Part shown: one piece after another, positions 1 to 64,000 of the stretch
Numbering within the stretch: position 1 is the first letter of the stretch
Layout of the letters: every line of letters begins with the position of its first letter
Source: Exiguobacterium sibiricum 7-3
GTDB taxonomy: Bacteria; Bacillota; Bacilli; Exiguobacteriales; Exiguobacteriaceae
DNA length: 64,000 nt
Assembly (NCBI RefSeq): GCF_000620865.1
Contig: NZ_KK211190.1
Span: forward strand, 323,971-387,970
Direction of reading: 5' to 3'
Notes under the pieces: model-generated
What the model was told of the DNA's origin: nothing
Seen by the model: the letters and a program-made list of their open reading frames with translations, nothing else
Databases searched by the model: none
Translations under genes and position numbers: made by a program

Positions 1-395
1 ACGCGAAACTTGACGACTGCGTTCGTATCGTCAAAGAAACTGGAATCGACACGCTCGCTCCTGCACTCGGTTCTGTTCACGGACCATACAAAGGTGAACC
101 AAACCTTGGTTTCGCTGAAATGGAAGAAATCCGTAACGCAACAGACCTTCCACTCGTTCTTCACGGTGGAACAGGAATCCCGACACACGATATCGAAAAA
201 GCGATTTCGCTTGGTACTTCGAAAATCAACGTCAACACGGAAAACCAAATTTCGTTCGCGAAAGTGGTTCGTGAAGTCTTGGCTGAGAAACCAGAAGCAT
301 ATGACCCACGCGTATTCATCGCACCAGGTCGCGAAGCAATCAAACAAACAGTCATCGGTAAGATGCGTGAGTTCGGTTCAAGCAACAAAGCTTAA
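1..395 (+). CDS. fbaA: Fructose-bisphosphate aldolase class II, 3' end (partial)
   Basis: This is the C-terminal part of class II fructose-1,6-bisphosphate aldolase, the zinc enzyme that reversibly splits fructose-1,6-bisphosphate into glyceraldehyde-3-phosphate and dihydroxyacetone phosphate in cytoplasmic glycolysis. The frame is open from base 3 and ends with TAA. The residues [21 protein letters not shown] and the INVNTE stretch are the family's substrate- and zinc-binding loops; HGGTG includes a metal-ligand histidine. The 5' part lies outside the window. A strong terminator follows at once, and fsa starts 165 bases downstream, the same order as in Bacillus subtilis. The identification is secure. 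Confidence 0.96.
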
Positions 396-407
396 TTTTT
401 CATGCCT

Positions 408-443
408 AAAGCACGGTAGACACTCGTCTATCGTGCTTTTTTT
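408..443 (+). terminator. Rho-independent terminator of fbaA
   Basis: The arms AAAGCACGGTAGAC and GTCTATCGTGCTTT form a nearly perfect stem with a four-base loop, followed by seven T residues. It starts 13 bases after the fbaA stop. Confidence 0.93.
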
Positions 444-474
444 CATCTAAATCACCAGATTGTTTTGGAAAACG

Positions 475-504
475 TTAGGACTTCTCCGTGAAAAAATTTA
501 TAAT
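475..504 (+). promoter_or_regulatory. Possible sigma-A promoter of fsa-murA-glpX
   Basis: TATAAT at 499-504 is a perfect -10. The best -35 is TTAGGA at 475-480 with an 18-base spacer, which is weak. Its position between the fbaA terminator and the strong ribosome binding site of fsa supports a promoter here. Confidence 0.45.
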
Positions 505-560
505 GGAAGAGTAAGCGATTTCAAGGGAAATTTTTAAGGGATGAAAGGGGAAAGAGAGAG

Positions 561-1208
561 ATGAGATTTTTTATCGACACAGCAAACGTAGAGGATATTA
601 AAAAAGCACATAAAATGGGGATTTTGGATGGGGTCACCACAAACCCGTCACTCGTCGCAAAAGAAGGCGTCGATTTCCATACACGCCTGCGTGAAATCTG
701 TGAGATCGTCGGAGACGTCTCCGTCAGTGCCGAAGTCATTGCCCTCGATGCAGAAGGAATGATCCGGGAAGGGAAGGAACTTGCTCAGATTGCACCGAAC
801 ATTACTGTAAAGGTTCCGATGACACCGGCAGGACTCGAAGCCGTTGCAGCACTTTCGAAAGAAAACATCACGACGAACGTCACATTGATCTTTAATCCGA
901 ACCAAGCCCTGCTCGCAGCGCGTGCAGGTGCGACATACGTATCACCGTTCCTCGGTCGTCTGGATGATATCGGTCAAGATGGGATGGGACTGGTCGAAAC
1001 GATTGCTCAAATCTTCGTCATTCATGATATTCCGACACAAATCATCGCGGCTTCTGTCCGTAATCCGGTGCACGTCACGAATGCGGCACTCGCTGGGGCT
1101 GACATCGCGACGATTCCGCTCAATGTCATTGAGTCACTGACGCAACACCCGTTAACGACGCAAGGAATCGAACGTTTCCTCGCGGACTGGGAAAAAGCGC
1201 AGCAATAA
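561..1208 (+). CDS. fsa: Transaldolase / fructose-6-phosphate aldolase family (TalC type)
   Basis: A cytoplasmic small transaldolase of 215 aa, the usual length of the MipB/TalC subfamily. It transfers dihydroxyacetone units in the non-oxidative pentose phosphate pathway, or cleaves fructose-6-phosphate in the FSA branch. Visible are the opening MRFFIDTA with Asp6, TTNPS at 26-30 and the Schiff-base lysine Lys84 in TVKVP. An AGAGAGAG-type ribosome binding site precedes the ATG. It follows fbaA and leads the cluster with a MurA paralogue and glpX, as ywjH does in B. subtilis. Whether the main activity is transaldolase or FSA cannot be told from sequence alone. Confidence 0.95.
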
Positions 1209-1235
1209 AAGATTGTAGAGAAAGGTTGATGGAAT

Positions 1236-2483
1236 GTGGACATTTTGCATATCGTAGGACAACAGCGTCTTGAAGGAACCGTCATGATCAGTGGATCGAA
1301 ACAGAGTGCGATTCCGTGTCTCGCGGCAGCATTGCTGACCGATCAACAGGTCATTCTTGAGGGGGTACCGGACATTGGCGACGTTGCGACGATGATCCAA
1401 ATCATTGAGATGCTTGGAGCTGTCGTAACACGTCAAGGCGATATGGTGACGATTGACCCGAGTCATGTCGAACCGATGCCGCTCACAGGAGCAGATACAC
1501 GGAAGTTACGTGGATCGATTTACCTGATGAGTGTCCTCGCGGCACGATTCAAACAGGGGGTCGTCGGTCTGCCCGGTGGTTATGCCATCGGTCCTCGGCC
1601 GATTGATTTACACATCAAGGCATTAGAACGACTTGGTGTCGAGATGCGAAATGAACAAGGGGTTTACTACATGCATGTCGAAGAGTTGAAGGGAAACCGG
1701 ATTTATTTGGACCTTCCTTCATTCGGTGCGACAATCAGTGCTTTACTGGTCGCCGTCATGGCGGAAGGAACGACGGTCATTGAAAATGCAGCGTGTGATC
1801 CGGAAGTCATCGACGTCAGTACGATGTTGACGAACATGGGTGCGAGTGTCAAAGGTGCAGGGACCGATGAAATTCGAATCAAAGGCGTCAAGACGCTTCA
1901 AGGATGCCACCACACCTTGATTCCCGATCGAATGGAAGCAGGTACGTTCCTGGCAATGGGAGCAGTCCTCGGCCGTGTGACGGTCGATAATGTCATTCCG
2001 TTACATCTTGAAAGCATCATTCAAAAGCTGGAACGATTCGGGGCCAACATCGAGCAGGGAGATGATTCGGTCACGGCATCCATCGATATGGCGAAACCGA
2101 TTGACGTTCGGGTCTTTCATTACGGTGGATTTCCGAGCGATCTTCAACCAATCATCTCGGCTGTCCTGTTGAAACCGAAAGGCGCGAGTGTCGTCGTCGA
2201 TAAGTTATATCCTCAACGTTTCCGGCACGTCCAGGAAATGCGGCGGTTGAATGGACGAATTACCCACGAAGACGCTTCGATCATCATCCGTGGCGGTGAA
2301 GCGTTGCGTGGCACGGAAATTGAAGCCCATGATCCACGTGGTGCAGCAGCACTCGTGTTAAGTGGAATGCTTGCTTCCGGTGAGACGTCATTACACCATG
2401 CAGAAGTACTTGATCAAAGCTATGAACAGTTCGTCGAGAAGTTAAAAGGACTCGGGGCTCTTGTTTGGCGCGAAACGGTTTAA
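1236..2483 (+). CDS. MurA-family paralogue lacking the catalytic cysteine
   Basis: A 415-aa member of the enolpyruvyl transferase family and positional equivalent of B. subtilis murAB (murZ). MurA transfers enolpyruvate from PEP to UDP-GlcNAc, the first committed step of peptidoglycan synthesis. The start is GTG with AGAGAAAGG upstream; no in-frame ATG lies near. Family landmarks remain: Lys22, GPRPID with the conserved Arg, GFPSDLQ and DPRGAA. Two active-site positions differ: the residue after Lys22 is Gln instead of Asn, and the loop LPGGYAIGPRP has Tyr116 where MurA has its catalytic Cys. The canonical enzyme is encoded at 57383-58687 and keeps both. The paralogue may therefore be slow, altered or regulatory; fosfomycin, which alkylates that Cys, should not attack it covalently there. 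Confidence 0.93.
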   Translation: MDILHIVGQQRLEGTVMISGSKQSAIPCLAAALLTDQQVILEGVPDIGDVATMIQIIEMLGAVVTRQGDMVTIDPSHVEPMPLTGADTRKLRGSIYLMSVLAARFKQGVVGLPGGYAIGPRPIDLHIKALERLGVEMRNEQGVYYMHVEELKGNRIYLDLPSFGATISALLVAVMAEGTTVIENAACDPEVIDVSTMLTNMGASVKGAGTDEIRIKGVKTLQGCHHTLIPDRMEAGTFLAMGAVLGRVTVDNVIPLHLESIIQKLERFGANIEQGDDSVTASIDMAKPIDVRVFHYGGFPSDLQPIISAVLLKPKGASVVVDKLYPQRFRHVQEMRRLNGRITHEDASIIIRGGEALRGTEIEAHDPRGAAALVLSGMLASGETSLHHAEVLDQSYEQFVEKLKGLGALVWRETV

Positions 2484-2514
2484 GGTTTTCAGTTAGGGAG
2501 AGGGGATTATACAC

Positions 2515-3480
2515 ATGGAGAGAAGTTTATCAATGGAACTCGTACGCGTAACGGAGGCAGCAGCACTGGCTTCGGCACGCTGGATGGGGAAGGGCTTGAA
2601 AAACGAGGCAGATGACGCAGCAACAAGCGCCATGCGTGATGTGTTTGATACGATCCCGATGAAAGGAACGGTCGTCATCGGCGAAGGAGAAATGGATGAG
2701 GCGCCGATGCTTTATATCGGTGAGAAACTCGGAAATGGATACGGACCACGTCTTGACGTCGCCGTCGACCCACTTGAAGGCACGAACATCGTCGCCAAAG
2801 GAACATGGGGTGCGCTCGCAGTTCTTGCGGTCGCGGATGCAGGAGACTTATTACATGCACCGGATATGTACATGGATAAGATTGCTGTCGGACCGGAAGC
2901 AGCGGGACACGTCAGCTTGGATGCGACGATTGAAGAAAACATCGCTGCCGTCGCTAAAGCAAAGAATAAAGAAATCGAAGATGTCGTCGTCTCGATTCTC
3001 GACCGGGAACGTCATGAAGAAATCATTCAACGGATTCGCGCAACAGGGGCACGGATTCGTCTGATTGGTGACGGAGATGTCGCAGCAGCCATCAATACGG
3101 CTTTCCCGCATACAGGGATCGATATTCTACTCGGTTCAGGCGGGGCGCCGGAAGGTGTTCTGGCAGCCGTTGCTTTAAAATGTCTCGGCGGGGAACTTCA
3201 AGGCCGACTCTTACCGGCAGATGAAGCGGAAGTCGCACGATGCAAGAAGATGGGGATTGAAGACCCGTCGAAAATCCTCATGATGGATGACCTTGTCACG
3301 GGCGATGACTGTATCTTTGCAGCAACCGGTGTCACGGACAGTGAGTTGATGAAAGGTGTTCAATTTAGCGCGCAAGGCGGTCAAACACACTCTGTCGTCA
3401 TGCGGGCGAAATCGGGAACGGTTCGTTTTGTCGAAGGGATTCACTCGTTCAAGAAAAAACCAAAGCTCGTTATTAAGTAA
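2515..3480 (+). CDS. glpX: Class II fructose-1,6-bisphosphatase GlpX
   Basis: A metal-dependent cytoplasmic phosphatase of 321 aa that hydrolyses fructose-1,6-bisphosphate to fructose-6-phosphate in gluconeogenesis. The N-terminus [20 protein letters not shown] is the GlpX signature. GEGEMDEAP (56-64) and DPLEGT (85-90) supply metal and phosphate ligands, and GSGGAPEG lies near residue 210. GGAGAGGGGATT provides the ribosome binding site. It sits 31 bases after the MurA paralogue and is the last gene of the fsa cluster, ending at a strong terminator. The order matches murAB-glpX (ywjI) in B. subtilis. Confidence 0.97.
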
Positions 3481-3500
3481 GTCTATTTTCATAATGCAAA

Positions 3501-3535
3501 TAAAGACGAACCCGACTCAAATCGGATCCGTCTTA
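3501..3535 (+). repeat. CTCAAA hairpin, copy 1
   Basis: AAGACG and CGTCTT pair around an inner CCGA/TCGG stem with loop CTCAAA, 21 bases after the glpX stop. The core CGACTCAAATCGGATCC is repeated with changes at 3904-3925 and, on the minus strand, at 60154-60184. Without a T run it is not itself a classical terminator. Confidence 0.6.
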
Positions 3536-3545
3536 GACGTAAGAC

Positions 3546-3589
3546 AAAAAGCGATTTTTCTCTTAAATGAGAAAGATCGCTTTTTTTGT
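3546..3589 (+). terminator. Terminator of the fsa-murA-glpX operon
   Basis: The arms AAAGCGATTTTTCTC and GAGAAAGATCGCTTT flank TTAAAT and are followed by a T run. The hairpin is the strongest in this intergenic stretch. Confidence 0.88.
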
Positions 3590-3895
3590 TGGCTTCGAAT
3601 CGTTTTCCTGGTACAAGAATCGCGCCGCTTCGCTTCACTTCACTGCAGGGTCGATCCTGCTTGTTTTTCCTTAGGAAGCGATTTCGAGCGGACAAAACAC
3701 TTCTTCTTATAGCAGGGACTAGATAAAAAAATTCGTACTTCTCGACGCTTGGCAAGAAGTTCGTCCGATGCATTATGCATTAATAAAAAGAAGAACTGGA
3801 TTTAGAAGTCGATTACGATTGAATTCTTCATGGAAAAAAATCCCTTCATTCCCGAAGAAGAGGAATATTGAAGAGCACGAGATGGAAGATAGCAC
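3590..3895. other. Gene-free stretch, no recognisable content
   Basis: About 300 bases without a credible gene on either strand. A minus-strand frame here runs through the terminator and hairpin sequences and has no plausible composition or ribosome binding site. Part of it may be decayed coding sequence, but no family is recognisable. Confidence 0.5.
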
Positions 3896-3931
3896 AATAA
3901 ATTCGGCTCAAACCGGATTCATCTTTATTGT
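3896..3931 (+). repeat. CTCAAA hairpin, copy 2
   Basis: AATAAA and TTTATT pair outside an inner TTCGG/CCGGA stem with loop CTCAAA. Core CGGCTCAAACCGGATTC matches copy 1 at 3513-3534 with a few transitions, several of which preserve pairing. It stands directly in front of structured element A. Confidence 0.6.
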
Positions 3932-3937
3932 AGGATG

Positions 3938-4087
3938 AAATCTTGTAGACTGTACGCGACTCCTACAGGAAAAGCGCAGGTTCACCGCGCGTCAGAAACA
4001 AACGAGACCCGGATACTTGTCCGTTTCAGGACAAAGAAGCCGCGGCTCGTGTTTCGCCTGAGGAAAGCAAGTACAGGAACAAGATTT
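3938..4087 (+). ncRNA. Structured intergenic element A (two copies in window)
   Basis: A 150-base element with nested long-range pairing: AAATCTTGT (3938-3946) with ACAAGATTT (4079-4087), CTGTAC (3950-3955) with GTACAG (4071-4076), CAGG (3966-3969) with CCTG (4057-4060), a GCGC hairpin (3974-3990), and an arm CGAG/CTCG (4003-4006 with 4046-4049) capped by TTGTCC/GGACAA. The blocks GACTCCTA, GAAAAG, GACCCGG, CCGCGGCT and GGAAAGC recur in element B (59897-60039, minus strand), whose stems have other sequences but still pair. It lies between convergent genes and touches the stop codon of the SDR. No family name is assigned; similar sequences are remembered from intergenic regions of Bacillaceae. 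Transcription is not shown. Confidence 0.7.
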
Positions 4088-4865
4088 ATTCGAGAGCGTC
4101 ACGTATCGGAGCTTGCAATTGGTGTGTCATCTGAACGAGTTTGCGTCGCGAGAAGAAGCGTGTCATAAAGACATACACTGCATTGCTGCGACCGGGGATG
4201 ACAAGTGTTTTTCCTTTCATGTATCCCGTGAAGGAAAGTTGAGCAGTTGTTTTGGCATCCATGATTCCTGGTCGTTTAAATAACCCGGACGTTGCAAGAT
4301 CGGCCGTTTTGGCGAAATCAGTATGCGTCGCTCCCGGACAAACGGCTGTCACCTGAATGTTGTAAGGTGCGAGCTCATCTGCCAAGGCTTCCGAAAAACT
4401 AAGCACGTAAGCTTTTGTCGCATAGTAGACGCTCATGAAAGGACCGCCATGGAAAGAGGAGGTCGAAGCAATCTGAATGATTCGTCCGCCGCCCTGCATT
4501 TTCATCCGACGGGCAAAAGCTTTCGTTAAATGCGTCAATGCCCGGATGTTGACGTCAATCATGTTCAATTCGCGTGATAAATCCGTTTCGATAAATTCAC
4601 CATAAAGACCAAAACCGGCGTTATTGATCAAAACATCAACGGGAGTGTGTTCTGTCGCACGTAACAGGGCTTTGATTTGAAGGGATTGCCCGATATCATA
4701 CGGAAGCACGACGGCAGAGCCGCCCCGTTGTTCGACAAAGTGTTTCGTTTCGAAAAGTTGTTCGACATTTCGGCCGACCAGTAACAGATGATGTCCTTGA
4801 TCAGCATGCAGATAGGCAAGTTCACGCCCGATTCCGGCAGAAGCCCCGGTGATTAATACGTTCAT
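4086..4865 (-). CDS. Short-chain dehydrogenase/reductase (SDR)
   Basis: A cytoplasmic NAD(P)-dependent oxidoreductase of 259 aa with a classical SDR Rossmann fold. TGASAGIG (6-13) binds the cofactor, NNAG is at 81-84, a serine-rich STSS precedes the catalytic pair Tyr147/Lys151 in YYATKAY, and the PG motif follows. The Arg after the second strand (GRN) suggests NADP(H). It belongs to the DltE/YqjQ-like group by appearance, but the substrate is unknown. AAGGAGG stands eight bases before the ATG. Its stop overlaps the end of structured element A. A minus-strand terminator lies directly upstream, so it has its own promoter or depends on readthrough from the NlpC/P60 gene. Confidence 0.92.
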   Translation of the reverse strand: MNVLITGASAGIGRELAYLHADQGHHLLLVGRNVEQLFETKHFVEQRGGSAVVLPYDIGQSLQIKALLRATEHTPVDVLINNAGFGLYGEFIETDLSRELNMIDVNIRALTHLTKAFARRMKMQGGGRIIQIASTSSFHGGPFMSVYYATKAYVLSFSEALADELAPYNIQVTAVCPGATHTDFAKTADLATSGLFKRPGIMDAKTTAQLSFTGYMKGKTLVIPGRSNAVYVFMTRFFSRRKLVQMTHQLQAPIRDALE

Positions 4866-4892
4866 GATATGTCCTCCTTGTATAATAGGGTA

Positions 4893-4925
4893 GAAAAAAA
4901 GCGATCGAGCCGATGCTCAACCGCT
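4893..4925 (-). terminator. Terminator after the NlpC/P60 gene
   Basis: On the minus strand AGCGGTTGAGC pairs with GCTCGATCGCT around ATCG (11 pairs, two wobbles) and is followed by seven T residues. It separates the NlpC/P60 gene from the SDR gene. Confidence 0.87.
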
Positions 4926-4937
4926 TGGTTCGTTAAA

Positions 4938-5621
4938 TTATAGGTATGAACCCGCGCCGACAAGGCGTGAACCCCAGTAACCTGATTTGAAGCTTGAGTA
5001 CTTGACGCCACCCGTTTCTGAGTTGACCATGCTTGATTTGCTTGTCGCCATACCGACGTGTTGAATGCCGCTACCGTGTGAGAAGAAAACAAGATCTCCA
5101 GGTTGAACGTTTGAGACACTTACTTTTCTAGAAGAAGAATATTGTGAAGAAGACGTACGTGGCAATGTTTTGCCTGCTGCTTTTTTGTAGACGTAGCTTG
5201 TGAAACCAGAGCAGTCAAATCCACGAGTTGTCGTTCCGCCCCATACATAAGGAGTTCCTTTATGTTTAGCTGCTTCGCTTAGAAGGCGTGTACGTGTTGA
5301 AGATGAAGTTGTTGATTTTTTAGCCGTTGAAGTAGAAGACTTGTATGTTTTCGTATACTGTGTAGATACATAACGTGTTTTGCCACCGTACGAAATTTTA
5401 GTCCAGCTGCCTGATTTACCTTTGTATGTAAATGTTTGGCCTGCGTTTACTTTACCGACGATGCTTGCTTTAGTAGAAGGAGCCGTACGAACACGTAATC
5501 CGCTATCTGTGATCTTGACTTTCGTTACTGTAGAAGCTGCCTCAACCTTATCTGTTCCCACTGATGCAAATCCTGAAACCACTAATGCTGCTGTCGCGAC
5601 CGATGCTAGAAAACGTTTCAT
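4938..5621 (-). CDS. Secreted SH3b-NlpC/P60 peptidoglycan hydrolase
   Basis: A secreted cell-wall endopeptidase of 227 aa. The start MKRFLASVAT is preferred because GGAGG lies eight bases ahead; an upstream ATG seven codons earlier lacks this. Residues 1-29 form a signal peptide ending in VEAAS. A bacterial SH3 domain (about 32-88) with GLRVRTAPS should bind the wall. A Ser/Thr-rich linker (92-112) leads to NlpC/P60 (113-227) with catalytic Cys137 in FDCSGF and His188 in QHVGM; Asn200 sits where a third polar residue is expected. The family cleaves stem peptides between D-Glu and the diamino acid. Monocistronic between its terminator and a palindrome-bearing upstream region. Confidence 0.94.
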   Translation of the reverse strand: MKRFLASVATAALVVSGFASVGTDKVEAASTVTKVKITDSGLRVRTAPSTKASIVGKVNAGQTFTYKGKSGSWTKISYGGKTRYVSTQYTKTYKSSTSTAKKSTTSSSTRTRLLSEAAKHKGTPYVWGGTTTRGFDCSGFTSYVYKKAAGKTLPRTSSSQYSSSRKVSVSNVQPGDLVFFSHGSGIQHVGMATSKSSMVNSETGGVKYSSFKSGYWGSRLVGAGSYL

Positions 5622-5708
5622 ATGTGAAATCCTCCATGTCATTTTAAAGTAGTTTTGAAAACCGAGTTATATGATGTATCTCATTAAGTGTTTGTTTAAG
5701 CAGTGCAC

Positions 5709-5724
5709 CTTACAACTGTGTAAG
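5709..5724. promoter_or_regulatory. Perfect 6-4-6 palindrome upstream of the NlpC/P60 gene
   Basis: CTTACA-ACTG-TGTAAG is a perfect inverted repeat about 90 bases upstream of the hydrolase start codon. It looks like a dimer operator; the protein is unknown. It could also be a weak hairpin, since TTTTTC follows on the plus strand, but no plus-strand gene precedes it. Confidence 0.4.
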
Positions 5725-5921
5725 TTTTTCTCTGCACGATTATCTTAGCATGCGGATACATGAAAACGTTTTTTCAGTTCCGCTACAAAACATGACGTTT
5801 TTGTAACATAACTGCAATAATATACTCGAATATTACAAAGAAGAAATTCCCATTTCTTAAATCACGACGAAATGGATGAAATGTGATACCTTTAATTCAC
5901 GAAGAATATACACCAAGATCC

Positions 5922-5947
5922 TTTGCACCATGAATTTGCACCATGAA
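5922..5947 (+). repeat. Tandem 13-bp repeat in the rho leader
   Basis: TTTGCACCATGAA occurs twice without a gap, 50-70 bases before the rho start codon, followed by a degenerate third copy (TTTGCTCCTGAA). Confidence 0.7.
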
Positions 5948-5995
5948 GATGAAATCCTTTGCTCCTGAATTTATACGAAGAATAGGTGAATGCAC

Positions 5996-7360
5996 ATGCC
6001 AACTGAGAAAACTGACAAACCAGAACGTTCCTATACACTTGCTCAATTAAGCAACCTGACATTAAAAGATTTATATGAAATCGCAAAAACAAAAAACGTA
6101 CCACAGTACCGTGAGGCTCGTAAGCGCGAATTGATGTTCAAAATTCTTAAAGCGCAAGCAGAATCCACCGGTCTTTATTTCCTCGAGGGGGTACTCGAAG
6201 TTATTCCCGGAAACCCACAGATGCAAAATGATGGCGGCTTCGGCTTCCTTCGTCCTATCAACTATTCGCAATCCTCTGAAGATATCTATATCGCCGCTTC
6301 ACAAATCCGCCGCTTTAATCTCCGTAACGGAGACGTCGTGACTGGAAAGGTCCGACCGCCAAAAGAGAATGAACGGTTCCAAGGTCTTTTAAGTGTGGAA
6401 GCCGTCAATGGAGAAGCGCCGGACACGGCACGGAATCGTCTGTTCTTCCCGGCATTGACGCCGATTTATCCGGATCGCCTGATGCGACTTGAAACAGAAC
6501 CGCGTCATTTGTCGGTCCGGGTGATGGATATGATTGCGCCGGTCGGGTTTGGCCAACGCGGTTTGATCGTCGCACCGCCTAAAGCCGGTAAGACTTCTCT
6601 ATTAAAAGAAATCGCGAATTCGATTCAAGTGAATCACCCCGATGTCGAATTGATCATTCTATTGATTGATGAGCGCCCGGAGGAAGTGACGGACATCGAG
6701 CGGTCTGTTCCGGGAGCGGATGTCGTCAGTTCGACGTTTGACGAAACACCGGACAACCACGTCCGGATTTCGGAGCTTGTCCTTGAGCGGGCGATGCGTC
6801 TCGTCGAACATAAAAAAGATGTCGTTATCTTGATGGATTCGATTACACGTTTGACACGTGCTTACAACTTAACGGTTCCGCAAAGCGGACGAACGTTGTC
6901 CGGAGGGATCGATCCGGCCGCTTTCCATAAACCAAAACGCTTTTTCGGAGCCGCCCGGAACATCGAACACGGTGGCAGCCTGACGATTCTCGCGACAGCC
7001 CTCGTCGAGACCGGTTCCCGGATGGATGATGTCATCTATGAAGAGTTTAAAGGAACCGGCAACATGGAACTGCATCTGGACCGCAAGTTATCCGAGCGCC
7101 GGATCTTCCCGGCCATCGACATCCGGAAATCAGGAACACGGAAAGAAGAGTTGTTGTTACCGAAAGATCAACTCGACGCCCTGTGGACGATCCGCCGGAC
7201 GATGAACGAGTCAAATGAGTTTGTCGACAGCTTCTTACGCAAGATTCGGGACACGAAAAATAACGAAGAATTTTTTGTTGAACTGAATAAAGAAAAGAAG
7301 AAACCCGTCCGGCGCGCGCCTGTTAAACCGCGTGTGACGAAAACCGACACAACGACTTGA
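5996..7360 (+). CDS. rho: Transcription termination factor Rho
   Basis: An RNA-dependent ATPase of 454 aa, working as a hexameric ring that terminates transcription. The second of two close ATG codons is chosen because AGGTGA (5984-5989) is six bases before it and abuts the first. The N-terminal Rho_N fold spans about 14-55; the cold-shock RNA-binding domain shows the RNP1-like DGGFGFLRP (79-87). The ATPase has Walker A PPKAGKTS (194-201), Walker B with LLIDERPEE (222-230) and the Q/R-loop region around SGRTLSGG. A basic tail of about 20 residues extends the C-terminus. The place between glpX and rpmE is the conserved Bacillus one. Confidence 0.97.
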
Positions 7361-7369
7361 AAATAGGTA

Positions 7370-7398
7370 TTGCGGGTCGTGAAAAAATCGTTTAGTAT
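7370..7398 (+). promoter_or_regulatory. Sigma-A promoter of rpmE2
   Basis: TTGCGG (7370-7375) and TAGTAT (7393-7398) are separated by exactly 17 bases, just after the rho stop codon. Confidence 0.65.
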
Positions 7399-7412
7399 AG
7401 GAAGGTAACTTA

Positions 7413-7437
7413 CTCTGGCTCAGCAAATGAACCAGGG
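7413..7437 (+). promoter_or_regulatory. Hairpin in the rpmE2 5' leader
   Basis: CTCTGGCTCA pairs with TGAACCAGGG over nine of ten positions around GCAAA, just ahead of the ribosome binding site AAGGAGAG (7441-7448). The position suits a translational control element such as an L31 autoregulatory leader; L31 leader motifs have been described in Firmicutes, but membership is not proven here. Confidence 0.45.
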
Positions 7438-7457
7438 CGGAAGGAGAGAAAACAACC

Positions 7458-7703
7458 ATGAAACAAGGAATTCACCCAAACTACAACAAAGTTGTATTTA
7501 TGGACTCAACTACTGAGTACAAATTCTTGACTGGTTCTACACGTTCTTCGAACGAGACAATCACTTGGGAAGATGGAAACGAGTACCCACTCATCCGTGT
7601 GGATGTGTCTTCGGACTCGCACCCATTCTACACTGGTCGTCAAAAGTTCAACGCTGCAGACGGTCGTGTCGATCGCTTCAACAAAAAATACGGCCGCAAG
7701 TAA
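7458..7703 (+). CDS. rpmE2: 50S ribosomal protein L31, type B (zinc-free)
   Basis: An 81-aa L31 that bridges the large and small ribosomal subunits. It has the type B features: [11 protein letters not shown] near the start, the [21 protein letters not shown] block and an RFNKKYGRK end. There is no CxxC, so it should not bind zinc. In B. subtilis the rho-neighbouring copy is the zinc-binding type A rpmE and the type B copy is elsewhere under Zur; here type B occupies the rho locus. AAGGAGAG precedes the ATG. It has its own promoter, leader hairpin and terminator. Confidence 0.96.
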
Positions 7704-7718
7704 TTGCGACTTCAGTAT

Positions 7719-7760
7719 TAAAAAACAGCCTGTCTCCATCACTGGAGCAGGCTGTTTTTG
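7719..7760. terminator. Bidirectional terminator between rpmE2 and dedA
   Basis: AAAAACAGCCTG and CAGGCTGTTTTT form a 12-bp stem with an inner CTCCA/TGGAG stem. T runs on both strands allow it to serve both convergent genes; the DedA-type gene ends inside it. Confidence 0.92.
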
Positions 7761-8389
7761 TATAGACAGAACTTAGTACGGTACGCCAGATACGTTCTTA
7801 AGACGAAAGAGAGTCCGATTCCACCGGCAGCACCAATCAGATACGGGAGTGTATCCGGATTATTTGCAAAATGTTCCATGAGCAGACTGAAGGAAAAATG
7901 ACGACCCAGGAAATAACCTGCCCCTAAAAAGATGCTGATCCAAATTAAAGCACCGGTATAAGCATAAGTAACGAAAATCCGGAACGGCATTTTCGAGACA
8001 CCGGCAAAAAAAGCAGAGAGTTGACGGAGTCCGGGTATGTAATAACCGATAATGAGGACGGTTTTTCCGTAACGTAAAAATCCGGCTTCCGCTTTGAAAA
8101 TATGTTTTTCAGAAATCCGTAACTTCGGAGCGATTCGATGCAATAATGGCATTCCGAGCTTTAGACCGAGGACATAGCTGATTGTCATACCGATACAGCT
8201 GCCGGCATAGGCAGCAAGGATCGTTCCGGCAAGCGGTAAATCACCATGGTGCATCCAGAATCCTGACATGACGAGTAATGTCTCGTCCGGAACAGGAAGA
8301 CCAACGATTCCGCCGGCCAGCAGAACGGCGAGTCCGAACGCTCCATATTGGTGGAGGACTTCATGTAATATATGATGAATCGGAGTCAC
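7739..8389 (-). CDS. DedA family membrane protein
   Basis: A polytopic membrane protein of 216 aa with the DedA/VTT domain. GLPVPDETLL near residues 30-39 and YYIPGLRQLSAFFAG near 117-131 are the two conserved re-entrant segments, with the acidic and arginine residues the family needs. DedA proteins support membrane homeostasis, and some flip undecaprenyl phosphate or phosphatidylethanolamine; the substrate here is unknown. The start is uncertain: GTG at 8389 is immediately behind AAGGAAGG with no spacing, while an ATT five codons into the predicted N-terminus would be spaced better. Monocistronic, convergent with rpmE2. Confidence 0.88.
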   Translation of the reverse strand: MTPIHHILHEVLHQYGAFGLAVLLAGGIVGLPVPDETLLVMSGFWMHHGDLPLAGTILAAYAGSCIGMTISYVLGLKLGMPLLHRIAPKLRISEKHIFKAEAGFLRYGKTVLIIGYYIPGLRQLSAFFAGVSKMPFRIFVTYAYTGALIWISIFLGAGYFLGRHFSFSLLMEHFANNPDTLPYLIGAAGGIGLSFVLRTYLAYRTKFCLYKNSLLQ

Positions 8390-8566
8390 CTTCCTTCAAA
8401 GAAACTTCTCTTTCAGTGTACAGGAAATACATACCAGTTGAAATGAGAAGATGAAGAAAATGGGGAATTTGGCACGGGTTTTTGATTTTTAGAAGTCAAT
8501 CCTTTTTCTCAATTTAGATTCGGGCTATACTCGTTAAAGTGACTAATTTAGAGGACGGTGTTTACG

Positions 8567-9187
8567 ATGATGCATGTGATCAATCAATATGGTTGGATTG
8601 AAGTGATTTGTGGAAGCATGTTTTCCGGCAAATCAGAAGAACTGATCCGTCGTGTCAGACGGGCACAGTATGGAAAGTTACCGGTTCAGGTGTTCAAGCC
8701 GGCAATCGATGATCGGTACCACGAGGAGCATGTCGTGTCGCACGTCGGCAATTCCGTCATCGCGATTCCGATGGCGACGAGTCGTGATGTCTATGCAGCA
8801 GTGGCGGAAGAAACACAAATCGTCGCCATTGACGAAGTTCAATTCTTTGACGACGAAATCGTCGCGGTCATCGAAGCACTGGCTCAAGATGGCAAACGCG
8901 TCATTTGTGCAGGACTCGATCAAGACTTTCGGGCGGAGCCATTCGGCAAGATGCCCGAATTGTTGGCACGTGCAGAATTCGTGACGAAATTACAGGCGAT
9001 TTGTCTGTCGTGCGGAGATCCGGCATCGCGGACACAACGATTGATTGACGGGAAACCCGCAAACTACAATGATCCAATCATTTTGGTCGGGGCGTCTGAA
9101 TCCTATGAACCACGTTGCCGCCATTGTCATCAAGTACCGGGCAAACCGAAACCGTTACAGGAATGGAAAAAACAACAGCAGAATTGA
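8567..9187 (+). CDS. tdk: Thymidine kinase (type II)
   Basis: Salvage enzyme of 206 aa that phosphorylates thymidine with ATP in the cytoplasm. GSMFSGKS (16-23) is the P-loop, Glu89 in AIDEVQFF is the catalytic base, and the zinc finger uses Cys145, Cys148, Cys183 and Cys186. The lasso segment is around [12 protein letters not shown]. The ATG at 8567 (or the next codon) is chosen over an upstream GTG because GAGGACGGTG gives normal spacing and the family starts near here. tdk after rpmE is the Bacillus arrangement. TATACT at 8526-8531 is a likely -10. Confidence 0.97.
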
Positions 9188-9201
9188 GCATATCCGATTT
9201 G

Positions 9202-9253
9202 AAAAAGCGAACGATTCCTGGCAGTGAGGCCAAAGAATCGTTCGCTTTTTTTT
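9202..9253. terminator. Bidirectional terminator between tdk and the alpha/beta hydrolase
   Basis: AAAAAGCGAACGATTC and GAATCGTTCGCTTTTT form a 16-bp perfect stem with T runs on both strands. Confidence 0.94.
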
Positions 9254-9256
9254 ATA

Positions 9257-10018
9257 TCAACCGGTCCGTGTCAACTGGCTGAACTGCTCGACGAATCGTA
9301 AGGTTTCCCGAACAATTGTCTTTTGATCATAATCGAGTGTCGCAACATGGTACGAGTCAAGCAGACAATAACTGCGTTTATCCGCTGCACCAATCGTCCG
9401 GTACAAATAATCCGAACAGGTTGGCGGGACGACGTGATCCTCGGCAGAATATAAAATAAGTGTCGGAATTTGAATCGTTGCTAAGTGTGGTCGCGTCTCA
9501 TCGATGAGTCGCAACAGTTCTGAAGCGCAGACGGCGGGGACAAGATCATAGATGATTTCAAAAGCCGATTGTTTGATATCAGGGACACTTTCCGGAAGAT
9601 AGACCGGACAATCGGTGAACGACAAGGCTTCGTAAGCAGGGACAGCCAAGGCGGCGTTGATGGTGATGATTCCTGCGACCGGGAGACCTTCAGCGGCGAG
9701 CGACAGGGCAAGTGTCGCGCCCATCGATTGTCCGACGATGAAGATTGATTCACACCGTGCGGCCAATTGTTCGAAGCCGTCACGTAAGCTCTGTTTCCAG
9801 TCGTCTGCCATCGTCGTTTCGAATTCCCGTACATCCGTCCCGTGACCGTGCAGGCGAGGCGCATAGACGGAGAAGCCATGTTCTGCGAACTGTTCTCCTA
9901 CAGCCCGAACACTTTGCGGTGTTGCGTTAAAACCATGACAGAGCAAAATGCCGACGGATCCGCGTCCTAAGGAAAAGGCTTCTGCACCCGGTATAACAGG
10001 ATAAACCATACTCATCAT
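9257..10018 (-). CDS. Alpha/beta hydrolase (Est30-like carboxylesterase family), SAM-riboswitch controlled
   Basis: A cytoplasmic alpha/beta hydrolase of 253 aa. The catalytic triad is visible as Ser98 in GQSMG, Asp194 in SAEDHVVPP and His224 in DSYHVATLD; HGFNATPQSV (28-37) gives the oxyanion hole. The layout resembles Est30/monoacylglycerol-lipase-like carboxylesterases. The start MMSMVYP is chosen because GGAGG lies five bases ahead. The longer open frame upstream is riboswitch leader RNA. The natural substrate is unknown, but transcription is predicted to fall when S-adenosylmethionine is plentiful, which points to a role linked to methionine, SAM or sulphur metabolism. This gene is divergent from metNIQ. 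Confidence 0.9.
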   Translation of the reverse strand: MMSMVYPVIPGAEAFSLGRGSVGILLCHGFNATPQSVRAVGEQFAEHGFSVYAPRLHGHGTDVREFETTMADDWKQSLRDGFEQLAARCESIFIVGQSMGATLALSLAAEGLPVAGIITINAALAVPAYEALSFTDCPVYLPESVPDIKQSAFEIIYDLVPAVCASELLRLIDETRPHLATIQIPTLILYSAEDHVVPPTCSDYLYRTIGAADKRSYCLLDSYHVATLDYDQKTIVRETLRFVEQFSQLTRTG

Positions 10019-10035
10019 CTCGTCCTCCATTTCAA

Positions 10036-10183
10036 AAATAAAAACCCGTTTGGCTTTGGACGCAAACGAGTTTCTCGTGTGTATCATCCAAAGCAGCCGC
10101 TTTGCTGGTCGGAGCACCTTGCACAGTAGCAGGTTGCCGTGGAGTCCTAGAGCCAGGTCTCTCGTCCACTCTTGATATATCGT
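10036..10183 (-). promoter_or_regulatory. SAM-I riboswitch (S-box) with terminator, upstream of the alpha/beta hydrolase
   Basis: On the minus strand ATCAAGAGTGGACGAG, CTGGCTCTAGGA, GGCAACC and AAGGTGCTCCGACC follow the S-box order, with a short P3 and a P4 of CAAAGC/GCTTTG. P1 is short (TATC/GATA). The terminator is CTCGTTTG pairing with CAAACGGG (10046-10070) followed by TTTTTATTTTT; the same CTCGT can pair with ACGAG just after P1 to make the antiterminator. This is the usual SAM-OFF logic. The kink-turn and J3/4 regions deviate somewhat from the standard form. Confidence 0.85.
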
Positions 10184-10213
10184 ATAGGAATTGTCGGATT
10201 AATCATTGAGAAG

Positions 10214-10243
10214 ATAATAGCATTGACGGAAATGAATTGTCAA
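10214..10243 (-). promoter_or_regulatory. Sigma-A promoter of the riboswitch-hydrolase transcript
   Basis: Minus strand TTGACA (10243-10238) and TATTAT (10219-10214) with an 18-base spacer; it gives a leader of about 190 bases. Confidence 0.75.
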
Positions 10244-10337
10244 ACTCTCTTTAATGGCATCAAAATTTATGCAAGGATCCGGTTTGTCCCGGTACAACAA
10301 TCGATATGGGTCATATGGTTTATTTTTGAAAATATGG

Positions 10338-10366
10338 TTGACCTTTAAAAGATCTTTCTGTAGTGT
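10338..10366 (+). promoter_or_regulatory. Sigma-A promoter of metNIQ
   Basis: TTGACC (10338-10343) and TAGTGT (10361-10366) with a 17-base spacer, about 65 bases before the riboswitch aptamer. Confidence 0.6.
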
Positions 10367-10430
10367 AAAAATTAGTTTTACGACATAAGTTCAACCGGCA
10401 ACAACACACATACGAATTTCATACCGCAAC

Positions 10431-10597
10431 ACTTATCCAGAGAGGTGGAGGGACTGGCCCTACGAAACCTCGGCAACAGACTCATTATGAGCACTGTGCC
10501 AATTCCATCAGACAATTGTCTGAGAGATGAGTCGAGTGGATTCTGCCATTGTGCGGATCCAGGTCTCTTCTTGTTTCTTAAGAAGAGACCTTTTTTG
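10431..10597 (+). promoter_or_regulatory. SAM-I riboswitch (S-box) with terminator, upstream of metNIQ
   Basis: The aptamer (10431-10532) has the canonical CAGAGAGGTGGAGGGACTGG, CCTACGAAACC, GGCAACAG and GTGCCAATTCC blocks. P1 is ACTTATC with GATGAGT and P4 is CAGACAATTGTCTG. The terminator at 10561-10597 pairs AGGTCTCTTCTT with AAGAAGAGACCT before a T run. AGAGA beside P1 can pair with TCTCT of the terminator as antiterminator. SAM binding should stop methionine uptake genes. Confidence 0.97.
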
Positions 10598-10619
10598 TAT
10601 TTTGAAGGGGGAAAAAGTG

Positions 10620-11651
10620 GTGATTACATTCAAAAATGTAAAAAAAATCTATGAAACAAATGACCAATCGATCGCTGCGTTGAACGGAGTGGATCTCGAA
10701 ATCCGAAAAGGCGAAATCTTTGGTGTCATCGGTTTCAGCGGAGCCGGGAAAAGTTCCTTATTACGATGCGTCAACCTGCTCGAACGGCCGACATCCGGCA
10801 GCGTGACGGTCGATGGACAAGATTTGACAACCCTCTCGGCGAAGCAGCTGCGGGAGGCAAAACAACATATCGGAATGATCTTTCAGCATTTCAACCTGCT
10901 GGATTCGAATACAGTGTTTGCGAATGTCGCAAAACCGCTTGTCTTAAAAGGTGTCAAAAAAGAGGAAGTCAACCGGCGGGTCAGCGAACTACTGGACTTC
11001 GTCGATTTGGCAGATAAGGCCGATCATTATCCGGATCAGTTATCGGGCGGACAGAAACAACGGGTCGGAATCGCCCGGGCACTCGCGACCCAGCCGTCGG
11101 TCCTGTTGTGTGACGAGGCGACATCCGCCCTCGATCCCCAGACGACGCAACACATATTACGCCTGTTGAAACAGATTAATCAGGAATACGGCATCACGAT
11201 TTTACTGATTACCCATGAGATGGGTGTCATCCGTGAGATTTGTGACCGTGTCGCCGTCATCGAAGCCGGTCAGCTGATTGAATCGGGTACCGTGTTCGAT
11301 GTCTTCTCGAATCCACAGACGGCAACGGCAAAAAACTTCGTCCGCTCCGTCATGCAGGATGAAATTCCGGCATCGGTTCAAACCGTCATCGATCAACGGG
11401 ATGCCGGACATCACATCTACAAAATCAACTTCCTCGGGGCAGGGACGGGGCAACCGCTCTTATCGCAAGTCGCGAAACGGTTTGATGTCGATCTCAACAT
11501 CCTGCACGGTAGCATCACGGAACTGCAAAACATTCCGTTCGGCAGTCTGCTCGTTGAACTGATCGGCGACGCGACGGAAATCAAACGGGCATTGCATTAC
11601 ATTCATCAGTCGGATGTCGTCGTTGAGGAGGTGCTCGCGGATGTTAGTTAA
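10620..11651 (+). CDS. metN: Methionine ABC transporter ATP-binding protein MetN
   Basis: ATPase of the D/L-methionine importer, 343 aa, cytoplasmic face of the membrane. Walker A GFSGAGKSS (38-46), signature LSGGQ (140-144), Walker B LLCDEATSALD (161-171) and the switch His in LITHEMGV are intact. The last 80 residues are the NIL domain that binds methionine and feeds back on transport. A GTG start (10620, or the GTG before it) is set by AAGGGGG; the open frame further upstream is riboswitch. The 3' end overlaps metI by 11 bases. Confidence 0.96.
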   Translation: MITFKNVKKIYETNDQSIAALNGVDLEIRKGEIFGVIGFSGAGKSSLLRCVNLLERPTSGSVTVDGQDLTTLSAKQLREAKQHIGMIFQHFNLLDSNTVFANVAKPLVLKGVKKEEVNRRVSELLDFVDLADKADHYPDQLSGGQKQRVGIARALATQPSVLLCDEATSALDPQTTQHILRLLKQINQEYGITILLITHEMGVIREICDRVAVIEAGQLIESGTVFDVFSNPQTATAKNFVRSVMQDEIPASVQTVIDQRDAGHHIYKINFLGAGTGQPLLSQVAKRFDVDLNILHGSITELQNIPFGSLLVELIGDATEIKRALHYIHQSDVVVEEVLADVS

Positions 11652-12291
11652 TTACACAGATATTTGGAATGCATTCCTGCAGACGTTGACGATGGTCGGA
11701 CTGTCGTTACTTTTCTCGACATTAATCGGTTTACCGCTCGGCATTCTGCTCGTCGTCACACGCAAAGGGGCGTTGCTTGAACAAATTCCCTTCTTCAATG
11801 TCTTAAGCGGCATCGTCAACATCTTCCGGTCCGTCCCGTTCATTATCCTGCTCGTCGCGATCATTCCACTGACACGCTTGATTGTCGGATCGTCGATCGG
11901 GACGCAGGCAGCCATCGTTCCGCTTGTTTTTTACGCGGCACCGTACATCGCCCGATTGATCGAAAGTTCGTTACTGGAAGTCGATACCGGTGTCTTGGAG
12001 GCGGCAGAAGCGATGGGGGCGACACCGTTGCAGACGATTTTCCGCTTCCTGTTGCCGGAAGCCCTCAGCTCGCTGGTTCTGAACTTGACGATTGCGACGA
12101 TCGGCTTAATCGGTGCATCGGCGATGGCCGGGGCGATTGGTGGCGGCGGACTGGGTGACTTAGCGATCACCTACGGCTACCAACGGTTTGATACGACCGT
12201 CATGATCATCACGGTCGGGATACTCGTGATTCTTGTTCAAGGGTTACAGACGACAGGTAATCTGTTGGCAAGAAAAATTCGGAGACATTAA
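11641..12291 (+). CDS. metI: Methionine ABC transporter permease MetI
   Basis: The membrane channel subunit of the MetNIQ importer, 216 aa with about five transmembrane segments. The EAA loop that contacts MetN is EAAEAMGATPLQTIFRFLLP at the usual two-thirds position. The ATG at 11641 lies 15 bases after GAGGAGGTG and within metN, a sign of translational coupling. A longer upstream frame inside metN is not used. The glycine-rich IGGGGLGD near the C-terminus is typical. Confidence 0.96.
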   Translation: MLVNYTDIWNAFLQTLTMVGLSLLFSTLIGLPLGILLVVTRKGALLEQIPFFNVLSGIVNIFRSVPFIILLVAIIPLTRLIVGSSIGTQAAIVPLVFYAAPYIARLIESSLLEVDTGVLEAAEAMGATPLQTIFRFLLPEALSSLVLNLTIATIGLIGASAMAGAIGGGGLGDLAITYGYQRFDTTVMIITVGILVILVQGLQTTGNLLARKIRRH

Positions 12292-12322
12292 AAAAAACAT
12301 AGAGCAGATAAGGGAGAGATGG

Positions 12323-13147
12323 ATGATGAAAAAAGGTTTAGCGATTGGTGCAGCATTAACGACGGTATTATTTGCGGGATGTGCCGCTTCCGGAGAAGAA
12401 GATCAAAAAACGGTCAAGCTTGGCGTCAGCGGTTCTGATACACAAGTTTGGGAATATGTCGCGAAAAAAGCGAAGAAAGAGGGGATTACGATTGAGCTCG
12501 TTAAGTTCTCCGACTACGTCCAGCCGAACCTGGCCCTGGCAGAAGGTGAGATTGATGCGAACTCTTTTCAGACCGTGTCTTACTTCAACGCTTTCAAAAA
12601 GGAACATAAGTTAAAGCTGTCGCCAATCGCGACGACAGTGATTGCACCGATGGGGATTTATTCGGATAAGGTCAAGGACGTCAAAGACATTCCGGTCGGT
12701 GGGAAGATTGCCGTCCCGAACGAGGCGACCAATATGGGCCGGGCACTGCTGCTGTTGCAGGAAGCAGGCTTGATCAAGCTACCGGACGACTTTGACGGCA
12801 ACGGATCCGTCGATAAGATCGTCGAGAATCCGAAAAAACTGAAGATTGTCCCGGTTGTCGCCGGACAGACGCCACGCGTCCTACCGGATGTATCGGCTTC
12901 GATCATCAATAACGGAATCGCCGTCGATGCAGGCTTCAACCCGATCAAGGATTCGATTCTTCATGAAAACGAGACGGCGAAGCCGTACATCAACATCATC
13001 GCAACCCGGACGGAAGATAAGGATAAAAAAACATTGAAGAAAATCGCTTCACTCTACCAGCAGGACGATGTCGCGGCCTTCATCAAAAAAGAGTACAAAG
13101 GAAGCACGATTCCGACGTTCGTCCCGCTCAGTGACATCGGGGAATAA
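12323..13147 (+). CDS. metQ: Methionine-binding lipoprotein MetQ
   Basis: Substrate-binding lipoprotein of 274 aa anchored outside the membrane, delivering methionine to MetNI. The signal peptide ends in the lipobox LFAGC, so the mature protein starts at the Cys near residue 19. VKLGVSGSDTQVWEYV and the NSFQTVSYFNAFKKE block are typical of the NlpA/MetQ family, as are the closing PTFVPL residues. AGGGAGAG precedes two adjacent ATG codons; either could be used. It follows metI after 31 bases in the same transcript. Confidence 0.96.
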   Translation: MMKKGLAIGAALTTVLFAGCAASGEEDQKTVKLGVSGSDTQVWEYVAKKAKKEGITIELVKFSDYVQPNLALAEGEIDANSFQTVSYFNAFKKEHKLKLSPIATTVIAPMGIYSDKVKDVKDIPVGGKIAVPNEATNMGRALLLLQEAGLIKLPDDFDGNGSVDKIVENPKKLKIVPVVAGQTPRVLPDVSASIINNGIAVDAGFNPIKDSILHENETAKPYINIIATRTEDKDKKTLKKIASLYQQDDVAAFIKKEYKGSTIPTFVPLSDIGE

Positions 13148-13174
13148 CTAAAAATCCAAAGGAGCGTGACCAAA

Positions 13175-14386
13175 ATGACCATTCAGACGATACGGGAAAA
13201 CTTGATTCAAACGATTGAACAGGACATTGAACAAAAACGTGAGTCTTATCTCGAGACGAGCCACCGGATTCATGCGACACCTGAAATTGGCAACGAAGAA
13301 TATTTTGCGTCACGTCATCATGCCGAACGCCTGACGGCAGAAGGGTTCACGGTTGAGCTCGGTGTCGCGGGACACGACACAGCCTTCCTTGCCCGAAAGA
13401 CTTCGGACAAACCGGGGGCGACCATCGCATTTCTCGCTGAATATGACGCGTTACCCGGAATCGGTCACGCGTGCGGGCACAATATCATCGGGACGACGAG
13501 TGTCGCAGCGGCGATTGCCGTCAGTAAAGTCCTTGATGAAGTCGGCGGCAGTGTCGTCGTCCTCGGGACACCGGCGGAAGAAGGCGGACCAAACGGCAGT
13601 GCGAAAGGAAGTTTCGTCAAACACGATTTGCTGGCGGGGATTGATGCTGCCTTAATGGTGCATCCGTCCGGAAAAACGCGGATCACCGGTTCTTCGCTTG
13701 CCGTCGACCCGCTCGATTTTGCCTTTACCGGTAAACCGGCCCATGCGGCGGCTTCGCCGGAAGAAGGGATCAATGCCCTGGATGCGGTCATTCAGTTATT
13801 TAACGGGATCAATGCATTACGGCAACAGTTGCCGAGTGATATCCGGATTCACGGTATCATTACCGACGGCGGAGATGCTCCGAACATCATTCCGGAGTAC
13901 GCGAAAGCCCGCTTCTTCATCCGGGCGACGACACGCGAACGGCTGAATGCGGTGACAGCGAAAGTCAAAGCTGTTGCTGAAGGAGCAGCCCTTGCGACCG
14001 GGGCGACGCTTGAGGTCATCGCCTTCCAAAATGAGGTCGACAACCTGCTGTTCAACCGGACGTTTGACGAGATTTTCCGGGAGGAAGCAGTGGCGCTTGG
14101 GGAAGACGTCAAGACGGATGAACGCCCGGGTCTTGGTTCGACTGATGCCGGCAACATCAGCCAGGTCCTGCCGACCATCCATCCGTACATCAAGATCGGA
14201 GCGGATGATTTGGTCGCTCACACGGAAAGTTTCCGGGAAGCGGCGAAATCGGAAAAAGGCGACGAAGCACTGATTACGGGAGCCAAGATCCTAGCCCGGA
14301 CGGCGTTACGTCTGCTGACGGATGACTCGTTGTTAGGTACAGTCAAACAAGAGTTCCATGACCGGAAAAACGGTTATTTGACCTAA
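13175..14386 (+). CDS. M20 family metallopeptidase/amidohydrolase (AbgB/PM20D2-like)
   Basis: A cytoplasmic M20 hydrolase of 403 aa. HRIHATPEIG (30-39), LAEYDALPGIGHACGHN (87-103) and GTPAEEGGPNG supply metal ligands and the catalytic Glu; the central dimerisation domain begins near FTGKPAHAA. The group includes AbgB and PM20D2, which cleave acylated or dipeptide amino acid derivatives. The ATG at 13175 is preferred over a GTG at 13166 because AAAGGAG is ten bases ahead. As the last gene of the SAM-controlled metNIQ operon it may release methionine from N-acyl or peptide forms brought in by the transporter; this is inference from context. Confidence 0.92.
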   Translation: MTIQTIRENLIQTIEQDIEQKRESYLETSHRIHATPEIGNEEYFASRHHAERLTAEGFTVELGVAGHDTAFLARKTSDKPGATIAFLAEYDALPGIGHACGHNIIGTTSVAAAIAVSKVLDEVGGSVVVLGTPAEEGGPNGSAKGSFVKHDLLAGIDAALMVHPSGKTRITGSSLAVDPLDFAFTGKPAHAAASPEEGINALDAVIQLFNGINALRQQLPSDIRIHGIITDGGDAPNIIPEYAKARFFIRATTRERLNAVTAKVKAVAEGAALATGATLEVIAFQNEVDNLLFNRTFDEIFREEAVALGEDVKTDERPGLGSTDAGNISQVLPTIHPYIKIGADDLVAHTESFREAAKSEKGDEALITGAKILARTALRLLTDDSLLGTVKQEFHDRKNGYLT

Positions 14387-14398
14387 CAGCAAAAGACG

Positions 14399-14463
14399 TA
14401 AGTATGTGTTTTCCCGACCGGATGTCATCAAGACAACTGGTCGGGCAAAACCATACTTTTTTT
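14399..14463 (+). terminator. Terminator of the metNIQ-M20 operon
   Basis: AAGTATGTGTTTTCCCGACC pairs with GGTCGGGCAAAACCATACTT over a long stem, followed by a T run. The same 460-base gap then holds the rib promoter and riboswitch. Confidence 0.9.
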
Positions 14464-14496
14464 CTTAATCCGAGAAAAAGAAAACAAATTCTTTTT

Positions 14497-14525
14497 TTGT
14501 ATTTTAAAATTACCTGTGCTAATCT
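14497..14525 (+). promoter_or_regulatory. Extended -10 promoter of the rib operon
   Basis: TTGTAT (14497-14502) and TAATCT (14520-14525) with a 17-base spacer; TG one base before the -10 makes it an extended -10. Confidence 0.65.
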
Positions 14526-14548
14526 TGACCTGTACAACTGAATAACCA

Positions 14549-14686
14549 GTTCTTCGGGGTAGGGTGAAAATCCCAACCGGCGGTGATGCGATGTTAAATC
14601 GACGAGCCCGCGACCCATAGTGTACGCACTATGGCTGACTTGGTGTGACTCCAAGGCCGACGGTAAAGTCCGGATGGGAGAAGAAC
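14549..14686 (+). promoter_or_regulatory. FMN riboswitch (RFN element)
   Basis: P1 is GTTCTTC with GAAGAAC. The core GGGGTAGGGTGAAAATCCC, ACCGGCGGTGAT, GAGCCCGCGAC, TTGGTGTGACTCCAAGGCC and GACGGTAAAGTCCGGATGGG is nearly identical to the RFN consensus. FMN binding should favour the downstream terminator at 14798-14832 and reduce riboflavin synthesis. Two further hairpins (TTCTGAA/TTCAGAA near 14710-14735 and TTTCTGT/ACAGAAA) fill the 110 bases in between. Confidence 0.98.
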
Positions 14687-14797
14687 GAAAAAATGTGCTT
14701 GAAACCATTTTCTGAAAAAATCTGTTCAGAAAAAGGTCTATTTCTGTATGCTTTTAAACAGAAAAACAAGACGTTTCTTTCGTGACCCTTCAATCAT

Positions 14798-14832
14798 GAC
14801 GCCCTGCAAATGCAGCGGCGTCTTTTCTTTTG
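14798..14832 (+). terminator. Regulated terminator of the FMN riboswitch
   Basis: GACGCC/GGCGTC and CTGCA/TGCAG make a compact GC-rich hairpin followed by TTTTCTTTT, just ahead of the ribD ribosome binding site. Confidence 0.85.
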
Positions 14833-14846
14833 AAAGGAGCGAAAAC

Positions 14847-15893
14847 ATGAATAATAGAATGCATCAGGCGATGCAATTGGCACGGATGTTAGACGGACAA
14901 ACAAGTCCGAATCCGAGTGTCGGTTGTGTCATTACGAAACATGGAAAAGTGATCGGCTTCGGTGCGCACCGGTTTGCGGGTGGTCCGCACGCGGAAGTCG
15001 AAGCGTTGAAAATGGCAGGAGAGGCGGCGCGCGGTGCCGATCTCTACGTCACGCTTGAACCGTGTAATCATCACGGAAAGACACCGCCGTGCACGGAGGC
15101 GATTTTAGCCTCCGGCATCAAGCGGGTGTTCGTCGCAACGGAAGATCGGCATGCGATCGTCGCCGGACAAGGTATTACACGTCTGCGTGAAGCCGGACTG
15201 ACGGTCGAAGTCGGATTACTGGAGGACGAAGCGGTTCGTTTTTATACACCGTTTTGGCAAAGTCTCGAGCGGAAACGACCGATTGTCACCGTCAAGGTCG
15301 CCCAAAGTTTAAACGGTATCGTGACGACAGGTGAGCAACGCTTTATTACGTCAGTTGCAGCCCGGGCGGCAGGACGTGAGCTGCGGGCCACACATGACGC
15401 CATATTAGTCGGGAGTGAAACGATCTTAGTCGATGATCCCGCATTGACGTTACGCACGGAAGCCGGACCTGAACCGATTCGGATCGTTGTCGATCGCCGC
15501 GGACGGTTGACGGAAACAGCCCAAGTCTTTCGGGACGGCTTGAATCCGACATACTGGCTGACGGAACAGCCGCGTGTCTCGGTTCAATCGAATGTCACGG
15601 TTCTCGTCGGCACGTATACGACACCGAATCAGATTTTAGACATCTTGTACGACCAAGGCATCCGCAGTCTGTTGATTGAAGGAGGACCCACGATTCAGTC
15701 GGCGTTTTTAGAAGTAGATCTTGTCGATCGTCTTGACATCTATCAAGCCCCGTCGGTCTTACAAGGGACGACCGGATTGACGAGCACAATCGAGATTGAA
15801 GACCGGTTTGATTTAACCAACGTCGCGCAAATCGGACAGGATGTGCATCTGCGCTATACGCGGAAAGGAGACGGCTCATGTTCACAGGATTGA
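14847..15893 (+). CDS. ribD: Bifunctional riboflavin deaminase-reductase RibD
   Basis: A 348-aa two-domain cytoplasmic enzyme carrying out the second and third steps of riboflavin synthesis: deamination of the pyrimidine and NADPH reduction of its ribosyl side chain. The deaminase part has the zinc site His48-Ala-Glu50, Cys73 and Cys82 in the PCNHHGKTPPC pattern. The reductase part starts at about 150 with RPIVTVKVAQSLNG and has the NADPH loop LVGSETILVDDP. GAAAGGAGC is placed correctly for the ATG at 14847; upstream frame is leader RNA. It overlaps ribE by 16 bases. Confidence 0.96.
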   Translation: MNNRMHQAMQLARMLDGQTSPNPSVGCVITKHGKVIGFGAHRFAGGPHAEVEALKMAGEAARGADLYVTLEPCNHHGKTPPCTEAILASGIKRVFVATEDRHAIVAGQGITRLREAGLTVEVGLLEDEAVRFYTPFWQSLERKRPIVTVKVAQSLNGIVTTGEQRFITSVAARAAGRELRATHDAILVGSETILVDDPALTLRTEAGPEPIRIVVDRRGRLTETAQVFRDGLNPTYWLTEQPRVSVQSNVTVLVGTYTTPNQILDILYDQGIRSLLIEGGPTIQSAFLEVDLVDRLDIYQAPSVLQGTTGLTSTIEIEDRFDLTNVAQIGQDVHLRYTRKGDGSCSQD

Positions 15894-16504
15894 TTGAAGA
15901 AGTCGGAACGATCAAACGAAAAGTCCCGCGTCCGAACGGTTTAGCACTCGAAATTGAAGCGCAGCATGTCCTTGAAGGAACGAAAATCGGTGACAGTATC
16001 GCCGTCGACGGCATCTGTTTGACGGTCACGGCGATGACTTCGACGGCTTTTACGGCAGATGCCGTTCATGAAACGATTCGGGCGACGTCTCTTCAGACGT
16101 TGCGGGTCGGAACACCAATCCAACTGGAGCGGGCGATGCCGGCGAACGGACGATTCGGCGGTCATTTCGTCAGCGGACATATCGACGGAACAGCACGATT
16201 CTTAAGCCGTCGACCGGATGGTGAAGCGATGGAATACCGCTTTGAGACCGGTGACTGGAGCAAATACTGTATTCCGAAAGGGTCAATCGCGATCAACGGA
16301 ACGAGCTTGACGATTCAACACGTGGAGGCAAACAGTTTGACCATCTCGTTGATTCCGCACTCCCGGCAGGTGACGACATTCGACCGGCTGCAAAGCGGAG
16401 CGCTCGTTAATATCGAATGTGATTTAATGGCGAAACATCTGTATCACTTTACGCAACAGGAACAAAAAACGGATTGGTCGGCATTTTTAGGAGGCGGAGC
16501 ATGA
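15878..16504 (+). CDS. ribE: Riboflavin synthase alpha subunit
   Basis: Converts two 6,7-dimethyl-8-ribityllumazines to riboflavin plus the pyrimidine, 208 aa. Two lumazine-binding repeats are visible: [12 protein letters not shown] with VDGICLTV in the first, and the [13 protein letters not shown] junction with INGTSLTI in the second. It begins inside ribD after GGAGACGG and ends overlapping the ATG of ribBA (ATGA), so the operon is translationally coupled. Confidence 0.97.
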
Positions 16505-17688
16505 TGAACGGATTTGATCTTGTAGAAGAAGCACTTGAAGAATTAAAACACGGACGTCCGATCATCGTCTGTGACGATGAAAGCCGGGAAAACGAAGGAG
16601 ACCTGATTCTCCTCGCGGAACATGCAACACCGGAACAAATCAACTTCATGATCACATACGGGAAAGGACTCGTCTGTGTTCCGGTCAGCCCGCAACTCGC
16701 AGCCCGGCTCGAGTTGAACCCGATGACGGATCACAATACCGATCCGCACGGAACGGCGTTTACGATCAGCATCGATCACGAAGAAGCAAAGACCGGCATC
16801 AGTGCCGCGGAACGCGCGTTGACGATTCAACGGATGCTGACGGACGGGGCAAAACAATTTAAGCGTCCCGGTCACATCTTTCCCCTAATCGCCAAAGAGG
16901 GCGGTGTCCGTGAACGGCGCGGTCATACGGAAGCCGGAGTAGATTTGGCACGGCTTGCCGGAAGTGCCGAAGCTGCCGTCATTTGTGAAATCATCTTAGA
17001 AGACGGGACGATGGCGCGTGTAGACGACTTGTTGACGTATAAAGAAGTCCACGGACTGAAGATGATCACGATTGACGCGCTCGTCACGTATCTCGAACGC
17101 CCCGTCCGGCGGGAAGCGGACGTTTTGCTTCCGGCAGCACACGGTGCGTTTCGGATGCTCGGTTATACGACGCCTGATCAAAAAGAACACGTCACCGTCT
17201 TATCGGGAGAACCGGAAGACGGGATGCTCGTCCGGCTGCATTCGGAATGTCTGACGGGAGATGTCTTCGGATCAAAACGCTGTGATTGCGGTCCGCAACT
17301 TGACGCGGCACTGGCACGTATCGGACATGAAGGCGGAGCTGTTCTCTACCTGCGGCAAGAGGGGCGGGGAATCGGCTTGATGGCGAAACTGAAAGCTTAT
17401 GAGTTACAGGAACAGGGACTCGATACGGTTGAAGCGAATCACGCACTCGGGTATGCGACAGACTTACGCGATTACACCGTTGCGGCTGCGATGTTGCACG
17501 ATTTAGGTGTGACGAAAATTCGGCTGATGACGAATAATCCGGAAAAACAACAGGCACTGGAACGACACGGCATCACCGTGCTTGAGCGGATCCCGCTTGA
17601 GATTGCACCGGTCCCGGAAAACAAGCAGTATCTGCAGACCAAACAAACGAAACTCGGGCATCTGCTCGACATCCAAGGAGGACAATAA
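16501..17688 (+). CDS. ribBA: Bifunctional DHBP synthase / GTP cyclohydrolase II RibBA
   Basis: A fusion of 395 aa supplying both precursors of riboflavin. The N-terminal 3,4-dihydroxy-2-butanone-4-phosphate synthase has the acidic loop [11 protein letters not shown] (25-35) and the HTEAGVDL block. The C-terminal GTP cyclohydrolase II has the zinc cysteines Cys250, Cys261 and Cys263, then RQEGRGIGL and the MTNNPEK substrate motif. AGGAGG lies six bases before the ATG at 16501; an upstream GTG in the same frame is not needed. Both domains look intact. Confidence 0.97.
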
Positions 17689-17689
17689 C

Positions 17690-18148
17690 ATGGTATTCGA
17701 AGGATTTTTAACAGGTGAAGGACTACGCGTCGCAATCGTCGCAGCACGGTTTAATGAATTGATCACATCAAAATTAGTTGGAGGCGCAAACGATGCGTTC
17801 CGTCGACACGGTGTCGCGGCGGATGCTGTCGATACGGCATGGGTGCCGGGAGCGTTTGAGATTCCGCTCGTCGCAGAGAAGCTCGCGAAAAGCGGAAACT
17901 ATGATGCTGTCATCACACTCGGTGCCGTCATCCGCGGCGCGACATCCCACTACGATTATGTTTGTAACGAAGTCGCGAAAGGGGTCGCAGGTGCGTCACG
18001 TGAAACGGGAGTTCCGATTATCTTTGGTGTCCTGACAACGGATTCGATCGAACAGGCTGTCGAACGGGCAGGAACGAAAGCGGGCAACAAAGGATATGAA
18101 GCGGCGGTTTCAGCGATTGAGATGGCGAATCTGTTACGGACCATTTGA
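17690..18148 (+). CDS. ribH: 6,7-dimethyl-8-ribityllumazine synthase RibH
   Basis: Lumazine synthase of 152 aa that condenses the RibBA- and RibD-derived intermediates and forms icosahedral shells in Bacillus. [20 protein letters not shown] and [15 protein letters not shown], with the catalytic His, are present. The ribosome binding site AAGGAGGACAATAAC is directly before the ATG. It is the last gene of the FMN-regulated operon and is followed by a terminator. Confidence 0.97.
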
Positions 18149-18168
18149 TGAAGGAAAACGTAAGGCTT

Positions 18169-18204
18169 GAGACCTGTTTCTGATGGAAGCAGGTTTCTTT
18201 TTTG
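18169..18204 (+). terminator. Terminator of the rib operon
   Basis: GAGACCTG pairs with CAGGTTTC (one wobble) followed by TTTTTTG. Confidence 0.82.
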
Positions 18205-18278
18205 TCTCCCGCGCAGGACTTTGAATGCTCTATCCCTAATGGAAGGAGAAGGACTTTTTCATGAAGGAGGAAAGGTAC

Positions 18279-20921
18279 ATGATCAGTCTTAAAAAATCGT
18301 ATTATCTGCCGGGTATCTTAATTTTCATTACGATGTACTACCTGTGGATTATTCTTTTGGAGGACCGACCGGCGCTTTTGGCTTGGGGAAGCAATCTGTT
18401 CTCGATCATCGGCTGTTTGCTGGCAACGATTCTTCTGTTGCAGGCGCACCGGACGTTCCGTCAACAAGAAGGGCGGTTTTTTCTGTATTTGGCGTTCGGG
18501 ACGGGGAGTTATCTGATTGCCGAATTGGTTTGGATGTCCTATGAAAATATTTTGCGTATGGATGTCCCCTTTCCAGGCGTGTCGGATGTTTTTTACATCT
18601 TACAATCGGTTTGTTTTTTAGCCGCTTTTTTACATTTGATTCGCCGGCACGTCACGAAAAACCGGCTGATCAGTTTTATCTTCGATATTGCCATCGTCAT
18701 GACGGTCGCCGTCACCTACAGCTGGTTTTTCTTGATTCGTCCCCTGTTCGATACACCGTTTGCGTCACGTGGTGAGGTGATTTTAGCGTTTGCTTATCCG
18801 ATGTGTGACATCGTGCTTCTGTTTTGTATGATCAGCATTTATTATCTGTTTGAGAAAAAAGAGTGGCGCGAACGGATCCGTTTGTTCCAATTCTTGTTTT
18901 TAGGACTTTTACTGCAGGTTATTGCTGACACGATGTTTGTCTATATGACGACCGTCAGTGGCAATGAGGCGGTTCGCTTGATCGATCCGTTATTCATCCT
19001 CGGATTATTAATGGTCGGTGTAGCGGGGCATGTCAGCAAATCAGTAAGTGCGAACGAGCCGAGTGACAGACAGCAACGGAGTACGGTGCAACTCGGGAAA
19101 CTGTTTTTGCCGTATTTGCTCGTCATCGTCCTGTTTTCAACGATGGCCCTGTACGCACGGCGTGACGAAGCCTTGAACGGGTTGATGATTGGCTGCGCGA
19201 TTACGATTCTGTTGATTTTAATTCGGCAAATTTTGATGATTTTGAGTAATCACGAATTAATAGAAGAAATTCATCATAAGGCAGACGAACTTGAAGAGAG
19301 TGAAGAGCGGTATAAGTCATTGTTTACGTATCATCCGGATGCCGTCTACTCGCTGGATCTGAAAGGGCGCATCAAAAGTGCCAATCCGTCCTTTGAAAAA
19401 CTGACGGAGCAAAGTGCGGACCAGCTGGTCGGCAAATCCTATCAACAGCTGATGGAACAACAAGCAGCGGCTGATGAGGAGATGACGGCGCATCAATTTG
19501 AAACGACATTTCGCAAATCGGGCGGGACGGATGTTTTGCTGAACGTAACAAACATTCCGATTCGTGTCCGGGACCGGTTTGTTGGCATCTATGGAATCGG
19601 TCAGGATATTACGCGGGTGCGGGAAAATGAATTGAAAATTCGCCGTCTTGCTTATTACGATCATTTGACCGGAGCGATCAACCGAACGTACTTTGAAGAA
19701 GTGCTTCATCATTTGGTAGAAGTGGAACAGGACGATGAAACGATCATCTTGTGCTTCATCGATTTGGATGACTTCAAACTCGTTAATGACTCGTTTGGCC
19801 ACCACGTCGGAGATCAGTTATTGATTCAAGTCGCAAGCCGCTTACAAGAGGTGACAGAGCCGGACGATCTGGTTGCGCGTCAAGGTGGGGATGAATTTAC
19901 GGTCATTTTGCGTCATGTCGCATCGGAAACGGACGGACGGATCCGGACGACCCGACTGCTCGAACGGTTACGCATGACCTATACGATTGATGAGATTGAA
20001 CTGATTTCGAACCCAAGTATCGGAGCCGTCGGTTATCAGCGGACAACCGACAAGCCGATCGTGACGTTGTTGAAACAAGCCGATTTAGCGATGTATCAGG
20101 CCAAATCAAGCGGCGGGAAATCGATTATCTTCTTTGAAGATATTGCGGAGAAGGCGTCGTACCGATTGCGGCTCGAATCCGAATTGCCGGTTGCGATCGA
20201 TACGAATCAACTGGTTTTGTATTATCAACCGCAAGTCGATACGGTAACGTACCGGATGGTCGGTGTCGAAGGGTTGATCCGCTGGAATCATCCGGAACTC
20301 GGTATGATTGCCCCAAACGATTTCATTCCGATGGCAGAAGAGGCCGGGATGATCATTCGTTTAGGCGAATGGGTGTTACGCGAAGGATTTTTACAGGCGA
20401 AGCAGTGGGAAGATGCCGGCTTGACCTTGAAGGTCGGACTGAACGTCTCGATGCAACAGTTCCACCATCCGACGTTTGTCCTGACACTTGTTCGACTTGT
20501 CGAAGAGACACAGGTCGATCCGACCAGAATTGATCTTGAAATCACGGAAGTCTCGGCCGTGGAAGATATTGAGGAAACGGTCGAGACGATGAACCGGTTA
20601 AAAGAGCTTGGTTTTACGATTTCAATTGACGACTTCGGCACCGGCTATTCTTCCTTGTCCCGACTGGCTGATTTTCCGATTGATACGCTAAAGATTCCAC
20701 GCGAGTTCGTCGAAAAAATCCAGCCGGCAACAACGGGCTACTCGATGATCTCTTCGATCATCCACTTGGCGAAATCGCTTGAGCTCGAAGTCATCGCGGA
20801 AGGAGTCGAGACGCTGGAACAGGTCAATGTCCTCAATCGGTTGGAATGTTCACGGATGCAGGGGTATTACTTCGGTCGTCCGATGCCGCACGAACAGATT
20901 CCGGCGTTGTATCAAAAATAG
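18279..20921 (+). CDS. Membrane PAS-GGDEF-EAL cyclic-di-GMP protein
   Basis: An 880-aa signalling protein. The first 325 residues hold about nine or ten hydrophobic segments, a membrane sensor of unrecognised type. PAS spans about 342-455. The diguanylate cyclase domain (455-620) keeps GGDEF at 536-540; no RxxD inhibitory site is seen (EPDD is there). The phosphodiesterase domain (630-870) has EGL at 664-666, NVSMQQF, LEITEV, DDFGTGY (784-790) and AEGVE (840-844); KIP replaces the common KID. Both domains could be active. Two in-frame ATGs, each with its own AAGGAG-type site, lie 18 bases apart; the second is chosen. It is a single-gene unit. Confidence 0.93.
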   Translation: MISLKKSYYLPGILIFITMYYLWIILLEDRPALLAWGSNLFSIIGCLLATILLLQAHRTFRQQEGRFFLYLAFGTGSYLIAELVWMSYENILRMDVPFPGVSDVFYILQSVCFLAAFLHLIRRHVTKNRLISFIFDIAIVMTVAVTYSWFFLIRPLFDTPFASRGEVILAFAYPMCDIVLLFCMISIYYLFEKKEWRERIRLFQFLFLGLLLQVIADTMFVYMTTVSGNEAVRLIDPLFILGLLMVGVAGHVSKSVSANEPSDRQQRSTVQLGKLFLPYLLVIVLFSTMALYARRDEALNGLMIGCAITILLILIRQILMILSNHELIEEIHHKADELEESEERYKSLFTYHPDAVYSLDLKGRIKSANPSFEKLTEQSADQLVGKSYQQLMEQQAAADEEMTAHQFETTFRKSGGTDVLLNVTNIPIRVRDRFVGIYGIGQDITRVRENELKIRRLAYYDHLTGAINRTYFEEVLHHLVEVEQDDETIILCFIDLDDFKLVNDSFGHHVGDQLLIQVASRLQEVTEPDDLVARQGGDEFTVILRHVASETDGRIRTTRLLERLRMTYTIDEIELISNPSIGAVGYQRTTDKPIVTLLKQADLAMYQAKSSGGKSIIFFEDIAEKASYRLRLESELPVAIDTNQLVLYYQPQVDTVTYRMVGVEGLIRWNHPELGMIAPNDFIPMAEEAGMIIRLGEWVLREGFLQAKQWEDAGLTLKVGLNVSMQQFHHPTFVLTLVRLVEETQVDPTRIDLEITEVSAVEDIEETVETMNRLKELGFTISIDDFGTGYSSLSRLADFPIDTLKIPREFVEKIQPATTGYSMISSIIHLAKSLELEVIAEGVETLEQVNVLNRLECSRMQGYYFGRPMPHEQIPALYQK

Positions 20922-20965
20922 GCAATCCCTTCCGTATTATGCGGAAAGGATTGCCTGTTTTTTTG
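20920..20965. terminator. Bidirectional terminator
   Basis: GGCAATCCCTTCCG and CGGAAAGGATTGCC form a stem with one bulge; T runs on both strands serve the GGDEF-EAL gene and the minus-strand lipoprotein gene. Confidence 0.9.
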
Positions 20966-20968
20966 TTC

Positions 20969-21622
20969 TCACTTGAGTGTTGTTGAGACCGAAACGCCTT
21001 TTTCGAGGACGTCGCGTTTCCCGTTCAGGACGTCACTGGTCAATAATTCAACGGACTCGAGCGGTTGTTCGATGATGAAGCCAAAGTTACCGGTCCGTGT
21101 CTCGGACGGCGCGTATGTCGTCGCGAGTGACTCGAGGTAGACATCGTCCCCGATCGTCTTCTCAGTCTTAGCGTCGAGTTTAAAATGGGCAACAGGGTTA
21201 AAGGTGACCGGTTCGTCACCTGTATTCGTGATTGTCACACGCGTCTTGACGAGGTCGAAGGATTCGTCATGGGTGAAGCCGTGGAAAAAGTCAATCATCC
21301 CGTAACTGGGACGGGCATGGAACACCTTCATTTCTTCAATCTTCATCGTGATTGGTCCGATGGTTCGTGTCACATCAGGACGGACGATTTGTTTTAATGT
21401 CAGTTCACCTTTATCGTCGGATACCGATTGGTTGACGGTCGTCAGTTTACGGTCATCTGGTAATTGCGGGTTCGGGACATACGTGGCAGACTTCTCGATC
21501 GATACCGGTGTCTCCTGTTTCGGGACCGATTTCTCTGACGACTTTTCTTGTATGGTGTCTGGCGCATTGCCGCAACCCGAAAGAATCGTCCCGAGCATCA
21601 AGGCAGCAAGTATCTGTTTCAT
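20969..21622 (-). CDS. Lipoprotein with DUF4352-like domain, in phoA operon
   Basis: A membrane-anchored extracellular lipoprotein of 217 aa. The signal peptide ends in the lipobox ILSGC (Cys at 17). A charged low-complexity stretch (20-50) leads to a beta-rich domain: VKTRVTITNTGDEPVTFNP and NFGFIIEQPLESVEL resemble the Ig-like DUF4352/telokin-like domains of many Firmicute lipoproteins. AAGGAGAC precedes the ATG. It starts 11 bases after the alkaline phosphatase stop codon, so the two share a transcript and presumably phosphate control. Function beyond this is unknown. Confidence 0.85.
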   Translation of the reverse strand: MKQILAALMLGTILSGCGNAPDTIQEKSSEKSVPKQETPVSIEKSATYVPNPQLPDDRKLTTVNQSVSDDKGELTLKQIVRPDVTRTIGPITMKIEEMKVFHARPSYGMIDFFHGFTHDESFDLVKTRVTITNTGDEPVTFNPVAHFKLDAKTEKTIGDDVYLESLATTYAPSETRTGNFGFIIEQPLESVELLTSDVLNGKRDVLEKGVSVSTTLK

Positions 21623-21633
21623 GGAAAGTCTCC

Positions 21634-22992
21634 TTATTTCTTCGATTTCAACAGATCGAAGATGATTTTGGCGTGATCCGTATTATCGACTTGACCGGCG
21701 AATCGTTCTTTCGCTGGACCAAAGGCATAGACGGGGACATCTTCCCCGGTGTGTCCACCTGTCGTCCAGCCTGTGTGTGAGCGCTGATTGAAGATATCTT
21801 CAATCGCATTATCGACGTCTAGTACTTTCTTCGACTCCGCGGCACGTGAAACGGACTGGATTTCGTCTTCCGTCAAGGCGAGTCGATTTTGGTCGATGTA
21901 CGTCGTCAAGGTTTTCCGGACATCTGCGCCTTCAATGATTTTTGCCGCCATGAAGTCCGGCGTCTTTTTCGCAGCCTTGATCGGCTCGGCGAACCAGTTG
22001 TAGATGCCGTCTGCTCCGATCGAGTAACCACCGGTCGAATGGTCGGCTGTTGCGACGACGAGTGTGTGTTTATCTTTTTTCGCAAAAGCGATTGCTGCTT
22101 TGAAGGCCCGTTCGAAGTCTTCCATTTCACTCATGGCACCGACGATGTCATTGTCATGACCGGCCCAGTCGATTTGGCTTCCTTCGACCATCAGGAAGAA
22201 ACCTTTTTTGTTCGAATCAAGACGTTTGATGGCCGAGTTCGTCATCTGTTCGAGAGATGGAACGGTATTCTCGCGATCGATTCGTTTTGGCAATCCTCCG
22301 TCCGCGAACAGACCAAGAACTTGTTTGTTCTTATCCGCCTGCATTTGATCAAGATCCGTGACGTAGCTGTAACCGTCTTTCTTAAACGATTTCGTCAAAT
22401 CGACATCCGGGCGGACAAAGTTCGATTTCCCGCCGCCGAGGAGGACGTCAATCTTGTGTTTGCCATTGACCCGCTCCTTGAAATAATCGTCGGCGATGGC
22501 GTTCATGTTCTTGCGATTCTCGTCATGCGCCCCGAACGAGGCCGGCGTCGCATGCGTGATTTCGGATGTCGCGACGAGTCCTGTCGATTTGCCGCGTTGC
22601 TTCGCCGCTTCGAGAACAGTTTTGACTTCTGATTTGTCGTTATCGACCGCAATCGCTGCATTATATGTTTTGACACCGGACGACATTGCCGTCGCGGCAG
22701 ACGCCGAGTCGGTGATGTTTTGCTCCGGGTCTTCCGGATAAGTCATCTGTTGACCGACAAGATATTTATCGAATGCTGTTTTCTCAGCGATTGGCGTCGT
22801 TGGATCGTTTTTGAGATAACGGTGAGCAGACGTATACGAGACACCCATCCCGTCTCCAATCAAAAAGATGACGTTCCGGATTTCCGGGGATTTGGATGAT
22901 TTTGTTTTTGCCTCGGCGTCATCTGTCGAGATCATCGTGCTAAGGGATAATGTCGATAATGCCACAATCGGGATGATTCGTTTCAACTTCAT
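21634..22992 (-). CDS. Secreted alkaline phosphatase
   Basis: An exported phosphomonoesterase of 452 aa that releases phosphate from organic esters outside the cell. A signal peptide ends near DDAEA (about 28). VIFLIGDGMG holds the first metal Asp; TDSASAATAMSSG holds the nucleophile Ser; THATPASFGAHD, EGSQIDWAGHDND, TADHSTGG and TGGHTGEDVP provide the remaining zinc and magnesium ligands. The length and motifs match Bacillus PhoA/PhoB enzymes. AAGGAGG lies eight bases before the ATG, and a PhoP-like box lies about 65-105 bases upstream. The downstream lipoprotein is co-transcribed. Confidence 0.96.
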   Translation of the reverse strand: MKLKRIIPIVALSTLSLSTMISTDDAEAKTKSSKSPEIRNVIFLIGDGMGVSYTSAHRYLKNDPTTPIAEKTAFDKYLVGQQMTYPEDPEQNITDSASAATAMSSGVKTYNAAIAVDNDKSEVKTVLEAAKQRGKSTGLVATSEITHATPASFGAHDENRKNMNAIADDYFKERVNGKHKIDVLLGGGKSNFVRPDVDLTKSFKKDGYSYVTDLDQMQADKNKQVLGLFADGGLPKRIDRENTVPSLEQMTNSAIKRLDSNKKGFFLMVEGSQIDWAGHDNDIVGAMSEMEDFERAFKAAIAFAKKDKHTLVVATADHSTGGYSIGADGIYNWFAEPIKAAKKTPDFMAAKIIEGADVRKTLTTYIDQNRLALTEDEIQSVSRAAESKKVLDVDNAIEDIFNQRSHTGWTTGGHTGEDVPVYAFGPAKERFAGQVDNTDHAKIIFDLLKSKK

Positions 22993-23057
22993 GGATGGTT
23001 CCTCCTTCAGGAAAATGAGTACGGTTCAGATCTACAGGACTAACTCTAGCTTTGGAC

Positions 23058-23095
23058 TGTAAAACGAACGTTTGACCGGTGTAAAGTTTTGTTAA
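23058..23095 (-). promoter_or_regulatory. PhoP-type box upstream of the alkaline phosphatase
   Basis: On the minus strand TTAACA (23095-23090), TTTACA (23085-23080), TCAAAC (23075-23070) and TTTACA (23063-23058) follow one another with 4-6 base gaps. This fits the B. subtilis PhoP pattern of TTHACA repeats about one helical turn apart. Confidence 0.6.
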
Positions 23096-23246
23096 GAATC
23101 AAAGTTTAAAATTTACGTTGGACAGATGGACGTTAAGTTTGATGAGTAAAAAAGAGTCAGAACGGTAATAAGATAAGAAGTGGTTTTGAAACATTTTCCA
23201 GTGACAGATCGTAAAGAAAGATAATCTGTTTGAAGGAGGAATGACG

Positions 23247-24056
23247 GTGAAGAAGACAAGGTGGATGACGATCGGGCTCCTCACGGCAACGATTGGATTA
23301 GCAGGGTGTAATGACCAGACGATAGAAGATGGTCAAGGGGAGAACGGGTCGAAACAGCTTTCGAATACGGAGTTGCTGAAAAAAGCATCGAATGCGCAAG
23401 AAGACATTAAATCGTTCCGGATGGAAGGAACGACGGCATCGGATGTTGGCGACATGACGGTGGATCAGAGTGTAACGGTCGATCTGATTCAAGAACCGCT
23501 CGCAATGCATCAGACAGTTAATATGAAAAACCCGCAAGATGGAAAAGATCTTCAGGTGGAAAGTTATATCATGGATGATAAGTTGTACCTCTCTCAAAAT
23601 GATCAGTGGTTTGTTCAGGATGCATCCCAACTCGGTGAGATGATGAATCAGATGAAATCAACCGTCTCAACAGATAAAAACCTGCAATTATTGAAAAAAT
23701 ATAAAGACAGCTGGACAGTTAAAAAGAGCGGTAACGTCTATCAAGTAGATGTGGATTTAAAAGGGGATCAGTTGAAAGCGTTTATGAAGGATTCCCTGGA
23801 ACAGTCCGGGCAATTTAATCAAATGAAAGAGGTCATGGATCAAATTGAGTATAAAAAGATGGTCTACTCGATGACCTATGACGCAAAAACCTACTATCCA
23901 AAAACGATGGATATGGAGATGGAGTTTGCGGTTGACGGGAAAACGGACTTTTCGATGAAAAACGAATCGACGTTCTCGAAATTTAATGAAATTCAGTCGA
24001 TTGAATTGCCGGCGGAAGCAAAAGATGCCCAGGAATTACCGAGTGCAAATCAATAA
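23247..24056 (+). CDS. Lipoprotein, DUF6612-like
   Basis: An extracellular lipoprotein of 269 aa. The GTG at 23247 is preferred because AAGGAGG is seven bases ahead; the ATG two codons earlier is too close. The signal peptide has positive KKTR, a hydrophobic core and lipobox LAGC. The mature part is rich in Met, Gln and charged residues and has the layout of LppX/LolA-like shells: FRMEGTTAS, VESYIMDDKLYL and MTYDAKTYYPKTMDMEM are strands found in the DUF6612 family. No function is known. It stands alone, divergent from phoA. Confidence 0.8.
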   Translation: MKKTRWMTIGLLTATIGLAGCNDQTIEDGQGENGSKQLSNTELLKKASNAQEDIKSFRMEGTTASDVGDMTVDQSVTVDLIQEPLAMHQTVNMKNPQDGKDLQVESYIMDDKLYLSQNDQWFVQDASQLGEMMNQMKSTVSTDKNLQLLKKYKDSWTVKKSGNVYQVDVDLKGDQLKAFMKDSLEQSGQFNQMKEVMDQIEYKKMVYSMTYDAKTYYPKTMDMEMEFAVDGKTDFSMKNESTFSKFNEIQSIELPAEAKDAQELPSANQ

Positions 24057-24076
24057 GTATCGTAACAGATAAAAAG

Positions 24077-24112
24077 CAAACGTCTTTTGGGTTCTCCCCG
24101 AGAAGGCGTTTG
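24077..24112 (+). terminator. Possible weak terminator
   Basis: CAAACGTCTT pairs with AAGGCGTTTG (ten pairs, one wobble), but the following TTGTGATG is not a good T run. Confidence 0.4.
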
Positions 24113-24252
24113 TTGTGATGATTTAATCATTTCTAAACTATTAAAAAATATAAGTTGCGCAATCCTATGCATCTGAAATTAAGTGTTGACAATTATCTGT
24201 AAATTCTGAAAAAATAGAAAAGTACATACCGGATTGAAGGAGGGGAAACAGA

Positions 24253-25611
24253 ATGGGTACATCGTTCAGTGATTGGATTGGCACGGTATCCGATTTCGTA
24301 TGGGGACCGCCGTTGCTTATCTTTTTGGTCGGTACGGGGATTTACTTGACGATACGACTCGGATTCATTCAAATTACGAAGCTTCCGTATGCCCTGAAAC
24401 TGGCATTCTCGAAGCACCAGGATGATACGTCGGAAGGGGATATCAGTCATTTTCAGGCATTGATGACAGCACTTGCGGCGACGGTCGGTACAGGGAATAT
24501 CGTCGGCGTCGCAACAGCAGTCGTCCTCGGGGGACCGGGTGCGATTGTCTGGATGTGGTTGTCCGGATTATTTGGAATGGCGACGAAGTATGCCGAGGCG
24601 ATTCTCGCCGTCAAGTACCGTGTCGTCGATGAGAAAGGACAGATGGCCGGGGGGCCGATGTACTATCTCGAACGGGGGTTGAAACAAAAATGGTTGGGTG
24701 TGTTGTTTGCCGCTTTTGCTTCGATTGCCGCCTTTGGAATCGGAAACGGTGTTCAGACAAACTCTGTTGCGCTGGCGATGAAGTCAACGTTCGACGTGCC
24801 GTTGTATGTAACCGGAATCGTCTTGATGGTGGCGACGGGGGTCGTCATTCTAGGCGGGGTCAAATCAATCGGCAGAGTCGTCAGTTACTTTGTGCCGTTC
24901 ATGATTTTCTTTTATGTCGGAAGCGGACTCCTCATCATGGTCATGAACTTTGATCTGATTCCGGGAGCACTCGCGACGATCTTCAGCAGTACGTTCTCGA
25001 ACGAAGCGATTACGGGTGGTGCCATTGGTGCCGCAATTCGTTACGGGGTCGCCCGTGGGGTCTTTTCGAATGAAGCGGGTCTCGGTTCTGCACCGATTGC
25101 AGCAGCCGCTGCGAAGACGGATTTTCCGGGACGTCAGGCGCTCGTCTCGATGACACAGGTGTTTCTGGATACGCTTGTCGTCTGTTCGATGACCGGATTG
25201 ACGCTTGTTATGGGTGGTCAACTCGATAAAAAGCTGGAAGGGGTCGAATTGACGACAGCCAGCTTTGAAGTCTTCCTTGGACCGGCCGGGAAGTACATCG
25301 TGACGATTGGTCTCGTCATGTTTGCCTTCTCAACGGTTCTCGGATGGTCGTATTACGGTGAAAAATCAATTTATTATCTGTTTGGTCAAAAGTCGATTTT
25401 ACCGTACCGGATTCTGTTTGTGCTCGTCGCGGGACTGGGTGCGATGACGACGAACTTGAACATGGTCTGGGCAATTTCCGACGTCTTCAACGGACTGATG
25501 GCCATTCCGAATTTGATTGGTTTGATTGGTTTGTCCGGTGTCGTCATCGCAGAAACACGATTGTTCCGGGAACAGCTGAAACGGGAAGAAGCCGAACGAC
25601 GAATTTCCTGA
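24253..25611 (+). CDS. Sodium:alanine/glycine symporter (AGCS family)
   Basis: A membrane transporter of 452 aa with about 10-11 transmembrane helices, importing alanine, glycine or a related amino acid with sodium. ALAATVGTGNIVGVATA (near 73-89) is the AGCS signature, followed by GGPGAIVWMW, GGPMYYLERGL, and GVFSNEAGLGSAPIAAAAA, which contribute to substrate and sodium binding. AAGGAGGGGAAACAGA provides the ribosome binding site. It is monocistronic and ends at a bidirectional terminator. B. subtilis AlsT and the glutamine transporter GlnT are relatives, so the exact substrate is open. Confidence 0.95.
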   Translation: MGTSFSDWIGTVSDFVWGPPLLIFLVGTGIYLTIRLGFIQITKLPYALKLAFSKHQDDTSEGDISHFQALMTALAATVGTGNIVGVATAVVLGGPGAIVWMWLSGLFGMATKYAEAILAVKYRVVDEKGQMAGGPMYYLERGLKQKWLGVLFAAFASIAAFGIGNGVQTNSVALAMKSTFDVPLYVTGIVLMVATGVVILGGVKSIGRVVSYFVPFMIFFYVGSGLLIMVMNFDLIPGALATIFSSTFSNEAITGGAIGAAIRYGVARGVFSNEAGLGSAPIAAAAAKTDFPGRQALVSMTQVFLDTLVVCSMTGLTLVMGGQLDKKLEGVELTTASFEVFLGPAGKYIVTIGLVMFAFSTVLGWSYYGEKSIYYLFGQKSILPYRILFVLVAGLGAMTTNLNMVWAISDVFNGLMAIPNLIGLIGLSGVVIAETRLFREQLKREEAERRIS

Positions 25612-25628
25612 AATCACTGATGTTGCAA

Positions 25629-25670
25629 AAAATCCCGCATTCTCATATAGAGAGTGCGGGATTTCTTTGT
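25629..25670. terminator. Bidirectional terminator, symporter and treA
   Basis: AAATCCCGCATTCTC and GAGAGTGCGGGATTT make a long stem with T runs on both strands, between convergent genes. Confidence 0.92.
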
Positions 25671-27314
25671 TTAAGTCGTTTGATACAGCATGATGGATTC
25701 GTAAGGGCGTAATGTTATGTGCCCTGACGTCATTAAGACATCCGGATAGTTCTGAATCAACACCTGATGATCAAGCCACTCGTTCGGTAACGTGAACGAA
25801 ATTGTCGTGCCGTAAAAGTTCGACAGAACGAGAACCTGTTCGTCGTCGGTCGTCCGTTCGTACGCCCAAAGCGAGAGATCGTCAGGTGTGAGAAGCCGGT
25901 AACTTCCGTTCGTCAAGACATCATACTGTTTGCGCAGATGAATCAGCTTTTTGTAATGATAGAAAACAGAGTCCGGGTCGGCGAGCGCCGCTTCGACATT
26001 GATTGAGGTATGGTTTTCAGGAACCGGAATCCACGGTGTCGCGGTCGAGAAACCGGCGTTCGGTGAAGCATCCCATTGCATCGGTGTCCGGGCATTATCG
26101 CGGGATTTTTGACGGACTGCTGCCAAAATGTCAGCTTCCGTTTGACCGAGCGCCATCTTTTCGGTGTAGGCATTCAGCGTCTCGACATCCCGGTAATCGG
26201 TCAGGTCCGTGAAGTCCGGATTCGGTGTTCCGATCTCTTCCCCTTGATAGATGTACGGTGTTCCTTGCAATCCATGTAATGTCGTCGCAAGCATCTTCGC
26301 ACTTTCTACCCGGTAAACCGTATCGTCACCAAACCGGCTGACGACACGGGGTTGGTCATGGTTACACCAGAAAATCGCATTCCAGGCATTTCCCTGCATC
26401 CCGACCTGCCAGTCGGAGATAATCCGTTTCAGCTCCAGGAAATCGAACGGCGCCGCCGTCCATTTCTCCCCGTTCGGATAATCGACTTTTAGATGATGGA
26501 AGTTGAACGTCATCTTCAACTCCTGTTCATTTGTACTCGAGTAACGGAGGCAATGATCGAGTGTCGTCGACGACATTTCACCGACGGTCATCAAGTCGTG
26601 ACCGGCAAAGACACGTTGATTCATCTCCTGCAGGTAGTCATGGACACGTGGACCGTCCGTGTAGTGTTTCCGTCCGTCACCGGTCGGGTCATTCGCAAAA
26701 CTGTCGTCTTTTGAAATCAAGTTGATGACATCGAGCCGGAAACCGCGGACACCTTTATCACGCCAGAAGCACATCATCTGATAGACGGCTTCCCGGAGTG
26801 CCGGGTTTTCCCAGTTGAGATCGGCCTGCGTCTCGTCGAACAGGTGCAGATAGTACTTACCGGCGATGTCGTCAAACGACCAGGCAGGACCTCCGAATTT
26901 CGATACCCAATCCGTTGGTTCGTCCCGCCAGATGAAGTAGTTGTGGTAGGGGCTGTCCGGATGTCGTCCTTTCTGAAACCAGTCATGGTCCGTCGAACAG
27001 TGATTGACGACGATATCCATCATGACGGATAACTGGCGTTTATCCGCTTCCGCAATCAATTCGTCAAAGTCTGCCATCGTGCCGTAAGACGGATCAATCG
27101 CATAATAGTCACTGACATCATAACCGTTGTCGCGTTGCGGTGACGCATAGACCGGCGTCAGCCAAAGGTAATCGACGCCGAGCTCCGCCAGGTAATCGAG
27201 TTTCGCGGTCACGCCGCGCAGGGTGCCGGTCGGTTTGCCTTCCGGACTGTAAAAACTTTTCGGATAGATTTGATAGACGGCGGATTTACGCCAGTCGGTT
27301 GTAATAAGGTTCAT
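25671..27314 (-). CDS. treA: Trehalose-6-phosphate hydrolase (GH13)
   Basis: A cytoplasmic GH13 enzyme of 547 aa that splits trehalose-6-phosphate made by the PTS into glucose and glucose-6-phosphate. The nucleophile Asp is in GFRLDVINL (about residue 200), the acid Glu in TVGEMSS and the third Asp in NHDQPR. Early motifs DIVVNHCSTDH and the WRDEPTDW stretch are typical of the oligo-1,6-glucosidase/TreA group. TreA rather than oligo-1,6-glucosidase is chosen because it follows treP after 26 bases and treR is nearby. The gene ends the tre operon. Confidence 0.94.
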   Translation of the reverse strand: MNLITTDWRKSAVYQIYPKSFYSPEGKPTGTLRGVTAKLDYLAELGVDYLWLTPVYASPQRDNGYDVSDYYAIDPSYGTMADFDELIAEADKRQLSVMMDIVVNHCSTDHDWFQKGRHPDSPYHNYFIWRDEPTDWVSKFGGPAWSFDDIAGKYYLHLFDETQADLNWENPALREAVYQMMCFWRDKGVRGFRLDVINLISKDDSFANDPTGDGRKHYTDGPRVHDYLQEMNQRVFAGHDLMTVGEMSSTTLDHCLRYSSTNEQELKMTFNFHHLKVDYPNGEKWTAAPFDFLELKRIISDWQVGMQGNAWNAIFWCNHDQPRVVSRFGDDTVYRVESAKMLATTLHGLQGTPYIYQGEEIGTPNPDFTDLTDYRDVETLNAYTEKMALGQTEADILAAVRQKSRDNARTPMQWDASPNAGFSTATPWIPVPENHTSINVEAALADPDSVFYHYKKLIHLRKQYDVLTNGSYRLLTPDDLSLWAYERTTDDEQVLVLSNFYGTTISFTLPNEWLDHQVLIQNYPDVLMTSGHITLRPYESIMLYQTT

Positions 27315-27340
27315 ATCAGGTCACACCTTTCTAAAAACGG

Positions 27341-28780
27341 TTATGCGGCCTCTTTGAGTGCCGCTTTCCGGGCGCGTTTCGTTGAGACATAATGGAACAG
27401 GAACGTACAGACAATCGGAACGATAATTGCGATAACCATTCCGATGATGAACGACAGAATCGATCCCGGAACGATCGAGATGAATGCCGGAAGACCGCCG
27501 ACACCAATCGCCGGTGCGAGCACACCGCTGACGGCGATGAAGGAAGACGCAATCGCTGATCCGACAAGTGCCGCGTAAAACGGATACTTGAACCGGAGAT
27601 TGACGCCGAACATGGCGGGTTCGGTGATGCCGAAGTAAGCCGAGATGGCCGAAGTCGAGGCCATGTTTTTATCATTGAAATTTTTCGCGAGGAACAACAT
27701 CGCAAGTGTCGCTGATCCTTGGGCGATGTTTGAAATCGCAATCATCGGCCAGATGAATGTCGTCCCGCTTTGTCCGATCAATTGTAAGTCGACAGCGATG
27801 AACATATGGTGCATCCCTGTGATGACAAGTGGGGCATAAAGGGCACCAAAAAGTAACGCGCCGAGTAAGGGAACGGCTTCAAACGTGTTGACGACGCCGA
27901 TTGTAATCCAGTCCCCGATTTGACGGGTGACCGGTCCGATGACGGCAAGTGCCAGAAAACCGGTTAAGGTAATCGTTGTAATCGGGACGACCAACAACTG
28001 AATCGCATTCGGGACACGATCTTTGAGCCACCGTTCGATTGTACTTAAGACGTAAGCGGCCGCGAGGACCGGTAAAATCTGTCCCTGATAGCCGACTTTT
28101 TCAATTTCAAATAAGCCGAGGATATTGAATGTCGGAATATCCCCTTTTAGTGCACTTTGACCGTAATTCCAAGCATTCAGAAGATCCGGGTGCACGAGCA
28201 TCAGACCCATGACGATTCCGAGGATTTCACTGCCACCAAAGCGTTTCGTGGCGGACCAGCCGACCAGTGCCGGCAGGAAGACGAAGGCCGTGTTAGCCAT
28301 CATGTTGATCAAATCCCATAAGCCTTGCAGGTTCGGATACCGTTCGATCATCGTCTTGCCGCCAAACTCGATGCCGAACAGATTGTTGATTCCCATTAAC
28401 AGTCCGGCGACGATAATGGCCGGGATGATTGGCATGAAGACATCGGAAAAGATTTTAATCAATTTTTGGAACGGATTCATCTTGGAGGCGCCGGACGATT
28501 TAACGTCGGCGATCGTCGTTGCTTGTAAGCCGGTCAATTGAATGAACTCGGCGTACACACGGTCGACGTCACCTGCGCCGATTACGATTTGATAGACACC
28601 CGCATTGAGGAAAGCTCCTTTGACGAGCGGGACTTCGAGCAATGCTTCCTGCTCGACCAGACTTTGATCCTTTAATGTCAAGCGGAGGCGGGTGACACAA
28701 TGGGCTGCCTGCTCAACGTTGTCTTTACCACCGATTCGTTCGATGATCTGTTCTGCAATTTGCCGGTAGTTGGGTTTCAT
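27341..28780 (-). CDS. treP: PTS trehalose-specific EIIBC component
   Basis: Trehalose uptake and phosphorylation, 479 aa. EIIB (1-85) carries the phosphorylated Cys28 in AAHCVTRLRL. EIIC (about 105-465) has some ten membrane helices and the GITEPAMFGVNLRFKYP motif of the glucose-family PTS, which binds sugar. No EIIA is fused, so a shared EIIA-Glc must act. AAGGAG stands before the ATG. It is the first gene of the tre operon, behind the double operator and a cre site. Confidence 0.95.
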   Translation of the reverse strand: MKPNYRQIAEQIIERIGGKDNVEQAAHCVTRLRLTLKDQSLVEQEALLEVPLVKGAFLNAGVYQIVIGAGDVDRVYAEFIQLTGLQATTIADVKSSGASKMNPFQKLIKIFSDVFMPIIPAIIVAGLLMGINNLFGIEFGGKTMIERYPNLQGLWDLINMMANTAFVFLPALVGWSATKRFGGSEILGIVMGLMLVHPDLLNAWNYGQSALKGDIPTFNILGLFEIEKVGYQGQILPVLAAAYVLSTIERWLKDRVPNAIQLLVVPITTITLTGFLALAVIGPVTRQIGDWITIGVVNTFEAVPLLGALLFGALYAPLVITGMHHMFIAVDLQLIGQSGTTFIWPMIAISNIAQGSATLAMLFLAKNFNDKNMASTSAISAYFGITEPAMFGVNLRFKYPFYAALVGSAIASSFIAVSGVLAPAIGVGGLPAFISIVPGSILSFIIGMVIAIIVPIVCTFLFHYVSTKRARKAALKEAA

Positions 28781-28822
28781 CTCACATTCTCCTTTATGGA
28801 TTAAACTGAGGACTCATTTGAA

Positions 28823-28838
28823 ATGAAAACGTTTTCTT
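28823..28838. promoter_or_regulatory. Catabolite-responsive element (cre)
   Basis: ATGAAAACGTTTTCTT is a near-palindromic CcpA site lying 10-25 bases after the expected transcription start of treP. A downstream site of this kind normally blocks transcription when a preferred sugar is present. Confidence 0.8.
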
Positions 28839-28852
28839 ATATGCGCACACTC

Positions 28853-28901
28853 ATCTTAACTTATCTATATAAGTTAAGTCAACAACTTATATAGATAAGT
28901 T
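28853..28901 (-). promoter_or_regulatory. tre promoter with two inverted TreR-like operators
   Basis: On the minus strand TTGACT (28882-28877) and TAAGAT (28858-28853) are 18 bases apart. Operator O1, AACTTATCTATATAAGTT (28858-28875), fills the spacer; O2, its exact reverse complement AACTTATATAGATAAGTT (28884-28901), lies just upstream of the -35. Each is itself an imperfect palindrome, as expected of a GntR-family repressor, presumably TreR. Confidence 0.75.
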
Positions 28902-28918
28902 TGAGGCCGCTTTAATTA

Positions 28919-28949
28919 TAAAAAAAGACCAGCCCGGAAGCTGGTCTTC
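28919..28949 (-). terminator. Terminator of the PAS-GGDEF-EAL gene
   Basis: Minus strand AAGACCAGC and GCTGGTCTT around TTCCGG, then a T run. It isolates the EAL gene from treP. Confidence 0.92.
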
Positions 28950-28986
28950 AAGAAGAACCGATTATGTTAGAGTCCGACTTATTTTT

Positions 28987-31773
28987 TCAGGAAGATTGCA
29001 ACGCCTCAAAGACGAGATGGGACTGCTTCACATCCAAGTACTGGCATTCATATTCGATCAGACCATTATCCAGTTCAATCGCCTGGAGCGGTCGGACTGG
29101 AATCGACTGCTGATTCAAAATCAAGACGAGTTCGATCCCTTCATGAACAGGCAAATGCAGCGGTGAATAGAAGGAAACACCATGCATCGTTCCTTTGGAG
29201 ACCGTGATGTTTGTTCGACCAACATGGATATCCTGTCCGTTCAGTCGTTGAATCGTAATCGAGGCATCGACCGTCCGTTTGCTGGTCGGAGCAGTCATCG
29301 CTTCCGTCGCCGCAATCTGTCGTTCTCGCATCGCGCGTTCAAAATGTACTTTTGGTAACGGTTTACTGAATAAGTACCCTTGGATGGTCGTACATTCCAG
29401 TCCTCTTAGGAAATGGAGTTGCCCCATCGTCTCGACACCTTCTGCGACGACACCCATGCCGAATTCCTTTGCCATGAAGAGGATACTCCGGACAACGGAT
29501 TGTGTTTTTTTATCCTGGACCAATGTCGTCGCGAACTGTCGGTCAATCTTAATCGTATCAATCGGATACTGTTGTAGATAAGAAATCGAGGAATACCCCT
29601 TTCCGAAATCATCTAAGGCAATCTTGATCCCCATTTGACTCAGCATTTGAAGCGATTGTTGGATTTTACTGTTATCAAACAAGACATCAGTCTCGAGAAT
29701 CTCGATTTCAAGCATGCTTGGTGAAACTCCGAAGCGTTGGAGTGTCTCTTGGCAGGTCTCGGCAAAGTTTCCATGGATCAATCGTTTCGGAGAGACATTG
29801 ATCGAAATCGGAACAATCGGTAAGTCGGCAAGAATCCATTGATTGATGTTCCGGCATGTTTCTTCGAGCACCCAGTCGGCAATCAGGATATGCATCTCAC
29901 TTTCTTCAGACAAAGGGATGAAGTCGTTTGGCGGAATCCGTCCCCAGTCCGGATGCTGCCAACGAATCAGGGCTTCCGCTCCGACGATTGTTCCGGACCA
30001 GGCATTGACCTTTGGCTGGTATTCGAGAAACAGTTCGTTGCGTCGGATAGCGGTCCGAATACTTTTTTGAAGCTCATGGCGCCGGTATGTCTCGATATTG
30101 AAGGTCGACGAATAGACGCTGTAGTCATTGACACGGGCTCGTCCGAGAGCGATGCTCGCCGCCTTGACAAGTTCTTCCGCCGAATCGGCATCTTCCGGGA
30201 ACCGGCTTACACCGATTCCGATGGCCGGATACCATTCGTAAGAATCGATGACGATTTTTTGTTTGGATAGCTCAAGCAATTGTTCGCAGATTTTGTTGAT
30301 CGAACATTCCGAGACGACGTTCGGGAACAGGACGATGTATTCGTCACCGTACAGATGACCGAAGTAAGAAGCGCCTGGAAGTTGGTGTAAGAGTTGGGTC
30401 GCCGTTTTCGACAGCCATTTATCGCCGATCGCATAACCGAAATCATGATTGATGTCCTGGAGCGTATTGTAACTGACCGTCAGGACACTGAACGTCGGAT
30501 ACGTCTTGATCCATTGCGCGATTTTCTCGAGGACGAGCGTCCGGTTCGGCAGACCGGTCACGCGGTCATGCATGGCCAGCTGAAAGATTTTCTCTTCCTG
30601 CTGTTTTAACTGGGTGATGTCTTGAATGACACTTTGAAAGGCGGAGACGATACCGTCTGTGTTGCAGATCGGCGTCCGGTTTTCTAATACCCAATACAAT
30701 ATTCCGTCGTGTTGGATCCGGTATGAAAGTTCGATTTCATGGTTGGCGAGGATACGCTGGTGACTCGCTTCAACTTTCGAACGGTCTTCTTCCAAAATCA
30801 AATCCGTTTCCCAGATTCCTTCCGTGGCTTCATAGTGGTGAAGGATGCCGGAAAAAATCTTCTCAAAGCCGCGTGTATGGAAAATGATTGTCTTTTCCAT
30901 AAAATCGTAACGGTAGATGGCACTGGTCGAGACTTGTTGGAACGTCAGTAACTTTTCCTTTTCATCATGAAGCTGTTTATCAAGCGATTTGTGTTCTGAT
31001 AAGTTGTAGATGACACACGTCAACTCTGCGTGCTCTTGAGAGTCAGTCTGACGGAACGCACACCGGCAAAAGACATCTTGAAAACCATATTGCGGATGCA
31101 GGACACGGGTTTCAATATCAAGCGAAGGCAGAAGACGATTGGCTTTTAGTAAATCGAGATACTCCCGAAATTCTTGCTGATAGGCAGGATCGATTCGTTG
31201 AAACAGTTCTTGTTTAGACAATGCCTTGATTTGGTCCGGTGAAACACCAAACAGTTCGGCGAACGAATCGGACGCACGTAACAAACAGCCGTCTTCATTA
31301 AAAGCGGCAATGGCGATACCGGGAAGCGTCTCGACCAATTGTTGATCAAATTGAATCGCGTCCATCTGCTGTTTCATCACACGGTTGGCCGTTAAATCAC
31401 GCGCAATCCCGTAAGCGCCGACGATCAAATCGTTTGAAAAGATCGGGATGTTGACGATTTGCATCTCAAGATACTGTCCGTTCGCGTGACGGACACGTAT
31501 GGTATAGGTTTGGCTGCTCCCGGACATGACTTTCTGGAACTGTTGAAGTGTTGGCCCTTGATCCTCCGGATGAATGAAAAAACTGAAATGATTCATTAAA
31601 TCACGTCTGGTATAACCGAGCAGGGAAGAGGTTTTATCATTTAGACGCGTAACGCGTCCTAATATGTCGAGTGTATAAATCGCATCCGGATGGTTTTCCA
31701 TGAAATGTTCATCAATGGTGGATACGTCCTGACTACGTTTTAGTAGGGTCTGTAATCCTTTCTTAAATGGCAA
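28987..31773 (-). CDS. PAS-PAS-PAS-GGDEF(degenerate)-EAL-PilZ-like protein
   Basis: A soluble 928-aa signalling protein. Three PAS domains lie at about 22-130, 145-262 and 280-390. The GGDEF domain (395-560) has YGDEY (475-479), so cyclase activity is doubtful. The EAL domain (565-815) keeps EAL (600-602), SINVSPKRL, LEIEILETD, DDFGKGYSS (721-729), KIDRQF and AEGVE, so phosphodiesterase activity is likely. A C-terminal domain of about 90 residues (835-925) resembles PilZ in its second half and recurs in the gene at 62576. The start is TTG at 31773, eight bases after GGAGG; the TTG two codons earlier is too close. It sits between treR and treP but has its own promoter and terminator. Confidence 0.92.
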   Translation of the reverse strand: MPFKKGLQTLLKRSQDVSTIDEHFMENHPDAIYTLDILGRVTRLNDKTSSLLGYTRRDLMNHFSFFIHPEDQGPTLQQFQKVMSGSSQTYTIRVRHANGQYLEMQIVNIPIFSNDLIVGAYGIARDLTANRVMKQQMDAIQFDQQLVETLPGIAIAAFNEDGCLLRASDSFAELFGVSPDQIKALSKQELFQRIDPAYQQEFREYLDLLKANRLLPSLDIETRVLHPQYGFQDVFCRCAFRQTDSQEHAELTCVIYNLSEHKSLDKQLHDEKEKLLTFQQVSTSAIYRYDFMEKTIIFHTRGFEKIFSGILHHYEATEGIWETDLILEEDRSKVEASHQRILANHEIELSYRIQHDGILYWVLENRTPICNTDGIVSAFQSVIQDITQLKQQEEKIFQLAMHDRVTGLPNRTLVLEKIAQWIKTYPTFSVLTVSYNTLQDINHDFGYAIGDKWLSKTATQLLHQLPGASYFGHLYGDEYIVLFPNVVSECSINKICEQLLELSKQKIVIDSYEWYPAIGIGVSRFPEDADSAEELVKAASIALGRARVNDYSVYSSTFNIETYRRHELQKSIRTAIRRNELFLEYQPKVNAWSGTIVGAEALIRWQHPDWGRIPPNDFIPLSEESEMHILIADWVLEETCRNINQWILADLPIVPISINVSPKRLIHGNFAETCQETLQRFGVSPSMLEIEILETDVLFDNSKIQQSLQMLSQMGIKIALDDFGKGYSSISYLQQYPIDTIKIDRQFATTLVQDKKTQSVVRSILFMAKEFGMGVVAEGVETMGQLHFLRGLECTTIQGYLFSKPLPKVHFERAMRERQIAATEAMTAPTSKRTVDASITIQRLNGQDIHVGRTNITVSKGTMHGVSFYSPLHLPVHEGIELVLILNQQSIPVRPLQAIELDNGLIEYECQYLDVKQSHLVFEALQSS

Positions 31774-31831
31774 TGGCAAAACCTCCAGTTAAAAAATATA
31801 AAAAGAAACCTAAAATTTGGTTTACATTTTT

Positions 31832-31860
31832 ATAATATAACATTCAAATGGAAGAATGAA
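31832..31860 (-). promoter_or_regulatory. Possible promoter of the PAS-GGDEF-EAL gene
   Basis: Minus strand TTCATT (31860-31855) and TATTAT (31837-31832), spacer 17. The -35 is weak. Confidence 0.45.
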
Positions 31861-31876
31861 CGATTCCTGAAAAAAA

Positions 31877-31907
31877 AACAAAAAAGGACTCTGAGTTTAG
31901 AGTCCTT
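31877..31907 (-). terminator. Terminator of treR
   Basis: Minus strand AAGGACTCT/AGAGTCCTT followed by TTTTTTG and more T residues; the hairpin begins at the treR stop codon. Confidence 0.92.
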
Positions 31908-32616
31908 AGCGTCGAGCAATATCCGTAAACTGAAACTTATCGAGCCGGTGCCGCGACTGCGTCCGTTCAAAATGCTGTCCCTCATAATAATACGTATCAT
32001 TCGTGATGACGATGACATGAGAGGTGCCTTCTAAATCCAGGTACTGTTTATCTTCTGCGGTCGCGGGTTGCGCCTCGATTTTTCGTTTAGCATAACTGAT
32101 CTGCCGTCCGAGTGTCTGTTCGATGTACGCATAGATCGACGCGCCGGCAATTTCTCTCGTTAGACCGGGGACGAGGGACGTCACGAACAGGTTGATATCA
32201 AAGATGACCCGTTCGCCGTCAATCGACCGGACGCGTTTGACCCGTGTGAGTGACGTACCGGGTGTGACATGGAACAAGTGAGCAAGTTCCTCGGTCGCTT
32301 CAATCAGCTCACAGGAGATGACATCGGTTTGGACGTCATGTTCGCCCATTTGCCGGTGGGCTTCAGAAAAGCTGACGATACCGTTGAATTGAAAGGCAAT
32401 CGCATCCTGACTGAGTACGAAAACACCTTTTCCCTGGTGTTTGCGGACGAAGCCCTTGTCCTGTAACGCATCGATTGCTTTGCGGACCGTTCCGCGGCTG
32501 GCACCGAATTCCTGCATCAGTTCCGTTTCGGAAGGAAGTTTGGTTTCGGCCGGTAACGTCCCGTCCTGAATATGGTCGACCAATTGTTGATAAATCTGAA
32601 GATATTTTGGCATCAT
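31906..32616 (-). CDS. treR: Trehalose operon repressor TreR (GntR/HutC family)
   Basis: A 236-aa repressor with an N-terminal winged helix (about 1-75; LPSETELMQEFGASRGTVRKA is the recognition region) and a C-terminal UTRA effector domain that should bind trehalose-6-phosphate. HRLDKFQFTDIARR at the end is typical of TreR. AAAGGACGG lies eight bases before the first of two ATGs. In B. subtilis treR directly follows treA; here it precedes the locus and is separated from treP by the EAL gene. The paired operators before treP are its likely targets. Confidence 0.93.
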   Translation of the reverse strand: MMPKYLQIYQQLVDHIQDGTLPAETKLPSETELMQEFGASRGTVRKAIDALQDKGFVRKHQGKGVFVLSQDAIAFQFNGIVSFSEAHRQMGEHDVQTDVISCELIEATEELAHLFHVTPGTSLTRVKRVRSIDGERVIFDINLFVTSLVPGLTREIAGASIYAYIEQTLGRQISYAKRKIEAQPATAEDKQYLDLEGTSHVIVITNDTYYYEGQHFERTQSRHRLDKFQFTDIARR

Positions 32617-32662
32617 TGTTTCCGTCCTTTATCCAAAGTGTTGGGGATAGTGTAGCACGGAA

Positions 32663-33625
32663 TCAACGTTTCCACCCAATCATCCGGCGATACGAACTGA
32701 AAGCAGGCCAAGCGAGAATCGCAACGGCGAGCCAGTATAAAAATTGATTTTCAGACGAAATCACGCCGATGACGGCAGCCAGTAAAATGGTGGTATAGAC
32801 AGAGAAGACGATGATTAACAGCGGATGAATTTTCGGAAAAACCGTAAAACGGCCGAGCCGCTCATTTTCGCTTCGGACATAAAGCAGGCTACCACAACTG
32901 ATTAAGATGACAAGCAACACCAGATTGAACACGAGAGCGCTGATTAACTGTTCGCCTTGGAACAATAAGGTGAACGAGGAAGCCGTCGTCGTCAGGAAAT
33001 CGAACGACGAATCCGTCTCCTCGGCCAGACCAAATCCGAGCGTCGTGATGGCGACGATTGCAAAAAAGGTCAGATAGTTTAAGAACAGGAAGAACAGTCC
33101 GAGTAACAATTGGCCAATGACGTCACCGGCAATCGTTCCCGTGAGCAAAAAGATACTGAAGACGACGAGATCGAAGACGAAATAAGAGACAAAATCGAGT
33201 GCCAGATCAGAAGAGCTGACATAATCGAAAGGATTGATGCCGCCGATTCCTTGTAAGATCAGCCAGCTGACGAAGAAACCGATGATCGGCAGAATCAGCA
33301 AGATTGCGACACCGAGACTCCATTTGATCCAGTAAAGCGTTTTTTTATTGACCGGCAAAGCATGGAGCATTAAACTCCGACCGCTCCCCCGCTCTTTTCC
33401 GAGAATTAAAATCGCGAAGACAGCCATCAAAATCGCACCGAATCCGGCAAAACTCGGACTGACGAGGACGGACTGGATGATTTCGTTTTCTGCGCCGCCG
33501 TATGTACCGAAGTTGTCGATGACCGTGTAACTGCCGAAGCCGTAACTGAAGACGGCGAGCAGGAAAAGGGATGCGAGTGGCCAGATGCCCTGCTTGATAT
33601 GATAACGGATCAGTTGTTTATACAT
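32663..33625 (-). CDS. ABC transporter permease (YtrC/D-like)
   Basis: A membrane subunit of 320 aa with six to eight hydrophobic segments (for example near 13-33, 58-76, 100-125, 150-168, 172-200, 228-247 and 270-315). LGKERGSGRSLMLHALPVNKKTL between the second and third segments is the cytoplasmic loop typical of ABC-2 permeases. It overlaps the ATPase gene by eight bases, so both form one exporter. The substrate is unknown; related YtrBCDEF systems are induced by wall-active antibiotics. Confidence 0.88.
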   Translation of the reverse strand: MYKQLIRYHIKQGIWPLASLFLLAVFSYGFGSYTVIDNFGTYGGAENEIIQSVLVSPSFAGFGAILMAVFAILILGKERGSGRSLMLHALPVNKKTLYWIKWSLGVAILLILPIIGFFVSWLILQGIGGINPFDYVSSSDLALDFVSYFVFDLVVFSIFLLTGTIAGDVIGQLLLGLFFLFLNYLTFFAIVAITTLGFGLAEETDSSFDFLTTTASSFTLLFQGEQLISALVFNLVLLVILISCGSLLYVRSENERLGRFTVFPKIHPLLIIVFSVYTTILLAAVIGVISSENQFLYWLAVAILAWPAFSSYRRMIGWKR

Positions 33626-34484
33626 GTTGATCGCCTCCGAACGTTCCTAAAAAGTAATCTTCGAGTTGGACAGGTAACACATCTCTCAGTAACGGATTCG
33701 TCTTGTCGACGTAAGCGGCACCGGCTTCCGAGCGGACGATCAGCGTCACGACCCGGCCGGTCTGCGATAAGACGTGGACGTCATGATGTTGGAAATCCGG
33801 GACCGTCTCATAGGCGAGTTGCCATTTCTGCATGCTGGATTTTGCATCTTCGAGTGTTTGCGGTTCTTTGACGAGATGTTGTTCGATCGTCATGATCCGG
33901 TCGGCCAGTGAATCAAGTTCCTCTAATTGATGGGACGCAATCAAGACAGCGGTTTGACGTTCAGCAAGCAGCGTCACGAGTTGTTTTAAGTAATTTCGTT
34001 TGTTGATCCGGTCGAGTCCATCCGTCGGTTCATCGAGTAACAGGACCGGTGCATTCGTCGCGAAAGCAAGCTGCAGTAAAAACAGCTGGGCCTGACCTTT
34101 CGAGAGTGAGGTGACGCGGCGTCCACGATCGAGATTCAACGACCGGCAATAGTTTTCAATGAAAGTCCGCTCAAAATTCGGATAAAACGCATTGTAAAAG
34201 CCGATTAATTCCCCCAGTGTCATCTGGCGATAGACGCCGACGGAATCCGGTACTAAAAACAGATGCTGTCGTGCTGAAGGAACATGGTGAATCGACTGTT
34301 GGTTCCATTCGACTTTGCCGCGGGACGGTTCCAGTGCTCCGACGAGTGTCTTCAGTAACGTCGTCTTACCGGCGCCGTTTCGTCCGATCAGTGCCGTGAT
34401 CGTCCCGGCAGGTAACGTGAATGAGGCGTTTTCGTAAATCATTTTGGAATCAATCTGTTTGGTCAGGTGAGACACGGTCAACAT
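33618..34484 (-). CDS. ABC transporter ATP-binding protein (YtrB-like)
   Basis: A 288-aa ATPase. Walker A GRNGAGKTT (34-42), signature LSKGQ in place of LSGGQ, Walker B VLLLDEPTDGLD and switch His in IASHQLEEL are visible. The last 70 residues are an extra domain seen in bacitracin- and lantibiotic-type exporters. It overlaps the repressor gene upstream by seven bases and the permease downstream by eight, a tightly coupled operon under the YtrA-like regulator. Confidence 0.93.
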   Translation of the reverse strand: MLTVSHLTKQIDSKMIYENASFTLPAGTITALIGRNGAGKTTLLKTLVGALEPSRGKVEWNQQSIHHVPSARQHLFLVPDSVGVYRQMTLGELIGFYNAFYPNFERTFIENYCRSLNLDRGRRVTSLSKGQAQLFLLQLAFATNAPVLLLDEPTDGLDRINKRNYLKQLVTLLAERQTAVLIASHQLEELDSLADRIMTIEQHLVKEPQTLEDAKSSMQKWQLAYETVPDFQHHDVHVLSQTGRVVTLIVRSEAGAAYVDKTNPLLRDVLPVQLEDYFLGTFGGDQHV

Positions 34485-34846
34485 GATGAATCCTCCCTTG
34501 TATGGATAAGTAGTTGATAAAGATCTGCGTTGGATATCGATAATTCATCGGCTACGGCGCAAAGTGTCTGCACATGCGGTTGAATCGCAGCCTGTTTGAC
34601 CTGTTCGATCGGTAAGTCCGAAATAAAGGAACCTTTGCCGCGCATCGTGACGATGAAATTACGGCTCTCGAGTTCCTGGTAGGCACGGGAAACGGTATTC
34701 GGATTGACGAGTAACGTGCTCGCCAGTTCGCGGACCGACGGCATCTGTTCGCCGGACCGGAGCAGTCCGCGGGCAATCGCACGGATGATTTGGGCGACCA
34801 GTTGCTCGTAGATCGGCAACGAACTTTTAGGATCAACCGTAAACAT
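34478..34846 (-). CDS. GntR family repressor, YtrA subfamily
   Basis: A 122-aa regulator: an N-terminal winged helix (PIYEQLVAQIIRAIARG, MPSVRELASTLLVNPNTVSRA) and the short C-terminal dimerisation helices typical of YtrA, without an effector domain. AAGGAGG precedes the ATG. It represses its own operon in B. subtilis through the inverted repeat AGTGTA-N13-TACACT; exactly that repeat lies before this gene, which makes the assignment firm. The genes for the paired ABC transporter follow. Confidence 0.94.
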   Translation of the reverse strand: MFTVDPKSSLPIYEQLVAQIIRAIARGLLRSGEQMPSVRELASTLLVNPNTVSRAYQELESRNFIVTMRGKGSFISDLPIEQVKQAAIQPHVQTLCAVADELSISNADLYQLLIHTREDSSC

Positions 34847-34861
34847 TCGATTACCTCCTTA

Positions 34862-34916
34862 AGTGTATTAATTCAATTAGTACACTAATTATAGGAAATT
34901 CCATCCAGGACGTCAA
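34862..34916 (-). promoter_or_regulatory. YtrA operator and promoter of the repressor-ABC operon
   Basis: Minus strand TTGACG (34916-34911) and TATAAT (34893-34888) are 17 bases apart, a near-consensus promoter. Directly downstream AGTGTA and TACACT (34862-34867 and 34881-34886) are separated by exactly 13 bases, matching the operator described for B. subtilis YtrA. A bound repressor would cover the transcription start. Confidence 0.9.
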
Positions 34917-34993
34917 GTGGAGGAAAAAGGAGTAAGCGGAAACATTTTTAAAAGGAAGAAATGTTTCTACGACGTAACGTGACTTTAAATATT

Positions 34994-35002
34994 TGCTATA
35001 CT
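34994..35002 (+). promoter_or_regulatory. Extended -10 of the prfA operon
   Basis: TGC followed by TATACT forms an extended -10 about 35 bases before the prfA start codon; the -35 is not obvious. Confidence 0.45.
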
Positions 35003-35037
35003 GACGACAGAAGAATCATCAGGAAGGATGACCGAAA

Positions 35038-36096
35038 ATGTTAGAGCGATTAAGTGCCTTGGAAGACCGTTATGAAAAATTAAATGACCTGTTGGCGGAC
35101 CCCGCCATCATCAAAGATACAAATCAATTGCGTGAGGTGTCGAAGGAACAGTCGCAACTCGCACCGACCGTCGAAGTCTACCGCGTCTACCGCGATAAGA
35201 TGGAAGCCTACCAGGAGGCACGTCATATGTTGACGGACCCGGAGATGCGCGATCTCGCAAAAGAGGAAGTCGCCGTACTTGAGCCGGAAATCAAGGAACT
35301 CGAAACGAAGCTGAAAGCTCTGCTCCTGCCGAAAGATCCGAACGATGATAAAAACGTCATCGTCGAAATCCGCGGTGCGGCAGGCGGCGATGAAGCGGCT
35401 TTATTTGCCGGTGACCTCTTTAAGATGTATTCGAAGTTCGCCGAAAAACAAAACTGGAAGATTGAAATCATCGATGCCAGTTATACGGAGCTTGGCGGCT
35501 ACAAGGAAATCATCTTCATCGTCAAAGGCAGCGGGGCCTATTCGAAATTAAAATACGAAAACGGTGCCCACCGCGTCCAGCGTGTCCCGTCAACAGAGTC
35601 GGGCGGACGGATTCATACATCGACCGCAACGGTTGCTGTCTTGCCGGAAGCAGAAGATGTCGAAGTCGAGATTCACGACAAGGATGTCCGTGTCGATACG
35701 TTCACGTCGAGCGGACCGGGCGGACAATCGGTCAACACGACCCAGTCGGCCGTCCGTGTCACGCACGTACCGACGGGCATCGTCGCCAGCTGTCAGGATG
35801 AAAAGTCACAGATTAAAAATAAAGAAAAAGCGATGAAAGTTCTTCGGGCACGTGTTTACGATAAGATTCAACGCGAGCAGCAGGCCGAGTATGATGAAAA
35901 ACGAAAATCGGCGGTCGGGACGGGCGACCGGTCAGAACGGATCCGGACGTATAATTTCGCCCAAAACCGTGTCACCGATCACCGGATTGGTTTGACGATT
36001 CAAAAACTCGACCGGATTCTCCAGGGCGAGATGGATGAAGTCATCGATACCCTCGTGATGGAGTACCAGGCCCGGGCATCGGAGGCGGCGAACTGA
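35038..36096 (+). CDS. prfA: Peptide chain release factor 1
   Basis: RF1 of 352 aa, which terminates translation at UAA and UAG. The codon-reading loop is [14 protein letters not shown] (PxT motif), and the peptidyl-tRNA hydrolysis loop is [12 protein letters not shown] with the universal GGQ. GGAAGGATG precedes the ATG. The stop overlaps the prmC start (TGATG), coupling RF1 with the enzyme that methylates its GGQ glutamine, as in most bacteria. Confidence 0.98.
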
Positions 36097-36944
36097 TGCG
36101 AATCGCAAAACGTCTCAATCAGGCACAAACGATGCTCGTGACGGCAGGACGCGAGGCCTCGAGTGCCGAATGGTTACTTATGCATGTTTTACAGGTCGAC
36201 CGGACCGGATTGTTAATCCGCTTGTCGGACGAACTCGAGCCGGAACAGGACCTGTTGTTCAGCGAATATTTATTGGCACATTTAAATGGTGTCCCGGTCC
36301 AACATTTGATCGGCTACCAGCCGTTTTACGGACGGGATTTCCGTGTATCACCGGCCGTGCTCATTCCGCGGCCGGAGACGGAAGAGCTGATTGAATTCGT
36401 GACTGGACGCCTGCAAGGAGAAACATTCCAACCGGGGGAAATCGTTGATATCGGGACCGGTAGCGGAGCGATTTGTCTGACGCTTGCGCTTGAACTCGGA
36501 CAACCGGTCACGACGGTCGATATTTCACCAGATGCCATTGCGGTCGCCAAAGAAAACCAACAGACGCTTGGAGGAGAGATCACTTTTTTGGAAGGTGATT
36601 TGCTGGCACCGCTTGCTGATGATTCCGTTCGGGTGTTAGTCTCGAATCCACCTTATATTGAAGAAGATGAATTACTCAGTGATGTCGTATTTGACCACGA
36701 ACCACACCTCGCCTTGTTTGGCGGGAAAGACGGACTCGTGTTCTACCGCCGTCTGATTGAAGAAAGCAGTCGGATCCTGCGCGATGATTTTCGGTTGATT
36801 GCGTTTGAAATCGGACACAATCAAGGGCAAGAAGTGCAAATGATGTTAAAAAAACGTTATCCAACTGTAGAAACGGGTATTTTAAAAGATATAAACGGTA
36901 AAGACCGTATCGTGTATGCGGAACGAAAGGATTGTCCAGAGTGA
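36096..36944 (+). CDS. prmC: Release factor glutamine methyltransferase
   Basis: SAM-dependent N5-glutamine methyltransferase of 282 aa acting on the GGQ motif of RF1 and RF2. The N-terminal helical domain contacts the release factor; the Rossmann part has VLIPRPETEELIE, VDIGTGSGAICLTLA and the catalytic NPPYI. The start overlaps prfA, and the stop overlaps the GTG of the next gene. Confidence 0.97.
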   Translation: MRIAKRLNQAQTMLVTAGREASSAEWLLMHVLQVDRTGLLIRLSDELEPEQDLLFSEYLLAHLNGVPVQHLIGYQPFYGRDFRVSPAVLIPRPETEELIEFVTGRLQGETFQPGEIVDIGTGSGAICLTLALELGQPVTTVDISPDAIAVAKENQQTLGGEITFLEGDLLAPLADDSVRVLVSNPPYIEEDELLSDVVFDHEPHLALFGGKDGLVFYRRLIEESSRILRDDFRLIAFEIGHNQGQEVQMMLKKRYPTVETGILKDINGKDRIVYAERKDCPE

Positions 36945-37939
36945 AGACGGAAATGATTCAGCAGGAGACATTAAATGAAGCGGTACGACTATTACAGGAA
37001 GGTGAAGTCGTCGCGATTCCGACGGAGACCGTTTATGGTCTCGCAGGGGATGCGACGAGCGAAACGGCCGTTCGGCGAATTTTCGCCGCGAAGGGTCGAC
37101 CTTCCGACAATCCGTTGATTGTCCATGTCGCATCCGTCGAACAGGCAAAGCAGTTCGTCACTCATATTCCGGATGTCGCGGCGCAATTGATGGATACGTT
37201 TTGGCCGGGTGCCTTAACGATCATTTTAGAATCAAACGGGCGTGCATCCTCACTCGTCACCGCAGGACTGGATACGATCGGATTACGGATGCCGGACCAT
37301 CCGCTGGCGCTTCAGTTGATCGAAGCGACCGGGCTGGGTCTTGCTGCACCAAGTGCCAACCGTTCCGGAAAACCCTCACCGACGTCATCTGCGCACGTCG
37401 CGCATGACCTCTCGGGCCGCATCGCCGCAATCGTCGATGGTGGGGAGACCGGAATTGGTGTCGAATCGACGGTCATCGACTGTACCGTGAATCCACCGGT
37501 GATTTTACGACCGGGTGGCGTGACGCGGGAACAGATCGAATCGATCATCGGGGACACGGCACTTGATCCTGCCTTATCGATGAAGGACCAGACACCGAAG
37601 GCACCAGGTATGAAGTACACGCACTATGCACCGGAAGCCACCTTATCCGTTGTAGCGGGTGACCTCTCATTCCTGCAACAACTCATCGATGAAGCACGCC
37701 AAACTGGACAAAAGACAGGCGTCATTCTTTTTGACGGAGAAGACATCGAAGCCGATGTCCGTTGTTTCCTCGGAACGACGATGGAAACAGCTGCGCAACG
37801 TCTTTACGATTGTTTACGGCGATTTGATCAGACGACAGTAGATCAGATTTTTGTACGGGACCTATCAGAAGAAGGGGTTGGGCTAGCAGTCCGAAATCGG
37901 CTCCACAAGGCAGCAGGTGGTCGGATCATTCGCCCGTAA
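36941..37939 (+). CDS. ywlC: Threonylcarbamoyl-AMP synthase (Sua5/YwlC)
   Basis: Makes threonylcarbamoyl-AMP for the t6A modification of ANN-decoding tRNAs, 332 aa. The YrdC domain (1-210) shows PTETVYGLAGDA, KGRPSDNPLIVHV, APSANRSGKPSPT and LRPGGVT; the C-terminal Sua5 domain starts after GMKYTHYAPEA. GTG at 36941 is chosen: AAAGGA lies nine bases ahead and it overlaps the prmC stop, whereas the TTG at 36932 touches the ribosome binding site. Confidence 0.95.
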   Translation: MKTEMIQQETLNEAVRLLQEGEVVAIPTETVYGLAGDATSETAVRRIFAAKGRPSDNPLIVHVASVEQAKQFVTHIPDVAAQLMDTFWPGALTIILESNGRASSLVTAGLDTIGLRMPDHPLALQLIEATGLGLAAPSANRSGKPSPTSSAHVAHDLSGRIAAIVDGGETGIGVESTVIDCTVNPPVILRPGGVTREQIESIIGDTALDPALSMKDQTPKAPGMKYTHYAPEATLSVVAGDLSFLQQLIDEARQTGQKTGVILFDGEDIEADVRCFLGTTMETAAQRLYDCLRRFDQTTVDQIFVRDLSEEGVGLAVRNRLHKAAGGRIIRP

Positions 37940-37956
37940 AGAAGGAGGATACTGAG

Positions 37957-38475
37957 ATGAGCACACGTCGTGTATTGTTTATCTGTACAGGAAACACATG
38001 CCGCAGCCCGATGGCGATGGCATTATTACGCTCAAAAGTGGCCGATCAAGAATTTGATGTCCGTTCCGCCGGTCTGCGTTCGATGCAAGGGTTCGATGCT
38101 TCTGAAAACGCATTGCAGGTCTTACGTGAGCGCGGCATTGAACTTGAACATTATACGCAAGTATTTGACGACGTTCTCGGGCGTTGGTCGGATATCATCT
38201 TGACGATGACACGCAGCCATAAACAAGAAGTCGGCGAACGGTACCCGGAACTGAAAGACCGGACGTTTACGCTGTATGAGTATGTGACCGGTCTTGAACG
38301 GGACATCAATGATCCGTACGGCGGATCGATGAACGTCTATCGCCAGGTCCGAAATGAACTCGAACCCCTCGTCAACCGTCTTGTGTTAAAATTGACACAG
38401 AACGGAAACGGAAGAAAAGCACCGGACAACCGGAAACTTCCGAAAAAACAACCTAAACAAACGGGGGAATCGTAA
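37957..38475 (+). CDS. ywlE: Protein arginine phosphatase (YwlE-like)
   Basis: A low-molecular-weight phosphatase of 172 aa. The P-loop CTGNTCRS (10-17) has catalytic Cys10 and Arg16; Thr14 occupies the position that in B. subtilis YwlE selects phospho-arginine over phospho-tyrosine. DPYGGS provides the general acid Asp. It should reverse McsB-type arginine phosphorylation, which marks proteins for ClpCP. A basic tail of about 25 residues (from NGNGRKAPD) exceeds the B. subtilis protein. AAGGAGG lies before the ATG. The gene follows ywlC as in Bacillus, but ywlD is missing. Confidence 0.93.
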   Translation: MSTRRVLFICTGNTCRSPMAMALLRSKVADQEFDVRSAGLRSMQGFDASENALQVLRERGIELEHYTQVFDDVLGRWSDIILTMTRSHKQEVGERYPELKDRTFTLYEYVTGLERDINDPYGGSMNVYRQVRNELEPLVNRLVLKLTQNGNGRKAPDNRKLPKKQPKQTGES

Positions 38476-38477
38476 CA

Positions 38478-38918
38478 ATGAAAGTAGCAATTGGAGCAGA
38501 CCACGGTGGTTTTAAGTTAAAAGCAGAACTGACTGAACTCTTACAGGAGCTTGGAATGGATTATACGGACTTCGGCACGTATTCAGCTGAATCCATCGAT
38601 TATCCGGACGTCGCGATTCCGGTCGCGGAAGCGGTCGCGAACGGTGAATTCGACCGCGGGATTTTAATTTGCGGGACCGGCATCGGGATCGGCATCGCTG
38701 CGAACAAAGTCAAAGGTATCCGAGCCGCACTCGTCCATGATACGTTCAGTGCCAAAGCGACGCGTCAGCATAATAACTCGAATATCTTGACGATGGGCGA
38801 ACGTGTCATCGGGCCAGGTCTTGCGCGTGACATCGCGAAAATCTGGCTTGAGACGGAATTCGAAGGCGGACGTCACGAAAACCGTGTCTGCAAAATCTCG
38901 GATTATGAGGTGAAGTAA
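38478..38918 (+). CDS. rpiB: Ribose-5-phosphate isomerase B (YwlF)
   Basis: Interconverts ribose-5-phosphate and ribulose-5-phosphate, 146 aa. ADHGGFKLK, ICGTGIGIGIAANK with the catalytic Cys near 65, and HDTFSAKATRQHNNSNILTMG are the RpiB/LacAB hallmarks. It starts two bases after ywlE and ends directly at the next start codon, so it is embedded in the operon. Confidence 0.96.
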   Translation: MKVAIGADHGGFKLKAELTELLQELGMDYTDFGTYSAESIDYPDVAIPVAEAVANGEFDRGILICGTGIGIGIAANKVKGIRAALVHDTFSAKATRQHNNSNILTMGERVIGPGLARDIAKIWLETEFEGGRHENRVCKISDYEVK

Positions 38919-39458
38919 ATGGATTTGGAACAAATCAAACAAGATCTCGAAGCGTCGTTGACGGAACTGAATGAACGCTTCCCGTTAAAAGGGAAGCTGC
39001 TCGTCATCGGTTGTTCAACGAGTGAAGTCATCGGTAAACAAATCGGTAAAGCGGGTTCGCCCGAAGTCGCAGAAGCGTTATTTGATGTCTTTGATACGTT
39101 CCGCCGTTCGCACCAAGTCGATCTTGCGTTTCAAGGCTGTGAGCACATCAACCGTGCTTTGACGCTGGAACGGCAAATCGTCGAACGTCTCGGACTCGAA
39201 GCCGTGACGGTCGTTCCGGTTCCGGAAGCAGGTGGTTCGATGGCGAGTGTTGCCTATCAACGTTTTTCGGCACCGGTCGTCGTTGAAGCGATTCAGGCCG
39301 ATGCCGGGATTGATATCGGAGACACGTTCATCGGGATGCACTTGAAACATGTGGCGATTCCGGTTCGTCTGCCGCACCGCGAAATCGGTGAGGCGCATGT
39401 GACGGCAGCCGTCACGCGACCAAAACTAATTGGTGGCGCACGTGCTAAATACGAATGA
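38919..39458 (+). CDS. ywlG: DUF436 / TIGR01440 family protein YwlG
   Basis: A conserved cytoplasmic protein of 179 aa of unknown function. Conserved stretches are LVIGCSTSEVIGKQIGK, FQGCEHINRALTLER and VPEAGGSMASVAYQRF. The start codon follows the rpiB stop without a gap; GAGGTGA inside rpiB gives the ribosome binding site. Its constant location between rpiB and glyA in Bacillales suggests a metabolic role near one-carbon or sugar phosphate metabolism, but that is only positional. Confidence 0.93.
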   Translation: MDLEQIKQDLEASLTELNERFPLKGKLLVIGCSTSEVIGKQIGKAGSPEVAEALFDVFDTFRRSHQVDLAFQGCEHINRALTLERQIVERLGLEAVTVVPVPEAGGSMASVAYQRFSAPVVVEAIQADAGIDIGDTFIGMHLKHVAIPVRLPHREIGEAHVTAAVTRPKLIGGARAKYE

Positions 39459-39463
39459 TTTGC

Positions 39464-39493
39464 GCAAGGGGTTGCATTCCCCTTGCTTTTTTA
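39464..39493 (+). terminator. Terminator of the prfA-ywlG operon
   Basis: GCAAGGGG and CCCCTTGC pair perfectly around TTGCATT, followed by six T residues. Confidence 0.95.
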
Positions 39494-39568
39494 ATGTGTT
39501 TTTAGAGGGTGCCCGTTATCGATTATTCGTGTTAAGATAGGTCTATCGAAATGAATGGGGGAATTCAG

Positions 39569-40828
39569 ATGGAACAAACACCACTAACGTATCTGAAACA
39601 GCAAGATGAGGAACTCTTTTCGGCTATGCGCAAGGAACTAGGACGTCAACGCGATAATATCGAGTTGATTGCGTCAGAAAACTTTGTCTCACAAGCGGTC
39701 ATGGAAGCTCAAGGCAGCGTGCTGACGAACAAATACGCAGAAGGTTACCCGGGTCGTCGTTATTACGGCGGTTGTGAGTTCGTCGATTTAGCGGAAAACT
39801 TGGCACGTGATCGTGCGAAGGCCATCTTTGGAGCAGAACACGTCAATGTTCAGCCGCACTCAGGTGCTCAAGCCAACATGGCCGTCTACTTCACGATTCT
39901 CGATCAAGGCGACACGGTCCTCGGGATGAACCTTTCCCATGGTGGTCACCTGACACACGGCAGTCCTGTGAATTTCTCCGGTGTTCAATACAACTTCGTC
40001 GAGTACGGCGTCGATCCAAAAACAGAGATGATCGATTACGATGTCGTCGCGAAGCTTGCGGAAGAACATAAACCAAAACTGATCGTTGCGGGAGCATCGG
40101 CTTATCCGCGCGTGATTGACTTCAAACGATTCCGTGAAATTGCGGACAGTGTCGGTGCCTACCTGATGGTCGATATGGCGCACATCGCGGGACTCGTCGC
40201 CGCCGGTCTTCATCCGAATCCGGTCGAACATGCGCACTTCGTTACGACGACGACGCACAAGACGCTTCGTGGACCACGCGGCGGGATGATTCTGTGTAAG
40301 GAAGAACATGCCAAAGCAATCGATAAATCGATTTTCCCGGGAATCCAAGGCGGACCGCTCATGCACGTCATCGCAGCGAAAGCCGTTGCGTTTGCGGAAG
40401 CATTAGCACCTGACTTTAAGGATTACATCGGGCAAGTCGTCGCCAACGCAAAAGTCCTTGGCGAAGAGTTGACAGCACGTGGACTGCGGATCGTCTCTGG
40501 CGGTACGGACAACCACCTGCTTCTCGTCGATCTCCAACCACTTGGGATCACAGGGAAACTGGCAGAGCATGCCCTGGACGAAGCAGGCATCACGGTCAAC
40601 AAAAATACGATTCCGTTTGATCCGGCGAGTCCGTTCGTCACGAGCGGTATCCGGATCGGAACGGCAGCGATGACATCACGCGGATTCAAGGAAGCCGAGA
40701 TGAAACAAATCGCAGAACTGATTGAACTGGTTCTGAAAAATCCAGAAGATCCAGAAACACTGACAAGCGCCCACAAGCAAGTCTTGGCCTTGACAGGTCG
40801 TTTCCCGCTTTACCCGGAACGCGGTTAA
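39569..40828 (+). CDS. glyA: Serine hydroxymethyltransferase
   Basis: PLP enzyme of 419 aa converting serine and tetrahydrofolate to glycine and methylene-tetrahydrofolate. The PLP lysine is in [40 protein letters not shown] and HGGHLTHG are typical. The ATG at 39569 is chosen since TGGGGGA lies seven bases ahead; the ATG at 39551 sits before that site. It forms its own transcription unit between two terminators. Confidence 0.98.
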
Positions 40829-40845
40829 GTTTCGGACGCATCAGG

Positions 40846-40890
40846 ACCACCTCTACCTTTTCGATTGATGAGAAGTGCGGGGTGGTTTTT
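40846..40890 (+). terminator. Terminator of glyA
   Basis: ACCACCTC pairs with GGGGTGGT (one wobble) around a 25-base loop, followed by TTTTT. Confidence 0.75.
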
Positions 40891-40927
40891 CTGATGACAT
40901 CAACCGAACGGGAAAGGAGTGAGCACA

Positions 40928-41596
40928 GTGGAGATTTTAGTAGTAGAGGACGATTTGAACATCCAGCGGCTTGTCCGCGAGACACTCGAAGCAGACGGAC
41001 ACCGTGTGCTGGCGACTGCGGATGGCAACGAAGCGGCACATTGGATTGACGGGCAAGTATTTGAAGCCGCAGTGCTCGATGTGATGGTCCCGGGACGAAG
41101 TGGCTTTGAATTATGCGCCCTGTTGCGGGCGAATCAGGAAATTCCGATTTTGATGCTGACGGCACTCGGCGAGCTGACCGATAAACGCGATGGTTTTACT
41201 GCGGGAGCGGATGATTACATCACGAAACCGTTTGATCCGGAAGAATTGGTATTTCGTCTTCATGCGGTCGCGCGGCGTTATCAAAAAGCGGTCGTGCCGG
41301 TCATACGGTTTGGTGACCTCACGATCGATAAACGGAGTCAACAACTGACAATCGGGACGACCTGCTTAACGATTCCCCGGCGTGAGTTTGATTTGTTGCA
41401 CCAGTTAGCCAGTTTTCCGGGACGGGTCTTCAGTCGGGAAGAATTAATCGAACACGTCTGGGGACTTGATTTCATGGGGGACGATCGAACGATTGACGTC
41501 CACATCAAACGACTGCGCCGTCGCCTGGAAGGAACGGACGCAATCGAGATCCAGACCGTCCGTGGACTCGGCTACCGATTGGAGACCCCGTCATGA
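40928..41596 (+). CDS. hssR: Haem response regulator HssR (OmpR family)
   Basis: A 222-aa response regulator: receiver domain with phospho-acceptor Asp51 (AVLDVMVPG) and conserved Lys in YITKPF, then a winged-helix DNA-binding domain ending in the VHIKRLRRRLEG recognition helix and GLGYRLE. GTG at 40928 is preferred, eight bases after AAAGGAG. It resembles Staphylococcus aureus HssR, and the HssS-like kinase, a GTTCAT direct repeat and hrtBA all follow, so the haem-sensing assignment is well supported. Confidence 0.9.
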   Translation: MEILVVEDDLNIQRLVRETLEADGHRVLATADGNEAAHWIDGQVFEAAVLDVMVPGRSGFELCALLRANQEIPILMLTALGELTDKRDGFTAGADDYITKPFDPEELVFRLHAVARRYQKAVVPVIRFGDLTIDKRSQQLTIGTTCLTIPRREFDLLHQLASFPGRVFSREELIEHVWGLDFMGDDRTIDVHIKRLRRRLEGTDAIEIQTVRGLGYRLETPS

Positions 41597-42963
41597 AATC
41601 GTTATATACGAAGATTGTTGGTCTCGTTTGCCTCGTCTTGCTGGGATCGGCCTTGATCGCCTTATTAATCAGTAATGTGTTGTATTACACCGTCTTACAA
41701 GCTTCTTATAGTAAAAAGGTCGAAGAGGCGGTTCAGACGTCGTTTGCCTATTATGAACAACATGGTGACCAACAGATTGACTCGTTTTACGAAATGCTCA
41801 GTGCGACCGGCTTTCAAATATATGTCGTCCCGGAAGTAGGGCAGGTGAAGCGGTACGGCAATCCGTTCCGTGATGAAACGTTGGCGCTTGATGTCATTCA
41901 ATCTGTGCAGGACGGGCAAGTCTACCAAGGGATGCGGGATTATCCGTTTCATTTATTTTTACTTGGTCTATTTGATAATGAAGTCATCAATACGTACGGC
42001 GCGTCCCTCAAAACAGATACGGGAACGGACGCCGTCTTCATCCGACCGGATTTAAGCCGGCAGATTCGGGAGTTGCATTTGTTCGTCGGTGCCTTTCTCG
42101 CGTTACTCGTCCTGATCAGTTTTCTGCTGCTTGTCTTTTCGATCCGTTACCTCGTCCGTCCGATTAAACGGTTGACGAAAGCGACGGAGCAGATGACGGC
42201 GGGAGATTATTCAGTCACAGTCGCGACGACCGGTCAGGATGAAATCGGGGAACTGTCGCGTCGGTTTGACGAGATGGCGCAAGCCGTCGCGAAATCAGAC
42301 GCGGAACGAAAAACGTTTGTCGCGAATGTCTCACACGAGTTCCAATCCCCACTGACGACGATTAAAGGCTATGCCGGACAACTCGAACAGACAGCGAAAC
42401 CGGAAGACCAGGCGAAGCTTGTGACGATTGAACAGGAGGCAACACGGATGGCGGAACTGACACGGCAATTGTTGGTGCTCGCCCGACTCGACGAAGGACG
42501 ACAGATGACACGGCAACCGATTGAGCTTGGTCAGGCGATTCAGGCGACATTGCAGACACTCAGCTATCAACTGGATGAGCAGGGGATTGCCGTCGCCCTG
42601 ACCGTGCCGCACAAAACGATGATTTTCGCAAACGAGATGGCGCTGGAACAGATTTTCCACAACCTCATCCGGAATGCGCTTCATGTCTCGACAGACGGAC
42701 AGTTAATTTCGATCCAAGCCGAGATGAATGAAAAGACAGTCACGGTGCGGATCAGTGACGAAGGACCAGGGATGACGGATGAGATGATCGAACATGCCTT
42801 CGAACGCTTTTATCAAGGCGATGCGTCACGGGGGACGAGCGGGACGGGTCTCGGGCTCGCAATCGTTCAGGAAATGATGCATCAACTCGGTGGGACGGTC
42901 CGGATCGAGTCCCAACTCGGGCTCGGGACGACGTTTATTTTGAATTTTCCACAAGCCGATTAA
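41593..42963 (+). CDS. hssS: Haem sensor histidine kinase HssS
   Basis: A membrane kinase of 456 aa. Transmembrane helices at about 9-30 and 162-184 enclose an extracellular domain of 130 residues; YGNPFRDETL and LGLFDN with AVFIRPDL resemble the S. aureus HssS sensor domain. HAMP (185-237), His248 in NVSHEFQSPL, NLIRNAL, DEGPGM and GTGLGLAI make a complete kinase. The start overlaps hssR (ATGA). Haem excess should trigger phosphorylation of HssR and expression of the hrtBA exporter downstream. Confidence 0.92.
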   Translation: MKSLYTKIVGLVCLVLLGSALIALLISNVLYYTVLQASYSKKVEEAVQTSFAYYEQHGDQQIDSFYEMLSATGFQIYVVPEVGQVKRYGNPFRDETLALDVIQSVQDGQVYQGMRDYPFHLFLLGLFDNEVINTYGASLKTDTGTDAVFIRPDLSRQIRELHLFVGAFLALLVLISFLLLVFSIRYLVRPIKRLTKATEQMTAGDYSVTVATTGQDEIGELSRRFDEMAQAVAKSDAERKTFVANVSHEFQSPLTTIKGYAGQLEQTAKPEDQAKLVTIEQEATRMAELTRQLLVLARLDEGRQMTRQPIELGQAIQATLQTLSYQLDEQGIAVALTVPHKTMIFANEMALEQIFHNLIRNALHVSTDGQLISIQAEMNEKTVTVRISDEGPGMTDEMIEHAFERFYQGDASRGTSGTGLGLAIVQEMMHQLGGTVRIESQLGLGTTFILNFPQAD

Positions 42964-42966
42964 CGT

Positions 42967-42999
42967 GTTCATGTTCCGTTCATCTTCAGCCTCTAAGAT
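42967..42999 (+). promoter_or_regulatory. HssR-type direct repeat and promoter of hrtBA
   Basis: GTTCATGTT, CC, GTTCATCTT (42967-42986) copies the S. aureus HssR site, a direct repeat GTTCATATT with two bases between. TAAGAT (42994-42999) is the -10; the repeat overlies the -35 position, as expected for an activator. Confidence 0.82.
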
Positions 43000-43033
43000 A
43001 AGACTTGTAATGAACAAGCAGGAGGGATAAAGC

Positions 43034-44065
43034 ATGAAGATGGGGTGGCGTGAATTAATTCGGATGAAACAACGATTCACCTTGATGGCAATCGTGACGA
43101 CCTTGATCGTCTTATTGATTTTAATGATTTCCGGTCTTGCGGACGGACTGGCATATGACAATGGAGCCGTCGTCCGGAACTTACCGGTCGAACAGATGGC
43201 GCTCAGCCAAGACGCCGAAGGACAACTGACACGATCGTTCTTAGATCAAGCCGATCAGCCGTCCGGGACGGAAGCGTTAGGGGTCCAAAGTATGGTCCTT
43301 GAGAAAAAGAATGGCACAAAAGATGATGTGACGGTTTTTGCCTCTCCAGCCGATACGACATATGGACCAAGCCAATTGTCGGAATTGAAGACGGGGCAAG
43401 TCTTGGTCGATACGGAGTATGCAAAACAAAGCGGAACAAAAGTCGGTGATACGATCACGGATTTCCGGACAAAGACGACGTTTGAAATCGTCGGGACGGT
43501 CAGCGATGGACGGTATAGCCATGCACCGGTTCTTTGGACGACACTAAATACGTGGAACACGTGGCAGGACAAGATGAAGACGAATTATGTGTCAGCGTTC
43601 CTCAGTCAGGATCCGATCAAGACGGATCTTGCGACGTATACGAAAAAACAAATCGTCGAACAAGTACCGGGTTATTCAGCAGAACAAAACTCATTCCAAA
43701 TGATGCGAATTGCGCTCGTCTTGATTGGTTCCTTGATTTTGACCGCCTTCTTCTACATCTTGACGATGCAGAAGATGAAACAGCTTGGCATCTTAAAAGC
43801 GATTGGAATCCGGACACGAACGATCGGGCAAGGACTTGTCTTACAAGTATTCCTCTTGACGGTAGTCTCGTTTTTGATCAGTTTACTTTTGACATGGACG
43901 ATTGGTCAGCTCTTACCGGGCAGCCTACCGTTCAGATTTGAATGGATGACGAGTTTCGGATATGGTGGGTTGATTGTGTTGACGGCGATGCTTGGGAGTC
44001 TGATTCCGTTGCGCGCCTTGAAAAAACTGGAGCCGGCTGATGCGATGGGAGGAATGACAGGATGA
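43034..44065 (+). CDS. hrtB: Haem exporter permease HrtB
   Basis: A FtsX/MacB-type permease of 343 aa: one N-terminal helix (about 17-35), a 180-residue extracellular domain, and three C-terminal helices. ISGLADGLAYDN after the first helix and LTAFFYILTMQKMKQLGILKAIG closely resemble S. aureus HrtB. GGAGGG is eight bases before the ATG. It protects against haem toxicity with HrtA and is controlled by the HssR site just upstream. The order is permease first, then ATPase; the start of hrtA overlaps its stop. Confidence 0.92.
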   Translation: MKMGWRELIRMKQRFTLMAIVTTLIVLLILMISGLADGLAYDNGAVVRNLPVEQMALSQDAEGQLTRSFLDQADQPSGTEALGVQSMVLEKKNGTKDDVTVFASPADTTYGPSQLSELKTGQVLVDTEYAKQSGTKVGDTITDFRTKTTFEIVGTVSDGRYSHAPVLWTTLNTWNTWQDKMKTNYVSAFLSQDPIKTDLATYTKKQIVEQVPGYSAEQNSFQMMRIALVLIGSLILTAFFYILTMQKMKQLGILKAIGIRTRTIGQGLVLQVFLLTVVSFLISLLLTWTIGQLLPGSLPFRFEWMTSFGYGGLIVLTAMLGSLIPLRALKKLEPADAMGGMTG

Positions 44066-44706
44066 TTAAGATGACACAGGTCGAACAAACATATGGAGCG
44101 ATGAAGGTCTTGCAGGATGTTTCATTTGAAGCTGATACAGGTGAGCTGATTGCCCTCGTCGGACCGAGTGGGAGTGGAAAAAGTACGTTACTTCAATTGC
44201 TTGGTCTACTGCAGACGCCTTCAAGTGGTGTGATTCAGTTCGATGGAAGTCCGCTCAGTGATACATCGGACGAAGGACGACGTCAGATGCGACTCGAAGA
44301 AATCGGCTTCATCTTCCAAGAGTCACACCTCGTTCCGTTTTTGACGGCAGCGGAACAACTGGAGCTCGTGGCGGAAGAAGCAGGACGAACAATTGATGCT
44401 GCTGCCCAGTTGGAGGTCTTCGGCTTGCGTGACAGACGAGATCACTTACCGCACGCCTTATCGGGTGGGGAACGGCAACGGGTGGCAATTGCCCGCGCCC
44501 TCGTCAACGATCCGCGTCTCGTCTTAGCGGATGAACCGACGGCGAGCCTTGATTATACGAACGCGCAACAAGTAATGGAACTGTTACGCAAGCAAGCACA
44601 TGAGTACGGGAAGACCGTCATCGTCATCACCCATGATGAACGGATGTTATCCTATTGTGACCGCGTGTTACGGATGGAAGATGGTCAGATTCAAGAAATC
44701 AATTAA
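44062..44706 (+). CDS. hrtA: Haem exporter ATP-binding protein HrtA
   Basis: ATPase of 214 aa. Walker A GPSGSGKST (about 34-42), RLEEIGFIFQESHLVPFLTA as in HrtA, signature LSGGERQRVAIARAL, Walker B LVLADEPTASLD, and switch His in VITHDERML are intact. It pairs with HrtB in the MacB-like haem exporter. The ATGA overlap couples the two genes. Confidence 0.94.
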   Translation: MIKMTQVEQTYGAMKVLQDVSFEADTGELIALVGPSGSGKSTLLQLLGLLQTPSSGVIQFDGSPLSDTSDEGRRQMRLEEIGFIFQESHLVPFLTAAEQLELVAEEAGRTIDAAAQLEVFGLRDRRDHLPHALSGGERQRVAIARALVNDPRLVLADEPTASLDYTNAQQVMELLRKQAHEYGKTVIVITHDERMLSYCDRVLRMEDGQIQEIN

Positions 44707-44712
44707 AAGAGG

Positions 44713-44768
44713 ATACTGCTTCGACTTTTGTTTTCGCACCAAAAAATAAAAGTCGAAGCAGTATTTTT
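44713..44768 (+). terminator. Terminator of hrtBA
   Basis: ATACTGCTTCGACTTTT and AAAAGTCGAAGCAGTAT form a perfect 17-bp stem followed by TTTTT. Confidence 0.96.
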
Positions 44769-44776
44769 GATATACT
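44768..44776 (+). promoter_or_regulatory. Possible extended -10 promoter
   Basis: TGA followed by TATACT lies at the end of the hrtBA terminator, 38 bases before the next start codon. Confidence 0.4.
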
Positions 44777-44813
44777 GAACTGAACACGAATAATCTAAGG
44801 GTGGATTTAAACG

Positions 44814-45791
44814 ATGGACTTATCTAAATTCATACAGTCAGAATTGGAAACGATTAATACGGCACAGATTACGAAATGGTTGGAAGATAAAAGTTTATCC
44901 AAACGTGACTATAAACGATTGGTTGAAGATTTTAAAGCGATTGTCATCATGGAACAAGCGGGGTTTTATGAACAAGCCGATGCACGCTTCAGGCAGTGGA
45001 AACCTTTACCGTTACCGGCAGAAATTTACCGTTATCGATTGGCGATTGCAGGAAAAATCGGTGGGAAACGATTGGCCCGAAAACGTTTTTTAGCATATCC
45101 TTCTGCTGTACAGAACCATTCGCAACTGAAGTCGTGGAAAAAAAATCTTCAGAGCAATCCGTTATGGTTAGGTGGAATCGTCGTAGCCGGTCTATTGGCC
45201 GTCGGAATCACTCAGATTGATTTTTCCGAGGAAGCTCCGCCTAAAAAAGCTTCCGAGCAAACGAACGTTGAACAAAAACTTGCGTCTTTAGAAAAAGAAG
45301 TCGAACAGCTTAAGCAAAAAAATGAGAAGATGACGGCATCTGAAGAAAAAAAGAATACGACGAAAAAGCCGAAAGCGGATCAATCGAAAGAAACGGAACA
45401 AACAGAGGTGCAATCGTCAAAGAAGGAACCGGCACAAGCACTTCAAGAGGCAGTTTCTTCCGTTCAGTCTAAAGAGTATAAAACGGCGAACCAATTGTTG
45501 ACGGGAAATGTTCTGACGAACAAAGAAACAGCCGGTATGGCACGTTTCTATAAATTGATTGCCGCCGGAAAGCTGAAAGAAACCAAACAAAGTGACTACA
45601 TTGCGTATCGAAATGATTTCCCGGAATCCGGTTACATGAGTGATGTCTTATGGATGCAGGCGGTTTACGAACAAAAAAATAAAGTCGGCAATTACAAAAC
45701 GACATTACAGGAATTAGCGAAACAACCGGATAACGAATGGTCATATGCTGCGAAGGCAATTCTTCAAGGTAAGAGTACACTGGGAGATTGA
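44814..45791 (+). CDS. Single-pass membrane protein of unknown function
   Basis: A 325-aa protein not recognised as a named family. Residues 1-112 are predicted cytoplasmic and basic, with helical repeats. One transmembrane helix lies at about 117-135 ([19 protein letters not shown]). Outside follows a coiled coil (about 147-178), a Lys/Glu/Thr-rich linker (to about 205) and a helical C-terminal domain of 110 residues resembling TPR-like repeats ([19 protein letters not shown]). The topology suggests a scaffold linking the cytoplasm to the envelope. The ribosome binding site AAGGGTGG is modest. It is a single gene between hrtBA and upp. Confidence 0.75.
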
Positions 45792-45867
45792 TTCGAAGAA
45801 AACAGTTCCCAAGCAGTTGCTTTTTGGAGTACAATGCGAAAAGAGAATGGAGAGGAGATGCAAAACA

Positions 45868-46497
45868 ATGAGTAAAGTACATGTATTTGATCACCCATTG
45901 ATTCAGCACAAGATGACGATCATGCGTAAAGTCGAAACAGGAACGAAACAATTCCGGGAGCTTGTCGACGAAGTGGCTTCATTGATGGCATATGAACTCA
46001 CACGTGACCTTCCACTTACTGACGTTGAAATCGAGACACCGGTCACGAAAACGACGCAAAAGATGATCGAGGGCAAGAAACTGGGAATCGTTCCGATTCT
46101 TCGTGCCGGTCTTGGGATGGTAGACGGCATGCTCCGCATGATGCCGAACGTCAAAGTCGGACACATCGGTCTTTACCGTGATCCGGAAACACTTGAGCCG
46201 ACAGAATACTATCTCAAATTACCGACTGACGTCGCAGAACGTGATTTCGTCGTCGTTGATCCAATGCTTGCGACAGGCGGTTCGGCTGCTGACGCAATCT
46301 CCTCTTTGAAAAAACAGGGTGCACAAAGCATTAAGCTCGCTTGCCTCTGTGCGGCACCTGAAGGCGTCAAACGTATTCAGGAAGAACATCCGGATGTCGA
46401 TATCTATCTTGCGGCACTTGATGAGAAATTGAACGACCATGGTTATATCGTTCCCGGACTCGGGGATGCGGGTGACCGTCTGTTTGGTACAAAGTAA
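45868..46497 (+). CDS. upp: Uracil phosphoribosyltransferase
   Basis: Pyrimidine salvage enzyme of 209 aa making UMP from uracil and PRPP. The PRPP loop is [13 protein letters not shown] and the uracil-binding end is [25 protein letters not shown] gives the ribosome binding site for the ATG at 45868; a longer frame upstream is not used. upp between glyA and wecB/atp follows Bacillus order, here with hss-hrt and one other gene inserted. Confidence 0.98.
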
Positions 46498-46509
46498 TCA
46501 ACAGAGTGA

Positions 46510-46542
46510 AAGGCGCTTCCTGTGAAGGGAGTGCCTTTTTTT
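46510..46542 (+). terminator. Terminator of upp
   Basis: AAGGCGCTTCC pairs with GGGAGTGCCTT (two wobbles) followed by a T run. Confidence 0.9.
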
Positions 46543-46625
46543 GTACGAGTTGCCACGAGCGTTCACTGCGCACGTGATCTGGAATATGTTTTAATAAGAA
46601 CAGAAGCAAGAAGGAGGAAGTCCGT

Positions 46626-47762
46626 ATGCCCATCAAAGTCATGCCGATTTTCGGCACAAGACCGGAAGCCATCAAAATGGCACCGCTCGTCAACGTCTTA
46701 AAGAACAATCCTGCATTTGATGTCCATGTCACGATTACGGCCCAACACCGGGAAATGCTTGATCAAGTCTTGGAGCTGTTCCAGATTACACCCGATCACG
46801 ATTTGAACATCATGAAAGCGCGGCAGACCTTGGTCGACATCACGACACGTGGCCTCGAAGGACTCGACGCCGTCATGAAGGACGTCCGACCGGATCTTGT
46901 CCTTGTCCATGGTGACACGACGACGACGTTCGTCGGCAGCCTTGCTGCCTACTACAATCAAATTGCCGTGGGTCATGTCGAGGCCGGACTTCGGACCTAC
47001 AATAAGTACTCACCGTTTCCGGAAGAAGTGAACCGGCAATTGACCTCGACGCTGGCCGATCTGCATTTTGCGCCGACCGAACAGGCAGCAGCGAATCTGG
47101 CGTCGGAAAACAGACACGCAGGCGTTTTCGTGACCGGCAACACGGCAATCGATGCCTTGCAAACGACGGTCCAACCGGATTATGTCCATCCCGTTCTCGA
47201 ACAGATTGGTTCGAAACGGCTCGTCCTGATGACGGCGCACCGGCGGGAAAATTTAGGTGCGAAGATGCATCAGATGTTCCGGGCCATTCGGCGTCTCGTC
47301 GACGACCATCCGGACATTCATGTCGTCTATCCGGTCCACTTGAATCCTGTCGTTCAGGAAGCAGCGAGTGAGGTATTCGGAGGACACGACCGCATCACCT
47401 TGATTCCACCGCTCGACGTCTTTGACTTCCATAACTTCGCGAGCCGGGCCCATCTCATCTTGACGGATTCCGGCGGCGTTCAGGAAGAAGCCCCGTCACT
47501 CGGTGTGCCGGTCCTTGTCTTACGCGACACGACGGAACGTCCGGAAGGCGTCAAAGCGGGAACGTTGAAGCTGGCCGGAACGGATGAAGAAACAATCTAT
47601 CGTCTGGCGAGTGAATTGCTCGAAGACGAAGTCGCGTATAAGAAGATGGCCCAGGCCTCGAATCCGTATGGAGATGGTCATGCCTCAGAGCGGATTGCGG
47701 CGGCGATTTTAGAACATTTTAATCAGGATGCGGCGTTTGAGCCGTTTAAAGTCGAAAACTGA
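46626..47762 (+). CDS. wecB: UDP-N-acetylglucosamine 2-epimerase (non-hydrolysing)
   Basis: Converts UDP-GlcNAc to UDP-ManNAc for wall teichoic acid linkage units, 378 aa, cytoplasmic; B. subtilis mnaA is the equivalent. FGTRPEAIKMAPL, HGDTTTTFVGSLAAYY, VGHVEAGLRTYNKYSPFPEEVNR, TAHRRENLG and the LTDSGGVQEEAPSLGVP motif bearing catalytic and UDP-binding residues are all present. AAGGAGG precedes the ATG. It precedes the atp operon as in Bacillus. Confidence 0.97.
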   Translation: MPIKVMPIFGTRPEAIKMAPLVNVLKNNPAFDVHVTITAQHREMLDQVLELFQITPDHDLNIMKARQTLVDITTRGLEGLDAVMKDVRPDLVLVHGDTTTTFVGSLAAYYNQIAVGHVEAGLRTYNKYSPFPEEVNRQLTSTLADLHFAPTEQAAANLASENRHAGVFVTGNTAIDALQTTVQPDYVHPVLEQIGSKRLVLMTAHRRENLGAKMHQMFRAIRRLVDDHPDIHVVYPVHLNPVVQEAASEVFGGHDRITLIPPLDVFDFHNFASRAHLILTDSGGVQEEAPSLGVPVLVLRDTTERPEGVKAGTLKLAGTDEETIYRLASELLEDEVAYKKMAQASNPYGDGHASERIAAAILEHFNQDAAFEPFKVEN

Positions 47763-47782
47763 CGAAAGTTTAGACATACAGT

Positions 47783-47827
47783 AAAAGGACCGGTGCTACC
47801 GTCAAAAACGGCGGCACCGGTCCTTTT
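47783..47827. terminator. Bidirectional terminator, wecB and pentapeptide protein
   Basis: AAAAGGACCGGTGC and GCACCGGTCCTTTT form a perfect 14-bp stem with an inner ACCGT/ACGGC stem; T runs on both strands. Confidence 0.93.
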
Positions 47828-47878
47828 ATGGAACACAACAGATCACCTTTCCAAATATCGTGAACGTCCTCGTTTCAT

Positions 47879-47905
47879 GCGACTCCTGCATGAGGAAGAG
47901 GGCGG
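47879..47905 (+). other. Short sequence resembling the 5' block of elements A and B
   Basis: GCGACTCCTGCATGAGGAAG contains the GACTCCT block in a CATGC/GCATG hairpin loop, flanked by CCTC/GAGG. The remaining blocks are missing, so this may be a truncated copy or chance. Confidence 0.25.
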
Positions 47906-47970
47906 AACGACTGTTAAGATAGTATAACTCTTATGTTTACTCTTGTTAGAGAATAGTGAATACCATGTCA

Positions 47971-48765
47971 TTACGTCCAGTGCGACGGACGGAGCAGCCG
48001 TTCCGGCAGACGTGTCTTGGCGTCGCCTTGTGCCGCATTGACCTGTGCCTGCGTCAAAAACAACGCATCGGTCAAATCAGCTCCAGCTAACTGACAGTCA
48101 CGCAGGTCGGCACCGAGGAAGTTGACGCCGCGCAACCGGCTGTTCGATAAGTTTGCCGCGAGCAAAAACTGGCCGCGGACGCTTAAGCCGGAGAAGTCCT
48201 GTCCGGCAAGATTTTTCCCGATCCAGTCGCGAGGAAGCGTACGTCTGCCTTTTCCGGCGGCAAATGGCGTTTGAACCAGTTCTTCGATTTGGGCAAGAAG
48301 CGGTAACAAGCTTGCCCGTACTTGATCGAGATCGAGTGCCGCCAGTTTGTCCGGAGAAGAGCGGGTCAGAGCATCGAGTTCAGCCAGCTTGCCCTCGAGC
48401 AAAGGATGAATGGTCCGGGTGACTGGTCGGATACCGTCCGTCAGGTACCACATCATTTCCTGCAAGTGGACCATTTTTGGATAGAGCGTATACATGGCGG
48501 GTTTCGTCGTTTCATCGTAGATACCTTTGAATGTCACTTGCGAAATCTGTTGACCGGCACCGAAGCAGTCGTAGACAGTGCATCCTTTATATCCGTTCGG
48601 GCGCAACCGGTCGTGAATCCGGCAGCGGTAATCCGTATCTAAATTCCGGCAAGGCGTCGCTTCCGGTTTGTCGTGACCAAAATCGCTTGAGGCGGAAAAC
48701 GCAAGGGCCGTGCAACAGAGTCCGAAGCAATCCCCGCACTGAACACGAAAGCGTTCGGTTTCCAT
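47971..48765 (-). CDS. Cys-rich pentapeptide-repeat protein
   Basis: A 264-aa cytoplasmic protein of unknown function. Start METERFRV is set by AAGGAAGTGA; the longer frame upstream is noncoding. The N-terminal 70 residues carry eight cysteines (10, 13, 17, 18, 39, 48, 62, 67), in a CxxCxxxCC cluster and later single Cys with a nearby His, resembling YkgJ-type zinc or iron-sulphur binding domains. A helical middle (80-200) follows. The C-terminus (about 205-255) has pentapeptide repeats of A(D/N)LxxA type, forming a short right-handed beta-helix. Combination of metal cluster and pentapeptide helix is seen in a few Bacillales proteins; no substrate is known. Confidence 0.85.
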   Translation of the reverse strand: METERFRVQCGDCFGLCCTALAFSASSDFGHDKPEATPCRNLDTDYRCRIHDRLRPNGYKGCTVYDCFGAGQQISQVTFKGIYDETTKPAMYTLYPKMVHLQEMMWYLTDGIRPVTRTIHPLLEGKLAELDALTRSSPDKLAALDLDQVRASLLPLLAQIEELVQTPFAAGKGRRTLPRDWIGKNLAGQDFSGLSVRGQFLLAANLSNSRLRGVNFLGADLRDCQLAGADLTDALFLTQAQVNAAQGDAKTRLPERLLRPSHWT

Positions 48766-49117
48766 GAGTTTCACTTCCTTTTGGTTAATCTGACTTCTTT
48801 TTACCACAGATCGGTAATCGTGGACAATCGTTTTCAAATCATGGGGAATGAATGAAAATAGCATAGGATTAGCTCGAACGGACGAACAAAATATATGTTT
48901 TTTGTAAAAAAAGAGCCGCATCATGACCTTGAAAATAGAAACTCATCCGTGAATTTTTAAGCTGTGACAAGGCACACACGAGACGAATTGGAAATCGTCC
49001 ACCGGCTTTGTTACAAACAGATGTCAGAGACGTTTTTATGTCCCGAAACGGAAGCGTTTACAATTGTGAATGAAAAATGTTTTTTCACAAAATAGACACA
49101 AATCAAATTTAGACGAC

Positions 49118-49146
49118 TTGTTTCTCATTCCGAAAGACGATATAAC
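49118..49146 (+). promoter_or_regulatory. atp operon promoter P1 (predicted)
   Basis: TTGTTT and TATAAC with a 17-base spacer; transcription would start near 49153, giving a leader of some 265 bases. Confidence 0.55.
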
Positions 49147-49165
49147 GTTACTGTTCAATGGTTTT

Positions 49166-49180
49166 GTTCACCTAGTGAAC
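49166..49180. promoter_or_regulatory. Perfect palindrome just downstream of atp P1
   Basis: GTTCAC-CTA-GTGAAC lies 13-27 bases after the predicted start of P1. The core TTCAC-N3-GTGAA is found again inside the promoter of the MFS gene at 61244-61256. Confidence 0.5.
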
Positions 49181-49317
49181 CATCTCGATAAACGTTGATA
49201 GTACTACATATTTTCTTCACATCTTCGTGAAAAGAGTGGCACGGGACACCTCTGTGAAAACCTTATCAATTGTTGATATACAATGGTTTTACGGCTCCAT
49301 TTTAATTGTGAATTCAT

Positions 49318-49347
49318 TTGACTATGAAATGGTTCTCATTGTATTCT
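49318..49347 (+). promoter_or_regulatory. atp operon promoter P2 (predicted)
   Basis: TTGACT and TATTCT with an 18-base spacer, about 70 bases before the first atp start codon. Confidence 0.5.
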
Positions 49348-49419
49348 TGACTAGTATGAAAATCCGCAAATTGTGGGAAAGAAAAAGAACTCACAACTGG
49401 GAAAAGGGGGTCGTCTCTA

Positions 49420-49638
49420 GTGCGCCAAAAAGGGCTCGCGACGAGTATGGTCATGGCCTCGCAAATTTCGACGGCACTAGCCGCACCGATCGTCATCGGC
49501 TTTCTTGTTGGGAACTATGGGGAACAGCAGGACTGGTGGCAAAAGATGGGCGCGACGTTTGCAGTGTTCATCGGGATTTTCATCGGAATTCTCTGCATGA
49601 TCGCAATGATCAGGCACTTGTTAGGAGACAAGACATGA
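49420..49638 (+). CDS. atpZ: AtpZ/AtpI family small membrane protein
   Basis: A 72-aa protein with two hydrophobic segments, the helical hairpin of the AtpZ/AtpI family (ALAAPIVIGFLVGNYG, WWQKMGATFAVFIGIFIGI). AtpZ helps ATP synthase assembly, perhaps with AtpI as a cation channel. GTG start with AAAGGGGG nine bases ahead. Its stop overlaps the atpI start (ATGA). First gene of the atp operon. Confidence 0.88.
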   Translation: MRQKGLATSMVMASQISTALAAPIVIGFLVGNYGEQQDWWQKMGATFAVFIGIFIGILCMIAMIRHLLGDKT

Positions 49639-50021
49639 ATATCATCCTTCAAGATGCGTTGTATCGTGCGTACTTAAGATGGTTCGGACTCTATTATGGA
49701 ATCCTTGCCGTTCTGTTACTTGTCGGTTATCCGAGTGATCCGGTGATTTATGGACTGGCACTGGGTGGGGCAGGTAGCTTCATGATCTTGACGCTTCAAC
49801 GATTAAGCGTCGATCGAATGTATCGTGTAATCGAGCGTGGGCGCAAGCCGATGTCTCGAGGGACCGTATCACGCATGGCGGTCGCGGTACTCTGTGTGAT
49901 GATCGGCTTGAAGTATGAAGCCGAATTGTCATTAACTGCGGTGGTAATAGGCCTTCTCGCCGGCCACGTCATACAATTTTGTGAGTATTTTACTCACGAA
50001 CTTAAGCGGGAAAAGAGGTGA
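49635..50021 (+). CDS. atpI: ATP synthase protein I
   Basis: A 128-aa membrane protein with about four helices (near 17-35, 40-55, 78-94, 98-116), in the place and of the size of atpI, which assists c-ring assembly and Mg2+ supply in some bacteria. AGGAGAC is eight bases before the ATG at 49635; a much longer frame from 49227 begins in promoter DNA and is rejected. It ends just before the atpB ribosome binding site. Confidence 0.9.
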   Translation: MNIILQDALYRAYLRWFGLYYGILAVLLLVGYPSDPVIYGLALGGAGSFMILTLQRLSVDRMYRVIERGRKPMSRGTVSRMAVAVLCVMIGLKYEAELSLTAVVIGLLAGHVIQFCEYFTHELKREKR

Positions 50022-50029
50022 ATAATCAA

Positions 50030-50773
50030 ATGAACCACGAAATGCCACTTTACGAAATCCCACTCTGGGGCGACTTCGTTCTGTACGGTAGCTGGACAAA
50101 CTTGATCACAGTGCTGATTGCAGCTGCTCTCGTTTTCCTGATTGCCGTGGCCGGTACGCGACGTCTTGTGATGAAGCCAACCGGTGCTCAAAACGTGATG
50201 GAAATGTTCCTCGAGTTCGTTCGCGGAATCATCAGCAGCACGATGGACTGGAAAACAGGGGGTCGCTTCCTAACTTTCGGAATGACACTGTTCCTCTTCA
50301 TCATCGTGTCCAACTTAATGGGTCTTCCCTTTAACGTTGTGACGGGTCACTACATTTGGTTCAACTCACCAACTGCAGATCCGTATGTGACACTTGCACT
50401 TTCATCTATGGTAGTGGTCATGAGCCATTATTACGGTGTGAAAATGCGCGGCTTCGGCTCGTATGCGAAAACGTTTATGACGCCGATGTTCATTATTACC
50501 ATCATCGAGGAGTTCGCAAACACGTTGACACTTGGTCTTCGTCTTTACGGTAACATCTTCGCGGGTGAGATCATGATTGGTATCATTCTCTCGATCGGTA
50601 TCATCTCTGGAACGAACGATTTCCAATTCCTCGGACCAGTCGGTGTCATCCTGTCAGCGATCCCAATGTTGATCTGGCAAGGATTCTCACTCTTCATCGG
50701 AGCAATCCAAGCGTATATCTTCCTTATCTTAACGATGGTTTACATCGGGCATAAGGCAGCGCACGACCATTAA
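50030..50773 (+). CDS. atpB: ATP synthase F0 subunit a
   Basis: Proton channel stator subunit of 247 aa with five to six helices. ANTLTLGLRLYGNIFAGEI carries the essential Arg facing the c-ring. The ATG at 50030 follows AGAGGTGA by eight bases; the GTG at 50018 lies before this site. Followed after 75 bases by atpE. Confidence 0.97.
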   Translation: MNHEMPLYEIPLWGDFVLYGSWTNLITVLIAAALVFLIAVAGTRRLVMKPTGAQNVMEMFLEFVRGIISSTMDWKTGGRFLTFGMTLFLFIIVSNLMGLPFNVVTGHYIWFNSPTADPYVTLALSSMVVVMSHYYGVKMRGFGSYAKTFMTPMFIITIIEEFANTLTLGLRLYGNIFAGEIMIGIILSIGIISGTNDFQFLGPVGVILSAIPMLIWQGFSLFIGAIQAYIFLILTMVYIGHKAAHDH

Positions 50774-51061
<288 letters not shown>

Positions 51062-51093
51062 TCCGTATTTAATCTTACGTACCAAGAACTGAG

Positions 51094-51158
51094 CTACATA
51101 GGGCGTTATTCGTTCCATTAGAGTGAACCGTCATGGGGGCTACGGCTCCCTTATGTAG
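51094..51158 (+). other. Intercistronic hairpin between atpE and atpF
   Basis: CTACATA and TATGTAG enclose GGG/CCC and an inner structured segment in the 136-base gap after atpE. There is no T run, so it is more likely an mRNA stability or processing element than a terminator. Confidence 0.6.
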
Positions 51159-51170
51159 ATATTGAAGTAG

Positions 51171-53792
<2,622 letters not shown>

Positions 53793-53843
53793 GAGATTTC
53801 TCTTAGGCTCGGCCGGACGCTCTTGATACTAACAAGGTGGTGA

Positions 53844-54701
<858 letters not shown>

Positions 54702-54721
54702 TCCACTCGGCGTAATGATAG

Positions 54722-56155
<1,434 letters not shown>

Positions 56156-56181
56156 GTGACAAAGCATAAGGGGGACTTGAG

Positions 56182-56595
56182 ATGAACACACTTCATGTCA
56201 ATATCGTCACCCCGGATGGCGAAGTGTATGATGGCGATGTCCGTATGGTCGTTGCGAAAACGATATCTGGTGAAATCGGGGTTCTCCCGCACCACGTACC
56301 GCTCGTAACACCACTCGACATCAGCATCTTGAAGTTGCGCCACGAAGATGGCGGACGCACGTTGATCGCTATCAGCGGTGGCTTTATGGAAGTGCGCCAG
56401 GATACAGTGACAGTTCTTGCTGAAACGGCTGAAGCAGCAGACAAGGTCGATTACGACCGTGCGTCGGCTGCGAAAGTCCGGGCAGAACGTCGCCTCCAGG
56501 ACACGAAATTATCAGACCTTGAGTTCAAACGCGCTGAGCTTTCATTGAAACGCGCAATTAACCGTCTCAACCTAAAAGAGTACGGTCGCGATTGA
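56182..56595 (+). CDS. atpC: ATP synthase F1 subunit epsilon
   Basis: Rotor subunit of 137 aa that joins gamma and can inhibit ATP hydrolysis. The N-terminal beta sandwich ([33 protein letters not shown]) and the C-terminal helical hairpin (from ADKVDYDRA to the end) are both present, so the inhibitory arm is complete. Last gene of the operon. Confidence 0.97.
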
Positions 56596-56602
56596 CCAAG
56601 TT

Positions 56603-56643
56603 AAAAAGACCCGGTTTCCGTCATGGAAGCCGGGTCTTTTTTA
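56603..56643 (+). terminator. Terminator of the atp operon
   Basis: AAAAGACCCGGTTTCC pairs with GGAAGCCGGGTCTTTT around GTCAT, then more T residues. Confidence 0.95.
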
Positions 56644-56914
56644 GGACAGGTCAATGATTTTCTGTAGGACAACCGTTTTCACAAATCCATTGGGGGATTC
56701 AGGTTTAACAACGGACAAAAAAGTAAAAGTACATTATATGTGTCCTCTTCACACATTTTTCAATCTTATTATGTGGAATTTTCCATAATCATCTTTTCAT
56801 AATATATTTTATAGGATAAAATAAATTATCTTGTGCCTTTTTGTTTGCGCAATCATTCATTGTATGAAATCATGGTAAGGTTGGAAAAACCTTAACAGAA
56901 GAGGTGCAGTAGCA
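56644..56914. other. AT-rich spacer before ywzB
   Basis: Beyond the atp terminator no gene is seen in about 270 bases. An imperfect palindrome ATTATGTGGAAT/TTTCCATAAT lies at 56768-56789. TTGTTT and TATGAA (near 56841-56868, spacer 16) are a weak promoter candidate for ywzB. Confidence 0.4.
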
Positions 56915-57148
56915 GTGACGTCAATCGGTTTAAGTGCATTAATCAGTATGCTCGTCTATTTAACGGCGATTGTCTTTGCCTGGTGGGCACTCCTTCCGGT
57001 CAAATGGGAGAAGTTCCTGCAACATCCGAAAGGACCACAGGCGGTTGTCTTACGCGTGTTGCTTGCCGTGGCGCTCGGTTCGCTGATTGCCCGCTTTTTG
57101 CTCGATTATTCAGGATTCGCACAGCGTCTCCAGTTCTTAGTCGGGTGA
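56915..57148 (+). CDS. ywzB: DUF1146 small membrane protein (YwzB)
   Basis: A 77-aa protein with two membrane helices (about 9-28 and 45-63) of the DUF1146 family, which in Bacillales almost always lies between the atp operon and murAA. WWALLPVKWEKFLQHPKGPQ is the conserved loop. GTG start, eight bases after GAGGTG. No function is known. Confidence 0.92.
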   Translation: MTSIGLSALISMLVYLTAIVFAWWALLPVKWEKFLQHPKGPQAVVLRVLLAVALGSLIARFLLDYSGFAQRLQFLVG

Positions 57149-57382
57149 ACTTGTAACTTCGTTGTAAACCCTAAATCATCAATCTGATTTAGTATGGAAC
57201 AGGATAGTATTCTTATAATGAAGAAACGTAACCATTGTGAAGCTGAAAAGTCGTGTTGGATTTGGAATGAGAGAACAACTACAGAGTGTTTCTCTTCTAT
57301 CATGCGTTGGTCTTCAACTATGATTCACACCAATCGCGAATTAAAATAATAGAACAGAAACGAAAGCAGAGGAGCATGAGTA

Positions 57383-58687
57383 ATGGAAAAAATCGTTGTC
57401 CGTGGCGGACGTAAATTAGCTGGAACGGTAAAAGTAGAAGGTGCAAAAAACGCAGTCTTGAAAACATTGGTCGCAACATTGCTTGCTTCAGAAGGTACAT
57501 CGGTCCTTCAAAACGTTCCCCGTTTAGCAGACGTGTATACAATCAACAACGTCTTACGGAACTTGAACGCAGAAGTCACATTCGATGCCGAAGCAAACAC
57601 AGTCTCGGTCAATGCAGAAGCAGAATTGAAAGACGAAGCACCACTTGAATACGTTCGGAAGATGCGTGCGTCCATTCTTGTCATGGGACCACTCCTTGCG
57701 CGTCTCGGTCGTGCGCGTGTCGCAATGCCGGGCGGCTGTGCGATTGGTTCACGTCCAATCGATCTTCACTTAAAAGGATTCGAAGCGATGGGCGCAAAAA
57801 CAATCATCGGTAACGGATTCGTTGAAGCACACGTCGACGGTCGTCTGCAAGGTGCAAAAATCTACCTCGACTTCCCGTCAGTCGGTGCGACAGAAAACAT
57901 CATGATGGCAGCGACACTTGCTGAAGGTACGACAGTCATCGAAAACGTCGCGAAAGAACCGGAAATCGTCGATCTCGCAAACTTCCTGAACGCAATGGGC
58001 GCAAAAGTCCGTGGTGCGGGTACAGAGACGATTCGCATCGAAGGTGTCGAAAAACTTCATGGCGGCAACCATTATGTCATTCCAGACCGGATTGAAGCCG
58101 GTACATTCATGATTGCAGCTGCAATCACGGAAGGTGACGTTGAGGTCATCGGTGCTGAGCGTGAACACCTTCGTCCATTGATTTCGAAAATGGAAGAGAT
58201 GGGTGTTAAAATCTCAGACACAGAAGAAGGACTTCGTGTCATTGGACCGAAGAAACTCGTTGCGATTGACGTCAAGACGATGCCACACCCTGGTTTCCCG
58301 ACAGACGTTCAAGCGCAAATGATGGCATTGGTCTTAAAAGCAGAAGGAACTTCTGTCATCACGGAAACAGTCTTCGAAAACCGTTTCATGCACGTCGAAG
58401 AATTCCGTCGCATGAACGCTGATATCAAAATCGAAGGACGTTCATCAATCATCACAGGCGGCATCCAGCTTCAAGGCGCAGAAGTCCTTTCAACGGACCT
58501 ACGTTCAGGGGCAGCACTTGTCACAGCAGGATTGATTGCTGAAGGCGAAACACGTGTCGGTGCATTACATCACATCGATCGCGGATATGTCGATTTCCAT
58601 CTTAAATTACAAGCACTCGGCGCAGATGTCGAGCGTATCACGGAAGAAACTGTTGCCATCGAAGAGACGGCAGCGGCGAAGCTTTAA
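57383..58687 (+). CDS. murAA: UDP-N-acetylglucosamine 1-carboxyvinyltransferase (canonical MurA)
   Basis: The main MurA, 434 aa, making enolpyruvyl-UDP-GlcNAc for peptidoglycan. Lys22-Asn23 in GAKNAVL and catalytic Cys119 in [11 protein letters not shown] are both present, as are GFPTDVQAQ and DLRSGAALV. Comparison with the paralogue at 1236-2483, which lacks the Cys and Asn, shows this copy to be the housekeeping enzyme, sensitive to fosfomycin. Location after ywzB fits Bacillus murAA. GAGGAGCATGAGTA precedes the ATG. Codon choice is notably favourable (many GAA, CGT, AAC), suggesting high expression. Confidence 0.97.
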
Positions 58688-58712
58688 GCTCTCATTTCAT
58701 TCCTTTATATTC

Positions 58713-58749
58713 TTGACGACTTTCTTCAAAAGAAAGTCGTCTCTTTTTG
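58713..58749 (+). terminator. Terminator of murAA
   Basis: GACGACTTTCT and AGAAAGTCGTC pair perfectly around TCAAA, then TCTTTTTG. Confidence 0.92.
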
Positions 58750-58757
58750 TTCCCCTG

Positions 58758-58766
58758 TGCTAGAAT
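58758..58766 (+). promoter_or_regulatory. Possible extended -10 of mbl
   Basis: TGC followed by TAGAAT right after the murAA terminator; no clear -35. Confidence 0.4.
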
Positions 58767-58856
58767 TGAAAGGTATGTATACATAAATGGGTTAGACGTC
58801 CAAACGACGTTCTAAATTTTGGAATAATAGCCAGTGGATAAAGGAGATCACGCGAG

Positions 58857-59840
58857 ATGTTTTTGACAAAGGATATCGGAATTGACCTAGGGACGGCAAA
58901 TGTCGTCATTCACGTAAAAGGTAAGGGAATCGTACTCGATGAGCCATCGGTCGTTGCTATTGATAAAGTAACAGGAAAGATTCATGCTGTCGGAACGGAA
59001 GCGCATCAGATGGTCGGCCGGACACCGGGGAACATCGTCGCCATCCGTCCGTTACGCGATGGTGTCATCGCTGATTTTGAGATGACGGAAGCGATGTTAC
59101 GCCACTTCATCGATAAAATTGAAGTGAGAAGTATGTTCGGCGGAGTCCGGATGTTGATTTGTACACCGGCCAGCATCACGACGGTCGAAGCGAAAGCGAT
59201 TCGTCAAGCAGGTGAAAAATCAGGCGCCAAAACCGTTTTCCTTGAAGTCGAACCGAAAGTCGCAGCTGTCGGAGCAGGGATGGATATTTGGATGCCTGCG
59301 GGACACATGGTAATTGATATCGGTGGCGGGACGACGGATGTCGCGGTCCTGTCGATGGGTGATATCGTCTGCGGTGAGACCATCAAAGTCGCCGGAGACC
59401 GATTTGATCATGATATCATTCGTGCGATCAAGGACAATCACAAATTGATTATCGGAGAACGGACGGCTCAAAACGTCAAGATGACGGTTGCGACCGTTTC
59501 AGACGAGGGGCGTCAAGAAGAGATGGACATTCGTGGTCGGAATCTCGTGACAGGCCTCCCGGACAACATCACGATTTCATCCCAGGAGATGCATGAAGCA
59601 TTGGCGGAAGCCGCAATGGAAATCGTCGAAGCGACAAAACGTGTCCTCGAGAAAACACCACCGGAACTTGCGGCAGATATCATCGACCGCGGGATCATCC
59701 TGACGGGTGGCGGAGCGTTGCTTGACGGAATCGACCAGTTGCTGGCGAAAGAACTTGGACTTCCGGTCCTCATTGCAGAAGATCCGATGTTATGTGTCGC
59801 ACGCGGGACAGGGATCATGCTGGATCATCTAGGGAAATAA
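58857..59840 (+). CDS. mbl: MreB-family actin Mbl
   Basis: A 327-aa bacterial actin that forms membrane-bound filaments guiding lateral wall synthesis in rods. DIGIDLGTANVVIHVKGKGI (phosphate 1), VIDIGGGTTDVAVLSMGD (phosphate 2) and GIILTGGGALLDGIDQLL (adenosine) are the actin ATP motifs. The opening MFLTKDIG and position downstream of murAA match Mbl rather than MreB of the divisome-linked mreBCD cluster. AAGGAG lies ten bases before the ATG. Monocistronic; a convergent gene follows after structured element B. Confidence 0.93.
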   Translation: MFLTKDIGIDLGTANVVIHVKGKGIVLDEPSVVAIDKVTGKIHAVGTEAHQMVGRTPGNIVAIRPLRDGVIADFEMTEAMLRHFIDKIEVRSMFGGVRMLICTPASITTVEAKAIRQAGEKSGAKTVFLEVEPKVAAVGAGMDIWMPAGHMVIDIGGGTTDVAVLSMGDIVCGETIKVAGDRFDHDIIRAIKDNHKLIIGERTAQNVKMTVATVSDEGRQEEMDIRGRNLVTGLPDNITISSQEMHEALAEAAMEIVEATKRVLEKTPPELAADIIDRGIILTGGGALLDGIDQLLAKELGLPVLIAEDPMLCVARGTGIMLDHLGK

Positions 59841-59896
59841 GGCGAATTAAACAAGAAGCTGACTCATAAGTCACGCCAAGATTAATCCTTGTGTCG
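59841..59896. other. Short spacer after mbl
   Basis: No obvious mbl terminator with a T run is seen here; the next structures are element B and the minus-strand terminator. Confidence 0.4.
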
Positions 59897-60039
59897 GACG
59901 TTTCCGACATCCTCGCTTTCCATGGGCGGAAGGTAAGCCGCGGCATCCCGCACTCCATGCGGTCATGCCGGGTCTTACCTATTCTTGACGGAAGCGTTAA
60001 CCACGCTTCCTTTTCCCATAGGAGTCGAGGATGAACGTC
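59897..60039 (-). ncRNA. Structured intergenic element B (two copies in window)
   Basis: The second copy of the element at 3938-4087, on the minus strand. Pairings: GACGTT/AACGTC and CATCCTCG/CGAGGATG (60039-60026 with 59915-59897), ATGGG/CCCAT (60019-60015 with 59926-59922), hairpin GGAAGCG/CGCTTCC (60010-59990), and an arm GGTAAG/CTTACC, CGGCAT/ATGCCG, CCGCA/TGCGG (59979-59932). The blocks GACTCCTA, GAAAAG, GACCCGG, CCGCGGCT and GGAAAGC are shared with copy A. Located between convergent genes, downstream of the terminator of the secreted-protein gene. Confidence 0.72.
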
Positions 60040-60055
60040 TCCGTCCTCTATCAAT

Positions 60056-60102
60056 CAAAAATGGCCGATCATCCTATCTTTTGACGGGATGATCGGCCAT
60101 TG
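60056..60102 (-). terminator. Terminator of the secreted-protein gene
   Basis: Minus strand AATGGCCGATCATCC pairs with GGATGATCGGCCATT, followed by TTTTTG; 14 or more pairs. Confidence 0.9.
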
Positions 60103-60153
60103 CTCTGCAAATTTTTATTATTCACGGCGAAAAAGTGCGATGAATTTTAATCG

Positions 60154-60184
60154 AAAGACATCTTCCGTTTGGAGTCAGCCTCTT
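60154..60184 (-). repeat. CTCAAA hairpin, copy 3 (divergent)
   Basis: Minus strand AAAGA...TCTTT with the core TGACTCCAAACGGAAG, recognisably related to the copies at 3501-3535 and 3896-3931, and like copy 2 lying upstream of a structured element. Confidence 0.4.
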
Positions 60185-60268
60185 TGCGTTCGAAAAAATG
60201 GTTTCTTTTGATACTGGTTCAAAATTGATTCGTATTTCCTGTGCACGATAGAAGTCACGGTCTATTGA

Positions 60269-61138
60269 TTACTGCGTACTACGCATGAAGGCTTGATACG
60301 CATCAAAATCATGATAGACGATGGCGCTTGGCGGCAGGGAACTGTTCATCGTCTGATTGACGAGCTGATTGAGGGCAGTCCGCGTCTGTCCGTAAAACGT
60401 GATACTTGGTGTTTCCGGCAGTTCCGTGAATTCCAGTGCGTACGACAGACGGTGTTGATGACTGGCGGCATAGAGAGCATCCGTCATCGTAATCGCAGCG
60501 AGACCGTTTCCGCCACTGTAGACGGTCCGGTAACTCATCAATGTGACTTCATCAGCCAGTTCCATCGCCCATTCGCTGAGAGGTTGCCCGGAAGCATCCG
60601 GCACGGTATGGAACCAAAACGGCAGGAACAGTTGCAACGGGAGACGTTGCGACGAGCTGACATCGTGAAAAGCTGTCAGCAAGCGTTGGTAGGAGGAGAT
60701 GACGGCCGCTTGATCCGTTTCCCAGGCCGGTAAAGCATAAGGCTCGAGATCGACACTGATGCCATCCGGACGTTCCATTGTTTCTTGAAGATAGACATTG
60801 ATCCAGGCTAACGGATCTTCGACGTTCGGTCGGTTCGTCGTCCCTTCATTCGTAATCCATGCGGGCTGGCCGAACAGGAAATAGACTTCGATTCCGGCAA
60901 GATGGGCTTTTTCAACGAATGTGCGGTAGAGAGTTCGGTCACCCTCGACAGCGACATGCAGGTAGACACGTTTCATCTGTCTGTTTGCCAGCTGTGTGAC
61001 TTTCGTTGAAATTTGTTTCGCTTCAGGAATTGACCACATCACGGTATGACGCGTGACGGTGACGGCCGCTTCGGTTCTGGCAGGCAGAAGCGTCGCAACC
61101 ATCGTAAGACAAATCAAACTGACGATGAAGCGTTTCAT
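60269..61138 (-). CDS. Secreted TIM-barrel-like protein, possible glycosidase
   Basis: An exported protein of 289 aa with a signal peptide (1-25, ending TEAA). The body reads like an alpha/beta barrel: alternating strands such as RVYLHVAVEG, IEVYFLFGQPAW, GISVDLEPYALPAW and DEVTLMSYRT. The DLEPY segment with adjacent acidic residues recalls the catalytic strand of GH18-like or DUF4434-like enzymes; this is suggestive only. ATG at 61138 is preferred: AGGGAG lies eight bases ahead; the GTG three codons earlier is too close. Monocistronic, convergent with mbl. Not assigned to a named family. Confidence 0.8.
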   Translation of the reverse strand: MKRFIVSLICLTMVATLLPARTEAAVTVTRHTVMWSIPEAKQISTKVTQLANRQMKRVYLHVAVEGDRTLYRTFVEKAHLAGIEVYFLFGQPAWITNEGTTNRPNVEDPLAWINVYLQETMERPDGISVDLEPYALPAWETDQAAVISSYQRLLTAFHDVSSSQRLPLQLFLPFWFHTVPDASGQPLSEWAMELADEVTLMSYRTVYSGGNGLAAITMTDALYAASHQHRLSYALEFTELPETPSITFYGQTRTALNQLVNQTMNSSLPPSAIVYHDFDAYQAFMRSTQ

Positions 61139-61236
61139 ATCGTTCACTCCCTTATTGAGTTATCTTATTATCGGTTGTCCGGTGCGACTTGGATATAAGC
61201 CAATAGTCCGGGAGCCCTTAGAATCAGTTCAAATCC

Positions 61237-61265
61237 TAGACATTTCACTTTGTGAAGTGTATATT
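61237..61265 (+). promoter_or_regulatory. Promoter of the MFS gene with an operator-like palindrome in the spacer
   Basis: TAGACA and TATATT are 17 bases apart. The spacer holds TTCAC-TTT-GTGAA (61244-61256), positioned so that a bound repressor would exclude RNA polymerase. Confidence 0.6.
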
Positions 61266-61317
61266 AGAGATTGTTGTATTGAAACGGAATTACCATTAAA
61301 AAGGAAGTGAAGCCACA

Positions 61318-62514
61318 ATGCCATTGTGGAAACGAAATTTAGTTGTTGTTTGGATCGGTAGTTTTTTAACCGCTGCCGCGTTAAGTTTAGTCTTACCGTT
61401 TTTGCCCTTATTCATTGAAGAACTTGGTGTCCACGGACGTCAGGAAATTACGACCTGGTCCGGCGTAGCGTTTGGTGCGACCTTCCTTGTCGCAGCGATC
61501 GTCTCACCGATTTGGGGACGGTTGGCCGATAAAAAAGGACGGAAGTTGATGTTGCTCCGCGCAAGCCTCGGCATGTCGATCGTCATGTTCCTGATTAGTT
61601 TCGTGCAGGATGTCTATCAACTCGTTTTCTTACGACTCGTCATGGGTGCCGTCTCCGGATTCATCTCCGCCGGAATCACCTTGATTGCGTCACAAACCCC
61701 AAAAGAGAAAAGTGGCTGGGCGCTCGGTACATTATCGACCGGTGGGATTGCCGGTGGATTACTCGGACCTCTGATTGGAGGATTCCTTGCCGATATGATT
61801 GGGCTTCGACCCGTTTTTCTCTTTACGAGCATTCCGCTCTTCCTGACGTTCCTCGTCACGTACTTCTTTGTCAAAGAAGACTTCGTGCCGCTGCAAACGA
61901 AGCAGATGGCATCAGCGAAACAAATCATTCAGTCATTGCGTCATCCGGAACTGATTTTAAGCCTCTTCCTGACGACGTTCCTGATTCAGTTCGCGGCTCA
62001 ATCAATTAGTCCGATTCTGTCGTTGTATGTCCGGGAACTCAGTCCCGGTACGGAACGATTGGCCCTGTTATCCGGAATCGTCGCGTCGGCTCCCGGTATT
62101 GCGGCGTTGATCGCTGCCCAGCGGCTCGGTCGGTTGTCGGATAAAATCGGGGCAGAACGCGTCTTGTTCTTCGCCTTGTTAATCTTCGCAGCCTTCTTGA
62201 TTCCGCAAGCCTTCGTGACCGATACGAGTCAATTGATTGTCTTACGGATGGGACTCGGATTTGCGACCGCTGCCTTGATGCCGTCGGTCCAGGCGCTGCT
62301 TCGGAAACACACACCGGCGAATGCATCGGGTCGGATTTTCGGTTACAACCAGTCGGCCCAGTTCATGGGGAATTTCCTCGGACCACTCGCGGGTGGCCAG
62401 ATTGCCGGTCACTTCGGTTTCGAAGCGTTGTTCCTGTTTACCGGTCTGATTGTCATCACGAACGCGGTGCTTGAACGGACGCAAACGGCTGTCCTCAGCA
62501 AAAAACATTCATGA
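61318..62514 (+). CDS. MFS multidrug efflux transporter (MdtG-like)
   Basis: A proton-driven exporter of 398 aa with 12 predicted helices. Motif A is GRLADKKGRKLML (about 61-73), and the drug:H+ antiporter motif C is GGIAGGLLGPLIGG (about 141-154). A second motif A-like GRLSDKIGAER opens the second half. The DHA1 family includes MdtG, NorA and Bmr; the substrate is unknown. AAGGAAGTGA precedes the ATG. Likely controlled by a repressor acting on the palindrome in its promoter; no regulator gene is adjacent. Confidence 0.93.
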   Translation: MPLWKRNLVVVWIGSFLTAAALSLVLPFLPLFIEELGVHGRQEITTWSGVAFGATFLVAAIVSPIWGRLADKKGRKLMLLRASLGMSIVMFLISFVQDVYQLVFLRLVMGAVSGFISAGITLIASQTPKEKSGWALGTLSTGGIAGGLLGPLIGGFLADMIGLRPVFLFTSIPLFLTFLVTYFFVKEDFVPLQTKQMASAKQIIQSLRHPELILSLFLTTFLIQFAAQSISPILSLYVRELSPGTERLALLSGIVASAPGIAALIAAQRLGRLSDKIGAERVLFFALLIFAAFLIPQAFVTDTSQLIVLRMGLGFATAALMPSVQALLRKHTPANASGRIFGYNQSAQFMGNFLGPLAGGQIAGHFGFEALFLFTGLIVITNAVLERTQTAVLSKKHS

Positions 62515-62522
62515 TGCATACG

Positions 62523-62561
62523 AAAAAGGCTGTTTCGATTTTCATCGGAACAGCCTTTTTG
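62523..62561. terminator. Bidirectional terminator, MFS and EAL genes
   Basis: AAAAAGGCTGTTTCGA and TCGGAACAGCCTTTTT pair with one wobble around TTTTCA; T runs on both strands. Confidence 0.93.
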
Positions 62562-62575
62562 ATCTGTGAGAAATG

Positions 62576-64000
62576 TCAGGATAACATGAAGAACTCATCG
62601 AGCTTCAGTTGCTCGGACGTTTCGAGGGCTTTCATGATTTGACCTGACTGGGCACGGATTTTATAGTCGGCTGAATAATGGAACAGTCCGTTATCGAGTT
62701 CAGTCACAGCGAGTGGTTCAATCAGTATTTTCGGATGGACGATATCCGTTAATTGAAGCGACAGCTCGATTTGATGGTCGACTGGCAGGCGGATTGACGC
62801 ATAAAAATGAACAGAGCGGTTCGTACTGCGGGTGATGAGGATCGGGGAAGCCCCGACGTTGACATCCTTTCCGTTCAATCGTGTGATCGAGATAAGTCCG
62901 TGTAGAGACGGCAACGGTTTTTTCGGTGACTTCTTCATCGATTCTACCGGCTGCAGGACTCCTTGTTTCAAAAGAAGACGTAACGCTTCGATGCCGACGG
63001 GTCGGCTGAACAGGTAACCTTGGACGGCATGGCATTCAAAATTCCGGAACTGATCGAGTTGGGTCAGCGTCTCGATTCCTTCGGCGACGACGGACAACTG
63101 AAATTCTTTCGCCAGGTAAACGATGCTTTTGATTAATGGAACCGACCGGTCGTCTTCTTCGAGTTGGGCGACGAACGACCGGTCAAGTTTCAGACTGCTG
63201 ATCGGATACGTTTGAAGACTGCTTAAGGAAGAAACGCCGCTCCCGTAGCCGTCAAGGATCAGCTGGATGCCTAACTGGTGGAGCTGCTGCAACGTCTCTT
63301 TGACGAACTCACTTTCGTGCAACAGGATGCTTTCCTGAAGCTCGAGTTGTAAGTACCGCGCCGGGACTTGATAGCGATGCAGGCACGTACGGATCGTTTG
63401 GAAGAAGTCACGGTGAAGCAGTTGATTCGAAGAGAGATTGATTGAAATCGGGACGATCGGAACACGTTGTTGCAAGAGGGATTGAATCGTCTGACAGACG
63501 GTGTCGAGCACCCATTCTCCGATGGGCAGATAACAATGACCTTCTTCCGACAACGGGATGAAGTCTTGTGGAGGAATACGTCCCCATTCGGGATGATCCC
63601 AACGAATCAAAGCTTCACATGCTAAAATCTGTCCGCTCCATATGTCGACCTTGGGTTGGTATTCAAGAAACAGTTCGTCTTGTTCGATTGCATGACGCAG
63701 ACTCTGCTCGAGCTGATGACGACGATAGATTTCAAGGTCGAGCTGTGACGTATAAAATTCGTAAGCGGGTTGTACCTTTAGTTTGGCACGGGACAAAGCA
63801 CGATTGGCAGTCTGGAGTAACTCTGTTGCCGTCGTCTCGTCATGTTGGAACGGACTGAGACCAATCGCAAGTTCGGCCGCCAGTTCGTAGCCTTCAATCT
63901 GAAAACGGGTCGTGTTCAGCGTTAACAACTTGAGGCATATCTCTTTCAGGATGACTTCGTCGAACGGTTGTGTCGACAAAGCGGCATAATGGTCGCCGGC
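62576..64000 (-). CDS. GGDEF(degenerate)-EAL(degenerate)-PilZ-like protein, 3' part
   Basis: The last 474 residues of a larger protein whose 5' end is beyond 64000. The first visible residues AGDHYAALS occupy the GGDEF position in degenerate form. The EAL domain keeps CEALIRWDHP, INLSSNQL, KLDRSF and AEGIE, but the metal-binding DDFG motif reads DGYGSGVSS (second Asp replaced by Gly, codon at 63248-63250), so phosphodiesterase activity is doubtful. The C-terminal domain (last 105 residues; ITRLNGKDVNVG ... ELDNGLFHYSADY) resembles the PilZ-like end of the protein at 28987. The two proteins share long identical stretches, e.g. WGRIPP, DFIPLSEE and VPISIN, and are paralogues. Confidence 0.9.
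   Translation of the reverse strand, partial: AGDHYAALSTQPFDEVILKEICLKLLTLNTTRFQIEGYELAAELAIGLSPFQHDETTATELLQTANRALSRAKLKVQPAYEFYTSQLDLEIYRRHQLEQSLRHAIEQDELFLEYQPKVDIWSGQILACEALIRWDHPEWGRIPPQDFIPLSEEGHCYLPIGEWVLDTVCQTIQSLLQQRVPIVPISINLSSNQLLHRDFFQTIRTCLHRYQVPARYLQLELQESILLHESEFVKETLQQLHQLGIQLILDGYGSGVSSLSSLQTYPISSLKLDRSFVAQLEEDDRSVPLIKSIVYLAKEFQLSVVAEGIETLTQLDQFRNFECHAVQGYLFSRPVGIEALRLLLKQGVLQPVESMKKSPKKPLPSLHGLISITRLNGKDVNVGASPILITRSTNRSVHFYASIRLPVDHQIELSLQLTDIVHPKILIEPLAVTELDNGLFHYSADYKIRAQSGQIMKALETSEQLKLDEFFMLS

Follow-up and report, generated by a model that had tools for sequence, protein, structure and literature searches.

An Exiguobacteriales orthologue of MurZ with fixed replacements in the MurA active site, predicted to be non-catalytic

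The closest described relatives of the protein considered here are the MurZ/MurAB (MurA2) proteins of B. subtilis, Listeria, Enterococcus and Staphylococcus. In Listeria, deletion of murZ stabilises MurA, this effect is non-additive with those of clpC, reoM or reoY and also rescues reoM T7A, and the part of MurZ in the degradation of MurA has been called "entirely unclear" (PMC7286690). In E. faecalis, MurAA is protected when MurAB is deleted, and the complex proposed for that species is MurAA-2IreB-MurAB (PMC12077105). A MurAA-MurAB dimer has been detected by in-cell crosslinking in B. subtilis (PMC10090944), where murAB deletion leads to lower UDP-MurNAc and thinner cells (PMC9600426), which points to a catalytic role of MurAB in that species. 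A MurA protein can also act on another enzyme without catalysis, as in P. aeruginosa, where the dead MurA C117S activates LpxC (PMC9995270). In the active site, fosfomycin is held through its phosphonate by Lys22, Arg120 and Arg397, and Cys115 serves as the catalytic residue; in E. coli MurA the C115D variant is active and the C115E variant is inactive (PMC4790336). Our literature search found no paper on a catalytically dead MurZ or on the Exiguobacterium protein described below.

The window, viz. the whole stretch of 64,000 nucleotides from Exiguobacterium sibiricum 7-3 that was analysed, contains two genes of the MurA type, and their features are listed in Table 1. The genome as a whole encodes three members of the EPT family, viz. 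the gene of interest, MurAA, and an aroA located beside aroB, and the presence of this separate aroA rules out AroA as the identity of the gene of interest. Its product is 95-97% identical to the counterparts from E. sibiricum, E. undae and E. antarcticum, and it reads K22-Q23 and LPGGY(116)AIGPRP at the sites where catalytic MurA proteins have the Lys-Asn pair and the Cys loop. The sequence-only reading of this DNA had described a MurA paralogue with Asn replaced by Gln and the catalytic Cys by Tyr, accompanied by a second, normal MurA, and the codons and residues given in Table 1 bear out both statements. The AGAAAGGTT part of the Shine-Dalgarno-like site preceding the gene is kept in both genera of the order. 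The murAA gene (window 57383-59840) is flanked by the atp operon and a mreB/mbl-type gene; no sporulation genes lie in this interval, unlike in B. subtilis. In another genome (G022:C13:57603-58851), MurAA is split in two frames; a contamination of 8% is listed for this genome, and the split is probably an assembly error.

Table 1. Positions in the window of the two MurA-type genes, of the neighbouring genes and of the altered codons (E. coli numbering where a residue "elsewhere" is given)
Feature	Position	Strand	Remarks
Transaldolase-like gene (tal/ywjH)	561..1208	+	conserved upstream neighbour
Shine-Dalgarno-like GAGAAAGG	1218..1225	+	10 nt 5' of GTG
Degenerate MurZ/MurAB orthologue, predicted non-catalytic	1236..2483	+	415 aa, GTG start
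Gln23 codon (CAG)	1302..1304	+	Asn in every catalytic MurA/MurZ compared
Tyr116 codon (TAT)	1581..1583	+	corresponds to catalytic Cys115, E. coli numbering
Asp188 codon	1797..1799	+	Glu188 elsewhere
Pro367 codon	2334..2336	+	Leu370 elsewhere; Pro or Ala, depending on the genus
Gln394-Ser395 codons	2415..2420	+	Arg397-Gly398 elsewhere
glpX-type fructose-1,6-bisphosphatase gene	2515..3480	+	conserved downstream neighbour
MurAA, ordinary catalytic MurA, proposed partner/target	57383..58687	+	Cys119, Asn23

The alignment that the sequence-only reading had suggested was made with 38 distinct proteins, one per species genome, from 19 Exiguobacteriales genomes of the same genus and 19 of the sister genus, the proteins of the two genera being about 63% identical. 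Gln23 and Tyr115 (E. coli numbering, which is used from here on) are present in all 38 proteins of both genera and are thus not confined to one strain. As a catalytic reference set, E. coli MurA, 18 MurAA proteins of the same order and 30 MurZ proteins of other Bacilli were used, which share 86 invariant positions, and 62 of these 86 are kept throughout the 38 Exiguobacteriales proteins. The replacements N23Q, C115Y, E188D and G398S are fixed (38/38), and the native residue is also lost in every protein at L370, which is changed to P or A, and at R397, which is changed to Q, D, K or N; the losses at positions 188, 370, 397 and 398 had been missed earlier. The invariant positions P300, L313, A134, I233 and V365 are likewise altered in all 38. 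Of the features by which a catalytic MurA is recognised, none of the 38 proteins has Cys115 (or Asp) in the PGG-C/D loop, Asn23 or Arg397, and all of them have Lys22, Arg120, Asp305, Arg91 and Arg371; S162, D231, R232, R331 and D369 are also kept without exception.

Beyond the Exiguobacteriales family, no MurA with a loop coding for PGGYAIG was found among 399 Bacilli genomes; sites with this coding potential in G177 and G341 are not MurA. A phylum-wide search with a Tyr pattern, whose match rate is not far above that of its reversed control, gave 36 sites. Most of these (all but the weaker-looking ones) were compared with a MurA profile, and matches were limited to the site in the window and one in G560, which is the one further Tyr-containing MurA that was found among 398 Bacillota genomes. 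In G560 (family f77; L185:1644-2897) the C115Y change stands alone, with the other active-site residues intact, and the gene lies in a ftsW-murG-murA-ftsQ division and cell-wall cluster; G560 also carries additional copies that are MurA-like, of which one is broken. The earlier description of Tyr at this position as very unusual is thus correct with regard to its rarity, but Tyr is not unique to this group, as it is carried both by G560 and by G784 (described below). A different variation is seen in the MurZ of family f4 (L137, L138 and L152), where the catalytic loop is PGGCNFEPRP in place of PGGCxLGPRP; the Cys is kept, but Gly118, which is otherwise nearly invariant, is Glu.

The descent of the gene is indicated by both phylogeny and gene order. 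A tree of 99 rows, made by a quick method in which long stems can mislead the finer placement, puts the Exiguobacteriales clade inside the MurZ clade, with SH-aLRT values of 100 for the MurZ clade and 100 for the Tyr clade. The order tal-murZ-glpX is seen in all 15 loci checked from both genera, and also in f17 and L075. Between glpX and rho the window has two minus-strand genes (4086-5642), for a short-chain dehydrogenase and a secreted SH3-NlpC/P60 protein; glpX and rho are adjacent in G139. The protein is 41-51% identical to known Bacilli MurZ proteins, with which it shares the fold and the presence of the pathway genes in the cell, but those proteins are catalytic, retaining Cys, N23 and R397, whereas the Exiguobacterium MurZ is without these residues and scores below the cut-off of PRK12830 (NF009470, the MurZ equivalog; 552 bits against 480.7 for the window protein, with further scores of 465.8 and 464.2). 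The protein passes the cut-off of TIGR01072, the model for catalytic MurA (440.8 against 392.7 bits), and therefore automatic annotation would name it MurA. The placement and synteny agree with the earlier assignment as a MurA paralogue at the murAB locus, and on present sequence evidence the gene is to be regarded as a MurZ/MurAB orthologue by descent that by its residues falls outside the catalytic MurA class.

The stem leading to the Exiguobacteriales clade is long (2.06 changes per column), and within the two genera the dN/dS of the MurZ-type gene is low (0.051 and 0.053, compared with 0.033 and 0.028 for MurAA). This combination indicates a phase of rapid change and, after it, tight constraint, and the gene is thus neither a relic nor an oddity of one strain; a strain-specific error or a pseudogene is ruled out by the 38/38 conservation together with the low dN/dS. 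The view that this is a non-functional relic in slow decay could draw on the long stem branch and on L370 and R397, which vary without clear preference. However, the frames are open and full-length in all 38 genomes, the Tyr, Gln, Asp and Ser replacements are fixed in both genera, and the ribosome-binding site and operon are kept, which together with a dN/dS of about 0.05 make decay exceedingly improbable. The earlier statement that the gene is otherwise intact and no decaying pseudogene is thus upheld, the predicted fold being intact as well, and the protein is best described as a predicted pseudoenzyme that is fixed and under selection.

The AlphaFold2 model shows the MurA fold, an inside-out alpha/beta barrel, with a pLDDT of 92.4, and only the catalytic loop (114-120) falls below 50. 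In comparisons with MurA structures, TM reached up to 0.98 and Z up to 58.5, and the deposited MURA2-MURA1 model 9a7b gave the best match through its MURA2 chain (TM 0.98). When the kept and lost positions are considered together, the PEP side of the site is damaged, while most of the residues that contact UDP-GlcNAc in MurA remain. From these replacements it is very probable that the UDP-GlcNAc enolpyruvyl transferase activity has been lost.

Changes of a similar kind have occurred elsewhere in the MurZ clade. In family f17 of the Bacilli, MurZ at the same locus has an intact catalytic loop with the Cys in G159, G273, G376 and G329, whereas in G139, G784, G179 and G368 (L184:4135-5436, L192, L193 and L194) the loop is destroyed in an open frame. 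The altered residues differ from case to case, viz. K22R, the loop PSLGALGWEP and R120E in G139; R91G, the loop PNGYEDAFYS and R371H in G784; K22A, N23K, R91W and R120H in G179; and N23D, R91S, R331S and R397S in G368. Within f17, according to the tree, the catalytic loop must have been lost separately at least twice; G179 and G368 join as long branches, which may be an artefact. In each of these cases, the otherwise invariant positions that have changed lie preferentially in the catalytic shell (Fisher p 0.001-0.014), a test that is to be taken as descriptive. Between G784 and its congener G376, a dN of 0.19 and a dS of 1.2 still indicate constraint. The apparent in-frame stops in the MurZ of G376, G329 and G784 were rejected, as the alignment was too long and had taken in the genuine stops at the C-terminal ends. 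Several other f17 genomes gave no MurZ-like match at all, and three of one genus (G384, G392 and G781) have very divergent MurA-like proteins, with 27-28% identity to f17 MurZ and open frames of more than 500 aa (e.g. G392:C15:192909-194210).

The reading which we prefer is that this MurZ orthologue has lost catalysis and now serves MurAA as a regulatory, non-catalytic partner, a role to which we give about an even chance. The genes for ReoM and ReoY are present in all 38 genomes, and the window's own genome encodes a PASTA kinase of 641 aa and ctsR-mcsB-clpC in addition to MurZ, which resembles the ReoM/IreB-ReoY-ClpCP control of Listeria and Enterococcus. However, MurZ is catalytic in those organisms, whereas in Exiguobacterium any such part must be non-catalytic; the effect in Listeria and Enterococcus stems from a catalytic MurZ and may depend on its catalysis, which speaks against this reading, as does the lower UDP-MurNAc after murAB deletion in B. 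subtilis. These pathway genes, taken with the Listeria and E. faecalis data, the MurAA-MurAB crosslink of B. subtilis and the P. aeruginosa data, make a non-catalytic subunit in the control of MurAA the most likely function. The resemblance to the MurA/LpxC pair of P. aeruginosa, where a MurA protein regulates another enzyme without catalysis as proposed here for Exiguobacterium, is also limited, as the former is one bifunctional MurA, whereas the latter is a separate paralogue that is predicted to be natively dead, in an organism where no LpxC pathway is expected. At the sites in Listeria MurA that contact ReoM, viz. N197 and S262 (PMC8959180), the equivalent positions here are T/A and S/G, within the ordinary MurZ range, and thus speak neither for nor against the binding of ReoM. 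The sequence-only reading had offered a regulator of MurA as one option, and this option is favoured by the lost PEP-site residues, the low dN/dS and the recurrent MurZ loop losses elsewhere, as well as by the pathway genes, the published MurZ-dependent degradation of MurA and the MurAA-MurAB contact in B. subtilis, the function itself being what we infer from them. Under this regulatory reading, the degenerate MurZ would fold as MurA, would probably still bind UDP-GlcNAc or a related UDP-sugar through the retained R91, R120, S162 and D305, and would join ReoM and MurAA in a complex presenting MurAA to ReoY/ClpCP, and the MurAA level would thereby follow PASTA-kinase signalling. The link of the degenerate MurZ to MurAA control is, in our estimate, evenly poised. 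The losses of R91 or R120 imply that the f17 proteins can do without ligand binding, and the ligand part of this scheme may thus not be general.

The retained UDP-GlcNAc contacts and the lost PEP-side residues would also fit a non-catalytic subunit working outside ReoM/ClpCP, which would sense UDP-GlcNAc or UDP-MurNAc and raise or lower the activity of MurAA or of another wall or carbon enzyme, and whose operon with tal and glpX could tie it to the gluconeogenic carbon supply. When the two genera are compared, the region of the catalytic loop and that of 151-240 rank with the most highly conserved parts of the protein, which agrees with such a subunit, as do the P. aeruginosa LpxC precedent and the MurAA-MurAB contact in B. 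subtilis. However, the tal-murZ-glpX order is common to species with a catalytic MurZ and is therefore not specific, the partner is still hypothetical, and the dead MurZ proteins of f17 have lost R91 or R120 too, and we consider this explanation unlikely, though the strongest of the alternatives.

Two further explanations keep the protein as an enzyme, and both are to be seen as improbable. Asp takes the role of the Cys in mycobacterial, chlamydial and borrelial MurA, and Tyr might similarly act as the general acid in a working, fosfomycin-insensitive second MurA, as could be argued from the retention of K22, R120, D305, R91 and R371 in all 38 proteins, from the invariance of the Tyr, which shows no drift, and from its lone occurrence beside otherwise intact residues in G560. 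The likeness to the fosfomycin-resistant Cys-to-Asp enzymes of Mycobacterium and Chlamydia lies in the natural loss of the fosfomycin-reactive Cys; however, in those organisms Asp substitutes functionally, whereas Exiguobacterium has Tyr with further active-site losses beside a normal MurAA. N23, E188, L370, R397 and G398 are altered as well, with R397 drifting among Q, D, K and N, the score stays short of the MurZ equivalog cut-off, and the C115E variant of the E. coli enzyme has no activity (PMC4790336). Similarly doubtful is a PEP-using enzyme, be it an enolpyruvyl transferase or another, that has taken on a new acceptor; such a protein is NikO, the enolpyruvyl transferase of nikkomycin, which has the same superfamily fold (27% identity, TM 0.91). 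The predicted EPT fold is intact, K22 and R120 are kept and the active-site substitutions are fixed, but R397 and the catalytic acid are lost and the UDP-GlcNAc-side residues are retained, the opposite of what a switch of acceptor would need; further, NikO has a biosynthetic cluster and a different acceptor, whereas the neighbours here are the ordinary tal and glpX. Another enolpyruvyl transfer, the other option named in the earlier reading, is thus disfavoured, since the PEP-phosphate contacts (R397, the Cys and the surroundings of L370/G398) are those that have been lost.

The regulatory reading may extend beyond this order, in that MurZ across the Bacilli would at its root be a regulatory subunit of MurAA in which catalysis is dispensable, with the Exiguobacteriales and, independently, several f17 lineages having dropped catalysis and kept regulation; this is a tentative proposal, to which we give somewhat less than an even chance. 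Where MurZ is catalytic, its deletion cannot tell an enzymatic from a regulatory role, and a MurZ that is predicted to be naturally dead throughout an order, mirrored by the independent losses in f17, would be a ready separation-of-function tool; it predicts that catalysis is not needed for the part of MurZ in ClpCP degradation of MurA. Some database entries that bear the name MurA probably do not stand for enzymes, with consequences for metabolic models and for any tally of fosfomycin targets. If MurZ is indeed regulatory at its root, then the Exiguobacteriales protein would be a natural separation-of-function pseudoenzyme at the first committed step of peptidoglycan synthesis.
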